In this document: one piece after another, positions 1 through 64,000 of the stretch
Layout: every line of letters begins with the position of its first letter
Numbering within the stretch: the first letter of the stretch is position 1
NCBI GenBank assembly: GCA_903900025.1
Contig: CAIULN010000042.1
Location: 1 to 64,000, forward strand
DNA from: an uncultured Methanomicrobiales archaeon
GTDB lineage: Archaea > Halobacteriota > Methanomicrobia > Methanomicrobiales > Methanospirillaceae
DNA: 64,000 bases
Direction: 5' to 3'
Made by a program: the position numbers and the translations under genes
The notes under the pieces: generated by a model
The model's input: the letters and a program-made list of their open reading frames with translations, nothing else
What the model was told of the DNA's origin: nothing
Database searches by the model: none

Positions 1-1
1 A

Positions 2-760
2 GTGGATGCCTATGGTCCGGTCGCAGACAACTCCGGCGGCATTGCCGTGATGTCCCACCAGGACAAGGGCGTGCGCGAGATTACCGATACACTGGATGCA
101 GTCGGCAACACCACTGCGGCAATCGGAAAGGGATTTGCAATCGCCGGTGCAGCACTCACGGCACTGGGTCTTTTTGCCGCATACACGCAAGCGGTTCATT
201 TGAATATCGTTGATATGCTCAACCCGGTTGTTTTCGTCGGGGTCCTCCTTGGCGCCATGCTGCCGTTCCTCTTCTGCTCCTTTGCAATGAAGGCTGTCGG
301 TCTTGCGGCGGGCAAGATAGTGCAGGAGGTGCGGCGCCAGTTCAGGGAGATCAAGGGGCTGATGGAGGGGACAGCAGAGCCCGACTATGCCGCATGCATC
401 ACCATTTCCACCGATGCAGCACTGAAGCAGATGGTTATTCCCGGCTGTCTCGCGATCGTTGCACCGCTCCTCATCGGAAAAGTGCTGGGTATCGGTGCCC
501 TTGCCGGGTTCCTTGTCGGATCCATTGCCACGGGATTCCTGCTTGCCGTGATGATGGCAAACGCCGGCGGTGCATGGGACAACGCCAAGAAATACATCGA
601 ACAGGGGCACCTTGGCGGCAAGGGTTCGCCCGCCCACACGGCTGCGGTCACCGGGGACACGGTCGGCGACCCGTTCAAGGATACCGCGGGTCCCTCGCTT
701 AATATCCTGTTAAAACTGATGGCGATCGTGTCGGTGGTCTTTGCCCCGTTACTACTGTAA
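2..760 (+). CDS. hppA: Membrane-bound pyrophosphatase, C-terminal part (gene starts before the window)
   Basis: This is the last 252 residues of an ion-translocating membrane pyrophosphatase, which couples PPi hydrolysis to H+ or Na+ export. The fragment opens with the family motif [12 protein letters not shown], which contributes to the active site, followed by [10 protein letters not shown]. The Ala where K+-independent enzymes have Lys, and Gly three residues later, match the K+-dependent subfamily. Several hydrophobic membrane helices follow and the protein ends in a hydrophobic helix, as is usual. Ion specificity (H+ versus Na+) depends on residues upstream of the window and cannot be judged. 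The family is certain; K+ dependence is inferred from the motif. Confidence 0.95.
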
Positions 761-765
761 CAACA

Positions 766-788
766 TTTTTTTTTGAATTTTTTTTGGG
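766..788 (+). terminator. Poly-T transcription terminator after hppA
   Basis: Two T-runs (8-9 T each) separated by GAA lie directly after the pyrophosphatase stop. This is the usual form of an archaeal intrinsic terminator; no hairpin is needed. Confidence 0.6.
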
Positions 789-914
789 CTTTTCTCTCAT
801 TTCCATCTGTCGTTTTTGTTACCACGGTTCATTCTGGTTATTGAAAATGCACATAACTCCTGCCCCCGTTTTTTTTGATTACGGAGCCGAAATCAGCAAG
901 GTGAAGAAGATCCA

Positions 915-1022
915 TTATGCCCACTCATGCCACGTGTTATACAAATGCATGATCTCATGGATCGTGAACTGCTGGTGGCTGTGTTCCATCATGTACCGGA
1001 AGATGTCATTCTCCGGGATTTC
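915..1022 (-). pseudogene. Possible gene 3'-end remnant in the 761-1132 intergenic stretch
   Basis: Between hppA and mscS lie 370 bases without a complete gene. On the minus strand an open stretch of about 35 codons ends at TAA 915-917 and encodes a protein-like tail (ENDIFRYMMEHSHQQF, then TIHEIMHLYNTWHEWA) rich in aromatic and charged residues. It has no plausible start; a TGA lies close upstream. I do not recognise the family. It fits the pattern of truncated gene ends elsewhere in this window but could be chance. Confidence 0.3.
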
Positions 1023-1132
1023 AGGAAAGACGGATGATTGCAGCGAGGCGCGGGGGGGATGCAATCAACGGTTCCCCGCATTCTTGTTGTCGTGCGCAGG
1101 TATTTTTCTGCCAGCCAGCCCAGTATACAGGT

Positions 1133-1996
1133 ATGAGCGATTCGTCAATCCTCATCGGCACAGTCACTGTCGGGAACATCATCGCATTCATGCTGGTAGC
1201 CCTCGCGGTCATATTCGCCGCGTACCTGATGTACAAAACGGTCAAAGCTATTCTCGCCCGGTACACGACCCGGTCGGTCGCCCGCTGGACTGCACGATTC
1301 GCAGGGTACCTTGTCCTGCTCGCCGGGTTCTACTGGATCGACCTTATTTTCCTTGGGTTTGATATCGAGGCAACGATTGCATCCCTCGGAATTATCAGCA
1401 TTGCGCTCGCGTTCGCCTCGCAGCAGATCATTTCCAGCCTGCTTGCCGGGTTTCTGATCGCGATGAACCGCACGATTGCCCTCGATGACTGGGTGGAGGT
1501 CGGGGGGGATCCCGCCACCGGCCTCTCGCAGGTGAAGGATATGACGTTCACCCGCACCATCCTGAAGGACCGGGACGGCCGGGTCTTCCTGATGCCAAAC
1601 TCCACCCTGCTCTCGTCAAAGATCGTGAACTATTCAAAATCGGGGTTCATCGAGATCCCGCTCAACCTGATCCTCCCGGTCACGATCCCTTTTACCAGGG
1701 TACAGGACACGTGCCTGTCAATCCTGTCGGAGAACCCCGATATTCTCCCAAACAAACAATCCGGGGGTTCGGCGGCAAAACGGGGCATCCGCTCCTCATT
1801 CTTCTTCCAGGGTTACAGCCGGCTCGGGAAGAGAACGGACCTGCTCACACCACGGGTACTCTTTACCGGGATCACAAACCAGGGGAACGCGGTCAGCATC
1901 CGGTTCTGGATCCAGGATGTCGTCAGGCGCGAGGATATCATATCCGATGTGCTTGCGGAAGTCTCAAAGCGGTTGAATCCTGGTACAACTCAGTGA
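1133..1996 (+). CDS. MscS-family small-conductance mechanosensitive channel
   Basis: The 287-residue protein belongs to the MscS family of pressure-release channels that open under membrane tension during osmotic downshift. About three N-terminal membrane helices lead into the pore helix GIISIALAFASQQIISSLLAG, then the beta-domain with GGDP and PNSTLLSSKIVNYS, typical of the family. The ATG at 1133 is chosen over more upstream in-frame starts because it gives a normal MscS N-terminus directly before the first helix. It ends 9 bases before the flavodoxin gene, whose SD overlaps this stop, so the two are probably co-transcribed. Substrate and gating details are inferred from the family. Confidence 0.9.
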   Translation: MSDSSILIGTVTVGNIIAFMLVALAVIFAAYLMYKTVKAILARYTTRSVARWTARFAGYLVLLAGFYWIDLIFLGFDIEATIASLGIISIALAFASQQIISSLLAGFLIAMNRTIALDDWVEVGGDPATGLSQVKDMTFTRTILKDRDGRVFLMPNSTLLSSKIVNYSKSGFIEIPLNLILPVTIPFTRVQDTCLSILSENPDILPNKQSGGSAAKRGIRSSFFFQGYSRLGKRTDLLTPRVLFTGITNQGNAVSIRFWIQDVVRREDIISDVLAEVSKRLNPGTTQ

Positions 1997-2005
1997 GGAA
2001 CATCC

Positions 2006-2509
2006 ATGACTGCACGTATTCTTGTCGCATATGCATCACGGAAAGGGTCAACAGCCGAGATCGCACAGGCTGTCGGAAAGGAACTGGAAACAACCGGCGC
2101 CCGCGTTGATGTCGTGGAGCTGGGGAAGATCTCAACGCTTGCCGGCTACGATGCGGTTGTGGCCGGAGTACCGGTCTACATGGGGAAGGTTGAAAAGGAC
2201 ATTTCGAAATTTGTTGCAAAGCACCGCGACCGTCTTGCCATCATACCGGTTGCCGCATTTGCCGTCGGGATCGCACCGGTAGCCCCCCGGATAGAGTCTG
2301 TCGAAAAGGTACAAGAAGACCTCACAACGGAGTTGCGCCCTATAAAACCGGTCGCATTGACGGTCTTTGCCGGCAAGCTCGACCCTGAAAAGATGTCCTT
2401 TATCGAGCGAAAAATGACCGGGCTGATGAACGTCACGACCGGGGATTTCCGCAACTGGAACGCGATTGCTGCGTGGGCGAGGGAACTGCCGGGGAAGCTG
2501 AAGGTATAA
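2006..2509 (+). CDS. Flavodoxin-domain protein (HemG/protoporphyrinogen-oxidase-like flavodoxin)
   Basis: This 167-residue flavodoxin-fold protein has the N-terminal phosphate-binding loop YASRKGSTAEIA for FMN and the second loop GVPVYMGKVEKD typical of the flavodoxin_5/HemG-like group. It probably carries electrons or reduces small molecules; its actual partner is unknown. GAGGA at about 1993-1997 overlaps the mscS stop and serves as SD, suggesting translational coupling. The C-terminal motif N-x-I-x-A-W-x-x-E-L-P-G-K is also found in a truncated remnant at 9430-9502. The family call is firm; assigning protoporphyrinogen oxidation would be over-reading. Confidence 0.85.
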   Translation: MTARILVAYASRKGSTAEIAQAVGKELETTGARVDVVELGKISTLAGYDAVVAGVPVYMGKVEKDISKFVAKHRDRLAIIPVAAFAVGIAPVAPRIESVEKVQEDLTTELRPIKPVALTVFAGKLDPEKMSFIERKMTGLMNVTTGDFRNWNAIAAWARELPGKLKV

Positions 2510-2673
2510 ACGGGCCATTACAGTTCGTCCGGCATCATGCGCGTAACGGGCGGCTCATATCACAAGGGCGTTGACAGCGTAGGAGGAATTTCGGCGGACG
2601 GGAATGGGGTGGGGATGACGTGAAGATTGGGGCTGGCGTCGCCCGGTATTCATTCACATGGCCCCTTCTTCCT

Positions 2674-3507
2674 TCATTCGCAAACAGGTACCAGTTTGCC
2701 TTTTAATTTCGCTTCGAGGTCAAGCCTCATCAGTTCCACGACGTTGTTTACCATCCCTTTTGTCTTGGTGATCACGAGCTCGTCATGCATGAGGAATTCC
2801 GTATCCGTTATGGTGTTAAACTGCGCCCCGTGCGTCCGGTAGGAGATGCCAAACGGCGCCAGCAGGTACCCCATCTGCTGGAAGTACAGGTAGATGTCCA
2901 TGGCAGTCTTTGTCGCACCGTCCTCATGGCCGGAGACCATGACCCCCACCACCTTGCCTTCCGTTAGCCCCGGCTTCTTTAACAGGTAGAGGTTCTGGAT
3001 GCAGTTCAGCCGGTCGAGGAAATCCTTGAGCCGCGCTGACATGTTGTTCCAGTTGATCGGAGATGCGACGATGACCGCTTTTGACGCGATGACCATCTCA
3101 TGGAACGCGGGCATGTCATCGAGCTGATCCCGGCACGGATATTTGCAGGCATTATCCCTCATGCTGTAGCAGCACCAGCAATGGTTGATGGAAAACTCAT
3201 TCAGGTTATAGCGCCGGTAGCTCACGCCCTTTGCCTTGAGCTCCTCCTCTGTGAGGTCCGCCATGTATCCCGTATTGTTCGCCCGGTGGCTGCTACCGTT
3301 GATCAGGAGCACATCAAACCGTTCACCATCGTACCTGAGCTTCGTCTTCTCCGTAATCTCCGTAAACTCCCGTCCGGTGCCAGCGCACTGCGGGCATTCC
3401 GTCAGCGGGTTCTCACCTCTTGAGGTGAACCCGCATACATTGCACTTCCAGGCCTTACTTCGCCGGGCGCTGCTCAGTTTCACTTCCTCTGGTGCAGTAA
3501 TAGGCAT
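2674..3507 (-). CDS. Rubredoxin-like domain fused to an iron-sulfur flavoprotein (NADPH-dependent FMN reductase family)
   Basis: The 277-residue protein starts with a rubredoxin/rubrerythrin-type metal site (CNVCGF, then CPQC, about residues 22-43), then an FMN-reductase/flavodoxin fold (LLINGSSHRANNTGYM as FMN loop, ASPINWNNMSARLKDFLDR). Between them a Cys-rich stretch, HCWCCYSMRDNACKYPC, resembles the Fe-S ligands of archaeal iron-sulfur flavoproteins. A redox role, perhaps oxygen or peroxide detoxification, is inferred from these cofactors. The ATG at 3507 has GAGGAGG nine bases upstream and lies inside the end of the DUF2769 gene (53-base overlap), implying translational coupling. Confidence 0.85.
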   Translation of the reverse strand: MPITAPEEVKLSSARRSKAWKCNVCGFTSRGENPLTECPQCAGTGREFTEITEKTKLRYDGERFDVLLINGSSHRANNTGYMADLTEEELKAKGVSYRRYNLNEFSINHCWCCYSMRDNACKYPCRDQLDDMPAFHEMVIASKAVIVASPINWNNMSARLKDFLDRLNCIQNLYLLKKPGLTEGKVVGVMVSGHEDGATKTAMDIYLYFQQMGYLLAPFGISYRTHGAQFNTITDTEFLMHDELVITKTKGMVNNVVELMRLDLEAKLKGKLVPVCE

Positions 3508-3685
3508 GCTGGAACCCCTCCTCGTCAAGCACCGGGCATCCCGGGCAGAGACACCCCTGTTCCTCTTGTATGCAGATACTCTTTCCGCTGACCGCAAGAC
3601 AATAGGCGATCTCTTCGTTGCAGTGCACGTAGCTCGGGCACATTCTGCAGATACAGAGCCCGATTCCTTTTTCCTTATCCGTGAT
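3455..3685 (-). CDS. DUF2769 Cys-rich small protein, apparently starting at a non-AUG codon
   Basis: The conserved part includes GKSICIQEEQGCLCPGCPV and a YYCTRG end typical of DUF2769, a methanogen family of likely metal-binding proteins of unknown function. The first ATG (3643) would cut off LCICRMCPS, which matches the family's first Cys motif. Reading upstream in frame reaches ATC at 3685, five bases after a strong AGGAGG (3691-3696); a stop lies directly before it. No ATG, GTG or TTG is available, so initiation at AUC, or a sequence change at the start codon, is likely. It overlaps the downstream flavoprotein start by 53 bases. Confidence 0.7.
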   Translation of the reverse strand: MTDKEKGIGLCICRMCPSYVHCNEEIAYCLAVSGKSICIQEEQGCLCPGCPVLDEEGFQHAYYCTRGSETEQRPAK

Positions 3686-4019
3686 CTATCCCTCCTGACA
3701 TTTCAACCTGCGTTGATTTCACAACTACTTATACTGTTAACCTCCCCTGAAAACCGTGAATCGTGCATGTAACAGTTCCCCGCTGATGCAAACCTGAGGA
3801 GAGTGCAGTGGTAATCCACAGATTCTCACAATTCTCACCATGAAAACAGGAAATACTTTTGTGTACAAAAAATTTTTGTTGACCGGGGGGAGAGCAGAAC
3901 CATCCTAGCGCAGGACAGCGATCATTGCTTGCCCGCAGTTCCCCTGCCAGGGATGGTTCGATCGAAGCGCTCTTCACCTTCAACAAATAACCACTCCACG
4001 TAGAGGCAGGATTTCCGGT
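3686..4019. promoter_or_regulatory. Divergent intergenic region before DUF2769 and the Mg2+ ATPase
   Basis: These 334 bases separate divergent genes. A TATA-like AGTATAAG near 3728-3735 on the minus strand suits the DUF2769 start. On the plus side, a near-palindrome ACAAAAAATTTTTGT lies about 160 bases before the ATPase, so a long 5' leader or operator is possible. No known Mg2+ riboswitch could be recognised by eye. Confidence 0.35.
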
Positions 4020-6620
4020 ATGCCAATTCACATGACACACGTCGTGCATGAAAAAAACCCAGAGCCGGACAAGCAGTTCCACACACTTCCGGAGATCGAG
4101 CTCTTTACAGCCCTCGGTACAACCGCACAGGGACTGACGTCAGAAGAGGCAACAGCCCGCAAAGAGCTCTATGGGCGCAATGACATCTCCCATATCAGGA
4201 AACGACCGGCCATCATCCGGTTCCTGGAGCATTTTAAGAACCTGTTGATCATCATCCTGCTCATCGCTGCGGCAATATCAGTGTTTGTCGGTGAATTCAC
4301 CAATGCAACGATAATTTTTATTATTGTCATTGTCAGCGTTACGCTGGATTTTTTCCAGGAATACAAGGCAGAAAATGCAGCAGACCTCTTGAAACAGAAA
4401 CTTATTTCGAAAGCAGCAGTGTTCAGGGACGGGAAGCGGGTTGAGCTGCCCATCACCGAAATGGTCCCGGGTGACCTGATCTTCCTTGCTGCCGGGGATA
4501 TTGTTCCCGCTGATGCCCGCGTGCTGGCTGAACGGGATTTTTATATCAACCAGTCTGCCCTTACGGGTGAGCCGTTCCCGGTTGCAAAGACTGCCGGTAT
4601 TGAAGATCCCGATACACCGCTGACAGAGGCGGGCAACTATATCTTCCTTGGCACATCGGTCGTCAGCGGCACTGCAACGGCGGTCATCACACGGACAGGG
4701 ATGTCGACCGAGTTTGGCAGGGTAGCAAAAACCTTAATCGAACGCCCCCCGGAAACGGAGTTCGAACGGGGCTTAAAACAATTCAGTTACCTGATGTCAA
4801 AATTTGTCTTCTTCCTTGTCATCTTCGTATTCTTCATCAATGCGCTATTCCGGCACGGCGTCCTTGAATCGCTCCTCTTCTCGGTTGCGCTTGCCGTGGG
4901 CATGACGCCAGAACTGCTCCCGATGATCCTCTCCTTGAACCTGTCCAAGGGTTCGATAGCAATGTCACAGAAGGGTGCGATCGTCAAGCACCCGGAATCG
5001 ATCCAGAATTTCGGAAGCATGGATGTGCTCTGTACCGATAAGACCGGTACCCTCACAAAGAACCAGATCGCACTCGTGCGGCACCTGGACACGGAAGGAA
5101 ACGACAGCGAGAATGTCCTGCTGTACTCGTACATTAACAGTTACTTCGACACGGGCCTCAAAAGCCCCTTAGACGAGGCAATTCTCAAATTCCGTCATAT
5201 CGATATCGATGCCTACCGGAAGATCGATGAGATCCCCTTCGATTTCCTGCGCAAACGGGTCTCTGTGATCGTCTCCGGGGAATCCGACTGCATCCTGGTG
5301 TCAAAAGGCGCGCCGGAGGAGATCCTTCGCGTCTGTTCGTCTGTTGAACGCAGGGGTGTTGTCGAACCGCTCACTGAAGCCGGAAAGGAGCAGATCAACA
5401 CCATCTACCAGTCCCAGAGTGCGGCAGGGTTCAGGACGCTTGCAGTCTGTTACCGTTCCGTGCCCGATGGCCAGCCACGGTTTTTTGCCACCGATGAAAA
5501 AGGGATGATCCTTGTCGGCTTTGTTACATTCATCGATCCGCCCAAGGAGAGCGCCCGCGACTCAGTCCAGCTGCTGGCCCGGTCCGGGATCGAACTGAAG
5601 ATCCTGACCGGTGATAACGAGCTGGTAGCCAAAAAGACCTGTGAACTGATCTGGCTTCCGGTCAAAGGTGTCCTGACGGGCGCCGAAATTGAACATCTGG
5701 ACCAGGAAACCCTCTCACGCGTCGTCGAAAACGTGACGATCTTCTCCCGTATGACACCGGTGCAGAAGAACCGGGTCATGATCGCCCTGAAACGGAACGG
5801 CCATGTAGTCGGCTTCATGGGCGATGGCATCAACGATGCCCCTTCCATCCGTGAAGCGGATGTCGGCATATCGGTTGAAAACGCCGTGGATATTGCAAAG
5901 GAATCTGCCGATATCATCCTGTTGAAAAATGACCTGCGGGTTCTCAATGACGGCGTGCTTGAAGGCAGGAAGACCTTCGGGAACACCATGAAGTATATCC
6001 TGATGGGGACGAGCTCCAATTTCGGGAACATGTTTTCCGTGGCCGGCGCATCGCTCTTCCTCCGGTTCCTCCCGATGCTCCCCATCCAGATCCTGCTCAA
6101 CAACCTTCTCTACGATGTGTCTGAATCCACCATCCCGACCGATAATGTTGATGCGTCCTATATCAGCACACCGAAGAAATGGGACATTGAATTCATCAAG
6201 AAATTCATCATGGTATTTGGCCCGATCAGTTCGATCTTCGATTTCATCACGTTTTTTGTCCTGCTGTTCATCTTTAATGCCGATGCAGCGCTCTTCCAGA
6301 CCGCATGGTTCATCGAGTCAATCTGCACCCAGACGCTGGTGATTTTTGTGATCAGGACACGGGTCGTCCCGTTCTATAAAAGCAGACCGAGCATCCCCCT
6401 GATGATAAGCACGCTCCTGATTGTCGCGATTGCATGCATCCTGCCGTTCACGGTGATCGGCAGCATATTTTCGTTTGTCCCACCGCCGGTCTCGTTCTTT
6501 GTTGTGCTGGCCGGGCTTGTTGCCGGGTATCTGATCATGGTCGAGCTGGTGAAACGGTGGTTCTACCGGAAATATTCTTCATTTATTGAGCGGAAAACGG
6601 TGAAGATTGCGAGCCCGTGA
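4020..6620 (+). CDS. mgtA: Mg2+-importing P-type ATPase (P3B, MgtA/MgtB-like)
   Basis: The 866-residue protein is a P-type ATPase of the magnesium-import group, which brings Mg2+ into the cell at the expense of ATP. It has an N-terminal cation-ATPase domain, actuator motif TGEPFPV (Pro where most have Ser after TGE), phosphorylation site DKTGTLTKNQ near residue 340, nucleotide-domain KGAPEEIL, hinge TGDNE and GDGINDAPS, and about ten membrane helices with four or so after the hinge. Length is slightly short for MgtA (about 900). A second Met four codons in is an alternative start. The call rests on overall similarity to MgtA rather than on tested substrate. Confidence 0.9.
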   Translation: MPIHMTHVVHEKNPEPDKQFHTLPEIELFTALGTTAQGLTSEEATARKELYGRNDISHIRKRPAIIRFLEHFKNLLIIILLIAAAISVFVGEFTNATIIFIIVIVSVTLDFFQEYKAENAADLLKQKLISKAAVFRDGKRVELPITEMVPGDLIFLAAGDIVPADARVLAERDFYINQSALTGEPFPVAKTAGIEDPDTPLTEAGNYIFLGTSVVSGTATAVITRTGMSTEFGRVAKTLIERPPETEFERGLKQFSYLMSKFVFFLVIFVFFINALFRHGVLESLLFSVALAVGMTPELLPMILSLNLSKGSIAMSQKGAIVKHPESIQNFGSMDVLCTDKTGTLTKNQIALVRHLDTEGNDSENVLLYSYINSYFDTGLKSPLDEAILKFRHIDIDAYRKIDEIPFDFLRKRVSVIVSGESDCILVSKGAPEEILRVCSSVERRGVVEPLTEAGKEQINTIYQSQSAAGFRTLAVCYRSVPDGQPRFFATDEKGMILVGFVTFIDPPKESARDSVQLLARSGIELKILTGDNELVAKKTCELIWLPVKGVLTGAEIEHLDQETLSRVVENVTIFSRMTPVQKNRVMIALKRNGHVVGFMGDGINDAPSIREADVGISVENAVDIAKESADIILLKNDLRVLNDGVLEGRKTFGNTMKYILMGTSSNFGNMFSVAGASLFLRFLPMLPIQILLNNLLYDVSESTIPTDNVDASYISTPKKWDIEFIKKFIMVFGPISSIFDFITFFVLLFIFNADAALFQTAWFIESICTQTLVIFVIRTRVVPFYKSRPSIPLMISTLLIVAIACILPFTVIGSIFSFVPPPVSFFVVLAGLVAGYLIMVELVKRWFYRKYSSFIERKTVKIASP

Positions 6621-6686
6621 TGCTTGGTTGGCCAAAGGAATAAATCCCGTGCTGGTAGAATGACACTACCGATATACGGTGATTTC

Positions 6687-7253
6687 ATGACAACCACGAC
6701 CCTTTTCATCTGTATGCTTGTTGTCACTTCGGCACTACTCATATCCGGGTGTGTGCAGCAGCAACAGCCAGCGTAGCCACCTCAAACGGTGCAACAGTCT
6801 CCGCAGGCAACAGCGGTGCCAGCGGCTGATGCGGTAAAAGTTTCAGATACATCTTCAGGAAAGACCCTTGGGGATTCGAAGGGCATGACCCTGTACTATT
6901 TTTCAAATAACGTTCCCGGCTCGAGGAAAAGCTCCTGCAGTAAACAGTGCCCCGTGGCATGGCCGGTCTTTTCCGGTGATGTTATCGCTGTATCAGCCCC
7001 GCTTGCCTCATCAGACTTTTCATCCTTCACCCGGACGGATGGTATCAAACAGGCAACCTACAGAGGACGGCCACTCTATTACTTTAATGCCGACACAAAG
7101 CCCGGCGACACCAAAGGGCAGGGCGTCAATAATGTATGGTTTATCGCAAACATTTCCGGCACGGTCCCGGCAGTTACAATTCCTGCAACGACGGTACCGA
7201 CGACGCAATCCATAACAACCGCACCGACTTCCCGGGGAGGCTATGGCTACTAG
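6687..7253 (+). pseudogene. PF03640-type secreted-repeat lipoprotein interrupted by an in-frame TAG
   Basis: Reading from ATG 6687, residues 1-22 form a lipoprotein signal with lipobox LLISGC, followed by a Gln/Pro-rich linker. Codon 30 (6774-6776) is TAG; beyond it the same frame continues for 159 codons through two copies of the secreted repeat seen in COG4315/PF03640 proteins ([10 protein letters not shown]..., then [10 protein letters not shown]). A Gln codon (CAG) would fit the linker, so one C-to-T change explains the stop. The downstream part has no signal peptide of its own. It is therefore a recent pseudogene, a read-through gene or a sequencing error; function of the family is unknown. 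Confidence 0.75.
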
Positions 7254-7344
7254 CCATACATCATCGCTTCCTTTTTTTAAGACGCCCAAGAGAATGGCCA
7301 AAAAAGCTGGTTCTCTTTACAGGAAATACGAAGGGTTATTGCAC

Positions 7345-8046
7345 TCAGTCATGAATGTGGCTGCCATCACAGAACGGCTTGTTCTTTGATTTGCCGCACC
7401 GGCACAGGGTGACCCGGTTGCGGATTTCATACATATGACCATCGGCAGACTCAACCGGGATGCCGCCCCTCACCCAGAGGGGGCCGTGCTCATCCCGTGC
7501 AGGGTATTCAATCACGACAATGGATGGTTCAAGTGCCGGCTCGATTGCCTTTCCGGTCTTTTTATCCCAGACGACCAGACGACCGGAGGGGCAGTTGGCC
7601 GCTTCTTCAATCGCAATTGCCCGGGCTTTTTTGTTGTCTGACTGCCGGACAAGGTTCCATATCCCGCCAGCCCGCATGCAGAAACGGGCATGGACACACA
7701 TGCCTTCTGCATCCGTCAGGGAAAAGGTGGGTCCGTTGATCCTGTCCGCAAACGATAGATAGGGTTCATCGGCAGCTGTTTCGGTACCCTCAAAGCGGAT
7801 CCTCTGGTGCGTTCCGTCACAGAACGGTTTGTTGCCTGAGTGCCCGCACCGGCAGAGGGCATACTGTTCCCTGAGCGGGTAGTGCTCGGCGTCGCGCCAC
7901 GCACTGCAATATCCTTCAGCATCATTGAGGATCTCTTTTTTGATCAGGGGGATGCTGCCGGAGACCAGATAGGGGCCGTTTTTACTTACCCTGATCTTCC
8001 TGTCATTGGCTGGCGATGCGGGGATTGTTTCTTTTTTTCCTGCCAT
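7345..8046 (-). CDS. Double CDGSH iron-sulfur domain protein
   Basis: This 233-residue soluble protein has two CDGSH 2Fe-2S sites, CRCGHSGNKPFCDGTH (about residues 65-80) and CRCGKSKNKPFCDGSH at the C-terminus, each with the three Cys and one His that ligate the cluster. The middle carries a Cys-containing segment (CVHARFCMRAGGIWN ... CPSGRLVVWD), the Fer4_19-like region often found with CDGSH repeats. Such proteins are thought to transfer clusters or electrons; the partner is unknown. It stands alone, with its own upstream region. Confidence 0.9.
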   Translation of the reverse strand: MAGKKETIPASPANDRKIRVSKNGPYLVSGSIPLIKKEILNDAEGYCSAWRDAEHYPLREQYALCRCGHSGNKPFCDGTHQRIRFEGTETAADEPYLSFADRINGPTFSLTDAEGMCVHARFCMRAGGIWNLVRQSDNKKARAIAIEEAANCPSGRLVVWDKKTGKAIEPALEPSIVVIEYPARDEHGPLWVRGGIPVESADGHMYEIRNRVTLCRCGKSKNKPFCDGSHIHD

Positions 8047-8346
8047 GGTTCAGTCATTCTCCTTTTCAAATGGGCATGTCTTCTTTTTAAAACCCCCCGT
8101 TATCTCTTCAATATCCGATGCTGCGTATCAAAAAAGGGCATCGCGGCGGTGACTGATCTGTGGGTGATGGGGTGGGCGTTGAGCGGGTTATGCGGAACAG
8201 GGCTGAAGCAAATGCTGTGAGAGAACAGGGTGGTGGGGAGTTGGAGATGTGAGACATGTATGGCAGTGACGAAGGGTCTTTGTGGTTGATTATCGGCAGA
8301 ATTCGAACCGCATCCTCCAGTTTTTACCGTTGGGAGAAAGGATTAC
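8047..8346. other. 300-base stretch with no supported gene
   Basis: The stretch lies between the start of the CDGSH gene and the end of the broken channel gene. It holds the CDGSH promoter region and G-rich sequence on the plus strand. A tRNA T-arm-like GGTTCGAAT on the minus strand near 8300 was not supported as a tRNA. Confidence 0.5.
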
Positions 8347-9339
8347 TCACTGGAACAACAGCAGGTGATGAACAAAACCATCCAATCCCGTTGCCTCATT
8401 TAGGGGGGTATTACTGTCATCATTTTCTTGTGTCAAAGAAACATGTTCACCGGTTTTCTTTGAGCTGCCCGGCGCCCCGCCGCCATGAGGGTCAAACTCC
8501 GTGCCGCATTGGGGGCAGATAACGGCTTTTTCATTGTTCGGGGCGCACCGTTTCTGGATGCTCTCTGCGAATCCTGACGCAAGGACGCCGGCGGGGAGCG
8601 CGAACAGCCCGATTGCTGAAAGGGCGACAATGGCACTGATAAATTTCCCTAGGGGGGGGTGATCGGATACACATCGCCGTACCCGACCGTGGCAAGGGTC
8701 ACCACCGCCCACCACATTGCGTCTGGGATACTTCCGAATTAATCCGGCTGTGGTGGGCTTCGCGCTCGACCGCAAACAGGGCGCTTGATGCCAGTATCAG
8801 GATGATTACCACCATGATTATGGTAATAATCAGCTCTTCTTTTTTGGACCTCAGAACATCGACAAATGTTTCAAACGCGTTTGAGAACCTGCCAAGCTTG
8901 AGGACCCGGAATATTCTCAATAAGCGACGGAGCCTTAGCAGGCGGAACTCGATCGGGATGATCATCGGGGGGTAAAACGGGGTAATTGCGACCAGGTCAA
9001 CGAGCGCAAAGGGCGATAATGCGTACCGGATCCGCCCTTTCAGCGGAGAAGAATATTCGGGATTTCTGACACAGACCCAGACCCGGAGGACATACTCAAT
9101 GGTAAAGATAATGACCGTGAACAGGTCAAACGCATTGAAATAATGTTGGTATTCAATAAAAAGTTCATGTTTTGTGTCGAGGATGACAACCATGACATTG
9201 AGCAGGATCAGTGCCGCAATGAAATAGATAATAAATTTCCGGGCTAGTTATCATCTGCCTTGGATTCAAGGAGGATGTAGATCTCTTCCTGTATCCTGTC
9301 ATACCAGCTGGTCTGCACCCCTGATGCGGTACCCGTCAT
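8347..9339 (-). pseudogene. Voltage-gated K+ channel (Kv/KvAP type) broken by three single-base frameshifts
   Basis: Joined across frames, the gene encodes a six-helix K+ channel: an N-terminal cytosolic helix (RIQEEIYILLESKADDN), S1-S3, an Arg-rich S4 (FRLLRLRRLLRIFRVLKL), the pore with filter TVGYGD, S6 (IVALSAIGLFALPAGVLASG) and a CPQCGTEFD zinc-ribbon tail. The frame is lost near 9246 (before S1), near 8738 (before the pore helix) and at a run of eight G (8652-8659) just after the filter. Each break is repaired by one extra base. ATG 9339 with a TATA-like TTTATAC about 30 bases upstream is the original start. Either the gene is dead or the sequence contains indel errors. Confidence 0.85.
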
Positions 9340-9365
9340 GAATGAGAAAAAGTGTGACGGCGCTA

Positions 9366-9374
9366 TTGTATAAA
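9366..9374 (-). promoter_or_regulatory. TATA box of the K+ channel gene
   Basis: TTTATACAA on the minus strand lies about 30 bases before the ATG at 9339, so the transcript would be nearly leaderless. The promoter looks intact although the gene is broken. Confidence 0.4.
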
Positions 9375-9429
9375 TACTCATATCTGTCTTTTTTGTAACA
9401 GAAAGGGTGATGGAACCAGAAAAGATCCT

Positions 9430-9502
9430 CTCAGGCAACTTTTGCGACGAGAACACAATCACGGCATGGACGGGGGAGCTGCCGGGAAAGATGGGGGCGT
9501 GA
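9430..9502 (+). pseudogene. 3'-end fossil of a flavodoxin gene
   Basis: The plus strand encodes SGNFCDENTITAWTGELPGK followed by MGA and TGA (9500-9502). It aligns with the last 25 residues of the intact flavodoxin at 2006-2509 (TGDFRNWNAIAAWARELPGK): G, F, N, I, A, W, E, L, P, G and K coincide in register, followed by a stop three codons later in both. No upstream flavodoxin domain exists; the segment runs into the promoter of the broken channel. It is the tail of a second, lost copy. Confidence 0.6.
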
Positions 9503-9637
9503 GAGGGGGAAGATCAGACCGGCTCAGGAACCGGTTTTACAGGGCATTTTGCGACAGAAATACCGTTCGCGGGGCGAGGGGCAGTAGAGAGCAGGATGGG
9601 GTGATTGTATAAAATTAAAAAGAAGGCAATTATATTG

Positions 9638-9970
9638 TTACTGGAGACTGAATTCCGGCGCTTCTTTTGACAGGAAATAGCCAAGAACAGTCCTGATGAC
9701 GACGACGACGGCAAGGTTGATGAGGTCCTGCTGGGTCGGGGAGAGCAGCGTGGCAAGGATATCCCCCGCAATGAGAAATTCCAGCCCGAAGACAATCTTA
9801 TCAGTAAATTCCCGCCGGATCTGGTTATAGGAGAACGCCGGCTTTGAAAATTCAAGGAGGATGACCCTGATTATCGCCCGGAATCCGCCGTAGATGATCA
9901 GGACTGCCCCTGCAAACCCGAGAACGACCGCACAGATATGGATGATATCGAACATCGGCGGAAAATCCAT
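9638..9970 (-). CDS. DUF1622 small membrane protein
   Basis: The 110-residue protein has three predicted membrane segments (about residues 6-30, 58-75 and 83-100) separated by a short basic loop with FSYNQIRREFTDKIVFGLEFLIAGDIL, the hallmark of the DUF1622 family found in bacteria and archaea. Function is unknown. ATG 9970 or the Met five codons later could be the start. It stands alone between decayed genes. Confidence 0.8.
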   Translation of the reverse strand: MDFPPMFDIIHICAVVLGFAGAVLIIYGGFRAIIRVILLEFSKPAFSYNQIRREFTDKIVFGLEFLIAGDILATLLSPTQQDLINLAVVVVIRTVLGYFLSKEAPEFSLQ

Positions 9971-10079
9971 ACAGAAACAGGATCACGGGACAGCATGAAC
10001 ATTGGGGTTCGATCCGGCAGCCGTCATCACACCCGTTCCCATCCAGCAGGATTTTCTCATCCGGCACCTGACGCTGATC

Positions 10080-10547
10080 ATGGCCCGGCAGGAGCACGTC
10101 CACATCATCACCGCAGGAGAGAACATCCACAAGGCCTACACAGCAGCGATCTGCGACTTGCAGGACATCACGCATACGTTCGTCTTTGAGGACACGGATC
10201 TCTCCACCAATACCGCCCGCGATGATGAGCGGGCCAAAGCCTGCAAAACGTCTGCATGGGATGCGGTCAATCAGGTCAAATCGGTCTCCGCATCGCTGAA
10301 GATCCCGGCTTCGCTTGTCTATATCGATCCCCCGGCATCAGCATCCGTGACAAAGGCCGTGCTCAAAATCCGGAGGGAACACCCTGATGTCCGCCACTCG
10401 TTCGACCTCTCTGCCGGTTCAAAGGATCTGAGTATGGCGCTCTTTGCCCTCTCGCTCTGGCTGGAAAGCGATGCGTACTATGCTTTTACCGACCGGAATG
10501 GTGACGGGGGGCCTGCAAGGAACTCGCTTTTTGTGCACTGGACATAG
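10080..10547 (+). pseudogene. CARF-like/DUF6293-type regulator, C-terminus missing
   Basis: The readable part (about 155 residues) looks like a Rossmann-type CARF domain: beta strand HVHIITAGENIHKAYTAAI at the start and FDLSAGSKDLSMALFALSL, comparable to the ligand-binding G-G-T-K-x-M-s loop of CARF/DUF6293 proteins. Family members go on to a winged-helix DNA-binding domain, which is absent: after DAYYAFTDR the frame runs into sequence antisense to the neighbouring hydrolase gene and stops. ATG 10080 is chosen because the first strand begins there; a TTG at 10002 is possible. The CARF assignment is by pattern and moderately sure. Confidence 0.5.
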
Positions 10548-10972
10548 ATCTTGGGAATCTTTCGGATAATTTCCTCACCAAAGAAGAGTGGATCGACAAA
10601 TGGCCGGTCAGCCACAAGCCCGAATTTTTTGGGGCCGTCACCGCACCCCTCCATGATCGAAAAGAGCGATTCTCCGCTCTTCGGGACTGCGGAATCAAGG
10701 AAGACAAGGCGGGCGATCCGTTCCGGTACCCTGTCGGCTGTGCCGGTGATGACCACCGAGCCATAGCTGTGCCCGGTTAGGGTTATATCGTAGAGCCGGT
10801 TGCTTTCTATCAGGGCGCAGACCTCAGAGATGTGCCCGGCAAGCGTCGTTTTGCCGGGATCGGCAAGTGTCGGGGCAAAGACGGTATGCCCTGCTTTTTT
10901 GAGGAATGGGGCGACCTTGTCCCATACCCCGCCATCGTTGTGTCCGCCGTGGATAAGGACGTAGATTGACAT
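10478..10972 (-). pseudogene. Alpha/beta hydrolase (methylesterase-like), C-terminus missing
   Basis: The first 155 residues fit an alpha/beta hydrolase: oxyanion region VLIHGGHNDGGVW, nucleophile elbow GHSYGS, and YVQCTKSEFLA just before the expected cap end. Complete relatives have about 235 residues with a catalytic His near the C-terminus; here the frame leaves the homology after FLA and ends nine residues later, so the His is missing and the enzyme should be inactive. Its 3' end overlaps the 3' end of the convergent CARF-like gene, which is truncated at the same place. Confidence 0.75.
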
Positions 10973-11084
10973 AGGCCCTCGTTATGGTGAAGCGCGGATC
11001 ATGTGGATTTATAGGATGTGGTTGGGTGGAGGGGGGACCGTGGAATCCACCTTCCTTATCCCGCTTCCTTCCCCACCATGTTCT

Positions 11085-11795
11085 ATGGACACGTTCATCG
11101 AAAAGATCAGGAAAGAACTCAAAGAAAACATCGATCCAAAGACCAAGAAGAATTTCCCACGTTTCTTCAAAGAGAAGATCAGGTACTACGGCGTAAAGGT
11201 GCCGACCGTCGTCAAAATCGCAAAAAAGTACTGGAAGGACGTAAAATTTTGGGACAAAAAGGAGATCTTCTTGCTCTGCGAGGGACTGTACCGTTCAGGC
11301 TCCATCGAGGAGGCGTTTGTGGTCTCGACGTGGGTCCCGAATCTGGCAGACCTTTTCGAGCCAGAAGATTTCGCCGTGTTCCGGCACTGGATTGATACCT
11401 ACATCACCAACTGGGCTGCGTGCGACGGGTTCTGCAACCATGCGGTGGGCGACTTCATCGAAAAATACCCGGAATATGTCGATGAACTGAAACTCTGGAC
11501 GAAGTCGGAGAACCGCTGGATGCGGCGGGCGGCAGCCGTCTCGCTGATTGTGCCGGCAAAGCGGGGGAAATTTCTTGGGGATGTGCTGGCGATCGCTGAC
11601 CTGCTGCTGACCGATAAAGACGATATAGTACAGAAAGGGTATGGGTGGCTGCTGAAAGAGGCGAGCCGGCAGCATACGGACGAAGTTTTTGCGTACGTAA
11701 TGAAGAACAAGAGGGCGATGCCCCGGACTGCGCTACGGTACGCGATCGAGCTGATGCCGGAGACGATGAAAAGAGATGCGATGATGACGGAGTGA
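11085..11795 (+). CDS. alkD: AlkD-like DNA alkylation repair protein
   Basis: This 236-residue protein of HEAT-like helices matches the AlkD family of DNA glycosylases that remove alkylated purines such as 7- and 3-methyl derivatives. Recognisable pieces are YYGVKVPTVVKIAKKYW, the TYITNWAACDGFCNHAVGDF segment containing the family's W and D active-site residues, and ENRWMRRAAAVSLIVPAKRG. The start MDTFIEKIRKELKE at 11085 is preferred over further upstream codons because the family begins here. Two degraded copies of its 3' end lie downstream (13239-13374 and 14709-14776), in the same orientation. Confidence 0.9.
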   Translation: MDTFIEKIRKELKENIDPKTKKNFPRFFKEKIRYYGVKVPTVVKIAKKYWKDVKFWDKKEIFLLCEGLYRSGSIEEAFVVSTWVPNLADLFEPEDFAVFRHWIDTYITNWAACDGFCNHAVGDFIEKYPEYVDELKLWTKSENRWMRRAAAVSLIVPAKRGKFLGDVLAIADLLLTDKDDIVQKGYGWLLKEASRQHTDEVFAYVMKNKRAMPRTALRYAIELMPETMKRDAMMTE

Positions 11796-11919
11796 TCCTG
11801 CCCCCTCTGGTCTGCTGAGTGCCTCTAAGTTTCCTATTTTGTGACCGAAAGCATCAGATAATGGTGAAAAAACCGCGCTCAACGCCAGATTTAACCAATC
11901 GGCACACCAACGCACAATC

Positions 11920-13188
11920 ATGGAGCAAAAAACCATAGGTCGGCTGGCTCTGGTATCCGTAATCTTACTGAGTATTCTCATTGCAGGATGCACCGGCATT
12001 GCCGGCACGACACCTGCACAACCTGTTCCTCCCACGGTTACGGCAGATCCCGACACTATGCCAATGACGGATGGAAACAACTGGTTTGCCTTCGACCTGT
12101 ATTCACAGCTGGCAAACGATCCAAAAAACGCAGAAAGCAACATCTTTTTCTCGCCGTTTTCCATCTCCTCTGCCCTTGCGATAACGTACGAAGGCGCCCG
12201 CGGCACAACCGCAGATGAGATACGATCCGTATTCCATTTTCCCGGTAATGATACCATACGAAGGCAGGGATTTTCTGAGGTCGATGAGGACATGAACAGG
12301 GAAAACACCAGCTACACCCTGCGCATGGCAAACGCGTTGTGGGCGGAAAAGACCTATCCGTTCCTCCCTGACTACACCAGTACAGCCCGGCGTTACTACT
12401 CCGCAGACACCACCAACCTTGATTTCATTAACCAGCCGGAGGATTCGCGCAGAACAATCAACCAGTGGGTCGAGGACAAGACTGAGAACAAAATCCGTGA
12501 CCTGATACCAAATGGAGAAATCGATCCATTAACCCGGCTTGTGATAACCAATGCTGTCTATTTTTATGGAACATGGGAGAAGCCGTTTGACAAGACAGAA
12601 ACGTATGAATACCCATTTTTTATCACCCCAAACAAGACCGTACCTGTACAGATGATGCAACGAGGAGACACCTTCGCTTACACGGAAACCTCCCGTATCC
12701 AGATGATCGAATTGCCGTACAACCACGGGAACGGGAAAGAATTATCCATGATCGTAATTCTGCCAAAAAGCGAAACACTGGCTGCAGTCGAAAATTCCCT
12801 GAATGCAGGAATGCTTTTGGATCTTGAACGTACGCTCGTTGGCACAAAGATGGTTGTCTTCCTGCCGAAGTTCAGACTCGAAACCTGGTATAAACTGCCT
12901 GATACCCTTAAAACCATGGGAATGCCAACTGCATTTACTCCTGCGGCTGACTTCTCGGGTATGGACGGGGCGAGGAGCCTCTATATCGATGACGTTATTC
13001 ACAAAGCATTCGTTGACGTGAACGATGAGGGTACTGAGGCAGGAGCTGCATCAAGCGTGCACCTGACAATGGGGAGTCATAATCCCCCCACCTTCTATGC
13101 CAACCACCCGTTCCTGTTCCTGATCCAGAATAAGGAGACCGGAACAATCCTCTTCATAGGACGGGTGGTAAACCCGAACAGCTCATAA
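11920..13188 (+). CDS. Serpin (serine/cysteine protease inhibitor) lipoprotein
   Basis: The 422-residue protein is a complete serpin with an archaeal lipoprotein signal: hydrophobic helix then LIAGC, Cys24 being the anchored residue. Serpin landmarks are NIFFSPFSISSALAITYEGA, the breach/shutter region LVITNAVYFYGTWEKPF, and the C-terminal HPFLFLIQNKETGTILFIGR. The reactive-loop hinge EGTEAGAASS has the small residues needed for loop insertion, so it should be inhibitory. Counting from the hinge places the scissile bond near MGSH, which does not suggest a trypsin-like target. It probably sits on the cell surface and traps a foreign or own protease. Flanked by alkD and an alkD remnant; may be acquired. 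Confidence 0.93.
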   Translation: MEQKTIGRLALVSVILLSILIAGCTGIAGTTPAQPVPPTVTADPDTMPMTDGNNWFAFDLYSQLANDPKNAESNIFFSPFSISSALAITYEGARGTTADEIRSVFHFPGNDTIRRQGFSEVDEDMNRENTSYTLRMANALWAEKTYPFLPDYTSTARRYYSADTTNLDFINQPEDSRRTINQWVEDKTENKIRDLIPNGEIDPLTRLVITNAVYFYGTWEKPFDKTETYEYPFFITPNKTVPVQMMQRGDTFAYTETSRIQMIELPYNHGNGKELSMIVILPKSETLAAVENSLNAGMLLDLERTLVGTKMVVFLPKFRLETWYKLPDTLKTMGMPTAFTPAADFSGMDGARSLYIDDVIHKAFVDVNDEGTEAGAASSVHLTMGSHNPPTFYANHPFLFLIQNKETGTILFIGRVVNPNSS

Positions 13189-13238
13189 TTTTTTCAGGGG
13201 GGCCTTCGGGTGGCACTCGCCTTCTCATCCTACCCCGC

Positions 13239-13374
13239 ATGCAATCAGCACCCGCAGGAAGTGTTTGATTATGTCATGAAGAACAAAAAGGCGATGCCCC
13301 GGACTGCGCTGCGGTACGCGATCGAGCTGATGCCAGAGGAGCTGAAGGCGGAAGCGATGATGAAGGACTGGTGA
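13239..13374 (+). pseudogene. alkD 3'-end fossil, first copy
   Basis: The frame ending TGA 13372-13374 encodes NQHPQEVFDYVMKNKKAMPR and continues TALRYAIELMPEELKAEAMM, closely matching the C-terminus of the intact AlkD at 11651-11795. Nucleotide similarity is high from the CAGGAAGTGTTT region to the stop, but the ends differ (KDW versus TE), so it is a diverged allele rather than a fresh duplicate. Nothing of the upstream alkD coding region is present. Confidence 0.85.
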
Positions 13375-13395
13375 GGTGAGAGGGTTGTCCCCACC

Positions 13396-13959
13396 TCAGG
13401 TCCCTTTTCCCTGTTTCTCAAGCAGTACTCTTTTGACTTCCTCGGCATGCTCTTTGGTGCTGACCTTGCGCCAGACGGCAACAATCTTCCCATCAGGATC
13501 GAGGAGAAACGTGTCCCGCTGCGTGCCCAGAAATTCCTTCCCGAACATTGTTTTGGGTTTTCAGGAATCATAGGCCTCGAGCACCGTGTGGCCGGTATCA
13601 GACAGGAGCAGGATAAACAGGTTATGTCTCTCCGCAAACGCCCGGTGGCTCTCCTGCGAATCCGCACTCACCCCGATCACCTGTGCACCGAGCTCGGCGA
13701 ACTTCCTGAGAGCGGCATTGAACTGCATCGCCTCGATCGTGCACCCCGGGGTATTGTCCCGGGGATAAAAATACAGCACCACCCACGTTCCACGGAACGT
13801 TTCAAGGCAGACGCTGGTACCCCGTGCATCAGGAAGGCAGAACACCGGCGCCTGCCTCCCGACAAAAGGATCAGGTTGGATTTCTGCTATACCGATCAGG
13901 AGTGTGACAGGGCACCGGGTTGTGCCAATGTTCCTCTCTCCTCGAACAGGTATTTCCAC
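13396..13959 (-). pseudogene. bcp: Bcp-type peroxiredoxin interrupted by an in-frame TGA
   Basis: The protein is an AhpC/TSA-fold thiol peroxidase: VVLYFYPRDNTPGCTIEA holds the peroxidatic Cys in the TPGCT motif. Codon 133 is TGA (13561-13563), after which the same frame continues for 55 codons with normal Bcp sequence (TMFGKEFLGTQRDTFLLDPD ... AVWRKV). Relatives have Trp here, so TGG-to-TGA is the simplest event. The resolving Cys usually five residues after the peroxidatic Cys is Met. The start overlaps the aquaporin end by 64 bases; the true start may be further in. Either a recent pseudogene or a sequence error. Confidence 0.8.
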
Positions 13960-14618
13960 ACGAACGCTGCAACGAGTGCCCCGATGGCGGGGGCTGCGAT
14001 GAATACCCAGAGCTGCGAAAGTGCCGTCCCTCCCACGACCAGTGCAGGACCGAGGCTCCGTGCCGGGTTCACAGACGTGCCGGTAATGGGGATACCGACC
14101 ATGTGGATCGTGGCAAGCGACAACCCGATCGCGATCCCGGCAAACCCGGCAGGGGCAGCCTTGCTTGTCGCCCCGAAAATCACCATCAGGAACACAAAGG
14201 TCAGGACGACCTCAGCGATAAATCCCGATTCAAGGGAAAAATCTCCCGGCGATGCAACCCCGTACCCGTTCTGACCGAGCCCGTTGGTCGCGAGATCGTA
14301 TCCCGGATGCCCAATCATGATGGCAAGGAGCAGCGCCGAGGCAATGATCGCCCCGATGCACTGTACCACGATGTAGATGGCTGCATCCTTTGACGGGATC
14401 TTCCCGGCAACCAGCATCGCGAGGGTGATTGCAGGATTGATATGGCATCCCGAGATCGGTCCGATCGCATAGACCATCACAAGAACGGACAACCCGAATG
14501 CCAGCGCAATCCCCAGGAAGCCAATATAGGTTCCTGCAACAACCACACTCCCTGTCCCGAAGAACACGAGGAAGAAGGTTCCCAGAAGCTCTGCAAGGTA
14601 CTTCTTCATGTCACCCAT
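13896..14618 (-). CDS. aqpM: Aquaporin (AqpM-like) water/glycerol channel
   Basis: A complete MIP-family channel of about 240 residues with six membrane helices and both half-helix motifs, GCHINPAIT and SVNPARS. The sequence between them (GQNGYGVASPGDFSLESGF) and overall similarity resemble archaeal AqpM, which conducts water and possibly small gases or H2S. Start MGDMKKYLAELLG at 14618 is preferred; Met four codons upstream (14630) is possible. It precedes the broken peroxiredoxin in the same direction and overlaps it, suggesting a former two-gene operon linked to peroxide handling. Confidence 0.93.
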   Translation of the reverse strand: MGDMKKYLAELLGTFFLVFFGTGSVVVAGTYIGFLGIALAFGLSVLVMVYAIGPISGCHINPAITLAMLVAGKIPSKDAAIYIVVQCIGAIIASALLLAIMIGHPGYDLATNGLGQNGYGVASPGDFSLESGFIAEVVLTFVFLMVIFGATSKAAPAGFAGIAIGLSLATIHMVGIPITGTSVNPARSLGPALVVGGTALSQLWVFIAAPAIGALVAAFVWKYLFEERGTLAQPGALSHS

Positions 14619-14708
14619 ACTCAAAACCACACAGTTCCGGCCGGTATTGCCGGTGATTGGTTGTCAACCTTGTAAGTTATACAACTATCCTCCCCGCTGG
14701 AACAGGAT

Positions 14709-14776
14709 GTTCTGCCTTGCGTACAATCCGGCTGGTGCCAGAAGATCTCAAAGCAGAGGCGATGAAAAAGAACTGG
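14709..14776 (+). pseudogene. alkD 3'-end fossil, second copy
   Basis: Sequence from TCTGCCTTGCGTAC to AAGAACTGG corresponds to the last 22 or so codons of alkD: after two small deletions the frame reads LVPEDLKAEAMKKNW, against LMPEELKAEAMMKDW in the first fossil. It is more degraded than the copy at 13239 and lacks the stop. Same orientation as alkD and the first fossil. Confidence 0.65.
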
Positions 14777-14807
14777 TTCCAGGCACCTTCACGCGGGCAT
14801 CTGCCGT

Positions 14808-15194
14808 TTATTCGCGGATTTGCGTGAAGCGTTGCTGTACCAGGCTGATGAGGTCTTCGAGTTGTGCACACCGGTTGATCTCGTCCGTGCTGATGAAGGG
14901 GATCAGGTCATTACCATTCTGCAGGAATACGGCGGGAAAGGTTGCTGTTGTTGTGCGGAACTCAGAAGAAAATTCATTGCGGCTCAGGAACCGGACCGGT
15001 GTGCCAAGGTCCTGGATGAACCGCTTCCATTCCTTCTTCATGCCAATAGGGCTGAACGTAACCGCATACAGGTTGCAGGCATCTTTCCCGGGCGCCGCCC
15101 CCCTGCTGCTCATATCCTTCATTCTTGGCAGTATCCCGCTGTCAGCATTATAGACAAAGACAAGAGATCTGTCAGGTAGCATACAAAAACCCAA
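14808..15194 (-). CDS. Conserved hypothetical protein (about 120 residues)
   Basis: The protein reads SLVFVYNADSGILPRMKD at the start and continues with DACNLYAVTFSPIGMKKEWK and FPAVFLQNGNDLIPFISTDEINR. This resembles a small uncharacterised family of bacteria and archaea with a conserved Cys-x-L between the first strand and a GMK-x-x-WK segment; a thioredoxin-like fold is possible but not shown. Met at codon 5 is an alternative start. No operon partner; the downstream end abuts the second alkD fossil. Confidence 0.65.
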   Translation of the reverse strand: MGFCMLPDRSLVFVYNADSGILPRMKDMSSRGAAPGKDACNLYAVTFSPIGMKKEWKRFIQDLGTPVRFLSRNEFSSEFRTTTATFPAVFLQNGNDLIPFISTDEINRCAQLEDLISLVQQRFTQIRE

Positions 15195-15282
15195 TCTCTT
15201 TTTCAGGCTTTAAGCATTGGGATGGTTCAGAAAGGGATCCCGTAACTATATGCTTCAGATCCTGTTGTGAACGTTCACAAAT

Positions 15283-15345
15283 TCAGGAAAAAATCATTTG
15301 AAAAAACTGCTCGTGCAGCCGGGTATCCCCGCCTGGTTCCGGCCA
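15283..15345 (-). pseudogene. pdxT 3'-end fossil
   Basis: On the minus strand the frame reads WPEPGGDTRLHEQFFQMIFS then TGA (15283-15285). The C-terminus of the intact PdxT at 18213 is [29 protein letters not shown] and F coincide in register. The catalytic His preceding PE is Trp here, and no other pdxT sequence is present. It is the tail of a lost paralogue or of a displaced copy. Confidence 0.6.
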
Positions 15346-15367
15346 GACACCCCACCGACCTGCCCGT

Positions 15368-16045
15368 TCATCCCTTTCTGCCCGTGATCACCACAAAGAT
15401 CCGGTTCCGGTACACGACCACGACATCGAGAAAACCGCAGTCCCGCAGCCATCCAAGCTGCACCGAGAGCTTCGCGTTCCGGTCCAGCAAAGCCCGCCGC
15501 TTCAGGATCTCTGCCTGCTCCTCCCTACCCAGCGGGCCATCCCGGATAAACCCGTCCCACCAGTGCATGTACTCCCGGTCCAGTGCAGGAGTCTCCCCTG
15601 CCGCCTGGTCGGCGTTCACAAAGCCGCCTCCCGGGTTCAGTGCATCATACACCCGCCGGAAGAGTGCCCGTTTGTCCTCATGCAGGAGATGGTGAATTGA
15701 GAGGGCAGAGCAGACCAGGTCGTACGGGCCCCCGAGGTTCCCTGTACTGTAGTCGCCGGTGATGTACCTGACGTCACGATTTCCGGAGAACCGCTCGTGT
15801 GCGACATTCAGCATCTGGTCGGATATGTCAAGAAGCGTGAGGGACGCGTCCGGGTATCGCTGCAGGAGCAACGCACTGAGCAGGCCGGTCCCTGCCCCGA
15901 TATCCAGGATCGCCGGCCTGCTGCCGGGCCAGTCCGCCGCCAGGATGGCAGCCCTGTAAAACGCGTCGATCCCGGGTATCACCCATCGCCGCTGGGCATC
16001 ATAGCGGGATGCGGTTGCGTTGAACGCAGTGCGTATGTGCTCCAT
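15368..16045 (-). CDS. Class I SAM-dependent methyltransferase
   Basis: A 225-residue Rossmann-fold methyltransferase: motif I ILDIGAGTGLLSALLLQRYP binds S-adenosylmethionine, motif II LTLLDISDQML, post-motif ITGDYSTGNLGGPYDLVCSALSIHHL. The N-terminus (FNATASRYDAQRRWVIPGID) is typical of UbiE/COQ5-like small-molecule methyltransferases. Substrate unknown. It is followed on the same strand by the pdxT fossil and preceded by the MFS gene with a 109-base gap, so it probably has its own promoter. Confidence 0.9.
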   Translation of the reverse strand: MEHIRTAFNATASRYDAQRRWVIPGIDAFYRAAILAADWPGSRPAILDIGAGTGLLSALLLQRYPDASLTLLDISDQMLNVAHERFSGNRDVRYITGDYSTGNLGGPYDLVCSALSIHHLLHEDKRALFRRVYDALNPGGGFVNADQAAGETPALDREYMHWWDGFIRDGPLGREEQAEILKRRALLDRNAKLSVQLGWLRDCGFLDVVVVYRNRIFVVITGRKG

Positions 16046-16154
16046 GGTGACGGAGTCCTTTTCCCTGATCCGGTGGGGCGGGATGCGTAATCAATACAAT
16101 GATGTTTGTTGCCCTCTCTCGCGGGCCTGTCAACCCACCAGTGCAGGCCGGAAT

Positions 16155-17624
16155 TCAGGCATTGCGTAACCCCGTCTGCTTCGTATTCGTCCGCACAAGG
16201 GATGCGAAGATCCCGATCACGCACAGGATCGTGAACAGGACAAATGCGTAGTGCAGGCTGTCGATGAACCGTGGGTAATATGCCGGTGTTATCTCCACCC
16301 TGCCGATGATGATGGCAAAGATCATCATGGCAATCCCCATCGAGAGGAGCTGTCCCAGCGTCCTCATAGTGGAGACCATGCCGGAGGCGACACCGTAATA
16401 TCTCTTCTGCACCGCACTCATGATCGCATTCGTGTTCGGGGAGGAAAAAAGGCCAAACCCGAACCCGAGCACCAGGAGCGCGCTGATGATATACCAGAGG
16501 GGAGTGTCCTGCCCGAGGAACACCAGCATAAACAGCCCCAGTGCCGTCAGACCCATGCCGACGGAAGCAATGATCCCGGGGTCGATGCGGTCCGAGAGCC
16601 GACCTGCAAACGGGGAAACGATCGCCTGCATCAGCGGTGCCGCGACCAGGATGAACCCGGCGTATTCTGGCGAAAAGCCGTGGGTGTACTGGAGGTCGAG
16701 GGACAGCGAGAATGCGACGGCATAGGTTGCGCTGTAGTTGATCAGGGAGGCCAGGTTCGAAAAGGCAAAGACCCTGCTTTCGGAAAAGAGCCTCATGTTC
16801 AGTACCGGGAATGGCTGGCGCTGTTCGTACCGGATGAATGCCAGCATACCAAGGGAGCCGGCGATGATTAGGAATATCCCTGTCGCGCCCGGGAGGACGG
16901 AGAACCCGTACATGATCGCCACCAGGGCAACGCCATAGATGATGGAACCGGTAACATCGAACGTTTCCCCGCGGCAGTCCGCCCATTCTCCCTTCAGTTT
17001 CCAGATAACGAGAAGGGCAGTGGCGATGCCGATTGGGACATTGATGGAAAAGATACTACGCCACCCCAGGTTTTCCGTCAGCATCCCCCCTAGGAACGGA
17101 CCGAGCGAGAGCCCCAGGTACACCGACGTGATATAAATCCCGAGCGCCTTGCCCCGCTCACCGGCACTGAAGGTGGTGGTCAGTATTGCGACGGCAGTGC
17201 CGAAGATCATGGAACTTCCGATGCCCTGGATGATCCGGACAAAAAGGAGCATGTCGCTGGAACGCACCATGGTCATGACCAGTGATGCCATGGTAAAAAC
17301 AAAAATCCCGTACAAAAAGATTTTTTTCCTGCCGTGGATATCGGCGATCTTTCCGAACGGAACGAGGAACAGTGCAGACGAGAGCAGGTAAGCAGTGGCC
17401 ACCCAGGAGAGGGCGACCGCATCCATGTGAAACTCTGCCCCGATGTTCGGCAGCGCAATGTTGACCGCGGATCCGTCAAAGGGCGTAAGAAACCCGGCCA
17501 GAACGGCGATGAGAAGGATGATCCGCTTTTCCATTTCCGTTATAGGCGTGTCTGGGGTGGGGCAAATCTCCGGAACGTCCGCAACACCGCCTGTCGTGTC
17601 TGTTCCCTCTGATGCCATGGCCAC
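16155..17624 (-). CDS. MFS drug/proton antiporter, DHA2 (EmrB/QacA) 14-helix family
   Basis: The 489-residue protein has about 14 membrane helices. Loop motif A appears as GKIADIHGRKKIFLYG, the family's motif D region as LTPFDGSAVNIALPNIG with Asp in helix 1, and motif C-like GPFLGGMLTENLGWRSIFSINVP. These define the EmrB/QacA drug-proton antiporter group. A role in export of toxic compounds is inferred; no regulator gene adjoins it. The first 30 residues are a soluble acidic extension. Confidence 0.92.
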   Translation of the reverse strand: MAMASEGTDTTGGVADVPEICPTPDTPITEMEKRIILLIAVLAGFLTPFDGSAVNIALPNIGAEFHMDAVALSWVATAYLLSSALFLVPFGKIADIHGRKKIFLYGIFVFTMASLVMTMVRSSDMLLFVRIIQGIGSSMIFGTAVAILTTTFSAGERGKALGIYITSVYLGLSLGPFLGGMLTENLGWRSIFSINVPIGIATALLVIWKLKGEWADCRGETFDVTGSIIYGVALVAIMYGFSVLPGATGIFLIIAGSLGMLAFIRYEQRQPFPVLNMRLFSESRVFAFSNLASLINYSATYAVAFSLSLDLQYTHGFSPEYAGFILVAAPLMQAIVSPFAGRLSDRIDPGIIASVGMGLTALGLFMLVFLGQDTPLWYIISALLVLGFGFGLFSSPNTNAIMSAVQKRYYGVASGMVSTMRTLGQLLSMGIAMMIFAIIIGRVEITPAYYPRFIDSLHYAFVLFTILCVIGIFASLVRTNTKQTGLRNA

Positions 17625-17756
17625 CCAAAAAATTTCATTGATAATCCGGCAGGATGGTATTTACGAATTATGATCCTGCTGAGGGAACGGGCAACGATGC
17701 ACAAAGGGATTATTGCTTCGGGCGGCAAACGAGCGGGCAGAACGCAGACCTTTTTT

Positions 17757-18038
17757 TTAATCCCATACGCAGGACACGATCCTTGCACCTTCGTCTTCGT
17801 ACAGCAGGACCCGGCTTTTCAGGTTGTTCAGCCTGCAGGACGTGATCAGGTTTCCGGTCATGATATGGATCTCCTGTTTTGCTCCCGGTGCCACCTCTTC
17901 ACCGGGCCGCGGCTCCCAAGTGAGAATGAAATCGTCATGGTTCTTTAAGGTGGCAGCGAGCATCCCTGCGATCACCCCGATGGTGAGGGATCCGGTTTTT
18001 TTCCTGCGCTTTTTTTGGGGAGATTTTTTTGGAACCAT
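17757..18038 (-). CDS. Small hypothetical protein with basic N-terminus
   Basis: An open frame of 93 codons from ATG 18038 (six codons inside a longer frame). The first 15 residues are Lys/Arg/Pro-rich (MVPKKSPQKKRRKK), then one moderately hydrophobic segment (GVIAGMLAATLKN) and an acidic region (WEPRPGEEVAPGAKQE). I do not recognise a family. A run of T follows on the plus strand only. Base composition resembles coding sequence, but the protein could be spurious. Confidence 0.45.
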   Translation of the reverse strand: MVPKKSPQKKRRKKTGSLTIGVIAGMLAATLKNHDDFILTWEPRPGEEVAPGAKQEIHIMTGNLITSCRLNNLKSRVLLYEDEGARIVSCVWD

Positions 18039-18212
18039 ACGGGAACATGGTATCAACGGAATGATAAAATTATCATGGTTTTTTTGAGATCGCGTGCGGG
18101 TGGGGGGGGTCTGACTTGCGAATCAGGGGCAGGCTTTCCCGAAATGCCCGCCTTCAGGTATGGACAGCCAACATACGTAATTGGAATTCCCTGTCTGTCT
18201 TCCTTCCATGGA

Positions 18213-18803
18213 TTAAAACCCCAGATTCTTCAAAAACCGCTCGTGCAGCCGGGTGTCACTGCCAAGCTCCGGATGGAACGATAACGCCATGTGCTTTCCC
18301 TGCTCCACCGCAACAATCCCCTGTCCGACCCGGGCAAGCACATGGACGCCGGCGCCGGCGGATGTCGCAACCGGTGCCCGTATAAATACTGCATGGAACG
18401 GTCCGCCACCAACACCGGCGAGCACGATATCGGATTCAAATGACTCCTTCTGCCGGCCGAACGCATTCCGGTTCACGGTCATCTCAATGAGCCCGAGCGG
18501 GCAAACCCGCGGGTCATCGACTTGGGTCGCCATGAGGACCATGCCGGCACAGGTCGCAAAGATGCCCCCGGAAAAGGTGCGGATCGGCTCATGGAGGTGG
18601 TTCTTCTCAATCAGCCGGGAGATCGTGGTGGATTCGCCACCGGGGATCGCGAGCGCCACGCAGCCGGCAATGTCGCTGGCCCGTTTTACGGGAAAAACAG
18701 GTGATGGTGTTCCATGCCCCGTTGTTTCAAGGGCACGCTCGAACGCGTCGATGTGCTCGCTTACATTGCCCTGAAGGGCAAGCACCCCGATCCTAACGCC
18801 CAC
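18213..18803 (-). CDS. pdxT: Pyridoxal 5'-phosphate synthase glutaminase subunit
   Basis: PdxT hydrolyses glutamine and channels ammonia to PdxS for vitamin B6 synthesis. The 196-residue protein has the glutamine-binding loop [12 protein letters not shown], nucleophile Cys in [11 protein letters not shown], and catalytic His-x-Glu in SFHPELGSD. Translation most likely starts at GTG 18803, which overlaps the pdxS stop (GTGGGCGTTAG), giving the standard N-terminus [15 protein letters not shown]. It is the last gene of the purA-pdxT operon. Confidence 0.96.
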
Positions 18804-19689
18804 GGTACTGGAGCACCTCGTCCTCGCGCAGTTTGTGGACATCGAGCCCGGGCATCACCTCGCCAAGCCCCCGGCTGACAGCTGCAATCACCTTCGCATC
18901 ATCGAAATGGTTGACCGCTTCCACGATCGCTTTTGCCATCTTCTGGGGATTTGACGATTTGAAGATGCCGGAGCCGACAAAGACACCGTCAGCGCCCAGC
19001 TGCATCATCATGGCCGCATCGGAGGGCGTGGCGATCCCGCCGGCGGAGAAGTTCACCACCGGCAGCCTGCCACGCTCGGAACATTCGATGACCAGTTCGG
19101 CCGGCGCCTCTATTTCCCGGGCGTAATCGATCATCTCCTGCCGGTCCATCCCCTTGAGGGCACGGATCGACCCCATGATCGCACGCATGTGGCGGACCGC
19201 CTCAACAACGTTGCCGGTGCCTGCCTCACCTTTTGTCCGGATCATCGCGGCACCCTCATGGATTCTTCGCAGCGCCTCGCCGAGGTCCCGGGCACCGCAG
19301 ACGAAGGGGACGGTGAAGAGTTTCTTATCGATATGGTATTGTTCGTCTGCCGGGGTCAGCACCTCACTCTCGTCGATCATATCCACGCCGAGCGATTCGA
19401 GCACCCGCGCTTCGACAAAGTGGCCGATCCTCACCTTGCCCATCACCGGAATTGAGACCGCATCGATAATTTCGGCAACGATCTCCGGGTCAGCCATGCG
19501 GGCTACACCCCCGGCCTTCCGTATATCTGCGGGCACCCTTTCTAACGCCATAACCGCAACGGCACCGGCTTCCTCGGCGATCTTCGCGTGCCCGGCATTG
19601 ACGACATCCATGATCACGCCCCCTTTCTGCATGGATGCAAAGCCGCGCTTGAGAAGCTCGGTCCCGAACCTCAGTTCCTCAAGTTTCAT
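18793..19689 (-). CDS. pdxS: Pyridoxal 5'-phosphate synthase lyase subunit
   Basis: A 298-residue TIM-barrel protein that makes PLP from ribose-5-phosphate, glyceraldehyde-3-phosphate and ammonia, working in a complex with PdxT. Conserved features include [20 protein letters not shown], the Lys in [10 protein letters not shown], the phosphate-binding loop [10 protein letters not shown] and [20 protein letters not shown]. Its ATG overlaps the cbiB stop as ATGA. Full length and without gaps. Confidence 0.98.
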
Positions 19690-20633
19690 ATGCCCATACT
19701 ATTGATCCATGATCCCAATAAAATCAGAGTACCCCCGGCAGCGATCGCGGCCATCACGGTCACTGCGCGGACGGCACGCATTATCTCCTTGCCGCCATCT
19801 CCCAGCGGGCGTTCGGCATCCCCGATGGAATAGACACCCGGTTTTTCAAACCGGATCCCGATCCCCCCCGCCATCGCCGCCATCACGATGCCGCCATTGA
19901 AGCCGGGGCGGTTCTTCCCGTCACGCCTCATCACCCGGTATGACGGGGTAAACCTGCCCCCGACCGCGAAGTACAGGAGAAGGAACAGGGCACTCATGCG
20001 TGCCGGGAGAAAGGAAAGAACGTCATCCGTCCGTGCTGACCACCAGCCGAGCCGCTCCCGTTCGTCCCGGTACCCCAGCATCGCATCCATCGTGTTTGCG
20101 GCACGGTACACCGCCGCCCCGGTGAGTCCCCAGAGGGCGTAGTAGAACAGCGGTGCGGTGATGCTGTCGGTGAGGTTCTCGGTCATGGATTCATACGCTG
20201 CGGAGAGGATATGCTCATCGGAAAGCGACGATGTGTCGCGTGATACGAGCATCCGTACCTCCTTGCGCCCTGCTTCCGTGCCACGTTCAAGTGCCCTGAC
20301 AACTGCCATGATATGGTCTTCGAGCGAGCGCCACGCAAAGCAGCACTTGAGCAGGATCGGTGCACCGATGAGGAGGAGGAACCACGGGGCGAATGTGTAA
20401 AAAAGAAAGAACGGGAATGCAAATGCAAATACCGTAATGCACCAGAAAAAAATCCCTGCGGCACGCTGGAACCGGGGCGGATACCGGGCCGGCCTCCCCC
20501 ACCACGCGATACATTTCCCGACAAGGGAGACGGGGTGGAGGGGCAAGTGGGGGTCTCCCACCAACCGGTCAAGGAGGAGGGCGGCAATAAGAACGTAGAG
20601 GGAAAAGAGGATCAAAAACTCTGCCGGTACCAT
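19686..20633 (-). CDS. cbiB: Adenosylcobinamide-phosphate synthase (cobalamin biosynthesis)
   Basis: The 315-residue integral membrane protein condenses adenosylcobyric acid with (R)-1-amino-2-propanol (phosphate), giving the cobamide side chain needed for the corrinoids of methyl transfer. CbiB/CobD motifs: [19 protein letters not shown] near the N-terminus, [39 protein letters not shown] and [14 protein letters not shown]. It overlaps the upstream membrane protein by 22 bases and pdxS by four. Confidence 0.96.
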
Positions 20634-21190
20634 GTATAGACAGCCCCGATAATAAGCGTAACAAACGAGGCCGTGTTGAGAAGGTCAATCTTCAGGTACA
20701 GCCATGCAGAATACAGGATGAGGGCAATCCCCATCATCACCATGAGGGGATGGGGGCGGCCACGCGCAATGGGCTGGAGGGGCGGTTCCCGGATTTTTTC
20801 TGATGACGGGTGCAGTGATCCCGGTGTCACGTCAACACGGAACGCCGCCCTCATCACGCCATACCCGGTGATGATCTCGATATCAAAGAACCCCTCGTGG
20901 CAATCCGGGTAGATGGGTATGGAGAAGTGCGTCTCATCGACGATATAGAGGTTTTCGTGAAAAAATGACGTGTAGGTCCCGGCATTTGAGGACGTGACGG
21001 TGATATGGATCGGTGAGCCGCGGTTCAAGAATTTCAGCCTTATGATCCCACCGGATTCGACCTGTACCTGCCCCTTTGGGACTTCAATGGAATTGATCCC
21101 GCTTCTGTTGAGGAAGACCCCATACACGTTGTCATGTGCACCCTGCCTCTGCACGACCGCGGCAACCGACAACACAAACAACATGTCCAT
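20612..21190 (-). CDS. Membrane-anchored protein of unknown function in the purA-pdxT operon
   Basis: The 192-residue protein begins MDMLFVLSVAAV, a short signal-anchor-like stretch, continues with about 110 residues of beta-rich sequence (INSIEVPKGQVQVESGGIIR, HFSIPIYPDCHEGFFDIEI), and ends in two membrane helices (about residues 143-162 and 168-188). The layout suggests an extracytoplasmic Ig-like domain tethered at its C-terminus. I do not recognise the family. Start 21190 is chosen because it begins 9 bases after the Trm112-like stop. Its gene overlaps cbiB by 22 bases. Confidence 0.75.
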   Translation of the reverse strand: MDMLFVLSVAAVVQRQGAHDNVYGVFLNRSGINSIEVPKGQVQVESGGIIRLKFLNRGSPIHITVTSSNAGTYTSFFHENLYIVDETHFSIPIYPDCHEGFFDIEIITGYGVMRAAFRVDVTPGSLHPSSEKIREPPLQPIARGRPHPLMVMMGIALILYSAWLYLKIDLLNTASFVTLIIGAVYTWYRQSF

Positions 21191-21198
21191 ACACCCTG

Positions 21199-21381
21199 TT
21201 AAATCGTTGTATTCTGGGGCAGGAGGTTTGGTATACCTTCGTGAATCGGATAATCCACACCGCACCGGGAGCAGGTGAGCATTCCTTCAAGGATCTCGTG
21301 CTCATTCTCCTCGCCAACCGTGAGTGCGAGATCCCCCTTGCAGACCGGGCAGCAGATAATATCGAGAAGCTTGCGCCTCAT
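21199..21381 (-). CDS. Trm112-family zinc protein
   Basis: A 60-residue protein with two CxxC pairs (CPVCKGDL and CSRCGVDYP) and the IHEGIPNLLP end of the Trm112 family. In archaea Trm112 is a small partner that activates several SAM-dependent methyltransferases acting on tRNA, rRNA or protein. Its ATG overlaps the purA stop as ATGA, so it is translationally coupled to purA. Bacterial YcaR-like homologues are the alternative reading. Confidence 0.88.
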   Translation of the reverse strand: MRRKLLDIICCPVCKGDLALTVGEENEHEILEGMLTCSRCGVDYPIHEGIPNLLPQNTTI

Positions 21382-22391
21382 GAATATTCACTCCGGATAT
21401 CGATGATCTGGGATATCTCGGGCCCGGTGGAGATGAGGGTGACCGGGCAGCCGATATCCGCCTCCGCCATCTTGACGAACTCCTTTGCCTTTTTTGTAAG
21501 TTTCCCATATTCGGTCACGCCAAAACAGGCCTTGTCCACGCGGTCAATCCCCGTGATCGCTGCCTGCGTGCAGCCGTTGACCATCGCCGAATACCGTGCC
21601 ATCCCACCGTCCCAGCCGCCAATCCTGCGCTTGCGGTGGGTGACCGTGCCAAACTCCAGGATCCCCATGGCATCCGACTTTGCCGCAGGCATCTCCGTGG
21701 AGAAGGGGCCCTCTCCCACCCGCGTCGGGTAGGCTTTGAACACGACGATGACATCATTGATCTTTGTCGGGCCGACCCCGTTGTCGGCGGCGATCTGGGA
21801 TGCGGACGTGTCCTTGCTTGTCACAAACGGGTAGGTGCCATAGTAGAGCGAGATCCCGAATCCCTGAGTCCCCTCCAGCAGAACAACATTGCCCCCCTTC
21901 AGCGCATCATCGATCACCTTGGGCACGTCAAGCAGGTATTCGGCAAGTTCGGGCAAGTCCTTTGCCTGGGGAGAGAGACGCATCACGCGATCCGAGTTTG
22001 CCGGCCCGCAGCCCGAACCCGTGCTCCCGATCTTCTTTGCAAGGTGGGCGCTTCCCTTGTCCCTGGCGATGTGGTCCTCGGTGATGATACCGCAGCGAAA
22101 GTCAACAAAAACACGGCCTTTCACATCGAGGCGTTCGACCTCCTGCTTGAGCACCCGGGGATCGACAAGTACACCGCTCCCGATACAGAGTTTCGCATGC
22201 CTGTACACAAAACCGGAGGGGACCATCCGGACCCCGTATTCCTGAGTGCCAACCTGAACGGTATGGCCGGCATTCGGGCCCACTCCACCACGGGAGATAA
22301 TGACCGGTTTATCCTTGAAGGCGACGTGGGCAACGATCTTGCCCTTCCCCTCATCACCAAAAAAACCACCAACGATAATTGTACAGCTCAT
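21378..22391 (-). CDS. purA: Adenylosuccinate synthetase (archaeal short form)
   Basis: PurA makes adenylosuccinate from IMP, GTP and aspartate, the first committed step to AMP. At 337 residues it is the short archaeal type rather than the 430-residue bacterial one. Motifs: GGFFGDEGKGKIVAHVA (IMP/GTP loop with catalytic Asp), GGVGPNAGHTVQ with catalytic His, GSTGSGCGPANSDRVMRLS and RRIGGWDGGMARYSAMVNG. First gene of the operon running to pdxT; a TATA-like TATTTTATTT lies near 22425-22434 on the minus strand. Confidence 0.97.
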   Translation of the reverse strand: MSCTIIVGGFFGDEGKGKIVAHVAFKDKPVIISRGGVGPNAGHTVQVGTQEYGVRMVPSGFVYRHAKLCIGSGVLVDPRVLKQEVERLDVKGRVFVDFRCGIITEDHIARDKGSAHLAKKIGSTGSGCGPANSDRVMRLSPQAKDLPELAEYLLDVPKVIDDALKGGNVVLLEGTQGFGISLYYGTYPFVTSKDTSASQIAADNGVGPTKINDVIVVFKAYPTRVGEGPFSTEMPAAKSDAMGILEFGTVTHRKRRIGGWDGGMARYSAMVNGCTQAAITGIDRVDKACFGVTEYGKLTKKAKEFVKMAEADIGCPVTLISTGPEISQIIDIRSEYS

Positions 22392-22605
22392 TGAGATATC
22401 AAGTAGTGTTGGTTCAATCGGGAAATAAAATATCCCTTATACCTAATGCCACATCAGGGCGGTTCATTCCGGATTCTGTGTTGTATAAGGGGAGGGTGTG
22501 AAAAACTCCGGATGCCCAGATCCTTTACAACCCGGGGAGCGGGAAACATCAGCCCCTTACTATAAAGGAGGGGGGACAGAATCCCTTCATCCCCATTCGG
22601 CAGGT
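22392..22605. promoter_or_regulatory. purA promoter and aminotransferase 3' region
   Basis: The 214 bases hold the likely purA TATA element (about 22425-22434, minus strand), and near 22556-22576 the imperfect inverted sequence CCCCTTACTATAAAGGAGGGG, a candidate stem at the end of the aminotransferase transcript. No gene seen. Confidence 0.35.
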
Positions 22606-23763
22606 TCAAAGCCCGGAAATGAACGCCTCCATCCGACTTAGTGCCTCGGAGAGGTTCTTGCGGGAGACGGCATAGGCGCAGCGGAGATGGTCCTCCCCCC
22701 CGACGCCAAAGACACTGCCCGGTACGACGGCGACCCGCCGTTCCTTTAAGAGGCCTTCGGCAAAATCCACGTCAGACAGCCCGGTCCCCTTTACCGAGGG
22801 GAAGGCATAGAACGCCCCTTCCGGCACATGGCAGGGAAGTCCGATGCGGTTTAATCCCGCAACAAACATGTTGCGCCGCAGCCGGTATTCATCCACCATG
22901 CGGTTCTTGTCGTCTTCCGCAGAACGGATCGCCTCGAGCGCTGCCACCTGGCCCATCACCGGTGCGCAGAGCATCACGTACTGGTGGATCTTGAGTGCTG
23001 CCTCGCAGAGGGGTTTCGGGGCGCAGACATATCCCACACGCCAGCCGGTCATCGCATATGCCTTCGAGAACCCGTTGAGGGTGATCGTGCGTTCATAGAG
23101 ATCCCCGACCGTTGCTGCCGCGACGTGCTGCCCCTCGTAAGTCAGCTCCGCATACACCTCATCGCTGATCAGCAGGAGGTCGTTGTCGGCGACGATCTCG
23201 GCGATGGGTTCAAGGTCACCCGTTCTCATGACCCCCCCGGTCGGGTTATTGGGGAAGTTGATGATGAGCGCCTTGGTTTTGTCATTGATCTTATCCTGCA
23301 ACGCTTCGGGATCGAGCTTGAAGTTTTCCTGTTCCGTGCATTCAACCGGTACCGGAACCCCACCGGCGAGGGTGACACAGGGCGCATAGGAGACGTAACT
23401 TGGCTGGGCGATGAGTACCTCATCACCCGGGTTAACAATCGCACGGATGGAAATATCCAGCGCCTCGGAGACGCCGCTCGTGATCACGATCTCGTCCTCG
23501 CTGTTGTAGGTAAGGCGGTAGTGCCCGGCAAGGTACCGGGAGAGCGCCTCTCGTAAAGACTGCAGGCCTTTATTCGACGTGTATGAGGTCATCCCCTGCT
23601 CAATCGAGTAAATGCTCGATTCGCAGATGTTCCAAGGAGTGGAGTAGTCCGGTTCGCCGACACCCAGCGAGATGACGTCCTGCATCGTGAGCACGAGATC
23701 GAAAAATTTCCGTATCCCCGACGGCGGAATGACCTGCGCACGTTCTGAAATAAAGTCCCTCAT
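22606..23763 (-). CDS. PLP-dependent class I aminotransferase
   Basis: A 385-residue aspartate-aminotransferase-fold enzyme: substrate region SLGVGEPDYSTPWNI, NFPNNPTGGVM with the PLP-contacting Asn, SDEVYAEL, and the Schiff-base Lys in TLNGFSKAYAMTGWRVGY. Overall it belongs to the group used in archaea for aspartate, aromatic or alanine transamination; exact substrate cannot be read from sequence. It lies nine bases downstream of an Lrp-type regulator, a common archaeal pairing in which the regulator senses amino acids. Confidence 0.93.
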   Translation of the reverse strand: MRDFISERAQVIPPSGIRKFFDLVLTMQDVISLGVGEPDYSTPWNICESSIYSIEQGMTSYTSNKGLQSLREALSRYLAGHYRLTYNSEDEIVITSGVSEALDISIRAIVNPGDEVLIAQPSYVSYAPCVTLAGGVPVPVECTEQENFKLDPEALQDKINDKTKALIINFPNNPTGGVMRTGDLEPIAEIVADNDLLLISDEVYAELTYEGQHVAAATVGDLYERTITLNGFSKAYAMTGWRVGYVCAPKPLCEAALKIHQYVMLCAPVMGQVAALEAIRSAEDDKNRMVDEYRLRRNMFVAGLNRIGLPCHVPEGAFYAFPSVKGTGLSDVDFAEGLLKERRVAVVPGSVFGVGGEDHLRCAYAVSRKNLSEALSRMEAFISGL

Positions 23764-23772
23764 GCCCTCACC

Positions 23773-24264
23773 CTAAAAAGAATAGGGGAGCCGTTCCGCT
23801 TCCGGCTGTTCAAAGAGGATGTTCCCGTTCTCCTTGTACGGCTTCATGATGATATGCGTCGCGGTCTCGCGGATCCGGTCCATGGGTGCCACATGTTCTG
23901 ATACAAAGCGCGAGACTTCCTGCATGTTCCTGCCGGTGACAAGGAGCTGGAGGTCGTAGGTACCGGTAATGAGCCGGACCGTCCTGACCTGGCTGAACCG
24001 TGATAACCGCTCTGCAATCCGGTCGTACCCGAAATCGCGTTCGGGGCTGACTTTTAACTCGATGATCGCGGAGACCTCGCCGTTGCCTGCCTTCTCCCAG
24101 TTGACAATCGCAGTATATTTCCGGATTACGCGTGCATCTTCAAGCGCGTGGATCCTGCCCGCAACGTCATCTTTTGATAGGGTGGTCATCGTGGCAATTT
24201 CTTCTGATGGGATCCGCCCGTTCTCTTCGAGAATGCGCAGGATTTCGAGATCTTTTTCATCCAT
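23773..24264 (-). CDS. Lrp/AsnC-family transcriptional regulator
   Basis: The 163-residue protein has the N-terminal winged helix-turn-helix (DLEILRILEENGRIPSEEIA) and a C-terminal RAM ligand domain (VSAIIELKVSPER ... ITGTYDLQLLVTGRNMQEV). Such regulators bind amino acids and act as local or global switches. It sits between orc1/cdc6 (6 bases upstream) and the aminotransferase (9 bases downstream), so all three probably share a transcript. Confidence 0.94.
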   Translation of the reverse strand: MDEKDLEILRILEENGRIPSEEIATMTTLSKDDVAGRIHALEDARVIRKYTAIVNWEKAGNGEVSAIIELKVSPERDFGYDRIAERLSRFSQVRTVRLITGTYDLQLLVTGRNMQEVSRFVSEHVAPMDRIRETATHIIMKPYKENGNILFEQPEAERLPYSF

Positions 24265-24270
24265 TCCACG

Positions 24271-25563
24271 TCACCTGAACCATGTCTTTAACCATTTTGT
24301 GCCCATCTGGGCGACATCAAGATCCTTCAACCCGTTCAACCTTGGATCCTTGAGGACGACTTCGCGGATCTTCCCTGTATTCGAGTCAAACCACATCTCT
24401 TTTGTCCTGCCGTAGCGCCCGCGGCTCACCACCCGGGTGTTGATGACCCCGAGCATGTTCAGCTCGGAGATCAGGTCGGTGATCCTGCGGTGGGTGAGGA
24501 TATCGAGCTCGATGGTCGGCGCGATGTCCTGGTATATACGTGATACCTCCCCGCTCGTAAAGATATTCTGGCCCAGCTGCTCGAGGATTAGCATGGAATA
24601 CAGGATCAGCTTGCTCTGCGTTGGCAGCGTTGAGATGCACTCGATCATGCTGTCGGTCTCAATCTTTGCCTGGGCCTGCTTGACGTGTTCCTCGGTGACC
24701 CTGAGCGACTCGTCGCGGTCTGCAAGTTCACCGGAGATGCGGAGGAGATCAAGTGCCCGCCGTGCATCGCCATGTTCCTGTGCGGCAAGAGCGGCACAGA
24801 GGGGGATGACCCCGTCCGATATCGCATTGGGAACAAACGCTGCATCGGAGCGCTGCGCGAGGATATCCACCAGCTGCGGTGCATTGTAGGGGGGAAAGAC
24901 GATCTCCTCTTCAGACAGCGAGGAGAGTACACGGGGGTCAAGGAAGTCCTTGAAGCTCAGGTCGTTGGAGATGCCGATAATGCTCACCTTTGAGTTCTTG
25001 AGGTCGGAATTGATCCTTGTCAGGTTATAGAGCGTGTCATCCCCGCTCTTTTTCACCAGCTTGTCAATTTCATCAAGCACAATCACGAGCACGCCGCCAC
25101 CAGATTCAAGCTGGTTTTTCAGCTCTGAATATACCTGATCGGTGGGCCAGCCGGTCATCGGGATGTGGGTCCGGGACTTGTCGCTACCTACCTCGTTCGT
25201 GTCACCCAGGCACTTGGCGATCTGCGCAAGGACACGGTACTGTGTATCGATCACCTCACAGTTGAGGTGTACAATCCGGCAGGTCGTTCCCATGTTGCTG
25301 CTTGCCTTTTCCAGTTCTGTGCCAACGTATGTTGCACACGCGGTCTTCCCGGTGCCGGTCTTTCCGTAAATCAGAATATTTGAGGGGGTCTCATTGCGCA
25401 GCGACGGGGCAAGGATGGAGGCGACCTCATCGATCTGGGGTTTGCGGTGGGGGAGGATCTGGGGGCGATAGGAATGGCGGAGGACCTCCCGGTCTTTGAA
25501 TATTTTATTGCTTGTCAGGTATTTTTTGAAAAGTCCTGTTGATGGGTCTTCGGTTTCGGGCAT
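24271..25563 (-). CDS. cdc6: Orc1/Cdc6 replication initiator
   Basis: A 430-residue AAA+ origin-binding protein: Walker A ILIYGKTGTGKTACATYVG, Walker B VIVLDEIDKL, sensor 1 IIGISNDLSFKDFLDPRVLS, box VII/sensor 2 GDARRALDLLRISGE and a C-terminal winged helix (THRRITDLISELNMLGV). It marks and melts the origin and loads MCM. The neighbouring intergenic region carries its typical ORB binding elements in both orientations, which strongly supports an origin here. Confidence 0.97.
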   Translation of the reverse strand: MPETEDPSTGLFKKYLTSNKIFKDREVLRHSYRPQILPHRKPQIDEVASILAPSLRNETPSNILIYGKTGTGKTACATYVGTELEKASSNMGTTCRIVHLNCEVIDTQYRVLAQIAKCLGDTNEVGSDKSRTHIPMTGWPTDQVYSELKNQLESGGGVLVIVLDEIDKLVKKSGDDTLYNLTRINSDLKNSKVSIIGISNDLSFKDFLDPRVLSSLSEEEIVFPPYNAPQLVDILAQRSDAAFVPNAISDGVIPLCAALAAQEHGDARRALDLLRISGELADRDESLRVTEEHVKQAQAKIETDSMIECISTLPTQSKLILYSMLILEQLGQNIFTSGEVSRIYQDIAPTIELDILTHRRITDLISELNMLGVINTRVVSRGRYGRTKEMWFDSNTGKIREVVLKDPRLNGLKDLDVAQMGTKWLKTWFR

Positions 25564-25628
25564 AATTTCACTATGGCGCTGAGACTACGTGGTATGATGT
25601 AAAAAATATGATCGTTTGTTCTCCTTAT

Positions 25629-25652
25629 AAACCCCCCCGTTTCCAGTGGAAC
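25629..25652 (-). repeat. ORB element 1
   Basis: On the minus strand it reads GTTCCACTGGAAACGGGGGG followed by more G and A. The dyad core TTCCAcTGGAAA plus G-string matches archaeal origin recognition boxes. Orientation is toward the orc1/cdc6 gene. Confidence 0.85.
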
Positions 25653-25783
25653 GTGCACGATTTGCGGTTCATTTGTTCGTTTCTCAAATTATACATAATT
25701 TTGTATTTGATATTTTAATAATTAAATCAAACCTTGTGTATGAGAGGGGATGGTACCAGGAGGAGTTGGCAGTTGCACAGGGG

Positions 25784-25806
25784 CACCCCTTTGTTTCGCA
25801 TGGAAC
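25784..25806 (-). repeat. ORB element 2 (variant)
   Basis: On the minus strand it reads GTTCCATGCGAAACAAAGGG then GTG. Half of the dyad has changed (ATGCG for AGTGG) but the AAACAAAGGGG half is identical to element 3. Confidence 0.75.
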
Positions 25807-26100
25807 TAGAATTCCCAACCAAATAGTATTTCTTTTGTTTATCTCACAGTCATGTGGTAGTTCTATTTACTCTACTATAAAATTTAATCGATTTTAATTT
25901 TTCAGGATATAGGGTTATTTTTCAAAATTGGAGGTTAATATATGGAAAACGCATCAATGCCAGAACAAAAGAGTATCGCATATACCGGAGAAATTTTAAA
26001 AAATAATAAACGGAGAGGATGCAATGGAAAACAGAGCAGCATGATACGATCAACCGTGCCACCACCAGACCCATGGAAATGAGACCCGGTTCTGATGAAT

Positions 26101-26123
26101 GTTCCAGTGGAAACAAAGGGGTC
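26101..26123 (+). repeat. ORB element 3
   Basis: It reads GTTCCAGTGGAAACAAAGGG then GTC: a perfect TTCCA-G-TGGAA dyad with AAACAAA spacer and G-string. Opposite orientation to elements 1 and 2. Confidence 0.88.
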
Positions 26124-26183
26124 GCCATATTTTGAACCTTATTTTTAAAAATACCGGCAATCTCCCGATTTTATTAACAATCA

Positions 26184-26693
26184 ATGAACAATATATTTAT
26201 TACAATGAAACCGGAGCACCTCAGGCCTCTCGCGATCACGATGGGGATCATCACCGTCTCCAGCACACGTACGCCGGAGACGGATGCCAGTGGAATGGCG
26301 ATATGCGAGATCGTGAAGGCAGCAGGATTCCCCGTTGGGTATTATGTGGTTGTTCCCGACCGGGTCGAACGCATACGCTCCGAAATCGTAAAAGCTGCAA
26401 AGCATGCAAACTGTATCATCCTGAATGGCGGCACGGGTCTGACCAGCGATGACTGCACTATCGAGGCCGTCACACCCCTCTTGGAAAAGGTGATTGACGG
26501 GTTCGGCGAGCTCTTCAGGACCAAAAGCTATGAAGAGATCGGCACCGCGTCCATGCTCTCCCGTGCAGTTGCCGGCATTTACCGGCAGCGGGCAATCTTC
26601 TGTATCCCGGGTTCAACGGCAGCGGTCACACTCGCGACAAGCAGGCTGATCGTTCCGGAAATTGTCCATATCCTGTCGCACGCGACAAAATAA
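26184..26693 (+). CDS. moaB: Molybdenum cofactor biosynthesis protein B
   Basis: This MoaB/MogA-fold protein of 169 residues adenylylates molybdopterin before metal insertion; methanogens need the Mo/W cofactor for formylmethanofuran dehydrogenase and formate dehydrogenase. Motifs: ITVSSTRTPETDASG, CIILNGGTGLTSDDCTIEAV and the PGSTAAVTLATSRLIVPEI end. A TATA-like TTTTTAAAAATA at 26141-26152 fits a start at 26184 on a short leader; ATG 26205 is the alternative. Confidence 0.93.
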   Translation: MNNIFITMKPEHLRPLAITMGIITVSSTRTPETDASGMAICEIVKAAGFPVGYYVVVPDRVERIRSEIVKAAKHANCIILNGGTGLTSDDCTIEAVTPLLEKVIDGFGELFRTKSYEEIGTASMLSRAVAGIYRQRAIFCIPGSTAAVTLATSRLIVPEIVHILSHATK

Positions 26694-26803
26694 TTGTTCA
26701 ATCCGGGCAAAAAGCCGCCACGGCATGGTCGTGTGAATTTTTTATCACGAAAATTTCCGGTTTTCTTTGATAAGAGAAAGAACAGCTCGCACCAAGGAGA
26801 ATT

Positions 26804-26878
26804 ATGGAAGCGACAGAATCAATACGGTCTGAAAAAAACGGACCACGATGTAAATCCGCGAAAAAACTGCAGCACTAA
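26804..26878 (+). CDS. Possible 24-residue small ORF with strong SD
   Basis: ATG 26804 is preceded by AAGGAG at a spacing of five, and the frame encodes MEATESIRSEKNGPRCKSAK plus KLQH before TAA. The stop overlaps the convergent cgi121 stop by four bases. Only the ribosome site argues for translation; the peptide has no recognisable feature. Confidence 0.25.
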   Translation: MEATESIRSEKNGPRCKSAKKLQH

Positions 26879-27405
26879 CGGTATACCTCAAGGAGAGCAA
26901 CACGCTCGAGGACCAGGTCAGCGAGCCGCGACTCCCCGGCCGTTGCGATCTCTTCATCGGAGATTGAGAAGAGCTCTTTGAGCCGGGCGCGGCGTTCCGG
27001 CGTAATATCCTCCCAGTCCCCGTCAGCAAACCTGACCAGCGGCGTGAGCGCTTCCCACACCCCTTCGCACGCGGGACAACAGCAGACGTATGCACGGTTC
27101 TTCCCGGCATGAACCCCAAATGATGAGGCAACGGAGCACTGCCGGCTCCCCGAAGCGTACAGGAGCGCCTCCATCTCAGGTGAGTTTGCGATTAGCGTGC
27201 CTGCCTTCCATGACCGCAGCGCGTGCCGGAGTGCCGCCTCTGCGTGTCGTTTTCCGGCCAGGTTATCCGCATTAAAACAGATGATTGTAGTACCGGTGTC
27301 CGAGGCAATCGTGCGCAGTGCGTGCAGGAACCGCTCACAATCCCCGATGTCGAACACCGCGCCCCTGATCTCGCACGAAAAATCTATCCTGTCCATCTGG
27401 TTCAC
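26875..27405 (-). CDS. KEOPS complex subunit Cgi121
   Basis: The 176-residue protein matches Cgi121, the tRNA-binding subunit of KEOPS, which makes N6-threonylcarbamoyladenosine at A37 of ANN-decoding tRNAs. Family pattern: [20 protein letters not shown] (the conserved A-G-x-x-H), [16 protein letters not shown], then [17 protein letters not shown]. The start ATG overlaps the hel308 stop as ATGA; pairing of Cgi121 with Hel308 is common in Euryarchaeota. Confidence 0.88.
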
Positions 27406-29564
27406 CGGAACTGTAAGAGGGAGGACTGTGTGCCCGCAGGATCGTTTTTGGCATCTGCCGCGTGTCTGCCTTTTTTCCCCTTCAACTGCTCAAAGACCTG
27501 TTCTGTGATGCCGCGCCCGATAATACTAGTGACCTGTGCGATCCCGGCTGCCATAATCGCATCAGGGGTCTGGATCCCGTTGTTGAACAGCCTGCGGGCA
27601 CGCACCCGCCCGATCCCCCGCAACCTGACAAGCGGGAACAGCTCGCGGCGGATGCCGCTCTTCATACAGACCTCATACTCGCGGATGGGTGTATAAAACT
27701 GCGGCCTGAACATCCGTGCAAGCTCTGCACCTGCATGCAGCAGCCAGTTGATGCTCTCCACCATGCCATAGATATCGCCGGGCCCTACCGAATACCGTTC
27801 GCAGATCTTCTTTTCGGACAATTCGTTTGCCCAGTCAGATAGGAGCAGTGCTGTTTTCAACGAGCGGTAGAACGTTTCCGATTCATCGTTGTCCTCCGGT
27901 TGTGCGACCCAGAGCTGATCGGAGCTCTTGTCCAGGATCCGGTGCAGCGTGGGAAGATCTGCATTGCGGACATACAGTGCCGGCATGTCGGGAGTGCAGC
28001 AGATCAGGTGCAGCAGCCCAAGGTCGGTGTATTCCTGGCGTGCACGCATCTCACGGACCATGATATCGGCACTCCGGGGGTCGATATAGAGCCGTGAAAC
28101 GATCATCCCGAATTCGGTTGCGCCAAGGTGTTCGCCGACTTCCACCAGCATGTCGGAGGATACGAGGAATGCGAGCGCTGCGTCAACCGACCGCTGGATC
28201 AGCCGGGCTTTCCTGTTCTCATGGACATAGAAGGTGCGGTCCATGAATTCCGCCAGCTCGCCACGGGTCCCGGCAAACCCCGATGCGATGAGGGAGAGGA
28301 TATGGGTATACAGCGCAGCGGGATCGGCAGATTTCGAATGCACCTCTTCTGCCGGTGCGTCGATATACCATTCAAACAGTTCCTCCACCTGCCCCTCGTC
28401 CCTGGCAATCAGGACTGCCTCCCCGAAGGGATCGAGGTGCGGACGCCCCGCCCTGCCCGCCATCTGGTGGTACTCGCGCACCGGGATCGGCTGCATGCCC
28501 CCCTCTGTCGAGTACCGCAGGTAATCGCGGATGATGACCCGGCGGGCGGGCAGGTTTAGCCCCGCGGCAAGCGTCGGGGTGGAGGAGATGCACTTGATCA
28601 GCCCCGTACGAAACCCGCCCTCGATAAGACCGCGGGCCTCGCGGCGCAGGCCTGCATGGTGGAACGCCGCGCCCTTTGACACGCACCCGGCAAGCACTTT
28701 GTCCATCTCTGTCTCTGCAAGGGAATTCAGCCGCGCTGCCAGTTCCTCAAGTCCGGCCGAATCGCTGTTGATCGCTGATGCTGCCCGCCTGGCAAACGCC
28801 TCGGCATTGCGGCGGGACGAGACAAAGACGAGGCATTGCCCCCCCGTCGCAATGGTGTCAAGGCAGAGGTTCAGGTCGTCATACTTCTTCGATACCGGTG
28901 TGACCGGGTGGGTGGAATCGTGGAAATGAATGGTATTATTACAGAAAACCCCCTGGAGCAGGTCAACCGGGCGCCAGGAGCTTGTCACCAGTTCCGCATC
29001 GAGCCATCCGGCAAGGGACTGCGGGTTGCCGATGGTGGCAGAAAGGGCGACCACCTGCATCGAAGGGTTCCTATACCGCATCTTTGCAATCACCATCTCG
29101 AGCGTGGGGCCGCGGTCAGCAGAATCGATCAGGTGCACTTCGTCCACGATTAACAGTGAGATCTCTTCGAGCCAGCGGGTGCTGTTGCGCAGGAGCGAGT
29201 CAACCTTCTCGCTGGTGGCCACAATGATATCATTTCTGCCAAGGGAGTCATCCCGGCGGTCATAGTCCCCGGTGGCGATCCCGACCCGCACGCCCTTTCC
29301 CCGGAACTCATCGTATTTCTCGCTGGCGAGCGCCTTGAGGGGGACGATGTAGAGGCATTTGCCCCCCTGTGTGATATGGTGGTGCATTGCCATTTCGGCG
29401 ACAAGCGTCTTGCCGCTCGCGGTAGGGATGGCAATAAGCAGGTTTTTTCCTGTAAACAGCCCTTTGTTGACACAGTCTGCCTGCGGGGGGTAGAGCTCGA
29501 CCATGCCGGCACGCCCGTACTGCTGCTTGAGAGGCAAAGGGATGGCAAGGTCAGCAATCAGCAT
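27402..29564 (-). CDS. hel308: ATP-dependent DNA helicase Hel308
   Basis: A 720-residue superfamily 2 helicase that unwinds lagging-strand forks and helps restart replication. Motifs in order: Q-region LYPPQADCV, Walker [15 protein letters not shown] box [10 protein letters not shown], motif [11 protein letters not shown], motif [15 protein letters not shown], motif [12 protein letters not shown], then the winged helix, ratchet and a C-terminal HhH ([20 protein letters not shown]). Full length for the family. Translationally coupled to cgi121. Confidence 0.97.
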
Positions 29565-29707
29565 GCGCTACCCCAGAAAAAGATCAATACAGCCATCAGA
29601 AAAAACGCCGGGCGTATCACATCCCGTCCTGCGCCGGGCGTCTCTTCCCTCCGGAAACAAGGCCCGGAGAGGATCGGATGGTGGCAGGCAGCTGGGTCTC
29701 ATCGGTC

Positions 29708-30253
29708 TTAATAGTAATAACTAATCAGGTTCTGCTTTGCCTCTTTCTTCTTCTTGTCTAAAAAGGCAAAGACGCTCTCATGGGGGACGCCTTCAATTAA
29801 CATGTCAATCGCAGTCCGGGCAACCTTGAGCTGCTCGGGATACCCGATCAGCGCCACGGTCTTTCCGAAGATGGATATCTCCACGTCGGTCATATTCTCG
29901 ATCTGCCCACGGGCACGCCCGTCCCGCCCGATGATCCTCCCCCGCAGCCGCTCCATGTGCCGGGGGCCGTCGGCAAGTCCGGAGAGATCGATCAGATCAA
30001 GCAGGAGATCTTCATCATCCAGCAGCGTAAACGCACGTTCGGGGGAGAACCCGCGGTTGATCGCATTGACCGTCTCCACCGCACGGAGCAGGGGGACCGT
30101 ATTCTCATCAGATCCCTCAATTTTTACGATCCCCTCTTTGCTGTCGATGGTAATCTTGGTGCACGTTTTTGTCTCGAGCTCTTTTTTTGTCGCACCCCCT
30201 TTGCCGATCAATGCACCAATCCTGCTCCCTGCAATTTTTACTTCCTGCATCAT
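29708..30253 (-). CDS. KH-domain RNA-binding protein (archaeal Pno1/Dim2-like)
   Basis: The 181-residue protein has two KH domains: GSRIGALIGKGGATKKELE (with the GxxG loop) and RLRGRIIGRDGRARGQIENM. It matches the archaeal Pno1/Dim2 family implicated in small-subunit rRNA maturation. The gene order RIO1 kinase followed by this protein is conserved in many archaea and supports a ribosome-assembly role. The C-terminus is Lys-rich. Confidence 0.92.
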   Translation of the reverse strand: MMQEVKIAGSRIGALIGKGGATKKELETKTCTKITIDSKEGIVKIEGSDENTVPLLRAVETVNAINRGFSPERAFTLLDDEDLLLDLIDLSGLADGPRHMERLRGRIIGRDGRARGQIENMTDVEISIFGKTVALIGYPEQLKVARTAIDMLIEGVPHESVFAFLDKKKKEAKQNLISYYY

Positions 30254-30339
30254 CTCAGTTCACCTCTGTTCTGCCCCCTCGATTTTTCTCTCATTCTCCC
30301 TTCAGCCTGCCATCGCGTCCCGAAACTGTTTATGTGAAT

Positions 30340-31116
30340 TTAAGGTTCACGCGTATCAAGCCCGGTCACCGCGTGAAAGACCCCGATATCGCTCTGCACC
30401 TTGCAGCGGTGGGCAAAGAACCGGTTGATATTTTTGATATCCCTCATCAGGAACTGGAGCGCACGCGGGTGGTCAAGGGTGACCGACTGCCCCATATCAA
30501 TGAGATATGGTTTGTCGCCGTATAATATATTGAACTCGCTTAAGTCCGCGTGCACCAGTTCTGCCATGTGGTACAGGGTATCGATATACCCGATGATACA
30601 TTCATAGACCGTTTCGGGATCGCTGATCTCTGCGTTGCGCAGGTGGGGGTACGGGCGCTCGTCTTTGCCGACAAACGACATGATAAGGATATTTCTGTCC
30701 CAGACGAGCGGTTCCGGCACGGGTATGCCGGCGTCCCGCGCCCGTGCAAGGTTGGAATATTCTTTCTTTGTCCAGGCAAAGATCAGGTCTTTTCTGTTTT
30801 TTCTCACATTGGAAAACCGGCGGTCCCCAACGATATAGGTACTCATGGTATTGAAGTTTGCCGTGCGGATCCGGTAGATCTTGATCGCGATACCGGCACC
30901 GTCCCGTATCCCGTAAAAGACGTTTGCCTCTTTGCCGGTACTGATCGAACCACCGATTTCCGATATCCATTTTTTATGGACCAGTTTATAGAGGGCTAAA
31001 AGGGTGACCTCATCAAAGACATCCTCACGCACCTTGAGCTGGTCGGCGTCCCTGATGCGGATGCCCAGCCTCTCGAGATCGTAATCAAACCTCTCCTCTT
31101 TTCTTTCTATATTCAC
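30340..31116 (-). CDS. rio1: RIO1-type serine protein kinase
   Basis: A 258-residue atypical kinase active in late 40S-type subunit maturation. Features: P-loop-like ISTGKEANVFYG, Lys in IAIKIYRIRTANF, flexible loop, catalytic VHADLSEFNILY (with H-x-D-x-x-x-x-N) and the metal-binding Asp in YLIDMGQSVTLDHP. It sits 34 bases downstream of tyrS and 86 bases upstream of the KH-domain gene. Confidence 0.95.
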   Translation of the reverse strand: MNIERKEERFDYDLERLGIRIRDADQLKVREDVFDEVTLLALYKLVHKKWISEIGGSISTGKEANVFYGIRDGAGIAIKIYRIRTANFNTMSTYIVGDRRFSNVRKNRKDLIFAWTKKEYSNLARARDAGIPVPEPLVWDRNILIMSFVGKDERPYPHLRNAEISDPETVYECIIGYIDTLYHMAELVHADLSEFNILYGDKPYLIDMGQSVTLDHPRALQFLMRDIKNINRFFAHRCKVQSDIGVFHAVTGLDTREP

Positions 31117-31150
31117 AGGATATCCACCAGATTTTCTCTTTTACTGAGTA

Positions 31151-32092
31151 TCATCGGATATAATCGCGGACCGGGCCAAGGATCTCAATCAGGCAGTCGG
31201 CGCAGGTCTTTTTGAGGTCGAGCGGGTGGATCTCTTTGTTGCCATATGCCTGCTCTATCTCACCGTACCTGGCAAATGACCTGTCCCCCCCGAATTTTTC
31301 AGCTCGCCGGACGGTAACGTGGGGGAGTCGTGGGAATATGTGGTGCTGGAAGATCTGGAGCACGGGGTTCTCTGCAATTTCCGGGGGGCAGAACGCCTTC
31401 TGGCACTTCTTTTGTATCTCATCCTCGCTGTCAGCCACCGAGATGAAGTTGCCCTGCGACGAGGACATCTTCTTGCCGTCAAGCCCGTTCAGGATCGGGG
31501 TGTGGATGCAGACCGGTGCCGGATACCCGAAGTTGATCAGGTGCTCGCGGGCGAGCATGTGGATCTTGCGCTGGTCGATCCCCCCCACCGCAGCGTCGAC
31601 GTTGAGCATGGCGATATCTGCCGCCTGCATCAGGGGGTAGATCATCTGGGAGACCGTCGGGTGGTCCATCTGGCGCCCGACCTCGTCCATGCTCCGCATC
31701 GCACGGTTCAGGGTGACCTGCTGGGAGAGCTGGAGTACAAGCAGGTCATACTCACGGGAGAGCTGGAGGTCAGAACCGAGGATATAGGTCACATTTTTCA
31801 GGCCCAGCCCCTCAAAACAGCGGCGGTTGTAATCCGCGAGCTCCCGCACCTGTTCCATGGTTCCCTTCCGGTTAAGGAAGGCATGGAGATCGGCGAGCAG
31901 GACGACAACATCGAAACCGGCTGCCTGAAGGTCGACCAGCTTATTGACGGTCACAAGGTGCCCGAGGTGGATCTCCCCGCTTGGCTCATAGCCGGCGTAG
32001 ACTTTCTTTGCAGGTTGTGACAGGAGTGAGCGGAGTTCGTCATCAGTGACGATCTCAACCGTGTTGCGTGTCGCCCGTTCGTACGAGTCCAT
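31151..32092 (-). CDS. tyrS: Tyrosyl-tRNA synthetase (archaeal type)
   Basis: The 313-residue class I synthetase has YAGYEPSGEIHLGHL (HIGH-type motif, HLGH) and GLDGKKMSSSQGNF (KMSKS type). The length and absence of an S4 domain are those of the archaeal/eukaryotic form. MDSYERATRNTVE at 32092 is the natural N-terminus; the longer open frame overlaps the upstream gap gene. No SD is visible, so leaderless or re-initiation translation is likely. Confidence 0.97.
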   Translation of the reverse strand: MDSYERATRNTVEIVTDDELRSLLSQPAKKVYAGYEPSGEIHLGHLVTVNKLVDLQAAGFDVVVLLADLHAFLNRKGTMEQVRELADYNRRCFEGLGLKNVTYILGSDLQLSREYDLLVLQLSQQVTLNRAMRSMDEVGRQMDHPTVSQMIYPLMQAADIAMLNVDAAVGGIDQRKIHMLAREHLINFGYPAPVCIHTPILNGLDGKKMSSSQGNFISVADSEDEIQKKCQKAFCPPEIAENPVLQIFQHHIFPRLPHVTVRRAEKFGGDRSFARYGEIEQAYGNKEIHPLDLKKTCADCLIEILGPVRDYIR

Positions 32093-32117
32093 TAAAAAGA
32101 ATGGGTTATCGTGGGTG

Positions 32118-33149
32118 TTAATGGTTATTCTGGATCGGGGAAAAGCCAAGGGCGTCGTTGGTCATTTTAATCGATCTCGCGCCATCTTTTTCGATACCCG
32201 TCATCGCCCGGATCGCGTCGATATTCTCGACCACGATATCTGCCTCCTGGTGGATCGCCTGGAAAAAGCAGAGCTCCTTTCCTTTTGCATAGACGGAATC
32301 CTCGAAAATGCAGTTCTCGTAGAGATCCGAGCGGGGCCTCCCGAGGTCCATCGCAAACTCCTTGAGCTCTGCAGTGCTCTTGATTGCAGCGCTCTTTTTT
32401 ATCAGTCCCATCCTCGGGTGGGTTTTAATAAGCTCAATGACCCGGTCCCGTGAAACGTCCTTCTTTGTCGTGATCTGGATTGCGTGCATGTGCATCATCG
32501 TGGTCGGGACGATCATCGCCATCGTGGTGATCGAGATATGGGGGAGTACGGTCAGAACATCGGGGCCATGGTGGCTGGGGACGCTCACAGGATCGAGAAC
32601 GACGGCATCGATGGGGCCCTTCTTGATCTCTCCGGGGTCGGATCCCCGCCGTACCATGACCGCATGCACGTGGGCAACGCTGTACTCCTGGTCAATCGCG
32701 TGGATGATCCGGCAGAGCCCGGTGGTATTGCAGGAAACGACACGGACGAACTTTTTGCCGATTGCATCCCGGTAATTGCAGGATGAGTTGAAGGAGAACC
32801 CGGCAACTTCGTGGTCTTCCCCCCCCTGCCAGATCGCCCTGATTCCGAGTTTTTCATACAGGGGCTTGTTCGTTGCGCCGACATCCCCGGGTGTCGCGTC
32901 GACTACGACGTCTGCCTGCTTGCACATGTCCTCAACCGATCCGGCGACAGAAAGCCCTACCTTTTCAAACGCCGGTTTTTTGGAGATGTCCGCGATGTAC
33001 AGCGGATAGCCCCGCTGCTTTGCCACAAAAGCCTCGGCGTTCGGGCGGGTCTTGGAGACGCCGACAACCTTCATGTCCTTCTGGGCGGCGACAGCATCGG
33101 CCACACGCTTGCCGACGGTTCCATATCCATTGATGGCGACCTTGATCAT
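32118..33149 (-). CDS. gap: Archaeal phosphorylating glyceraldehyde-3-phosphate dehydrogenase
   Basis: The 343-residue protein interconverts glyceraldehyde-3-phosphate and 1,3-bisphosphoglycerate with NAD(P); in methanogens it mainly serves gluconeogenesis. N-terminus MIKVAINGYGTVGKRVADAV is the dinucleotide fold, SCNTTGLCRIIHAID holds the catalytic Cys, and HGPDVLTVLPHISITTMAMIVP is typical of the archaeal class. Start 33149 excludes a 16-residue extension without homology. Confidence 0.96.
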   Translation of the reverse strand: MIKVAINGYGTVGKRVADAVAAQKDMKVVGVSKTRPNAEAFVAKQRGYPLYIADISKKPAFEKVGLSVAGSVEDMCKQADVVVDATPGDVGATNKPLYEKLGIRAIWQGGEDHEVAGFSFNSSCNYRDAIGKKFVRVVSCNTTGLCRIIHAIDQEYSVAHVHAVMVRRGSDPGEIKKGPIDAVVLDPVSVPSHHGPDVLTVLPHISITTMAMIVPTTMMHMHAIQITTKKDVSRDRVIELIKTHPRMGLIKKSAAIKSTAELKEFAMDLGRPRSDLYENCIFEDSVYAKGKELCFFQAIHQEADIVVENIDAIRAMTGIEKDGARSIKMTNDALGFSPIQNNH

Positions 33150-33197
33150 ACAATCGTACATTGCTCCGGCAGTGAAAAAGCTATCCAAACTGAGCAT

Positions 33198-33370
33198 GCC
33201 CTGATCACGAAATATCAGGATTCTTCCGATACGGTGTATTGACGCTCAGGGGGGCTTTGCCCCCGCCGCGCGGGCTCCCCCGATTGCGATATCTCAAAAA
33301 AGCCGGAACTGTACTATCCTCTCGCTATGATTCATGCCATACGTAAGGTCAGTCTGATCTTTTCTGACAA
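33198..33370. other. Intergenic region with a GC-rich hairpin
   Basis: The 173 bases between divergent gap and the methyltransferase contain the perfect hairpin GGGGGC-TTT-GCCCCC at 33250-33264, followed by a GC-rich tract (CCGCCGCGCGGGC). No gene is visible. The hairpin may be a transcription boundary or a small palindrome. Confidence 0.4.
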
Positions 33371-34231
33371 ATGATCTTTCCAGTATCAACATATTCTCCA
33401 CTCAAAAACGCTGGTTACTTGACCTTTGAGCACCCAGAATCATCGCAGGGAACCGTGGTGACGCCGACAGCGACAGTTTTTTTCCAGAATGACCGGCTTA
33501 AAATTATCAATGACGATATCCTCACTACCCGGCGCATGAAGGCCGGGAGCGTGGACCTTGTTGTCACCTCACCTCCGTACAATGTCGATATCCGGTACGG
33601 CAACCATAACGACGGGAGCTCCTATGAAGAATACCTCTCATTCTCAAAGCGCTGGATGGCGCGGTGTTTCCGCTGGCTCGGGGATTCCGGCAGGTTCTGC
33701 CTCAACATTCCGCTGGACAAGAACAAAGGCGGCCAGCAGAGCGTTGGTGCTGACCTGACTGCACTTGCCAAGGAGACCGGGTTCAGGTACCATGCCACGG
33801 TTGTCTGGAACGAGGGCAACATCTCGCGCCGGACCGCATGGGGGTCGTGGATGAGTCCATCGGCACCGTTCGTGATCGCACCCGTGGAGCTGATCATCGT
33901 CCTCTTCAAAGGGAGCTGGAAGCGGCCTGCAGAGGGTAGGAGATCCGACATATCGCGGCAGGAGTTCATGGACTGGACAAACGGGCTCTGGACGTTTTCG
34001 GGTGAGAGTAAAAAAAAGGTGGGGCACCCGGCGCCGTTCCCGGTAGAACTGCCGCTGCGCTGCATGAAACTCTTCAGCTATGTCGGGGACACCGTCCTCG
34101 ACCCGTTCATGGGCAGCGGGAGTACCCTTGTTGCCGCATCCCGGTGCAACCGCAGAGGTATCGGGATCGAGCTGGACGAGGAGTACTGCAGGATTGCGCT
34201 TGAGCGGATCAGGGAGGACACTGATCGTTAA
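33371..34231 (+). CDS. DNA methyltransferase (N4-cytosine or N6-adenine), no restriction partner seen
   Basis: A 286-residue amino-methyltransferase: catalytic motif IV VTSPPYNVDI near residue 60, then the SAM-binding motif I DPFMGSGSTLVAASRCNRRG at the C-terminal side, the beta-class order. GIGIELDEEYCRIALERI follows. SPPY is compatible with either exocyclic N4-C or N6-A modification. No restriction endonuclease gene adjoins it, so it may be an orphan used for marking rather than defence. The N-terminal 50 residues are not typical. Confidence 0.9.
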   Translation: MIFPVSTYSPLKNAGYLTFEHPESSQGTVVTPTATVFFQNDRLKIINDDILTTRRMKAGSVDLVVTSPPYNVDIRYGNHNDGSSYEEYLSFSKRWMARCFRWLGDSGRFCLNIPLDKNKGGQQSVGADLTALAKETGFRYHATVVWNEGNISRRTAWGSWMSPSAPFVIAPVELIIVLFKGSWKRPAEGRRSDISRQEFMDWTNGLWTFSGESKKKVGHPAPFPVELPLRCMKLFSYVGDTVLDPFMGSGSTLVAASRCNRRGIGIELDEEYCRIALERIREDTDR

Positions 34232-34312
34232 ACGGGTTTTGCCTTCCAAAAGGACGGTTTACCTGCCAGCTTGGCTTTGATATCCCGGCACGTTCAGGTG
34301 TCCCGGTACGAT

Positions 34313-34534
34313 ATGTCGGGACTGACACCTCTCCGTCTTGATGAGGTATCCGCAAAGCTGAGAAACCATGGGTATAACGCCCGTATCCCTGGCAGCAGAC
34401 ATCAGCGGATGGTGAATATGGCAATAAAAAGATCATTTTGCTCCCCGCATATGCCCAGAACCGATGTGAGCGTCGGGCGTATCCGCGAGTTCATCAATGA
34501 AGCGGGGATATCGCGGGAAGAATACATCTCATAA
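34313..34534 (+). CDS. HicA-like mRNA interferase (toxin) without visible HicB
   Basis: The 73-residue protein resembles HicA: LTPLRLDEVSAKLRNHGYN for the dsRBD-like start, GSRHQRMVN with the catalytic-site GSxH, and SVGRIREFINEAGISREEY for the last helix. HicA normally pairs with an antitoxin HicB gene, but none adjoins it. ATG 34313 is preferred over a TTG at 34271. The family call is moderate since the central strand differs from typical members. Confidence 0.65.
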   Translation: MSGLTPLRLDEVSAKLRNHGYNARIPGSRHQRMVNMAIKRSFCSPHMPRTDVSVGRIREFINEAGISREEYIS

Positions 34535-34546
34535 TCCCCACTATCG

Positions 34547-35353
34547 TTACAAATTGATCGTATCAGGCACCGCTTCATCGCCTTTCATGCGCCACACCTC
34601 AAGCCTGCCGTTATACAGCACAAAAACTCCGATCTCCTCCCCCTTTTTATAAGCCCGCATCCGGTCGTCGTAGACCTTCCGGATATATCGGAGCCCGTTT
34701 TGTGCAAAATACCTGCACATGAACTCATAGAACCGGATCGTCTGCTCCAGGAACGCGGTCTCGTACACCTTGGTCTCCTGCGCCAGCCCGATGCTCTCGG
34801 CAACCGGAATTTCGTTATGGTACGTGCCGTGCCGGTTCAGCCCGCTGATCTGCCGCCAGTCCACGAACCCTGCCTCATCGGGTTCGCGGTGGAGCATGTA
34901 CGGGTAGATCCGGCAGATAGAGAGCCTTTTTTCATAAATCCGGCAACGCTCCCCGTCCAAAAAGATGCACGACCCGTTATGTTGTGTCCGCAGGGCATAG
35001 CCGGAGTCGTAGAACCGTCCGTGCTGGTCACAGAGCTCGAAGTACGGTGCGGGCAGAAGTGCAGCCGGTTCGACCGCCTTGATCACAGCGGTGTCCCGGT
35101 CAAGGAGAAAGACATGGTCGTTAAACTCCCTTGTGCAGCAGCGGGTGCAGCAGGTGCATGCAAACCCGACGTTTCGGATAACCGCTGCCAGCGTATCAAC
35201 AGGATAGTCCGTCACCAAGACCAGGTCCTGCCTGAGCGCGGAGATGCGGGAACTGATCCCGGGAATTATCCGGTCATTCCGGCGGTCAATACTCCCTGGT
35301 TCCGGACCGGCACCCTTGCGGGAGGGACCGGGTGGATCGGGGGGCATTGTCAT
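34547..35353 (-). CDS. YkgJ-type Cys-cluster (predicted Fe-S) protein
   Basis: The 268-residue protein contains ACTCCTRCCTREF and later CIFLDGERCRIYEKRLSICRIYPYM, the paired Cys motifs of the YkgJ/UPF0153 family, thought to bind a metal or Fe-S cluster. Function unknown; often associated with oxidative or RNA/protein modification. Its ATG overlaps the msrB stop (ATGA at 35350-35353), so it is co-translated with MsrB, suggesting a redox link. Confidence 0.8.
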   Translation of the reverse strand: MTMPPDPPGPSRKGAGPEPGSIDRRNDRIIPGISSRISALRQDLVLVTDYPVDTLAAVIRNVGFACTCCTRCCTREFNDHVFLLDRDTAVIKAVEPAALLPAPYFELCDQHGRFYDSGYALRTQHNGSCIFLDGERCRIYEKRLSICRIYPYMLHREPDEAGFVDWRQISGLNRHGTYHNEIPVAESIGLAQETKVYETAFLEQTIRFYEFMCRYFAQNGLRYIRKVYDDRMRAYKKGEEIGVFVLYNGRLEVWRMKGDEAVPDTINL

Positions 35354-35805
35354 GCGTGCTGCCCGAGGAATGCAAGGGACGCGGAGTTCATACAGAACCT
35401 TTTAAATGCTGGTGGCGGTCCGTCATCGAACACGTGCCCGAGGTGGGCACCGCAGCGTGCGCAGAGCACTTCGGTCCGCACCATTCCCAGAGACCGGTCC
35501 GGTACTGTGGTGATGTTCAGGTGCGACACCGGTGCAGAAAAACTGGGCCACCCCGTCCCCGAATCAAATTTTTGATCTGAACTGAAGAGATCGGTGCCGC
35601 AGCAGGCGCACCGGTAGAGCCCGTGCTCTTTGCAATCGTGGTACTTGCCGGTAAACGCCGGCTCGGTGCCCTTTTTCCGTGCAACCTCGTACTGCTCTGC
35701 TGTTAGGATTGCTCTCCATTCGCTGTCGGTCTTTTCAACCCTGTCGAGGTTCTCTATCGTACCGGTAAGGGCTGAATAAATGGGGGTTGTCTGGCCTTTT
35801 TGCAT
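35350..35805 (-). CDS. msrB: Peptide methionine-(R)-sulfoxide reductase
   Basis: The 151-residue enzyme reduces oxidised methionine in proteins. It has zinc-binding CACCG and CARCGAHLGHVF, SGTGWPSF, and the catalytic Cys in KRFCMNSASL. Relatives using selenocysteine have Sec at this place, so this is the Cys form. The coupled YkgJ-like gene follows. An upstream region of 220 bases (35806-36025) has a TATA-like sequence near 35938-35945 on the minus strand, far from the start. Confidence 0.97.
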   Translation of the reverse strand: MQKGQTTPIYSALTGTIENLDRVEKTDSEWRAILTAEQYEVARKKGTEPAFTGKYHDCKEHGLYRCACCGTDLFSSDQKFDSGTGWPSFSAPVSHLNITTVPDRSLGMVRTEVLCARCGAHLGHVFDDGPPPAFKRFCMNSASLAFLGQHA

Positions 35806-36025
35806 GGGTCATCACCACATTTACGTTCAGGAATCAGTCACCGTTCACGAACCACTGAGGATGTACTGCCCCGCTCATGGTGATCAGACGGTTTTTCATC
35901 CTGCGGATCATTCCCGTTCACATCTCATCGCCGCAGGATTATTAATGCCTTTCTTCTGTGACACGGGCATGCCCGGGTCTTTTCAGGCTAACGGATTAAA
36001 AAAGATCAAAAGTCTGTCAGGATTA
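35806..36025. other. Intergenic stretch upstream of msrB
   Basis: 220 bases with no gene. It contains a possible minus-strand TATA (ATTAATAAT near 35938) and the small dyad CGGGCATGCCCG at 35967-35978. Confidence 0.3.
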
Positions 36026-36517
36026 TCACATGAAGAGATCCTGAATCCGTACGACTTCGGTACTGTCATGTGCCGATGCATAGAGCGACAGGGGTTCGGC
36101 ATTCGCCTCGAGAAACCGGATCCCCCAGCCCACCTTTGCGAGGATGTCGCGGGCCTGCTGCTCTTCCCCGAGAATATAGAGCGCTGCGGCAAGCGCCTCA
36201 ACCGAAGAGAGTATGCAGGGCCTGCCGAAGTTCACCGGGTTTGCCGCGACAAGGAACGGGAGTGCCCGCCGGATCCGCCACGAGCTCACGGCGCCGGTGT
36301 TTAAGACTTCCCACGAACAGTCCAGCACCGTAATGGACTTTGCCCCCCTGTCCGCCGGTGAAAGTGCCTGTTCTGCCGTCGGGTCAAGCAGGAGGGTATT
36401 TCGCGGGATGCGGGATATGTTATGTACGAGCCGGATCAACCCCGCCTTCTCCAGCTTTTTGACTGTGCATTTCCTTGGATCACAGCTGTTGTCCCGGTAG
36501 GCAACCAGCGGTATCAT
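36026..36517 (-). CDS. Tsr3-family 18S/16S rRNA aminocarboxypropyltransferase (DUF367)
   Basis: The 163-residue protein matches the Tsr3 family that transfers the aminocarboxypropyl group of SAM onto a hypermodified rRNA nucleotide. Features: AYRDNSCDPRKCTVKKLEK at the N-terminus, LLLDPTAEQALSPADRG, VLDCSWEV, RALPFLVAANPVNFGRPC. It starts only 30 bases from the divergent DUF523-like gene, so both promoters overlap. Confidence 0.9.
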   Translation of the reverse strand: MIPLVAYRDNSCDPRKCTVKKLEKAGLIRLVHNISRIPRNTLLLDPTAEQALSPADRGAKSITVLDCSWEVLNTGAVSSWRIRRALPFLVAANPVNFGRPCILSSVEALAAALYILGEEQQARDILAKVGWGIRFLEANAEPLSLYASAHDSTEVVRIQDLFM

Positions 36518-36547
36518 TGATGATCTGTAAGAACCAAGTCATGATCA

Positions 36548-37390
36548 ATGTACGTGCTGGTGTGCCCCTGCATACAGAATCCCGCACTGCGTGCGGAAGG
36601 GATCACAAAACCTTCGGATATTGAGATCTTCAACCGTGCCGTTGAGCGCTGCACGTGCTTTGGGATCGGGATGGTGCCGCTCCCCTGTCCCGAGACGCTC
36701 TACCTGGGAGCGCAGAGAACGCCGGGAACATTTCTTGAGCGCCTGAATACACGGGAATTTGCCGGTATGATGGATACACTTGAATCCACGGTGCGTGAGA
36801 TCGTGGCAGAACGGGCCCCCCCGCTCTGCATGATCGGGGTGAACTCGTCTCCCACCTGCGGCGTGACATCGACCTACTACGGGAGTGCCGGCAACGAGCC
36901 GCCAAAAAAAGCGAGACGCGGAGTGTTTCTTGCGCGGTTCCCTGAGATAAAAGCGATCGATGTCTGCGAGTTCGCCCGCTACCGGATTTATCTTGCAGCC
37001 CCCCTCTTTTCCGAAGCAGAACGCTCGTACAATACAACGCTTGCAGAACTGCTCCGGCAGCACGCATTCGATGTCTATGTGCCACAGGAAGCGGGTGATG
37101 ATACGGCTCACCGGGGTATGGCGGAGCACGCCCGGATCTATGAAAAGAACAAAAAGGCCCTGAGCGGGGTGGATATGGTCGTCGCGGTTATCGACGGTGC
37201 CGACGCAGACTCCGGTACCGCGTGGGAGATGGGATACGCAGCAGCGCAGAAAAAACCGGTCGTTGCCCTCAGGACAGATTTTCGCAAGGTGGGCAAGGAC
37301 GAACACGTCAACCTGATGCTGGAACAGTCCTCGACCGTTGTGAAAGACAGGGATGCGCTGCTGGCACAACTGAACTCTCCATTCGTCTGA
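36548..37390 (+). CDS. Fusion of a DUF523-like domain and a nucleoside 2-deoxyribosyltransferase domain
   Basis: The 280-residue protein has two parts. Residues 1-135 resemble the DUF523/desulfidase-like fold: VLVCPCIQNP, PLPCPETLYLG and IGVNSSPTCG with conserved Cys. Residues 138-275 match nucleoside 2-deoxyribosyltransferases: RIYLAAPLFSEAERSYN, VYVPQEAGDD and DSGTAWEMGYAAAQKKP with the catalytic Glu. Both parts act on modified bases or nucleosides in known relatives, so salvage or clean-up of odd nucleosides is a reasonable inference. A DUF523-deoxyribosyltransferase fusion is not common to my knowledge. Confidence 0.75.
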   Translation: MYVLVCPCIQNPALRAEGITKPSDIEIFNRAVERCTCFGIGMVPLPCPETLYLGAQRTPGTFLERLNTREFAGMMDTLESTVREIVAERAPPLCMIGVNSSPTCGVTSTYYGSAGNEPPKKARRGVFLARFPEIKAIDVCEFARYRIYLAAPLFSEAERSYNTTLAELLRQHAFDVYVPQEAGDDTAHRGMAEHARIYEKNKKALSGVDMVVAVIDGADADSGTAWEMGYAAAQKKPVVALRTDFRKVGKDEHVNLMLEQSSTVVKDRDALLAQLNSPFV

Positions 37391-37452
37391 CCCGGTATTG
37401 TGTTTCTTCAGGTGGCAAGGCTCATCGTGTCCCGCAGCATATCTGATACACC

Positions 37453-38423
37453 ATGCCGAATCTCACGGTCGCCGTGCTCGCCCCGCAGGGATATGCAAAG
37501 GATCTGGGCAAAATGGGCACCACCAGCGACATCACGTTTTACAACATAAAAAAGGGCACCACAACGGTCACCTTTGTCGAACCGACGCGGTACCCTGAGA
37601 AACTTTCGTCTTTGTTCTTTTCTGTCTCTCTCGCCTACACCATCGTTCTCGTGGTCGATGCGATCGATGCCTGGTTCGGGGAATGCGTGCTGATGCTCCA
37701 GTGCGCCGGCAAGACAAAGGGCCTCATCATCCTGCGAAACTTCATCTCCCCTGACCAGATCGCCCCGCTCATTACCGGCACCGTCCTGGAAGCGTATGAG
37801 GTCATTGGGAAGGATGTGGGCAGTCTCCGCGAGAGTCTTCTGCACGAGGCGGACCGGATGGCGTTCCGGGAGAAACCCCTGTCTTCCGGCAGTGGCGGCG
37901 CGGTGCCGGTCGACCATCACTATAACGTAAAGGGGGTCGGAGCCGTTATACTCGGGTGTGTTATCCGGGGATTGATAAAAAAGCACGACACCCTCCAGGT
38001 CCTCCTGACAGAAAAGACCGCACAGGTCCGGTCGATCCAGAAGCACGACGATGAGACGGCGCGGCATTTCCCGGTGACCGCGTCGGGCTCGCGTTAAAGA
38101 ACATCGAGGCAGGTGACCTTGACCGCGGGTATGTCCTGAGCAATAACCCATCCCTGCAGTGTTCCGATTCCATCACTGCCAGAGCGGCGCTGGTGAAATA
38201 CTGGCCGTCATACCTGAAGGAAGGGATGGTGCTCTGTATCGGGCACTGGATGCAGTTCCTTCCCTGCCGCGTGGAAAAAGTTGAGGCGGGATCCGACTGG
38301 CGGATGCCCACGCTCACCCTGAAGCTGGACAAAAAGCTGGTGTTCCCCCAAACCGCCCGTGCCATCCTGCACTACATCGAAGGTGGGAATCTCCGGGTGG
38401 CAGGGACGCTTAAACTCCCATAA
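37453..38423 (+). pseudogene. EF-Tu/IF-2-like GTPase paralogue with a single frameshift
   Basis: Joined across one missing base near 38060-38070, the gene gives a 323-residue protein of the methanogen EF-Tu-like family: a degenerate G domain (LTVAVLAPQGYAKDLGKMG lacks a normal P-loop; VLVVDAIDAWFGECVLML replaces the switch/G3 region), followed by a beta-barrel domain 2 (VDHHYNVKGVGAVILGCVIR) and a C-terminal barrel ending RVAGTLKLP. The first frame stops at TAA 38095-38097. Loss of the C-terminal third may make it non-functional, or the base is a sequencing error. Function of the family is unknown. Confidence 0.8.
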
Positions 38424-38428
38424 TCTCT

Positions 38429-38439
38429 CTTTTTTTTGA
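38429..38439 (+). terminator. Poly-T terminator after the EF-Tu-like gene
   Basis: CTTTTTTTTG directly after the stop is a typical archaeal termination signal. Confidence 0.5.
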
Positions 38440-38507
38440 TTGCGATCAATGGCACCACGTGGAAACGAAGAGTATTATTCGGCTCATCCTGCCGTTTTGC
38501 CACAACA

Positions 38508-38520
38508 TCTTAAATAATAA
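38508..38520 (+). promoter_or_regulatory. TATA box of the lemA operon
   Basis: CTTAAATAATAAT about 30-35 bases upstream of the lemA ATG (38548) is an AT-rich TBP site followed by C-rich sequence. Confidence 0.45.
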
Positions 38521-38547
38521 TACCCCCCTCTTTTTTCCTGATACAGT

Positions 38548-39114
38548 ATGTTTGACTGGATCTTTCTGATCATCATCGGTGTCATCGTCCTTGTTCTCAT
38601 CGCACTGGTGCTCTGGGCGATCGGCATCTATAACCGGTTTTATACCCTGAAGAACTCGTCTGAGGCGACGCTCGGGCAGATCCGTGTCGCGATGAAAAAA
38701 CGGCTGGACATGATCGAGCAGCTGCTCGGGGCAGTCAAGAGTTATGCCAAGTTCGAGAAAGAAACGTTCGAGAAGGTGACTGCGATGCGTGCCAGCGTCG
38801 CCACCGCAGGGCCCGGGGATCTCAACAAGGTGGAGGCAGAGTCCCGCTCGATCTTCGGCAGGCTCCTTGCAGTCGCCGAGAACTATCCGGACTTAAAGAC
38901 CAACACAACGGTCATGAGCCTCATGGACTCGGTCAAGGGCATCGAAGACGAGATCGCCCGGCAGCGGTATACCTACAACAACATCTCGCAGGAGTTCAAT
39001 ACCATGCTGGACACGATACCGTCAAATTTTGTCGGGCGCCTCATCGGGCTGCTCAGGCTCGAATATCTCCAGTTCGAAGATGCGATCAAAACACCCCCGA
39101 AAATCGAGTTCTGA
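38548..39114 (+). CDS. LemA-family membrane protein
   Basis: The 188-residue protein starts with one membrane helix (residues 4-28), then a long helical domain: YNRFYTLKNSSEATLGQIRV, AMKKRLDMIEQLLGAVKSYA, YNNISQEFNTMLDTIPSNFV, LLRLEYLQFED. LemA proteins are small membrane-tethered coiled proteins of uncertain role, frequently next to DUF2207 or TPM-domain proteins, as here (12 bases before the DUF2207 gene). Joint action in envelope maintenance is inferred only from this pairing. Confidence 0.93.
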   Translation: MFDWIFLIIIGVIVLVLIALVLWAIGIYNRFYTLKNSSEATLGQIRVAMKKRLDMIEQLLGAVKSYAKFEKETFEKVTAMRASVATAGPGDLNKVEAESRSIFGRLLAVAENYPDLKTNTTVMSLMDSVKGIEDEIARQRYTYNNISQEFNTMLDTIPSNFVGRLIGLLRLEYLQFEDAIKTPPKIEF

Positions 39115-39126
39115 AGGGTCATTGCC

Positions 39127-40953
39127 GTGGGCGAAACAAAACAGCTTGCGTGGCTTGTGGGGATTTCCCTCACACTAGGCATTATCGGGCTTGTCATCGT
39201 CACACTCGCCCCCCCGCTGTTTGAGGGCAACCTTGTCGTTGACCGGTACGAGGCGTCACTGCAGGACAACGGCACGCTTACCGAGGCTTACACGTACGAT
39301 GTGAAAAGTTCCGGTGACTACCGGATGCTGTACCGGACATGGGAAGTCCCGCTCACCCTGAATGGTTCGACGGTCCCCAACGTCCGGTTTGTCGCAATGC
39401 AGGTGCCTGAAGGGACGATTGGGTATATCAAGGATTACAGAGGCGTGGTAACCATACCGGGTGCAAGCGGGAATGTCCCCGCAAAGTCCACGATCGGCTC
39501 CCTTGCCGAGCGCAACGAAGCCGGGATCTACGACCCGTCCTATTTTGATGCCGGGACGTATACCGTGGCGTATGCCTACGCCCTCCACCCCCCCGTTGAG
39601 TACGACACCTACCACGCGCACCTGAACCTCAAACTTGCCGGGACGAGCCATGTCCCGTACCGCACGGTCAGGATCACGGTGCCGTCCCAATCCGTCGACA
39701 CGGTCTATGCCTATCCGCCGACGCTGGGTGTCGTTGAGGGCGGCGGCAGGTACACCATCAGCGGCAGCGTTGCGGAGAACGAGATCCTGGCAGTCGAACT
39801 CCTGGCGGGGAACACTGCGTTTCCCGGTATGCAGGAGTTCCGGACCCCTGTCGATGATGTGAAGGGAAAGACCGAATCTGCCGCGTTCTGGTACAATGTG
39901 CCCTACTACGGGGCGCTTGCCCTGAACCTGATTGCAAAGGCGGCCGTCCTGCTGGTGCCCCTCAGTTTAGTCCTCATCTACCGCCGCTACGGGCGGGAGA
40001 AGGAGTACGGGGTGCCGGCGTACCTGTCCACCCTCCCTTCCACCAGCCTGAAACCATGGCAGGTGAACCTGCTGTTCAAGGACGATGCGCTGGAATTTGA
40101 CAAGGACGGGTACTACGCGACGCTGCTCGACCTCCACCGGAAAAAGCTGATCCAGATCACCGAGAAGGACAAGGGGGCAGGCATCGAGATCCGGCTGCTT
40201 GCCACCACCTCAACCGACTCCTACGAGCAGCGGGTCCTCAATTTCATTGCCGCCGTGTCAGAGGGCGGGGTGCTCGATACTACCCGGATCGAGGCGCTCG
40301 CAAAGGAAGCCCGGACAGTCGCATCCGCCGAGGAGAAGGCGCTGAGGTACCAGAGGATGCTCAAGGATGTCACGGAACGTGCCGACCCGAAGCTGCCGGT
40401 CCAGTACATTGTTGATGGCAGGGAGCACATCGTCCCGCTCCTACTCGGTGCGATCGTGCTGCTCGCCGTATCCATCCTCCTTGCATTCGTCCTGCCCATG
40501 CAGCTGATGCTGCTTGGCCCGGCCATCGTGCTCTTTGCGATCGTGCTCGTCCAGGCCATCCTTGCGCTCATGGCACCCTCCACGCTCTTTGGGCACTGGA
40601 AGGACGACCATTACAAAGAGAAACTGGAATGGGACTCCTTTGCCCATTTCCTCTCCGACCTTGCGATGGTGAAGCGGTATTCACCGGCGGACCTGTCGAT
40701 GTGGGGCGAATGGCTCGTGTACGGCACGGCGCTGGGTGTCGGTGACAAGGTTGAACAGGCGATGAAGGCGCTCAACGTCAGCATCCCACAGACCGGCGTC
40801 CCCGTCGGGGTTATTGGCATCAACCATGCATTTGTCCCGCTCATGTACTTTACCCCCCCGAGCCATGGCGGTTCCGGCGGTGGTGGCGGGTTCGGCGGGG
40901 GAGGATTCGGGGGCGGCGGCGGGTTCGGCGGTGGTGGCGCTGGCGGGCGGTAA
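39127..40953 (+). CDS. DUF2207 membrane protein with Gly-rich tail
   Basis: The 608-residue protein has an N-terminal membrane helix, a 200-residue extracytoplasmic beta domain (DUF2207, YEASLQDNGTLTEAYTYDVK), a second helix near residue 265, a winged-helix-like cytosolic part (YYATLLDLHRKKLIQITEKD), two helices at about 445-485, and an extreme C-terminal tail of Gly/Phe repeats (GGGGFGGGGFGGGGGFGGGG). The tail is standard for the family. Function unknown; paired with LemA. The start is GTG at 39127. Confidence 0.92.
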   Translation: MGETKQLAWLVGISLTLGIIGLVIVTLAPPLFEGNLVVDRYEASLQDNGTLTEAYTYDVKSSGDYRMLYRTWEVPLTLNGSTVPNVRFVAMQVPEGTIGYIKDYRGVVTIPGASGNVPAKSTIGSLAERNEAGIYDPSYFDAGTYTVAYAYALHPPVEYDTYHAHLNLKLAGTSHVPYRTVRITVPSQSVDTVYAYPPTLGVVEGGGRYTISGSVAENEILAVELLAGNTAFPGMQEFRTPVDDVKGKTESAAFWYNVPYYGALALNLIAKAAVLLVPLSLVLIYRRYGREKEYGVPAYLSTLPSTSLKPWQVNLLFKDDALEFDKDGYYATLLDLHRKKLIQITEKDKGAGIEIRLLATTSTDSYEQRVLNFIAAVSEGGVLDTTRIEALAKEARTVASAEEKALRYQRMLKDVTERADPKLPVQYIVDGREHIVPLLLGAIVLLAVSILLAFVLPMQLMLLGPAIVLFAIVLVQAILALMAPSTLFGHWKDDHYKEKLEWDSFAHFLSDLAMVKRYSPADLSMWGEWLVYGTALGVGDKVEQAMKALNVSIPQTGVPVGVIGINHAFVPLMYFTPPSHGGSGGGGGFGGGGFGGGGGFGGGGAGGR

Positions 40954-41033
40954 TCCTCCGGCACATCATAGCCGTGGCAGCATCCGGAACCAGCACGCAA
41001 ACCATATGAACCTTTGGAAGGGAACCTGATCAT

Positions 41034-41612
41034 ATGCAGTATGCGGAAGGGCAGGTCGGCAGGGTCTTTGTGGTGCGGATCGACGACGGGGAGGATTTCC
41101 TCGATTCGATGCAGCGTTTCGTTGCCGAAAAAGGGATCCAGTCGGGCTCTGTCACCTTCCTCGGTGCCCTGATGAGCGGCAGGATGGTCACCGGCCCAGA
41201 AGAGCCCGTCATCCCCCCCACCCCCCATTTTGTCATGTTCGAGGGCGGCTGGGAGGTGTTTGGTGTCGGCACGATCTACCCGGGCGAAGGCGGCCCCCAC
41301 ATCCACTACCATGCCTCCGTCGGGCGTGCGGGCCATGCCCTCACCGGCTGCCTGCGGGAGAAGGCAACAACCTACCTGATCGTCGAGGCGGTCATCATCG
41401 AATTTACCGGGCTTTTGGGACGGCGGGAGTTCGATGAACGCACTCAGATGAACCTCCCCGTCCTTGGCAGCAGGGAAGGGCCGGCAGAGGAGCAGGCAAA
41501 GGAGACCGGGCAAACGGCTCCACCCGAAGAGGAAAAGAAACCCGAACCGGAACCAAAAGACGAGCTGCCGGATGGGCTGGCCGACATCATCCGGGACCTG
41601 ACCCGGCGCTGA
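41034..41612 (+). CDS. PPC-domain (DUF296) protein with charged C-terminal extension
   Basis: Residues 1-140 form the PPC fold: VVRIDDGEDFLDSMQRFVAE, GSVTFLGALMSGRMVTGPEE, PGEGGPHIHYHASVGRAGHA with the metal-binding His cluster. In plants this fold is attached to AT-hooks; in archaea it is a trimeric protein of unknown role. Residues 145-192 are an unusual Glu/Pro/Lys-rich tail (PPEEEKKPEPEPKDELPD) likely to be disordered. The gene follows DUF2207 by 80 bases and may be separate. Confidence 0.85.
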   Translation: MQYAEGQVGRVFVVRIDDGEDFLDSMQRFVAEKGIQSGSVTFLGALMSGRMVTGPEEPVIPPTPHFVMFEGGWEVFGVGTIYPGEGGPHIHYHASVGRAGHALTGCLREKATTYLIVEAVIIEFTGLLGRREFDERTQMNLPVLGSREGPAEEQAKETGQTAPPEEEKKPEPEPKDELPDGLADIIRDLTRR

Positions 41613-41633
41613 ATATTTTTCTATCTCTGACTC

Positions 41634-41648
41634 TTGAGCAATGCTCAA
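41634..41648. repeat. Hairpin TTGAGC-AAT-GCTCAA
   Basis: A perfect 6-bp stem with AAT loop; the ATG of the tiny ORF at 41641 lies in the loop and stem. Confidence 0.5.
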
Positions 41649-41736
41649 CAGATTTTATGACGCTCTTGGGGGTGTTTGCTGTTCCGACAGGAAGAGCAAA
41701 CTAGAGAAGATGTCCGTCAGGACATCTTCAAGATGA
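41641..41736 (+). CDS. Tiny ORF (31 residues) ending in a palindromic element
   Basis: ATG 41641 opens a frame reading MLNRFYDALGGVCCSDRKSK then LEKMSVRTSSR. Its last part, LEK..., is encoded by the hairpin 41706-41729 in the same codon phase as hairpins in the tiny ORFs at 46.5-47.0 kb. The stop TGA overlaps the next ATG as ATGA. No SD is visible. Translation is uncertain; the shared palindrome phase is the main support. Confidence 0.4.
   Translation: MLNRFYDALGGVCCSDRKSKLEKMSVRTSSR
41706..41729. repeat. GAAGA palindrome with 10-bp stem
   Basis: GAAGATGTCC-GTCA-GGACATCTTC, preceded by GA so that GAGAAGA starts the element. Perfect stem of 10 bp with a 4-base loop. Same style as the palindromes at 46.5-47.7 kb. 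Confidence 0.8.
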
Positions 41737-41886
41737 TCACCGTCGCGTGGGCACCCCCCATACTATGATCGTCATCCAATACGGTTGATGAGAAGAATGA
41801 ACAGAACGGGATTTTCCAAAGAGCCACCTCTTTATCTCACCGCTGGCATTTTAGCGAAGGTTCACGCAATAATCACCGGAGCATGA
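41733..41886 (+). CDS. Chain of three further tiny ORFs leading into ygiQ
   Basis: Three frames follow one another with stop/start overlaps: 41733-41768 (MITVAWAPPIL), 41765-41788 (MIVIQYG), 41788-41886 (MRRMNRTGFSKEPPLYLTAG plus ILAKVHAIITGA). The junctions are ATGA, ATGA, TGATG and finally ATGA with the ygiQ start at 41883. They may be leader peptides for translational coupling, or chance. No SD is clear. Confidence 0.3.
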
Positions 41887-43658
41887 TCCCCCAGCCCCCT
41901 GTCCTCCCGGTGTCGAAGAAGGAAGCCGCACGGCTCGGCATCTCCCAATGTGACGTCATTCTTGTGACCGGCGACGCGTATGTCGATCACCCGTCGTTTG
42001 GGGTCGCACTGATCGGCCGGGTGCTCTGGGATGCCGGTTATACCGTCGGCATTATCGCTCAGCCGGACTGGAAGGTAGACAGGGACTTCATGGCGCTCGG
42101 CACCCCCCGGCTCTTCTTTGGCGTGTCCTCGGGCAACGTCGACTCCATAGTCAATAACTTCACCCCGAACCTCAAGCGGCGCAGCAGGGACGTGTATTCA
42201 CCCGGGGGGATACCCAAACGCCCTGACCGGGCGACCATTGTCTATGCGGACCGGGTCCATGCCCTCTTCCCGAAAATCCCCATTGTTATCGGGGGGATTG
42301 AGGCGAGCCTGCGCCGGTTTGCCCACTACGATTTCTGGCAGGACCGCGTCCGGCAGTCGATCCTTGTCGATGCCCCTGCCGATCTCCTTGTCTTTGGCAT
42401 GGGCGAGCGGCAGGTGTGCGAAATTGCACGGCGGCTTGATGGGGGGGAGCCGGTGCACAGGATCCGCGATATCCTAGGCACGGCATACAAAATGGACGTC
42501 TCCGAATGGCGGGGCAGTTCTCAGGACTGCATCATTGAGATCCCGTCATCTTCTGAAGTTTCCCGGGATAAAACTGCCTATGCCCGGGCATTTGCCCTCC
42601 ACTATGCCCAGCAGGACCCGGTGCATGGAAAACCGGTTGCCCAGCCTCACCCAAAGACCGTCATCGTCCAGAACCCCCCGGCACGCCCGCTCACCACGCC
42701 GGAGCTCGACCATGTCTATGAACTGCCCTTTTCCCACCTCGCCCACCCGTCCTACCGGCAGGCCGTCCCCGCGCTCGAACCCGTGCAGTTCTCGGTCACC
42801 AGCCACCGGGGCTGTTTTGGCGCCTGCTCGTTCTGTGCCCTCACCCACCACCAGGGGAGGATCGTCCAGAGCCGGAGCATGGACTCCATCGTGCGCGAGG
42901 CGGAACGCATGGCAGCCATGCCGGAATTCAGGGGCACCGTGCAGGATGTCGGCGGCCCGACGGCAAACATGTATGGCCTCTCCTGCCGGCAGTGGACAAT
43001 AGTGGGGGCATGCCTGGACCGCCAGTGCACCCCTGCATGCCCGAACCTTGTTACAGACCACGCACCTCAGGTTGAGCTCCTGCAGCTGTTGCAAAACATT
43101 CCGGGCGTCAGGCACGTATTTGTGAGTTCCGGCATCCGCCACGACCTTGTGCCCGCGGATGATGCCATGTACCTGTCCGAGCTCTGCGAACACCACGTGT
43201 CCGGGCACCTCAAGGTCGCCCCGGAGCACATAGCGCCGGCCGTGACTGCCTGCATGAACAAACCCCCCGGCGAAGTGTTTGAGGCGTTCCGCACCCGGTT
43301 TGAAGCATTGCAGAAGGGGAAACGGAAACGGCAGTACCTCCTCCCGTACTTCATGTCCGGCCATCCCGGCTGCACGGTTGCTGACATGATCCAGCTGGCA
43401 GAATACATCAGGGACAGGAACCTGTACACCGAGCAGGTGCAGGACTTCACGCCGACCCCGATGAGCGTCTCGACCTGCATGTACTACACCGGGCTTGACC
43501 CGTTCACCCTGCGCCCCGTCCATGTGCCAAAAGGGCGGGAGAAGAAGATCCAGCGGGCGATGCTCCAGTACCGGGACAAAAAAAACCGGAAGCTGGTGAT
43601 CGAAGGGCTCCGGGACACCGGGCGCGAAGACCTGATCGGGTCCTTTCAGGTGCGCTGA
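41883..43658 (+). CDS. ygiQ: YgiQ-family radical SAM protein
   Basis: The 591-residue protein has an N-terminal cobalamin-binding-like domain (VILVTGDAYVDHPSFGVALI) and a radical SAM core with the cluster motif CFGACSFCALTHHQGR (C-x3-C-x2-C). Further Cys-rich stretches (DRQCTPACPNL) and HLKVAPEHIAP are typical of YgiQ/UPF0313. The reaction is unknown. The gene may be reached by the tiny ORF chain upstream. Its 3' end overlaps the convergent asnB by 13 bases. Confidence 0.95.
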   Translation: MIPQPPVLPVSKKEAARLGISQCDVILVTGDAYVDHPSFGVALIGRVLWDAGYTVGIIAQPDWKVDRDFMALGTPRLFFGVSSGNVDSIVNNFTPNLKRRSRDVYSPGGIPKRPDRATIVYADRVHALFPKIPIVIGGIEASLRRFAHYDFWQDRVRQSILVDAPADLLVFGMGERQVCEIARRLDGGEPVHRIRDILGTAYKMDVSEWRGSSQDCIIEIPSSSEVSRDKTAYARAFALHYAQQDPVHGKPVAQPHPKTVIVQNPPARPLTTPELDHVYELPFSHLAHPSYRQAVPALEPVQFSVTSHRGCFGACSFCALTHHQGRIVQSRSMDSIVREAERMAAMPEFRGTVQDVGGPTANMYGLSCRQWTIVGACLDRQCTPACPNLVTDHAPQVELLQLLQNIPGVRHVFVSSGIRHDLVPADDAMYLSELCEHHVSGHLKVAPEHIAPAVTACMNKPPGEVFEAFRTRFEALQKGKRKRQYLLPYFMSGHPGCTVADMIQLAEYIRDRNLYTEQVQDFTPTPMSVSTCMYYTGLDPFTLRPVHVPKGREKKIQRAMLQYRDKKNRKLVIEGLRDTGREDLIGSFQVR

Positions 43659-45463
43659 CCAAAGAATATCTGCAGCCAGAGCTCGGCACAGAATACTCGG
43701 AAGATCTCGGGTGAATAGGCCGACTTTCCCGCGAGAAACGCAAGGTAGTTCTTCACAACCGCGTCTGCGTCCCAGTACAGGCGTGCATGGAACGTATCCG
43801 ACGTGAACACTTCCAGCACAAACGGCCGGAGTTCCTCTTTCATCCAGACCTCTTCGGGCGTGACAAACCCCATCTTGTCCGTCCGGCAGCGGACAGACTC
43901 CGGCACGAGCCCTTTTATCGCACGGCGGAGCACGTGCTTTGTCACCCCGTTGCGGATCTTCTGGTCAAGGGGGAGTGATGCGATGTACTCCACGAGGCGG
44001 ACATCAAGGTACGGGACCCGCGACTCGATCGAGAACGCCATCGCGTTTCGGTCTTCGTAGTGCAGGAGGGCAGTCAGGTTGGTCGCGGTCAGTTCACGGT
44101 ACAGCACTTGATCAAGGCTCCCGCCATACCGGTCGACCTTGGGTGCCTCCCCCCGCAGCAGTTTCCGGCGCCCTGCCCTGACATATAACTGCCGGACCGA
44201 ATCGCGGATAAACCCGTGGTGGTGCCGGATCGCCCCGATCTTTTCACAGAGAGCCCTGTACCAGTGGAATGATCCGGTCAGCCCGAAGATATAGCTCCAT
44301 GCATATGCCAGGTAGCCGGCAAGGAGCTCATCAGCTCCCTGCCCGTCCAGCACCACCTTCACCCGTTCCGCGGCAAGGCGCATGACGCAGTACTGGGCGT
44401 AGATGGACAGTGACCCGAACGGCTCGTCCTGGATGGCAATCAGCGGGCGCAGGTCATCCCAGACCTTTCCGGCTTCGGGTTGGATGCGGTGCTCATCGAC
44501 TCCCGTCGCTGCCACCACCTCGTCGATGTACCGGCGCTCATCGAACCTCACATCATCAAAGTACACCGAGAATGTTTTCTGCCGTGCACCGACGCTCTGG
44601 GGCGCCTCGAGCCGGATCAGTTCGTTGATCAGGACGGCGAGGGTTGACGAGTCGATCCCCCCCGACAGGCACGTGCCCATCGCCACGTCGCTGCGCAGAT
44701 GGATCCGGACCGCATCTCTCAGCAGCGACAGGAACCGTGCCGCGGACTCCGCATCCGGGGTATCCGAGCTGACCGACGGGTTGACCGTGACATCCCAGTA
44801 CCGGTACGGTGCCGGTGTCCCGGCAGGGGTCACCACCATCGCGTGCGCCGGGCGGAGCTGGAGGATGCCGTCAAACATCGTCTTGTCCGAATGGTCATGG
44901 ACACCCCACGCAAGGTACGTGAGCAGCGCCTCATCGTCCGGTTTTTTCCCTGCTTCGGTGTGGGCGAGCAGGGCCTTGATCTCGGATGCAAAGAGAAACG
45001 ACCCGCCCGCTTCGGTATAGTAAAACGGTTTGATGCCGAAACGGTCGCGGGCACAGAAGAGCTGCTGCTTTTTTTTATCCCAGAGCGCAAATGCCCACAT
45101 GCCGTTGAAATGCGGGAGGCAGTCCGTTCCCCACTCCTCGTACGCGTGCAGAATCACCTCGCTGTCGGACTTGGAGCGGAACGTATGCCCTTTTGTTGCC
45201 AGCTCCGCCCGCAGTTCGACAAAGTTGTAGATCTCGCCGTTGAAGACGAGCCACAGCGACCCGTCCTCGTTTGTCATGGGCTGACGGGCATCGTCCGAGA
45301 GGTCGATGATGGCAAGGCGCCGGTGGGCAAGCCCGATGCGGTCGCTGACATACGTGCCCTGCCCGTCGGGACCGCGGTGGGCAATCCGCGCCGACATCGT
45401 TTCCAGCAGGCCCCGGTCCGGCAGCGTGCTGCCGTAACAGAACTGCCCTGCAATCCCGCACAT
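43646..45463 (-). CDS. asnB: Asparagine synthase (glutamine-hydrolysing)
   Basis: The 605-residue enzyme converts aspartate to asparagine. Residues 1-210 are the class II glutaminase: Cys2 nucleophile (MCGIAGQF), RLAIIDLS, FNGEIYN, SDSEVILHAYEEWG. The synthetase half carries the ATP-pyrophosphatase loop CLSGGIDSST and LDGQGADELLAGY. Length is in the normal range for the family. In methanogens such genes can also serve tRNA-independent amidation or surface glycan synthesis. Overlaps the ygiQ end by 13 bases. Confidence 0.93.
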   Translation of the reverse strand: MCGIAGQFCYGSTLPDRGLLETMSARIAHRGPDGQGTYVSDRIGLAHRRLAIIDLSDDARQPMTNEDGSLWLVFNGEIYNFVELRAELATKGHTFRSKSDSEVILHAYEEWGTDCLPHFNGMWAFALWDKKKQQLFCARDRFGIKPFYYTEAGGSFLFASEIKALLAHTEAGKKPDDEALLTYLAWGVHDHSDKTMFDGILQLRPAHAMVVTPAGTPAPYRYWDVTVNPSVSSDTPDAESAARFLSLLRDAVRIHLRSDVAMGTCLSGGIDSSTLAVLINELIRLEAPQSVGARQKTFSVYFDDVRFDERRYIDEVVAATGVDEHRIQPEAGKVWDDLRPLIAIQDEPFGSLSIYAQYCVMRLAAERVKVVLDGQGADELLAGYLAYAWSYIFGLTGSFHWYRALCEKIGAIRHHHGFIRDSVRQLYVRAGRRKLLRGEAPKVDRYGGSLDQVLYRELTATNLTALLHYEDRNAMAFSIESRVPYLDVRLVEYIASLPLDQKIRNGVTKHVLRRAIKGLVPESVRCRTDKMGFVTPEEVWMKEELRPFVLEVFTSDTFHARLYWDADAVVKNYLAFLAGKSAYSPEIFRVFCAELWLQIFFGQRT

Positions 45464-45526
45464 TACCTATCCGGTGAGCACGGGAGGTTAAAAGGACGTC
45501 GGGTGGAGGGCGGGGAGAATGTCTGA

Positions 45527-45664
45527 GACCTCTTCAGCGATCCGGATGGTCGTGCCGGGCTCGGCCTGGCGCCGGGCGACATGAAGCATGATGTGGAGGG
45601 GATCGCCACTATGAAGGATCCGGGCCAAAACATGGCGGGGCTCTTACAAAAGATCAACGGCTGA
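45527..45664 (+). pseudogene. 3'-end fossil of an iron-sulfur flavoprotein/FMN-reductase gene
   Basis: On the plus strand, from a stop at 45524 the frame reads LAPGDMKHDVEGIATMKDPG then QNMAGLLQKING and TGA (45662-45664). The pattern G-D-x-K-x-D-x-E-G-x-A-T-M-x-x-x-G-x-N-M-A-x-L-L-x-x-I is the usual C-terminus of methanogen flavodoxin-fold FMN reductases. No start or N-terminal domain remains. It lies in the 212-base gap between asnB and the MBL gene. Confidence 0.5.
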
Positions 45665-45675
45665 TCTACCTTTTT

Positions 45676-46419
45676 TCAGATCTCGATTGTCAGGTCGTCC
45701 GTTGCCACGATGAGCCCGGGGAAGATCTTTTCAAATTCATCCTGCACCGCCCTGCGCTCGTCCAGCGTGCGGTAGACCTCTGCACCGAAGTGCACCAGCG
45801 CGAGGCGCTGTGCGTTCGCTTTTTGTGCGATCCCGATCGCGTCCTGCGGGTTCAGGTGCGGCCAGTCGGTGCTTACCCCGCCGGGCTTCAGTGCGCATTC
45901 CGTGATGAGCAGGTCGGCATCCCGGGCAAGGGCGACGGCGTTCTCGCAGGCACCGGTGTCCGTGCAGTAGGTGATCACCTTCCCGTCAACCTCCAGCCGG
46001 TACCCGTAACAGGGGGCAGGATGGACAAGCGGGCGGCATTCCACGGTGAACGGGACCCGGTGCACACCCTCTGCAAGCTCGGTGACGCGGGCCGGGTACG
46101 GGAGGTCTGCAAGCGGCACGGTGAACGGTTCTGCGGCAAAGGTGTTGAGGAGCTCAGTCCCGCCCGGGAGGCAGAAGATTGTCAGGCCCTGCAGGAACCG
46201 GAACTTGACAAGCGTATGCAGGCCGGCGATATGGTCGATGTGGAAATGGGAAAGGAAGAGGAGGGCCGGCTTCTCCTGCGTGATGTACCGGTCCGCTTTT
46301 GCGATCCCGTTACCGGCATCGAGGATGATGTCAAACGCTTCCGACTGGACAAGGACAGAGATGGTGTTGCCCGTTACGGTATCATACCAGCCATTGGTAC
46401 CAAGGAAGGTCACCTTCAT
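45676..46419 (-). CDS. MBL-fold metallo-hydrolase
   Basis: A 247-residue metallo-beta-lactamase fold protein with the metal site SHFHIDHIAGLHT (H-x-H-x-D-H) and downstream TYCTDTGACENAV, LITECALKPGG, LALVHFGAEVY with the remaining His/Asp ligands. The RNase Z/phnP-like group includes tRNA nucleases and phosphodiesterases; length under 300 with no exosite points away from RNase Z proper. Substrate unknown. Confidence 0.9.
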   Translation of the reverse strand: MKVTFLGTNGWYDTVTGNTISVLVQSEAFDIILDAGNGIAKADRYITQEKPALLFLSHFHIDHIAGLHTLVKFRFLQGLTIFCLPGGTELLNTFAAEPFTVPLADLPYPARVTELAEGVHRVPFTVECRPLVHPAPCYGYRLEVDGKVITYCTDTGACENAVALARDADLLITECALKPGGVSTDWPHLNPQDAIGIAQKANAQRLALVHFGAEVYRTLDERRAVQDEFEKIFPGLIVATDDLTIEI

Positions 46420-46513
46420 GGTAACAGGGTTGTTGCTGCAGTAATAAAGGATTGAGCTAAAAGACGGTCAAAAGATGTTCTTTGAATTTATCTGCGGAGT
46501 GTCACAGGGTTAT

Positions 46514-46536
46514 GGCAGGAGGATCATCCTCCTGCC
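46514..46536. repeat. Perfect hairpin after the tiny-ORF operon
   Basis: GGCAGGAGG-ATCAT-CCTCCTGCC, 9-bp stem (11 with the inner AT pairs) and a short loop. It starts two bases beyond the stop codon of the last tiny ORF (minus strand) and may end its transcript, though no T-run follows. Confidence 0.7.
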
Positions 46537-46538
46537 TG

Positions 46539-46637
46539 CTATACTTTTTTGTACTGGTCTCCACTTCGAAGCCTTAGGGCTTCTCGTGTTTCGGGTCGCT
46601 GACCCTCAACAAGTCGAAGAACTTCGTTCTTCTCCAT
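46539..46637 (-). CDS. Tiny ORF F (32 residues)
   Basis: The frame reads MEKNEVLRLVEGQRPETREA then LRLRSGDQYKKV. It starts two bases after the stop of tiny ORF E. It holds three palindromes: GAAGAAC-GAA-GTTCTTC right at its start, GGGTC-AGC-GACCC, and GAAGCC-CTAA-GGCTTC. No SD separate from the ORF E end is seen; coupling is likely. Confidence 0.4.
   Translation of the reverse strand: MEKNEVLRLVEGQRPETREALRLRSGDQYKKV
46568..46583. repeat. Hairpin GAAGCC-TTAG-GGCTTC
   Basis: Perfect 6-bp stem with 4-base loop; on the minus strand preceded by GA and followed by GA, matching the GAGAAG...CTTCG consensus but in another codon phase. Confidence 0.65.
46593..46605. repeat. Hairpin GGGTC-GCT-GACCC
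   Basis: Perfect 5-bp stem with 3-base loop inside tiny ORF F. Confidence 0.5.
46616..46632. repeat. GAAGA palindrome, minus strand GAAGAAC-GAA-GTTCTTC
   Basis: Perfect 7-bp stem with GAA loop. On the minus strand it is preceded by ATGGA, so the palindrome encodes M-E-K-N-E-V-L-R at the start of tiny ORF F. Confidence 0.75.
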
Positions 46638-46638
46638 C

Positions 46639-46779
46639 TCAGGGCTTACCCCCTTTCGATGATTCCATATGATCGAGGACCCGGTCCCACATAACGAGGA
46701 GCCCGGGGATGATCACGTAGGCGAGCAGCCCTGCTGATACGAAGATCGCAGTGATGAGAATTTCATTCTCCATGGTCAT
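46639..46779 (-). CDS. Tiny ORF E: 46-residue single-pass membrane protein
   Basis: The frame reads MTMENEILITAIFVSAGLLA and YVIIPGLLVMWDRVLDHMES ending SKGGKP. Residues 6-30 form one membrane helix. Its ATG overlaps the stop of tiny ORF D (ATGA). Its start (ENEILITAIF) resembles that of ORF D (DNEIIIMAAF), suggesting duplication. The best protein-like member of the cluster. Family not recognised. Confidence 0.6.
   Translation of the reverse strand: MTMENEILITAIFVSAGLLAYVIIPGLLVMWDRVLDHMESSKGGKP
46756..46770. repeat. Palindrome GAGAAT-TTC-ATTCTC
   Basis: Perfect 6-bp stem with 3-base loop, located at codons 4-8 of tiny ORF E (minus strand, encoding E-N-E-I-L). Confidence 0.6.
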
Positions 46780-46880
46780 TCCCTCCGGGTCTGACCAGCT
46801 GCGATCTTCTCCACCTCGCATCTGGAGATGCTCGGTCCCAGGAACGCCGCCATGATGATGATCTCGTTGTCCACCATCAT
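46776..46880 (-). CDS. Tiny ORF D (34 residues)
   Basis: The frame reads MMVDNEIIIMAAFLGPSISR then CEVEKIAAGQTRRE. It is preceded by GAGGTGAG at proper SD spacing, which overlaps the stop of ORF C, and its own stop overlaps the ORF E start (ATGA). The N-terminal half is hydrophobic and resembles that of ORF E. Confidence 0.5.
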   Translation of the reverse strand: MMVDNEIIIMAAFLGPSISRCEVEKIAAGQTRRE

Positions 46881-46887
46881 TCTCACC

Positions 46888-46974
46888 TCAGCGAAGAACT
46901 TCGTTTTTCTCGAGTTTCGTTGCGTTGAAGACTATCGTCTTCTCCACACTCATTACTCCGTAACTCGTGTCCAT
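46888..46974 (-). CDS. Tiny ORF C (28 residues) carrying two palindromes
   Basis: The frame reads MDTSYGVMSVEKTIVFNATK then LEKNEVLR. SD GAGGTGAG overlaps the ORF B stop. Two palindromes lie inside: GAAGAC-GATA-GTCTTC (V-E-K-T-I-V-F) and the imperfect GAAAAAC-GAA-GTTCTTC (L-E-K-N-E-V-L-R) ending at the stop codon. Confidence 0.45.
   Translation of the reverse strand: MDTSYGVMSVEKTIVFNATKLEKNEVLR
46893..46909. repeat. GAAGA palindrome with one mismatch
   Basis: GAAGAAC-TTC-GTTTTTC on the plus strand; one A-C mismatch in a 7-bp stem. On the minus strand it is followed by GCTGAGGTGAG: stop codon and SD of the next ORF. Confidence 0.65.
46927..46942. repeat. Palindrome GAAGAC-TATC-GTCTTC
   Basis: Perfect 6-bp stem with 4-base loop, in tiny ORF C. 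Confidence 0.65.
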
Positions 46975-46984
46975 GCAACTCACC

Positions 46985-47017
46985 TCAGCGAAGATTTCCA
47001 ATCTTCTCGAATCTCAT
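46985..47017 (-). CDS. Tiny ORF B (10 residues)
   Basis: MRFEKIGNLR: nearly the whole frame is one palindrome (46990-47006). A GTG nine bases earlier could also start it. It ends in GCTGAGGTGAG, the stop and the SD of ORF C. It may act as a coupling leader rather than as a functional peptide. Confidence 0.3.
   Translation of the reverse strand: MRFEKIGNLR
46990..47006. repeat. GAAGA palindrome GAAGATT-TCC-AATCTTC
   Basis: Perfect 7-bp stem with 3-base loop; on the minus strand GAGAAGATT-GGA-AATCTTC then GCTGA, close to the consensus of the family. Confidence 0.75.
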
Positions 47018-47032
47018 GCTCCGCACATCGAT

Positions 47033-47536
47033 TCAGGACAATGCTGCCACAGTGTCAGCCCAGGTCTCGACCCGGCTGCGGATCGCTTCATCGGAGTACG
47101 AGCTGAGCCGCACCCGGTCTCGGATGAAGTCCACGAAGTAGATCTCCCCGTTGGCATTGTGGCACCTGACCGTTGTCGAGAACTTCTCATTCTCCACGTC
47201 GCGGACCGGCGTGCCTCCGAGTGCGGTGGCGATCTCCGTATCGGCAACGATGCGGTTTGCTGCGGCCGTGAAGGCCGCGATGTTGCCAGCCCGGATCGTG
47301 ATGAGCCCGACATCTTTTGCACCGGTATCCTGATAGATGACCCGTGCGGTGTAACTCTGCCGGCTGCGTTTAACCGGAGGGTGGTTCACTCCCTGTGCGT
47401 TGTAGGTAACGCACTGGAAGGGGTTGTTCGTGATGACGCCCTGGACGATGTTGTCAAAGGCAGTCACATCTGCGAGCGGGACCGCAATATTGCGGATCGC
47501 ACTCTTGGTTGTTGTGCTTGACGTAAAGTCTGCCAT
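47033..47536 (-). CDS. Hypothetical protein, first gene of the tiny-ORF cluster
   Basis: The 167-residue protein begins MADFTSSTTTKSAIRNIAVP and is mixed alpha/beta without signal peptide or membrane helix; recognisable blocks are VIYQDTGAKDVGLITIRAGN and TTVRCHNANGEIYFVDFIRD. I do not recognise the family. It has the strongest ribosome site in the region (AAGGAGGT, eight bases before ATG). Tiny ORFs B to F follow on the same strand within 500 bases, so it probably heads a small operon. Confidence 0.75.
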   Translation of the reverse strand: MADFTSSTTTKSAIRNIAVPLADVTAFDNIVQGVITNNPFQCVTYNAQGVNHPPVKRSRQSYTARVIYQDTGAKDVGLITIRAGNIAAFTAAANRIVADTEIATALGGTPVRDVENEKFSTTVRCHNANGEIYFVDFIRDRVRLSSYSDEAIRSRVETWADTVAALS

Positions 47537-47568
47537 GTTTTTTTACCTCCTTTTTTTTATTTCTGAGT

Positions 47569-47584
47569 GGGTTCATCAGAACCC
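47569..47584. repeat. Hairpin GGGTTC-ATCA-GAACCC
   Basis: Perfect 6-bp stem; shares the TTC-ATCA-GAA core with the hairpin ten bases further on. Confidence 0.65.
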
Positions 47585-47593
47585 CGAAGACGA

Positions 47594-47615
47594 GAAGAAT
47601 TCATCAGAATTCTTC
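47594..47615. repeat. GAAGA palindrome GAAGAATTC-ATCA-GAATTCTTC
   Basis: Perfect 9-bp stem with 4-base loop. Plus strand context GAGAAGA ... TCTTCGCTG matches the consensus, here in opposite orientation to those inside the tiny ORFs and upstream of the operon. Confidence 0.8.
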
Positions 47616-47696
47616 GCTGTCTGGCGAGGTTCATGAGAGGGTCGAATGTCGGCTTTTGCCCCCCTTCTCCTCATCAAGGTTTTACAAACCTCTCTG

Positions 47697-47712
47697 ATCT
47701 CACAGATGAGAT
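47697..47712. repeat. Hairpin ATCTCA-CAGA-TGAGAT
   Basis: Perfect 6-bp stem, directly followed by the next hairpin. Confidence 0.55.
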
Positions 47713-47729
47713 GGGTGGCACCGCCACCC
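47713..47729. repeat. Hairpin GGGTGGC-ACC-GCCACCC
   Basis: Perfect 7-bp stem with 3-base loop, abutting the previous hairpin without a spacer base. Confidence 0.65.
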
Positions 47730-47979
47730 TTCGAGTGTGTCTCGGGGCGCCCTTTGACATACAGATAAGGGTTGAATGGGATATTACGGGCGATCTGGGG
47801 GTAGCAAGCGGGGGCTTTTACACAGCGTTTTTCAGGAGTCGGGCAAATCGGCGCGGATTGTGATTGATCGGAGCCTGAAATAAAAAGAAATTGAGGTTAT
47901 TTTTTTAAGGATTTGGGGAAATCGAGATCTTTTCTCAGTCCGTCAGACCCACCATTTTCCCGGTTGCACAATCTTCGGG

Positions 47980-48345
47980 TCCGAAAAATTTCCGGACAAA
48001 ATAATTTTGCATCCAAAAAAATCGAACCTTAAAATTTTGAAACTTAAAAAAATCCGGCACAAAAAATTTTCAGCGCGAAAATGTTCCGGCCTGATCATGA
48101 AAAAAAGTGACCCATAATCGGTAAGCCTCAGACGTGGACTCGTTTGCTGACACAGAATTTTTTGCCGGTAAAAATTGTGTCGGTCAAAAAATTTCGGGCT
48201 TTGAAATTTTCACACGCAAGAATTTCCGAACAAAAAAAATTTTACGTCCGAAAAAAACCGGGTTTTAAAAATTATGAGCGCGAAAATTTTCCGGCACAAA
48301 AATTTTCAGTGCGAAAAAAAGTCCAGCAAATTCTCCAAAAAATTG
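47980..48345. repeat. Quasi-periodic A-tract/T-tract array
   Basis: This stretch of the 880-base gap 47537-48416 holds about 20 short tracts of the type AAAA(A)TTTT separated by GC-containing spacers. Centres lie roughly 13-18 bases apart (mean near 16), with a gap at about 48085-48155. Two units are near-identical: CCGGCACAAAAAATTTTCAG at 48053 and its counterpart CCGGCACAAAAATTTTCAGT at 48291, both followed by GCGAAAA. No open frame with homology is seen. Confidence 0.6.
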
Positions 48346-48416
48346 CCCTGCAAAACAGGAAGATCCTAAAAAGATTTGCCGGAAGAGTTCCGCCCTGCCT
48401 TTCAGACCCCCGTCTT

Positions 48417-48911
48417 TCACGTTCCCTTCTTCTTCGCCGTCTTTTTCCTCGCAGTCCCCTTCGCCCGGCCGACCTCCTTCGTGTCGCAGGGGATGCACTT
48501 CTCCAACTTCTCGTCGATGATGCGGTACGCATTGGCGAGCACCGACGAATTGGAGATGAGCCCGGCGATCAGGATCACTTCGAGGATCTCCTCCCGGGTC
48601 GCCCCCATCCTGGTCGCGGCCTGCATGTGGTAGCCGGTGCAGTGCGGGCACTTGAGCGCCGCCCCGACGGCCATGCTGATCAGCTCCACGTACTTCGGGT
48701 CGAGCGGGCTGGTCTCTGCAACCGTCCCCTTGTAAAGCAGGTGTGAGATGAGCACCTCGGGGCGCTCCCCCATCCGCTTGAAGATCAGGGGCACCCGCCC
48801 GTAATCCTCCTCGATGACCTTCATCCACTGCTCTGCGGTGACGTCCGCGCCCTGTGCGACAATCTGGGCCAGCCGCTCTTCAAATTCCACTTTGGGTTTT
48901 TTCATCATCAC
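48417..48911 (-). CDS. AhpD/carboxymuconolactone decarboxylase-like protein, last gene of the MCR activation operon
   Basis: The 164-residue all-helical protein has the AhpD-type redox motif KCPHCTGYHMQAATRMGA (C-x-x-C with nearby His) near residue 87 and a strongly basic tail (GTARKKTAKKKGT). Relatives are peroxidase partners or lactone decarboxylases; the CxxC suggests thiol redox activity. Its ATG overlaps the mmp7 stop (ATGA, 48908-48911), so it is translationally coupled to the MCR activation genes. A link to oxygen protection of that system is inference. A second Cys pair (KCIPC) lies near residue 139. Confidence 0.9.
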   Translation of the reverse strand: MMMKKPKVEFEERLAQIVAQGADVTAEQWMKVIEEDYGRVPLIFKRMGERPEVLISHLLYKGTVAETSPLDPKYVELISMAVGAALKCPHCTGYHMQAATRMGATREEILEVILIAGLISNSSVLANAYRIIDEKLEKCIPCDTKEVGRAKGTARKKTAKKKGT

Positions 48912-49846
48912 ACCACAATATTTGTCTCAGAAAACGGGCGGATCTTGAGCATGATATAGTCCCGCATCCGTGACGGGGTTAATTCGCAGATATTTCCGAT
49001 TTTAATCCCGTCCTCGATCTCGATGGTGCGGATCTCACCCGCGAACGGGTCGTAGGGGAGTTTCACCCGCAACCCGTCCATCTGGACGGTGAGCGGCGTC
49101 GGGGACGTCACCTCATGGATCCTGGGCACCTTCTCCTTGATCAGGTCCATCAGCCGCGCCGGCGATACCGAGATCGGGTCTTTGGCAAGAGCGATACGCT
49201 TCTTTTCAAGCACCCTTGTTATTTCCGCAATGACCTCGTCGAGCTTGGCCAGTTCTTCGGACTCTTTTGTCCGGTGCATGAACCTGCCCACGTTGCCCAC
49301 GTACCCGTCAACCGGCGGGTCGATGATCCGCTGGAGGGCCTCTTTATTGGGCCCGCCGCACAGCACGATGGGGACATCGATCCCCCTGCGCAGGAAGGGC
49401 ATCTTCTTTTCAATGCAGTTCTCGAAGTTCCCCAGCAGGTAGATCGCGAGGTCGTGCTCGTTGATCACGTCCCGTTCCTCGTCATTGAGGGCGGCAATCC
49501 GCTTGCCCGGGCCCCGGGCAAGGCTGACCATGTTGCTCTTTGCCCCGAGCCGGCGCAGGTATTCAGCGATGTCGCAGGAGGGGTGCGGGAGGTGGTGGAT
49601 CTCAAGGCTCATCGAGACAACGGCGATCTCGGTACCGACAAGCGGGGAATCAATCACCTCGCCCCCGAGGGGTTTTCCGGCCGTGCGGAGGACCTCCACG
49701 TCGTCCTTTGGCATGAAGCACAGGAGCACAACCTCCGATGCCATCACGTGTTTCTGGACGATGTAGCCGCCGACATCCTCGATCAGGTCCATGATCTCGT
49801 TGTGCCGGTAGACCCCGCCCTTGTACGTGACCGGGACAAGCATCAT
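48908..49846 (-). CDS. mmp7: Methanogenesis marker protein 7 (MCR activation complex)
   Basis: The 312-residue protein matches methanogenesis marker 7, found in essentially all methanogens and reported as part of component A3a, which activates methyl-coenzyme M reductase. Sequence landmarks: TYKGGVYRHNEIMDLIEDVG, HHLPHPSCDIAEYLRRLGAK, VLCGGPNKEA. Specific role within the complex is not known to me from sequence. Overlaps mmp17 by four bases. Confidence 0.93.
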   Translation of the reverse strand: MMLVPVTYKGGVYRHNEIMDLIEDVGGYIVQKHVMASEVVLLCFMPKDDVEVLRTAGKPLGGEVIDSPLVGTEIAVVSMSLEIHHLPHPSCDIAEYLRRLGAKSNMVSLARGPGKRIAALNDEERDVINEHDLAIYLLGNFENCIEKKMPFLRRGIDVPIVLCGGPNKEALQRIIDPPVDGYVGNVGRFMHRTKESEELAKLDEVIAEITRVLEKKRIALAKDPISVSPARLMDLIKEKVPRIHEVTSPTPLTVQMDGLRVKLPYDPFAGEIRTIEIEDGIKIGNICELTPSRMRDYIMLKIRPFSETNIVV

Positions 49847-50427
49847 GGCATGGACTCCCCCATTTTCGCAAACTTCGACTGCACCAGCGCACCAATGTCA
49901 GCAGAAAGCGTGTCCTCGCTTGCGACAAAGAAGAATTTGCCCTTTGTATATTGTTCGCGACGGATCCGAAAACCCTCGGGGGCGATGCACTTGAACGCGT
50001 AGATCAGGTCCTTGTAGACCGACTCGCTGGGATCGGCAACGACGATATCCTCGATCTCCCGCGCATCAACGGATACATCGCGCAAAATGACCGTGAACCG
50101 GTCCGACTGTTCGACATGGTCCTGCCCGAACCGCGCAAGAAAAATCTTCAGCATCGGGGCGAGGTAGGTCTCTTCTGAAAGGACCAGCATGATCTTTCCT
50201 GCAAGCGCGTTCACCGCGGCAAAGTCCCGCACCCGGATAAGGGTGGTGATTTTGTGGAGGACACCAACAGCGATAAAGATCGGGACTCCCGGGTCGACAT
50301 AGATGTGGAGCTTGTGGATCATTCGGATCAGGTTGTGGTCGAGCAGCACGTCATTGGTGATCTTCTTGTAGTACTCCGCGCCCAGCGGTTCCGGGCATTC
50401 CACTTCGAAGTACTCAACCGCGTGCAT
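49843..50427 (-). CDS. mmp17: Methanogenesis marker protein 17 (MCR activation complex)
   Basis: The 194-residue protein fits marker 17: FEVECPEPLGAEYYKKITND, KLHIYVDPGVPIFIAVGVLH, ISE-type central helices and YTKGKFFFVASEDTLSADIG. Member of the component A3a set. Its ATG follows the mmp15 stop with no gap, and its end overlaps mmp7. Confidence 0.92.
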   Translation of the reverse strand: MHAVEYFEVECPEPLGAEYYKKITNDVLLDHNLIRMIHKLHIYVDPGVPIFIAVGVLHKITTLIRVRDFAAVNALAGKIMLVLSEETYLAPMLKIFLARFGQDHVEQSDRFTVILRDVSVDAREIEDIVVADPSESVYKDLIYAFKCIAPEGFRIRREQYTKGKFFFVASEDTLSADIGALVQSKFAKMGESMP

Positions 50428-51666
50428 CTAATCGTCCCTGATAAAGCCGCTGGCCAGCAGTGCCGAACCCACGGCGCCGATGTACTGCGAGTACTTCGGC
50501 ACCATGATCCTGGTCTGAAGCAGTTCCCCCATTGCGTGGACAAGCCCCTCGATGAGCGAGGTGCCGCCGACCATGAGCACCGGTTCCTTGATGTCCACTT
50601 CCTGCAGCTGCTGCTCGAATACCTGTTCTGCCACGCTGTGGCAGGCGGCAGCAGCAACGTCCTCTCGGGAGCTCCCCGCGGCAAGGGCATTGACCAGGCT
50701 CTGGGTGCCAAACACGATACAGTAACTGTTCATCGGGACGTGGTTTGCAAAGCCTTTCATGGCAAGGGGCCCCAGTTCCGTGATGTCCACCCCGAGGCGC
50801 TTTGCGGTCATCTCCAAAAACCGCCCGCTCGCCCCGGCGCAGATGCCCCCCATCGTGAACGTCCCCGGGATGCCGTCCTGGACGGTGATCGCCTTGTTGT
50901 CCATGCCGCCGATGTCGATCACGGTTGCCGGGCCGTGCTGCCGGTCTGCGAGGTAGACCGCACCCTTCGAATTGACGGTCAGTTCCTCCTGGATCAGGTC
51001 CGCCCTGATCTCCTTTCCCACGAGGAACCTGCCGTACCCCGTCGTGCCGACTGCTTCAATCTCGTCCCGCCGGATACCCGCCTCCGTGAGGGCATGCCCG
51101 ATCACGTCCTGAGCGCTTTTGAGCACTTCGGTGGTGGGCTGCCAGCCGGTGCCGACAATCCGGTTGTCCTTCATGACAATTGCCTTGGTGGTCGAGGAGC
51201 CGGAATCAACCCCCAGCGTGATGCCCTGCTGGGTCTCGCGGGCAAGCAAAGCCCGCCGGCGGGCGATCGTGGTCAGGGCTTCCATGCGGGTGAGCAGCGT
51301 TCCCGCGGTGGTGCGTTCCGTGAACGAGTAGCTAACGACCGGCAGTTTTGAGTTGTTGTGGATATACCGGCGCAGTTCGTTTCTTACGATCGCCGCCTCG
51401 GCACACCGGAAGCAGGTCGCAATGAACACCGCGTCCGCGTCGATGCGCCCCTCGGCCAGTGCCTTTGCCCGGGCAATCGCGAGCTTGAGGTCAGGGCTCC
51501 GCACGTCGAGCCCGAACGCCTCGAAGTCCCGTATGATGTCTTTTAACGCAATGTCAGGGAAGAAGATCTCACCGTTCACTGCCTTTGCCGCCTCGTTGAT
51601 CTCCTGCTGGACACCGCTGTATTCCGGGCCGCAGGAGAGCTGGGCGATCCGCACCGGCACGGTCAT
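50428..51666 (-). CDS. mmp15: Methanogenesis marker protein 15 (BadF/BcrA-type ATPase, MCR activation)
   Basis: A 412-residue ASKHA-fold ATPase of the (R)-2-hydroxyacyl-CoA dehydratase activator kind: phosphate loop [27 protein letters not shown], and [20 protein letters not shown] whose Cys ligates a 4Fe-4S cluster in the activator family. Such proteins push electrons to low potential using ATP, which fits reductive activation of Ni(I) in MCR. N-terminal 150 residues carry an additional Cys-containing domain ([16 protein letters not shown]). Confidence 0.95.
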
Positions 51667-52109
51667 TTCCCGCCTCCCAGCCCTTCAAGGAACCGCTTGA
51701 TCGCCGCCACGAACCGGGTGCCCTCCTCCTCAGACTTCGGGTAGTTCAGGTCGAGGCGCGGGACCTTTTTTTCCCGCACGAGATACTTGACCAGCTCGTT
51801 GGTGCGTGCGCAGCCCATGCACCCGAATGCAAGGTCGGAGTCTTTGATGACGATCGCGGCATCGCACGAATCAATCATCGGGCCGTAGAGTGCCATCCTG
51901 CCCCGCACGCCGCTGGGGACCTCGACAGCAGCCCACCGGAGCCCCTTTTTTGGCTCCTCGGGGGTGATCTGGAGGGGCACCGATTCAATGCCTGCCGTCT
52001 GGATCCGCTCACGGATGGCGGTCGCAGAACTCAGTGGGGTGTGCCCGTAGCGGGCAACAAGGTCAGATAATATCAGGCTCGTCGCGGGATAGATGAATAC
52101 TTTTGCCAT
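51663..52109 (-). CDS. mmp5: Methanogenesis marker protein 5 (MCR activation complex)
   Basis: The 148-residue protein matches marker 5: [55 protein letters not shown]. The Cys motif CMGC may bind a metal cluster. It overlaps mmp15 by four bases and starts one base after mmp6 ends. Confidence 0.93.
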
Positions 52110-52110
52110 G

Positions 52111-52569
52111 TCAGGGCTCCAGCGCTTCGATCAGCTTTTTGAGGGTATAGACGTCCAGTTTTTTCGTCTCCAGCGTGTCCTGCGGGGCGGGGATACTGCC
52201 GGCATCGCGGGACCGGAGCTCGGTAAGCCCGTGTGACACGTAGGGCAGGACCGTCGTCTCGAACTCGATCCCGTGGAAGCCCGGCCGTGCACCGCCGAGG
52301 CTGGAGCGGCAGCGGCGGGGGTCGCCCGGTACAAACCCGCGGTCCTTGACAAAGATATGGTCCGGATCAAAGGCCCGCAGTTTACGGATCAGGTCATCCA
52401 CAACATCCTCGCTCCCGTTGATCGCGAGCCCGAAACAGGTCTCCTTGATCATCACACCCTGTGAGATCTCGTATGCATGGATCGCCAGCTCTGACGGTGT
52501 CAGCGTGGGTGATTCGACGACAATGTACTTAGTCACGGTTCCGGGATATTTCGGGGCATATCCGGTCAC
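52111..52569 (-). CDS. mmp6: Methanogenesis marker protein 6 (MCR activation complex)
   Basis: The 152-residue protein matches marker 6: KYIVVESPTLTPSELAIHAY, KETCFGLAINGSEDVVDDLI, FVPGDPRRCRSSLGGARPGF. Conserved Cys residues lie in the last two blocks. Overlaps mmp3 by four bases. Confidence 0.93.
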   Translation of the reverse strand: MTGYAPKYPGTVTKYIVVESPTLTPSELAIHAYEISQGVMIKETCFGLAINGSEDVVDDLIRKLRAFDPDHIFVKDRGFVPGDPRRCRSSLGGARPGFHGIEFETTVLPYVSHGLTELRSRDAGSIPAPQDTLETKKLDVYTLKKLIEALEP

Positions 52570-54095
52570 TGCGCCACCTCCCTGATATACACTTTCTCCC
52601 TCTCACGGAAATTCTTCAGCTTGCCGGTATCCAGCACGCAGCCGATGATATTGGTGCCCTCAAAAGGTTCCGACGTCGGGCCAAACTCCCGGTTTGGTGA
52701 AAGCCGCACGCCGACCATCCCCGATCCCTTCCGTGAATCGTTCGTGATCGCAAGGGATGCCGCGGGGACTTCGGTTGCCGGTATGTTCTCGGGGATGATA
52801 TTTACCCCTCTGGGCACCTCCGGCTTGAACAGGAACACATCGTCAAATTTGAAAAAGAGTGGCATCATCCCCGCATCATGGTACTCAAGCCCGGTTAAGC
52901 GGCGGAATATTGCACAGCTCACCGGGGCGGCGGCATCGTCAAGGACGATATCGACCACCTTTGACTCGGGGGCGGTTGTTATTGCCGCCGCCTTCTCGTG
53001 GAGCACGTCAAGCGTGGTTGCCGGCTCCTGTGATACCACGATCCGCGACCCTTCCGTGCTGTCCACATGGAGTGCAAACCCGCGCACCCGGGCAATCTGC
53101 TGCGCTTGTTCAAGCGGGAGCCCCAGGAGATCGATCCGTTCCGGCGTGACGTTCATCGTGAATATATCGCCCTCCCGTGCAAGCTTCACGAGCTCGATCC
53201 CATGCACTACCTGCCCGACGACGCTGTGGGCAAGGCTGCTCTGCACATCAGCGCGGTAGAGGTAGACCCCGCCGCTCGACTGCCCGGCGCTGCGCACCGT
53301 TACCGTCCCTTCGCGTCGGGGATGCCGGTTTTCAACCGGCACCTCAGAACCCGCGTACCGTGTGTCGAGGATATGGGTGCTTGTGGCGCGGCTGACCGTA
53401 AACCTCGGGGTCTCGGATGCAAAGAGCAGGTGTTCAACACTCCCTGTCGCCTCCGTCGTGATATGGTCCGGGCTGTAGCCCTGCGCCACGACCCCGACCC
53501 TGGTGACGACCTGCATGCCCTCTTCGAGTGCAAGGCCAAAGTCCGTGGTCGTAAACGAGCGGCTCGTATCCGCCCAGCTGATCACCGGGTCGATCTTTAT
53601 GATCCGGTCGCCGGTTGACCAGCGGTCGAGGATGGCCCGCCCGCTCACGACCCTGCCGATCACCCCCCCACTCTCATCGGCCCCGTGGTCAGCGGAATGT
53701 CGCAACTTGGAGAAGATCAGGTACGAGCGATCCGGATCGTATCCCCCGCACCCGAGGATGAGATCCCCGCGTTCATACAGGCCGGGCTTGCGGAGCGGAC
53801 GGATGGATGAAGGAAACGGGCCGAATGCGGCCGCATACCGGTCATGCCAGTGGAGCACGAGGCGATCGTTGAGGTCTCCGGTTACAAGGAACCCGGCGCT
53901 CCCGCCGACGACCTCCACCGTCACATCGCCTGCCGTGGAACTGATCGCAAGGCTGTTTGTAGCTGCCTGCTCCTTTGTCGCGGGTAGGATCACCGCAACG
54001 CAGCACCCTGATGGGATTGGCGGGAGCACGGTTTTTAAGGTGCTTCCCTCACCGACGTCCAGCCTCTTCCCGTCGAGGTGGATGGTGACCATCAC
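52566..54095 (-). CDS. mmp3: Methanogenesis marker protein 3 (MCR activation complex)
   Basis: The 509-residue protein matches marker 3. It has a short ubiquitin-like N-terminus (VTIHLDGKRLDVGEGSTLKT), a long central domain with cyclophilin-like strands (GGSAGFLVTGDLND, GGVIGRVVSGRAILDRWSTG) and a C-terminal part ending RLSPNREFGPTSEPFEGTNI, typical of the family. It begins five bases after the atwA stop. Confidence 0.93.
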   Translation of the reverse strand: MMVTIHLDGKRLDVGEGSTLKTVLPPIPSGCCVAVILPATKEQAATNSLAISSTAGDVTVEVVGGSAGFLVTGDLNDRLVLHWHDRYAAAFGPFPSSIRPLRKPGLYERGDLILGCGGYDPDRSYLIFSKLRHSADHGADESGGVIGRVVSGRAILDRWSTGDRIIKIDPVISWADTSRSFTTTDFGLALEEGMQVVTRVGVVAQGYSPDHITTEATGSVEHLLFASETPRFTVSRATSTHILDTRYAGSEVPVENRHPRREGTVTVRSAGQSSGGVYLYRADVQSSLAHSVVGQVVHGIELVKLAREGDIFTMNVTPERIDLLGLPLEQAQQIARVRGFALHVDSTEGSRIVVSQEPATTLDVLHEKAAAITTAPESKVVDIVLDDAAAPVSCAIFRRLTGLEYHDAGMMPLFFKFDDVFLFKPEVPRGVNIIPENIPATEVPAASLAITNDSRKGSGMVGVRLSPNREFGPTSEPFEGTNIIGCVLDTGKLKNFREREKVYIREVAQ

Positions 54096-54100
54096 GCACC

Positions 54101-55714
54101 TCAGGCCGCGGGTTTGCTCATGACCTGCCGCTCTTCCTCGGTCAGGCTCGCGAGTATATCGGCAGTCTTGCCGATCTGCACGATCTTGCCCCCCCGCATG
54201 AGCGCGAGGCGATCACAGATATCACGGACGAACTCCATGTCGTGGGAGACCACGATGAAGGTCTCTTCCATCTCCTCGCGGGCGTGCATGATGGAATGTT
54301 TTACATCGACCTTGGTGATCGGGTCCATTGTGCCGGTCGGCTCATCGAGGATGACGATGCGGGGCTCGCGGATCAGCACCTGGGCGAGCGCGACGCGGTG
54401 GCGTTCCCCCTCGCTGAGCTGTGAGGGCATACGGTCGAGGATCTCCGTGCTTTTGTCCTCAGAAAATCCCGCCATCCGCAGCGTCACGATCGCTTTGCGC
54501 ATTGCAAGCTCCTTGGGGAACTCGAGCCCGATCGCATCGGTCAGGTTGTCAAGCACCGTGCGGTGCGGGAACAGGTCGTACTCCTGGTGCAGGAGCCCGA
54601 TGTACTCCTTCGCCCGCCCCCGCTGATCGATCCCGGGCTTGGTCATGTCCACCCAGTCCTCGCCAATCCGGATATTGATCTCCCCGCTCGTGGGCTCGAT
54701 GATGCCGGATACGATACGGGAGAGCGTAGTCTTGCCTGCCCCGCTCTTGCCGATGATCCCGAAAATTTCCTTGGTAAATACCTCAAAATTGACACCGTTG
54801 ACCGCCCGGACGACCCCGCGGTCGACCGAGATATACCGTTTCACGAGATCGCGGGCGACCACAACCTTATCACCGAGTTCGCAGGCACCGAACTTCTCGG
54901 TGTCCTCGTGCCCCCGCATGAACTCTGCGATAACCCCTTTTGGCGCCCCCATCTTTGCGATCTGGCCGTTGACGAGGAGAATGGCCCGGACGGCGACGTC
55001 CTCGATCACCTGCGAGAAGTGGGAGGTGACGATCATGCCCATGTTGTTTGCCTGTGCCGCAGTCTTCAGCATGTCATGGACGAGGCGGGCCGTGTTGGGG
55101 TCAAGCGTGCCGGTCGGTTCATCGGCAAAGAGCATGAACGGCTCCTTTGCCAGCTGGCGTGCCAGCACCACCCGCTGTTTTTCGCCGCCCGAGAGGTCGC
55201 GGGCAATGTGCATCATCCGGTGCGAGAGCTTGACCTGGTCGATAAGGTCCGCGGCACGGTTGATCGCCTTGTCCTCAGGATAGTCCACGTCGTCAAGGGC
55301 ATGGAGGACGTTCTCGATGACACGGTCGTTCCCGTACAGGGCAAACGTGCGCTGGAACATGATGGCGGTGCGCCGCATCAGCCGGCGCCGCAGGCTGTCA
55401 TCGTTCTCCTTCCAGGGATCAATATCCTTTGGTTCAAGCGTGCCGCCGCAGTACGGGCAAGGTTTCCCTGCAGCGCTTCGTACGTCGATATATTCGCACC
55501 CGGTACAGGCCGCGACATGGTACATGATGCTGCCCCCTGTCGGTGGCTGCTCCACGCCCCTCATGAGGTGCATCAGGACGGTCTTGCCGGCGCCGCTCCT
55601 GCCGATGATACCCAGAACTTCCCCTTCGCCGATCTCAAATGTGATATTTTTTAACACCTTCGTGCCATCAAAATCCATGCAGAGGTTATCGACCGTGATC
55701 AATGGAGGCTTCAT
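54101..55714 (-). CDS. atwA: MCR activation component A2, twin ABC ATPase
   Basis: The 537-residue protein powers MCR activation. Domain 1: Walker A IIGRSGAGKTVLMHL, an inserted zinc ribbon (CTGCEY ... CPYCG, about residues 70-93), signature DLSGGEKQRVVLARQLA. Domain 2: Walker A IIGKSGAGKTTLSRI, signature QLSEGERHRVALAQVL, Walker B IVILDEPTGTMDP. Both halves keep their catalytic residues. First gene of the operon; a palindrome flanks its promoter. The genes order is atwA-mmp3-mmp6-mmp5-mmp15-mmp17-mmp7-ahpD-like. Confidence 0.96.
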   Translation of the reverse strand: MKPPLITVDNLCMDFDGTKVLKNITFEIGEGEVLGIIGRSGAGKTVLMHLMRGVEQPPTGGSIMYHVAACTGCEYIDVRSAAGKPCPYCGGTLEPKDIDPWKENDDSLRRRLMRRTAIMFQRTFALYGNDRVIENVLHALDDVDYPEDKAINRAADLIDQVKLSHRMMHIARDLSGGEKQRVVLARQLAKEPFMLFADEPTGTLDPNTARLVHDMLKTAAQANNMGMIVTSHFSQVIEDVAVRAILLVNGQIAKMGAPKGVIAEFMRGHEDTEKFGACELGDKVVVARDLVKRYISVDRGVVRAVNGVNFEVFTKEIFGIIGKSGAGKTTLSRIVSGIIEPTSGEINIRIGEDWVDMTKPGIDQRGRAKEYIGLLHQEYDLFPHRTVLDNLTDAIGLEFPKELAMRKAIVTLRMAGFSEDKSTEILDRMPSQLSEGERHRVALAQVLIREPRIVILDEPTGTMDPITKVDVKHSIMHAREEMEETFIVVSHDMEFVRDICDRLALMRGGKIVQIGKTADILASLTEEERQVMSKPAA

Positions 55715-55733
55715 AGTACCCTTATACCAATGT

Positions 55734-55769
55734 GGTACACATCTCTTATTACCTTTTATATGGTGTACC
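55734..55769 (-). promoter_or_regulatory. Inverted repeat around the TATA box of the MCR activation operon
   Basis: GGTACAC (55734-55740) and GTGTACC (55763-55769) form a perfect 7-base inverted repeat separated by 22 bases. Between them lies TATA element ATATAAAAGG (minus strand, 55752-55761), about 40 bases before the atwA ATG. The downstream arm falls near the expected transcription start, so a bound dimer would block initiation. Confidence 0.55.
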
Positions 55770-55803
55770 GCATGACCCCGCCCTTGTTCTGCCCGTTTCG
55801 GCT

Positions 55804-56622
55804 TCAGGTACCGGTTGCGAGAACCTGCTTCACAATCGTTACAACCTCATCCACCCTTTTGACCACGTGATGGGCGGTCCTGTACAGCTCCGGGGGGCGG
55901 TTGCCCGGCTGCTGCTCGGTCAGGATGGCAAGGTCTGCCGCCTGCATCGCAGACAGGTCGTTGATCCCGTCGCCGACCATCACGACACGGTCGTACTCCC
56001 GCTTCAGGTCGGCGACGATCTGCGCCTTGACCGAGGGAGTTGCCACCCCGTAGACACGATCCCGGGGGATGCCGAGGTGGTCTGCCATCCGCTCAAGCTT
56101 TGCTGACCGGTCGCCGGATGCGATGAACGTCGGCACGCCCATCCGGTGCAGTGCTGTGATCGCTTCCTTAGCACCGGGAAACGGCGATCCCCCGGCGGTG
56201 ACCGTGAACTCGATGCCTTTTTGTGCCATGTCCACAATCGCACCGGAATTGAGGGTCAGGATCGATTCCCGTTTGCAGACATGCCAGACATTCCTGATGC
56301 ATTCCTGAAGGTCGCCGACAAGGGCACGGCGGTCCGTGTAGAGCACGTCACCGATCTCTTCAGCGGTCGTGACCTTGCGGGTACAGCTGATCCCAAAGCC
56401 GATGTCATTGTCGACAAGATACGTTGACAGGAGCATGGAAGGGGGTGCCCTGATGATTGACTTGGAGTGGACAGGCAGCAGGACGAGCACGCGATCACGC
56501 GATGCGAAAGTGAGGGTTGTCGTCTCGATGCCGGGCAGCAGCTGCTTATGCCAGATATCCTTTGCGACACGGTAGGTGGAAAGCAGGGTTCCGGCACTGT
56601 CAAAAACAACGGCAATCTGCAC
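55804..56622 (-). CDS. HAD-family hydrolase next to the MCR activation operon
   Basis: The 272-residue protein has the HAD phosphatase core of soluble P-type ATPase-like enzymes: motif I VVFDSAGTLL with nucleophile Asp8, then the Lys of SVKAQIVADLK and motif IV VMVGDGINDLSAMQAADLAI. The second motif I acid (D-x-D) is Ala here, as in P-type-ATPase-like HADs (D-K-T). The substrate is unknown. It is 90 bases upstream of atwA, same strand, with its own divergent promoter against R15P isomerase. Confidence 0.88.
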   Translation of the reverse strand: MQIAVVFDSAGTLLSTYRVAKDIWHKQLLPGIETTTLTFASRDRVLVLLPVHSKSIIRAPPSMLLSTYLVDNDIGFGISCTRKVTTAEEIGDVLYTDRRALVGDLQECIRNVWHVCKRESILTLNSGAIVDMAQKGIEFTVTAGGSPFPGAKEAITALHRMGVPTFIASGDRSAKLERMADHLGIPRDRVYGVATPSVKAQIVADLKREYDRVVMVGDGINDLSAMQAADLAILTEQQPGNRPPELYRTAHHVVKRVDEVVTIVKQVLATGT

Positions 56623-56682
56623 AGGTCACCCCCCCATTGATAAGCTCTATGTAGTCCGCTAATCATTGACTCTTTGAAGCTG

Positions 56683-57648
56683 ATGTTGGTTACTGAAACT
56701 GCAGACAAGATAAAGCGCATGGAAATCCGCGGGGCGGGCAGGATTGCACGGGCGGCGGCGCAGGCACTGCGCGACTGCGCGGAGTTCCCCCTCTCCAAAA
56801 ATGACCTTGGCACGTTCAGGAGCGGGATGCAGAGAGCTGCGCAGGTGCTTGTTGCCACACGCCCGACCGCGGTCTCCCTTCCCAATGCCGTCCATATCGT
56901 CCTGGCCGGGCTGGAAGGTGCAACGACACTGGATTCTGCCCGGGAGGGCGTGATCCGGCGTGCCGAAGCGTTCATCGATTCGTCCCGGCACGCGGTCGAA
57001 CAGATCGCACGCATCGGTGCCCGGCATATCGCTGACGGGGATACGATCCTGACGCACTGCAACTCTGAAGCGGCGCTTGCCTGCATCATTCAGGCGCACC
57101 GGGACGGAAAGAGTATCGAGGTGTTTGCCACCGAAGTGCGCCCCCGCAACCAGGGGCTCGTCACGATCCGGACGCTCAACGATGCCGGCATAAAAACAAA
57201 CTTCATCGTGGACTCCGCCGTGCGCTCGTTCATCAACGATATTGACCTTGTTATTGTCGGCGCTGATGCGGTTACCGTGAACGGGGCCGTCGTGAACAAG
57301 ATCGGCACATCGCAGGTCGCCCACTCCGCATCAGAGGCGCGGGTGAACGTCCTTGTCGCTGCGGAGACCTACAAGTTCGCGCCCCGGACGATCATCGGGG
57401 AGCTGATCGAGATCGAGGAACGGCCCCCCCAGGAAGTGCTGCCGGATGAGATCGCACGTACGCTCCCTCATGTGACCGTGCGGAACCCAGCGTTTGATGT
57501 GACCCCGGCGGATTACATTGACCTGATCGTGACCGAAGCGGGGGCAATCCCCCCGCAGATGGCGTATGTGATCATCAGGGAATACCTTGGCTGGGGGATC
57601 GAGGAATTTCATAAAGCCTTTGAGATCAATACGAGGCATGAGGAGTGA
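56683..57648 (+). CDS. Ribose-1,5-bisphosphate isomerase
   Basis: This eIF2B-like fold enzyme converts ribose-1,5-bisphosphate to ribulose-1,5-bisphosphate, the substrate of the following RuBisCO. Motifs: KIKRMEIRGAGRIARAAAQA, ILTHCNSEAALACIIQAHRD (catalytic Cys), VDSAVRSFINDIDLVIVGAD (catalytic Asp), NKIGTSQVAHSA. ATG 56683 gives the normal N-terminus; a TTG at 56674 is possible. Four bases separate it from rbcL. Confidence 0.94.
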   Translation: MLVTETADKIKRMEIRGAGRIARAAAQALRDCAEFPLSKNDLGTFRSGMQRAAQVLVATRPTAVSLPNAVHIVLAGLEGATTLDSAREGVIRRAEAFIDSSRHAVEQIARIGARHIADGDTILTHCNSEAALACIIQAHRDGKSIEVFATEVRPRNQGLVTIRTLNDAGIKTNFIVDSAVRSFINDIDLVIVGADAVTVNGAVVNKIGTSQVAHSASEARVNVLVAAETYKFAPRTIIGELIEIEERPPQEVLPDEIARTLPHVTVRNPAFDVTPADYIDLIVTEAGAIPPQMAYVIIREYLGWGIEEFHKAFEINTRHEE

Positions 57649-57652
57649 GCGC

Positions 57653-58852
57653 ATGCCAGACGTCATTGCATCATATTATTTCAGGCCGAGAAGCGATACA
57701 AAACCCGAACAGGCAGCACAGGCGATCTGCGAGGAGGAGACCACCGGGACCTGGACCGATATCTCAACCCGTGCCGACTATGTCAAACGGCTGGACGGGG
57801 GGGTGGAGAGCCTGGTGAAGCAGGGTGAGGGGTACCTCGCCCGGATCCGCTACCCAGCCGAGATCTTCGAGCCGGGCAACGTGGCACAGTACCTCTCGGT
57901 GGTGGCAGGCAACCTCTTTGGCCTCGGGCGGCTCGACTCGGTCCGGCTCATGGATGCAGAGTTTCCCGATTCCCTCATGCGGTTCAAAGGACCGAAGTTC
58001 GGCATTACGGGGATCCGCAGGATGATCGGGAGCAAGGATCGCCCGCATGTCGGCACCATCATCAAACCGAAAGTCGGACTGAATCCAGAAGACACTGCGG
58101 CCGTTGCGTTCCAGGCAGCCATGGGCGGCATTGACCTGATCAAGGATGACGAGACGCTGGCGGACCAGAAGTTCTGCCCGATCGATCTGCGCCTTCCGCT
58201 TGTCATGCAGCGTCTCGAAGAGGCAAAGGATGAAACGGGGAGAGAGGTGCTCTACGCGGTCAACATCTCCACCCGGGCAGACCGCATCACCGAACGGGCA
58301 CTGCATGCAATCGACCTTGGCGCAAACATGATCATGGTCGATGTCTTCACGACGGGATTTGGCGCCCTGCAGGCACTTGGCGAGGACCCCCGGATCAAGG
58401 TGCCGATCCATGTCCACCGCACGATGCATGCCGCATTCACAAGAAACCCCGAGCACGGGATTGCGATGCGCCCGCTGGCGCGTATCATACGGATGCTGGG
58501 GGCTGACCAGCTCCACACCGGCACGGTGACCGGGAAGATGAGCCATGATGCGACGGACATGAAAGCGAGCATCGGGGTGCTCACGTGCGCCTGCGCTGGC
58601 ATGAAGCCGACATTCCCGGTATCCAGCGGGGGGCTGCATCCCGGTACCGTGGCAACCGAGATCGCCACGCTGGGAACCGACATCATCCTTCAGGCGGGTG
58701 GCGGGATCCACGGGCACCCGGACGGGACGGCTGCCGGGGCACGGGCGATGCGGCAGGCAGTCGACGCATACATGGGGGGGATCAGCGCAGAAGAGTATGC
58801 AAAGGACCATTATGAGCTTGAACGTGCACTGAAAAAGTGGGGCACTATCTGA
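57653..58852 (+). CDS. rbcL: Type III ribulose-1,5-bisphosphate carboxylase
   Basis: A 399-residue archaeal RuBisCO. Catalytic residues are in place: Lys138 in TIIKPKVGL, carbamylated Lys164 in DLIKDDE, loop 6 Lys295 in TGKMSHDATD, His in VHRTMHAAF. It produces two 3-phosphoglycerates from RuBP and CO2 and serves nucleotide (AMP) salvage or a reductive pentose route. AGGAG seven bases before ATG 57653. Co-transcribed with R15P isomerase; AMP phosphorylase is not in this window. Confidence 0.97.
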   Translation: MPDVIASYYFRPRSDTKPEQAAQAICEEETTGTWTDISTRADYVKRLDGGVESLVKQGEGYLARIRYPAEIFEPGNVAQYLSVVAGNLFGLGRLDSVRLMDAEFPDSLMRFKGPKFGITGIRRMIGSKDRPHVGTIIKPKVGLNPEDTAAVAFQAAMGGIDLIKDDETLADQKFCPIDLRLPLVMQRLEEAKDETGREVLYAVNISTRADRITERALHAIDLGANMIMVDVFTTGFGALQALGEDPRIKVPIHVHRTMHAAFTRNPEHGIAMRPLARIIRMLGADQLHTGTVTGKMSHDATDMKASIGVLTCACAGMKPTFPVSSGGLHPGTVATEIATLGTDIILQAGGGIHGHPDGTAAGARAMRQAVDAYMGGISAEEYAKDHYELERALKKWGTI

Positions 58853-58866
58853 AGGGGGAACATTTC

Positions 58867-59685
58867 ATGGAGATACAGTTTATCAAAATGCACGGGAACG
58901 GCAACGACTTTATCCTGATCGATGAATTTGAAAAGGGGGTCATTCCCGATGAGATGAAGGGGCAGTTTGCCGCACTGTACTGCGACCGCCGGTTTGGGAT
59001 TGGCGCCGATGGCGTCCTGTACTTCTCAAAATCGGCAAAAAACAGCGCAAAGATGCGCCTGTTCCAGCCGGACGAAAGCGAAGCGGAGATGTGCGGGAAT
59101 GGCATCCGCTGCCTTGTGAAGTATGCTTATGATAATGGGTATCTAAAAGAATCGTGCACGGTTGAGACATTAGGAGGCGACATGTCTGTTGCGATGGGGT
59201 ACCGCGGGGACGAATTCTTTGCCACCATCACCATGCCCGCCCCGAAGTTCGACCGGAAGGATATTCCTGCAACCGGGGAAGGGGAGTACAGGGAAAAGAT
59301 CGGGGATTTTGAAGTCCATGGAGTCAACACCGGTGTCCCGCATGCGGTAATCGTTATTAAATCCCTTGATGGTGTTGACGTTGCGGGAGTCGCCCCCGCC
59401 ATCCGGGACCATGCATCGTTCCCCAAGGGGGCAAATGTCAACTTCGTGCAGAAGATCGGTGAGGACAGCATTAGCATCCGCACGTTCGAGCGAGGGGTTG
59501 AGGAGGAGACGCTCTCGTGCGGGACGGGTGCAGTGGCGGCTGCTGCGGTGGCGTATAAACTGGGACTCGCGGGTCCGACCGTGCATGTGGAGACGAAGGG
59601 AGGACTGTTAACCATCTACCTGGCCGAAGGAGCAAAGATGGAAGGCCCTGCAGTGACGGTGTTTTCAGGTTCCATCAGTTTTTGA
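58867..59685 (+). CDS. dapF: Diaminopimelate epimerase
   Basis: The 272-residue enzyme interconverts L,L- and meso-diaminopimelate on the way to lysine. Catalytic cysteines sit in SEAEMCGNGIRC and ETLSCGTGAVAAAA; substrate contacts MHGNGNDFILID and FGIGADGVLYF are conserved. Starts 14 bases after rbcL with a GGGGGAAC upstream, so it is probably in the same operon, without metabolic link. Confidence 0.96.
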   Translation: MEIQFIKMHGNGNDFILIDEFEKGVIPDEMKGQFAALYCDRRFGIGADGVLYFSKSAKNSAKMRLFQPDESEAEMCGNGIRCLVKYAYDNGYLKESCTVETLGGDMSVAMGYRGDEFFATITMPAPKFDRKDIPATGEGEYREKIGDFEVHGVNTGVPHAVIVIKSLDGVDVAGVAPAIRDHASFPKGANVNFVQKIGEDSISIRTFERGVEEETLSCGTGAVAAAAVAYKLGLAGPTVHVETKGGLLTIYLAEGAKMEGPAVTVFSGSISF

Positions 59686-59821
59686 TACCCCTTTTACCTT
59701 TTTTCCCGTTAACCTGCTCCTTATAGATGTTGTGATTCCGGGTTTGGGAATTTTTTTTTAGTAAAGACGTGGAGATCTTTTTTGAGGTTTTGATGCCATA
59801 AGGGGCCAGCAGACCAAACTC
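59686..59821. terminator. Convergent terminators between dapF and the PAS gene
   Basis: T-runs at about 59690-59706 and a nine-T run near 59751-59759 follow dapF on the plus strand. No gene is seen in this 136-base stretch. Confidence 0.45.
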
Positions 59822-61534
59822 CTATTGGCGCTCATATGGTGCTTCTTCTGCCTGCTTCCTGTCGGTAATATCACGGGAGATCTCCAATACTGCAACCGGT
59901 TTGCCGCCTTTGTCTCTCAGGGCGATATTTGTCGTACACTCAAAGAGCCGCGTCTGACCGTGTGCGTCGATCACGACGGTCTCGGTCTCGTGCTTGTGCA
60001 TCTTTCCATCCCATAATGCCTTGAGTGCTAGACAGGGATAAGGTTCGCAAGGTGTTCGTCGCTGATGAAATGCTTCGTAACATTTCCTGCCAACAATGTC
60101 TTTTCCGAAATATTGTTTGGCAGTTTCATTAACCCAGATGATGTTCAGATCTTCGTCCATCATACTTATGGGGTCGGTAATTGATTGCAGCATGGCATGC
60201 AGTTCCCCCTCACTCTCTCGCTGTGCCTCCTCAATCCGCCGCCGATCCGTGATGTCACGGGCAATAATGGCGATCCTATGAACTTCTTCTCTGTCGCCGA
60301 TTACCGGATACGCAACCGTGTCGAACCAGACACCATCACGTTCATCCTCGAACCGGACGGCACTCTTTCTCTCTAAAACCTGAGAAATAATCGATCGCCG
60401 TGCCCGTGCAATCTCTTCTGGAAGGATCGTATCAACCACGACCCCGATCAGTTCATCTTTACGTTTCCCTAACCGCAGGGCAGCGGTCTCATTCAGTTCC
60501 AGGATTTTGCCCTCCGGATCAAGCAGCAGGACCGAATCAGTCGGTGCATTGATGAGTGCCCGTGCCGTCGCCTCACTCTCACGCAGCGCCTCTTCCGCAT
60601 TTTTACGGTCACTGATATCATAGAGAGCACCCTGAACAAAGGCAGGACGCCCTGCATCGTCACAGATATTCTGGACATGCTCGTGGATCCAGCGCACCCC
60701 CCCATACCTGCGCACGATCCGGTATTCCCTCTCAGTTGATTTGTGTGGAGAGGTACGAATTTCATCTAAGCTCTCTTGTATTTCACGCAGATCATCAGGA
60801 TGAATAACCTGGTCCCACCGGGGTTTTCCAGCTAAAAAATCCTTTTCAGTATATCCGGTGATCTCTTCGACGGCACCGTGGAAAAAGACCGGAACAAAAT
60901 CCATTCTCCCTCGATAGGCAATCCCGTGAAAGTTCTGTACAAAGGTGCGGTACCGCTCCTCACTCTCGCTCAGAGCCTCCTCTGCCAGTTTCCGGTCGGT
61001 GATATCCTCGAGAAGAACGGAGACGCCACGCTGGCCTTCCTCAAAGACAGCAGGCGCAATGCGGGCTGAGAATATCGCTCCTTTTTTTACAAGCGACAGT
61101 TCACCAGCCCACTCCTTCCCGGTCAGCCCCATTTTGATCTGTTTCTTCAAAAGGTCGAATGCATCGTCAAAGACCGTCTGACAGGGGGTATATTCGATAT
61201 TTTTCCCATACAGATCTTCCTGGGCAGTGCCAAGGAACCCTAACATCGGCTCGTTTGCGTACATCACCCGCAGGCCGCTGTCCAGCAGCATGATCAGCTC
61301 CGACGAGATCGAGAGCATGGCAGAGAGAGGGACGCGCCGGGCGAGCCGGTAGATCTTTGCCATCCCGAAATGGTGCATCTCCACCTGGCCTGCAACCATC
61401 AGGTTCTCAAGGTACCGTCCGGCAGTATTCCGGTTGATGTCAATGTTTTTTACGATCTCGGTGATGTTCAATCCCTGCGGGTGTTGCCTCAGCAGTTCCT
61501 TAATCGTCGCAGCGATCTGCCGTTTGAGAGCCAT
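59822..61534 (-). CDS. Multi-PAS sensor/regulator with N-terminal winged helix, no kinase domain
   Basis: The 570-residue protein begins with a winged-helix DNA-binding domain (LRQHPQGLNITEIVKNIDIN, residues 1-65), followed by four PAS/PAC units: about 70-185, 190-310, 320-435 and 440-560 (endings DITDRK, DISDRK, DITDRR, DITDRK). The third unit lacks special Cys, the fourth has a Cys cluster (CYEAFHQRRTPCEPYPC) that might sense redox. No histidine kinase or receiver follows; the chain ends EEAPYERQ directly after the last PAC. It is probably a one-component ligand- or redox-responsive transcription factor. Confidence 0.88.
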   Translation of the reverse strand: MALKRQIAATIKELLRQHPQGLNITEIVKNIDINRNTAGRYLENLMVAGQVEMHHFGMAKIYRLARRVPLSAMLSISSELIMLLDSGLRVMYANEPMLGFLGTAQEDLYGKNIEYTPCQTVFDDAFDLLKKQIKMGLTGKEWAGELSLVKKGAIFSARIAPAVFEEGQRGVSVLLEDITDRKLAEEALSESEERYRTFVQNFHGIAYRGRMDFVPVFFHGAVEEITGYTEKDFLAGKPRWDQVIHPDDLREIQESLDEIRTSPHKSTEREYRIVRRYGGVRWIHEHVQNICDDAGRPAFVQGALYDISDRKNAEEALRESEATARALINAPTDSVLLLDPEGKILELNETAALRLGKRKDELIGVVVDTILPEEIARARRSIISQVLERKSAVRFEDERDGVWFDTVAYPVIGDREEVHRIAIIARDITDRRRIEEAQRESEGELHAMLQSITDPISMMDEDLNIIWVNETAKQYFGKDIVGRKCYEAFHQRRTPCEPYPCLALKALWDGKMHKHETETVVIDAHGQTRLFECTTNIALRDKGGKPVAVLEISRDITDRKQAEEAPYERQ

Positions 61535-61601
61535 CTTATGAAAAATATCTATTGAAGTAAGATATAATAGTTAAGATGTTGTCCGCAGGCGTGGGCTGCT
61601 T

Positions 61602-62279
61602 TCATGGCAGACTGTGTATGCCGTGCTCTGCCATGTCGAAATCAAATGATCCGCCTTCAGGGAGGGACCGGTGTTTCATCAGGCACGCCCTCCGCTCGCC
61701 CATACCCCCCCTCTTATTCAGACGGACGATTGCCTTTGACAGGTGTTCAAGTGCGGTGCCGCCGAGTCCGACATACGTATTCGTCCTTGTGTCTACGTAG
61801 ACCTGGTTGGTGATGAGCACCGGGATATTGTACCGCTTTGCATAGCCAAGCAGCATCAGCATCTGGCGGGTGAGCGCCTGCATCGCGTCCCTGCCCCGGT
61901 CCAGCTCCGTGCGGTAGAGTGCCGTCGCCGAGTCCATCACCACAAGGGAGGCCTTGTGTGCTTTTATCACGCGGTCCACTTCGAGGATCATCGAGCCCTG
62001 CTGCACGAAATCCACTGGTTCGTAGAGGATGAGGCGATCGGCAAGCGTTTCTGCCTCCTCCCCGGCAATCTGCCGGAACCGCTCCACGGAGAACCCCTCC
62101 GAATCGACCCACACGGCCGTGTGCCCGCTATGCAGGAACCCGACTGCAGCAATCAGGCAGAGCGTGGTCTTGCCACTTGCCGGTTCACCCACAAACTGGG
62201 TGATCGCCCTTCTCTCAATCCCGCCACCCAGAAGGTTGTCGAGTGCCACATTCCCCGTGCTTTCGTGGTCACTTTTCAT
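61602..62279 (-). CDS. radB: RadB recombinase paralogue
   Basis: The 225-residue RecA-fold protein supports homologous recombination in Euryarchaeota. Walker A VGEPASGKTTLCLIAA, Walker B LVVMDSATALYR, ITNQVYVD and GLGGTALEHLSKAIVRLNK are typical of RadB; it lacks the N-terminal HhH of RadA. ATG 62279 overlaps the larC 3' end, which stops at 62269, so both are coupled. Confidence 0.95.
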   Translation of the reverse strand: MKSDHESTGNVALDNLLGGGIERRAITQFVGEPASGKTTLCLIAAVGFLHSGHTAVWVDSEGFSVERFRQIAGEEAETLADRLILYEPVDFVQQGSMILEVDRVIKAHKASLVVMDSATALYRTELDRGRDAMQALTRQMLMLLGYAKRYNIPVLITNQVYVDTRTNTYVGLGGTALEHLSKAIVRLNKRGGMGERRACLMKHRSLPEGGSFDFDMAEHGIHSLP

Positions 62280-63471
62280 GAGGTGCCCGTTCCTGCTTCC
62301 TGACAAGACCCCATCCCGCCTCGGTTACTGCCTGCAGCACATCCCGCACCGGGAGGTTCAGTTCTTCTGCATATTGCCGTGCAGGTTCGAACTCCGCTTT
62401 CAGGGTATAGACGCTCCCCCCCATCCAGCCGCATTTGAACGGGAGCACGCGCCGCTGCCCGTTGAGGATGACCTCGACCTGCCCCTCTGTCCGCTCCGCG
62501 ATGAACCGGTGGACCGCCGGGGTGCAGCGGACTCCCAGCGTGCCGAGTTCACGTGCCATCAGTTCAGCAATTTCCGCGGTTTTCTCCTGTGAGCAGATCA
62601 CCCGGAAGAGATGGCCTGCACGCCCCTTCTTCATGATGGAGGGGATCGCGCTCGCGTCCCGTGCCCCTGCATCCATGATCCGCACAATCGCGTGGGCAAT
62701 CACCTCGCCGCTCACGTCATCCACGTTGGTCTCGAGAACGTCCACACGGTCCCGCGGCATCGCGGTGGCATCTGCCTCGACAATCATGGCACGCAGCACG
62801 TTGGGGGTGCCGGGCGGATCGCGGGTCCCGGCACCGTAACCGACAGCACGGATGGTATACGGAATGAGGCCATTTTCCTGCACCGAAACAAATTCGGCGA
62901 GCAATGCAGCCCCGGTGGGTGTACAGAGTTCCCCCTCCTCATCACCCAGGCAGGTGGCGATGTCCGTGCTCTCGAGGATGTGCACCGTTGCCGGCGCCGG
63001 GACCGGGTATGTCCCGTGGCCTCCCCGTGCGGTTCCCCGCCCGAGGGTCAGCGGGAGCACGGCCACCCCGCCGACCCCCAGAGAATGGAGGGCGGTGCAC
63101 GCGCCGACGACGTCCGCGACGGCGTCATCCGCCCCGACCTCGTGGAAGTGCGTGCGGGTGCCGTGCACCCGTTCCTCTGCCGCCCCGATCCGGGCAAAAA
63201 CCCGGTCTGCCATTGCCTTTGCCTCCTGCGGGGCGTCCGCCTCTGCACACCGTGCGAGGACCTCGTTGAGTGTCCGGCGGGCAGGGGTTGCGCGGGTGTC
63301 CACCTTGATCGCGCTGATCCCGCAGCGCGTGACCGTACTGATGGCCGGCTCTCCTGCAACAGACCTCATCGCCCGGGCTACCTGTTTTTGGTCGGCGCCA
63401 CAGCCGAGCAGCGCACCGGTGATCATATCGCCCGCTGCGCCATGAAAGGGATCAAGGACAAGGATTCGCAT
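62269..63471 (-). CDS. larC: Nickel insertion protein LarC
   Basis: The 400-residue protein inserts nickel into the pyridinium-3,5-bisthiocarboxylate mononucleotide cofactor in bacteria; archaeal homologues may serve other Ni cofactors. Motifs: LDPFHGAAGDMITGALLGCG, THFHEVGADDAVADVVGACT, TPTGAALL, DDVSGEVIAHAI, GRAGHLFRVICSQEK. No larB or larE is in this window. First gene of a pair with radB. Confidence 0.93.
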   Translation of the reverse strand: MRILVLDPFHGAAGDMITGALLGCGADQKQVARAMRSVAGEPAISTVTRCGISAIKVDTRATPARRTLNEVLARCAEADAPQEAKAMADRVFARIGAAEERVHGTRTHFHEVGADDAVADVVGACTALHSLGVGGVAVLPLTLGRGTARGGHGTYPVPAPATVHILESTDIATCLGDEEGELCTPTGAALLAEFVSVQENGLIPYTIRAVGYGAGTRDPPGTPNVLRAMIVEADATAMPRDRVDVLETNVDDVSGEVIAHAIVRIMDAGARDASAIPSIMKKGRAGHLFRVICSQEKTAEIAELMARELGTLGVRCTPAVHRFIAERTEGQVEVILNGQRRVLPFKCGWMGGSVYTLKAEFEPARQYAEELNLPVRDVLQAVTEAGWGLVRKQERAPHEK

Positions 63472-63484
63472 ACCGTTACAGTAC

Positions 63485-63492
63485 CTATAAAT
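63485..63492 (+). promoter_or_regulatory. TATA box of the Cdc48-type ATPase gene
   Basis: CTATAAAT about 30 bases before ATG 63518 predicts a transcript with a leader of only a few bases. Confidence 0.5.
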
Positions 63493-63517
63493 CCCTCCGT
63501 ATATGACCTTTAAGGTA

Positions 63518-64000
63518 ATGGCTGAAGTTCAACTGAGGGTGGATTCCGCATATCCCGGCGATCAAGGGGGAGGGAAGGCGCGGCTCGATCCTGAGACGAT
63601 GCTTCTTTTGAAAATATCCCCCGGAGACTTGGTCGTGATTGAGGGGAAGCGCCGCACGGTGGCAAAGGTCTGGCGTGCGCTTGTGGAAGACTGGAACCAG
63701 CGCAAGATCCGGATCGATAACTTCACGCGGATGAATGCCGGCGTGAGCATCGGGGACAATGTGAAGATCTCCACTATCTCCGACGAGATTGAGGCAAAAC
63801 GGGTTGTCCTTGCACCTCCAGAGGACCTTCCCAAGAAGATCCCGATTGCCAACAACCCCCATGTGTTAAACGGCCTTATTGACTTCCCGGTCACCCTGAA
63901 CGATTCGGTGCCGATCATGCTGGGGCTCCCGTTCGTGCAGCCGCAGATTGTCGCGTTCAAGGTTATCGAGATCGAGCCGGAAGAAGCGGTGATCATCACC
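63518..64000 (+). CDS. cdc48: Cdc48/VAT-type AAA+ ATPase, N-terminal part (runs off the window)
   Basis: The frame from ATG 63518 is open to the window end (161 codons). It reads the double-psi barrel N-domain of archaeal Cdc48: LRVDSAYPGDQGGGKARLDP, ISPGDLVVIEGKRRTVAKVW, IRIDNFTRMNAGVSIGDNVK, then the four-stranded N-domain half (LPFVQPQIVAFKVIEIEPEE). Archaeal Cdc48 unfolds and recycles proteins, feeding the proteasome. The AAA modules lie outside the window, so completeness cannot be judged. Confidence 0.92.
   Translation, partial: MAEVQLRVDSAYPGDQGGGKARLDPETMLLLKISPGDLVVIEGKRRTVAKVWRALVEDWNQRKIRIDNFTRMNAGVSIGDNVKISTISDEIEAKRVVLAPPEDLPKKIPIANNPHVLNGLIDFPVTLNDSVPIMLGLPFVQPQIVAFKVIEIEPEEAVIIT

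Follow-up and report, generated by a model that had tools for sequence, protein, structure and literature searches.

The locus at positions 46514-47729 raises the question why so many short palindromes lie in and around a few tiny ORFs. The window, i.e., the whole stretch of 64,000 nucleotides that was analysed, belongs to contig C42 of a 1.75-Mb assembly in 103 contigs, with Methanoregula and Methanomicrobiales genomes as relatives. The answer favoured here is that the palindromes of the window are probably copies or remnants of a non-autonomous repeat of approximately 55-58 nt, built of two hairpins, that was inserted at new sites in two genera of one Methanomicrobiales family.

Hairpins and small ORFs at 46514-47729

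An earlier, sequence-only reading had counted about a dozen hairpins within 1.2 kb, many of them in a GAGAAGA...TCTTC frame that is often followed by GCTGA. Both observations stand. The region holds 13 non-overlapping perfect hairpins with a stem of at least 6 and a loop of 3-8, compared to a mean of 1.85 and a maximum of 6 in 100 dinucleotide shuffles; for stems of at least 7 the number is five, compared to 0.46. In a scan of the 64 kb, hairpin density was highest in 1.2-kb segments around 46400-47600. The pattern GAAGA-N(3-14)-TCTTC occurs six times in the window, where 0.94 is expected, and the hairpins at 46985-47008 and 46888-46911 are each followed by GCTGA. A tRNA scan of the window found none.

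The 13 hairpins are mixed and do not all belong to one family: there are an operon-end hairpin, two coding hairpins and a set sharing GAGAAG...CTTCG. The region itself is occupied by a conserved gene of 167 aa (coding sequence at 47033-47536, minus strand), with its 5′ leader and the small ORFs downstream of it; the gene has six matches in its own genome and 26 related loci in Methanoregula-type genomes. The hairpins at 47262-47278 and 47395-47414 lie within ordinary coding sequence, and the one at 46756-46770 is the start of a small conserved ORF (46639-46773, minus strand, MENEILITAIFVSAGLLAYVIIPGLLVMWDRVLDHM...). Neither the 167-aa gene nor the small ORF has a match above cut-off in Pfam or NCBIfam. 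In most relatives, the 167-aa gene is followed by a short spacer, an ORF of 42-50 aa (MDNELIITGAFLGAGLLAYVVIPGLLVIWDRVLDHM...) and a G+C-rich hairpin with a T run. The operon-end hairpin of the window (46514-46536) is terminator-like, is located 3′ of the small ORF in relatives too, and is not a family member. Together with the T runs that follow hairpins of this kind in relatives, it would fit a view in which the palindromes are intrinsic terminators or ordinary stem-loops with a chance resemblance. The two-hairpin element, however, has no T run and has a conserved layout of 55 nt, is located upstream of and inside genes, is missing from most of the order, and is inserted in frame in a ferredoxin-like gene, which contradicts this view; it is given next to no probability.

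In the leader, the plus-strand segment 47567-47621, antisense to the gene, is a near-consensus copy of the element (77.9 bits with the covariance model R1, E = 1.5e-18 in the genome). Its first hairpin, GGGTTC-ATCA-GAACCC (47569-47584, plus strand), was found by the hairpin scan, and its second, GAAGAATTC-ATCA-GAATTCTTC (47594-47615, plus strand), by both the pattern and the hairpin scans. A degenerate element, AGGTTTGTAAAACCT ... GAGAAGG, lies on the opposite strand at 47639-47693 (minus). Its R1 E-value is 0.084 here and 3.8e-7 at the C75 paralogue, and its cognate copy is L034:3879-3935. Two further leader hairpins, ATCTCACAGATGAGAT and GGGTGGCACCGCCACCC, were found by the hairpin scan at 47697-47729. 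At the other end of the region, a short-stem element, GGGTCAGCGACCC-GAAACAC-GAGAAGCCCTAAGGCTTC-GA (46566-46606, minus strand), was recognised from its sequence, and its block is also present at C73 and C75. Outside the region, 47895-48370 is A+T-rich intergenic DNA with recurring AAAATTTTCCGG-like words, and comparable stretches lie beside the gene at L051 and L055.

The hairpins of the tiny ORFs had been reported to sit in one codon phase. On the minus strand, the GAGAA frame indeed has a common phase (GAG AAx) at 47008, 46944, 46911, 46770 and 46634, in the ORFs MRFEKIGNLR, MDTSYGVMSVEKTIVFNATKLEKNEVLR, the small conserved ORF and MEKNEVLRLVEG...; the 32-aa ORF that contains the site at 46634 has a further hairpin, at 46585, in a different phase. 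The micro-ORF MRFEKIGNLR (46985-47017, minus strand) contains the hairpin GAAGATT-GGA-AATCTTC. In the C102 paralogue the stem at this position differs yet is paired (GGAGAAC-GAA-GTTCTTC). A 28-aa micro-ORF (46888-46974, minus strand) contains two hairpins (46927-46942 and 46888-46911), each with GAG AAx in phase 0. It is followed by the N-terminal part of the small conserved ORF as a truncated remnant (46776-46880, minus strand, MMVDNEIIIMAAFLGPSISR...), which is broken off where the paralogues C73 and C75 are uninterrupted. The 32-aa ORF (46539-46637) starts with the hairpin GAAGAAC-GAA-GTTCTTC (46616-46632, minus strand), which reads GAAGAAC-AAC-GTTCTTC in the C73 paralogue.

The shared phase is not supported as a mark of independent invasions. 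The 167-aa gene and its small ORFs form a block with several paralogous copies in the same genome: MRFEKIGNLR / MDTSYGV...EKNEVLR is common to the window and C102, a related block is found in C7, C51 and C71, and the micro-ORFs or related ones occur in all four. Because this small-gene block is repeated in the genome, the common phase is largely inherited with the duplicated block and does not stem from separate insertions. It has also to be considered whether micro-ORF peptides such as EKNEVLR are themselves selected, the hairpin being a by-product. The common phase and the recurrence of EKNxVLR peptides in paralogues would agree with such retention, but the same micro-ORF position encodes EKIGNLR, EENEVLR or KKKIFAES with the hairpin still present, and elements are found in several frames, so that selection on the peptides is very improbable. 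The tiny ORFs would rather be linkers from hairpins to the next start codon. Many tiny ORFs of these genomes may be repeat debris, which calls for caution in annotation.

The 167-aa gene (47033-47536) and the ORF for a hydrophobic peptide of approximately 45 aa (46639-46773) are found together, as a multi-copy unit, in Methanoregula-type genomes, a pairing which we take to be reminiscent of Firmicutes small-protein gene sets. A family of membrane proteins of approximately 150 aa (L144, L050, L058), with up to seven copies per genome, adjoins the 167-aa gene in some relatives.

Structure and distribution of the two-hairpin repeat

The repeat unit consists of two adjacent hairpins with the consensus TCCGA-[GRGGTTC-ATCA-GAACCYC]-GAGGAYGA-[GAAGAANNC-RTCA-GNNTTCTTC]-GA. 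Its 5′ end is TCCG or TCTG, with TCCG-A being the commonest form (24 of the 66 non-tandem copies). Units also occur head to tail, in tandem arrays with a period of 55-58 nt. Two paralogous ORFs of approximately 200 aa (L028:1716-1884 and L080:1501-1612) contain three and two tandem units, respectively, in frame and with a period of 57; this is a possible coding region.

The covariance model R1 was built on six aligned longer copies from the same genome as the window, of which 47567-47621 is one, and it favours palindromic copies because it was built on such copies. In an alignment of 112 copies, both partners vary in 14 of the 16 pairs, and pairing is kept in 96.4% of the cells. The covariation score is 0.41, compared to 0.124 after shuffling and 0.02-0.08 with the partner slid. 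Owing to the structure-based fit of this alignment, pairing was tested again without the model, by a search with GAGAAG-N6-18-CTTCGA, in which nothing but the outer stem pairs and their flanking bases is specified. This pattern has 138 matches in G027 (reversed control 6) and 61 in G011 (control 2), compared to 18 in G035 and 9 in G004. The three inner positions beside the anchor are all paired in 77% of the longer cases listed for G011, compared to 11% when arms are swapped between copies, and in 69% of the first longer cases listed for G027, compared to 26%; none of the longer cases in G004 has full inner pairing. The model-free search agrees with the alignment: both hairpins keep their pairing while the stem sequences drift. 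What had been noticed in the region alone, i.e., stems that differ while pairing is kept, is confirmed by these compensatory changes.

Across the genome of the window, GAAGA-N(3-14)-TCTTC occurs 70 times, compared to 15 times for the reversed pattern, and R1 finds 35 matches at E ≤ 1, 21 at E ≤ 0.01 and 13 at E ≤ 2e-6. The suspected family of palindromes proves to be a genome-wide, lineage-restricted repeat. Neither of the outcomes that the earlier reading had named as a refutation, a motif missing from the rest of the genome or covariation at the level of random sequence, was obtained. In a survey of 61 genomes of the family, seven of the eight genomes of the same genus are positive, including the one studied here. 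Copy numbers amount to 91 in G027, 46 in G048 and 36-37 in G011 and G023, whereas G035, G004 and G054 have none despite sharing their genus with G027 and G048. No copies were found by R1 in G038 and nearly all other genera of these 61 genomes; relatives in two genera range from 0 to 91 copies, and other genera have almost none. Among 199 genomes of the order, where each count is to be read as at least that number, multiple copies are confined to the genera g1 and g5, with weak single matches elsewhere and, as an exception, four weak matches in one g4 genome. The viral contigs searched gave one match, weak and imperfect.

Copies are found on both strands and in several reading frames, and most seem extragenic or at gene edges. 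Thirty ORFs overlapping elements were scanned; where a Pfam domain is present, the element is near the N-terminus, beside the domain. The spread is partly vertical, with some copies clearly inherited, because an element at a tRNA-Cys site is common to G011 and G045. Dispersal, structure, covariation and patchy distribution of the repeat are established by these data.

At L156:701-754, L109:575-629 and L027:1510-1563, an element lies immediately or a short distance downstream of a tRNA gene; the neighbours are tRNA-Cys in G011 and G045, and tRNA-Ala in the genome of the window. The window additionally contains a separate composite repeat at 41655-41790 (GACGCTCTTGGGGG...GTTTGC-hairpin-GCAAAC, GAAGATGTCC-GTCA-GGACATCTTC, ...GCGTGGGCACCCCCC), with similar composites at L035, L038, L039 and L046, and the outer part in relatives at L052, L062 and L066. 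The two-hairpin element is sometimes nested inside a composite repeat (L160, L165, L167).

Empty sites and possible mechanisms

A search for empty sites was successful at three places. Firstly, in the ferredoxin-like gene on contig C53 of the genome of the window (G000), ATG TTC is followed by a full element of 57 nt in frame (NFGGVHQNPDKKKNPSGFF) and then by GAC TCC TAC. The gene is present in 39 of the 61 genomes, in nearly all of which the alignment begins at query residue 17-21. G011 and G051 have the element at the same site with an open frame, and in G051 it is preceded by another unit, which is degenerate; the other orthologues whose sequence was inspected have ATG-TTY-RAY-TC or a near variant without the element, their ATG overlapping the stop of the preceding gene. 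In G000, no in-frame ATG, GTG or TTG separates the element from the conserved part, so any use of the gene requires translation of the element. A comparison of G000 with G011 shows joint changes at two paired positions of this copy (A-T, G-C; AAT/AGT and TTC/CTC), each of which alters an amino acid. A TTCRAYTC-like sequence is present at both element ends, at this single site. Secondly, one element in G027 breaks a membrane-protein gene of approximately 150 aa that is uninterrupted in G084 (74% identical); this copy is out of frame, and the same gene has a frame error near its start. Thirdly, 49 nt related to the short-stem element of the window are inserted in a small ORF at C71 and are absent in C7, C42 and C96, and the small ORF of C75 is truncated at the insertion point of C71. 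These empty sites, two between genomes and one between paralogues, support insertion.

In several relatives, the 167-aa gene has a leader of approximately 70 nt; in the genome of the window, four copies of this leader have the element, at two different positions. Since no flanking-gene synteny was found for these leaders, they can be called homologous, with orthology not proven. A function of the family as RNA has also to be considered, with hairpins in untranslated regions selected for mRNA processing, stability or translational coupling, and micro-ORFs and hairpins before the SD-like GAGGTGA controlling the next ORF. The strong stem covariation, the recurrence in this leader in several genomes and paralogues, and the close packing of hairpin, stop, GAGGTGA and ATG in the window are consistent with this. 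However, copies are located on either strand and also far from the 167-aa gene, are patchy among close relatives and are inserted within genes; the leaders in other genomes lack the element, and an Rfam scan of the window gave no match. An RNA role is conceivable for individual copies in untranslated regions; the family as a whole is not explained by it, and such an origin is unlikely.

The preferred explanation, a two-hairpin repeat copied into new sites, accounts for dispersal, patchiness, nesting in larger repeats and empty sites, and we infer that an active copying process is responsible for insertion. Copies would mostly enter intergenic or untranslated DNA, in some cases as head-to-tail units, and from time to time a gene, with or without keeping its frame. 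At the locus in the window, elements and half-elements may have accumulated in the leader of a small multi-copy operon and in its linkers. Pairing could be kept because the folded single strand is recognised or maintained, e.g., as substrate of a putative nuclease; alternatively, the palindromes may be corrected against themselves, in a hairpin-templated way, at replication. It is conceivable, if somewhat doubtful, that this is a self-perfecting archaeal palindromic mobile repeat without tyrosine transposase, in which correction or fold selection matches the arms despite amino-acid changes in the host gene. In that case, arm matching would persist through amino-acid-changing substitutions, as in the ferredoxin copy. 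With this element, the matching of palindrome arms to each other can be studied in a natural example.

Several candidates for a mobiliser and a target were discarded. The Y1/RAYT transposase domain PF01797 is present in none of the 61 family genomes (control positive in 5 of 14), and a RAYT/IS200 transposase was rejected as mobiliser. A reverse transcriptase was rejected, being absent or uncorrelated: PF00078 is lacking in the main carriers G000, G011, G027 and G048. TTCG lies just upstream of 13 of 66 copies, compared to a control mean of 5.4 and to 14 in the adjacent control window; as the excess is only weak, TTCGA was dropped as upstream target motif. A clean target duplication was not found over the set of 66 copies.

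Comparison with known palindromic repeats

Palindromes that invade protein genes are known mainly from Rickettsia and from some bacteria with REPs. RPEs are dispersed palindromic repeats that are found between genes and in frame within protein genes, with several frames open, and for which no dedicated transposase is known (PMC10969869; PMC3733652). The archaeal element is also dispersed and palindromic, intergenic as well as in frame in a gene, and has empty orthologues (one ferredoxin-like gene, filled in three genomes). It differs from RPEs in its unit of 55-58 nt, compared to about 100-150 bp (approximately 150 bp in R. conorii), in its two separate hairpins, in its archaeal instead of rickettsial host, and in having one clear in-frame case here, compared to nearly half of the R. 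conorii elements. The likeness to RPEs that had been suggested holds for behaviour, i.e., empty sites and one in-frame gene insertion, and not for length and host.

CGTC- and GTAG-tagged REPs, including RPE-4, RPE-6 and dRS3, are short palindromes with heterogeneous stems in which pairing is kept, occurring as dimers or clusters and in some cases within genes; those of the CGTC type are without transposase, and the reported phyla are bacterial (PMC3733652). The archaeal element is likewise short, stem-variable, paired, clustered and partly intragenic. However, it has no GTAG or CGTC tag, its outer stem is GAAGA instead of the reported AT start, and there is no RAYT in the 61 family genomes. 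In a test for the CGTC tag, C, T, A and G were all seen at the linker position needed for CGTC in the complement, the 5′ end being TCCG or TCTG. With the RAYT-mobilised REPINs and BIMEs, the element shares two-hairpin units and clusters in tandem and mixed orientation, but its hairpins are mutually unlike and in fixed order with a GA-rich linker, and a Y1 transposase is lacking. Prokaryotic MITEs are similarly small, non-autonomous, nested in other repeats and occasionally fused to coding sequence, although the archaeal element appears to have no long terminal inverted repeat tied to an identified parent transposon.

No description of the element, and no relevant paper on palindromic repeats in Methanoregula or Methanomicrobiales, was found among the open-licence papers searched. 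Empty sites, close relatives that have or lack the element, and a complete high-copy genome make transposase-free movement of palindromes testable in this archaeal, multi-copy system. By analogy, the element can be regarded as RPE-like in action and as REP-like; it is not classed as a member of either family, because tag, transposase, length and host differ. The element is a new, archaeal variant of the short palindromic repeats.
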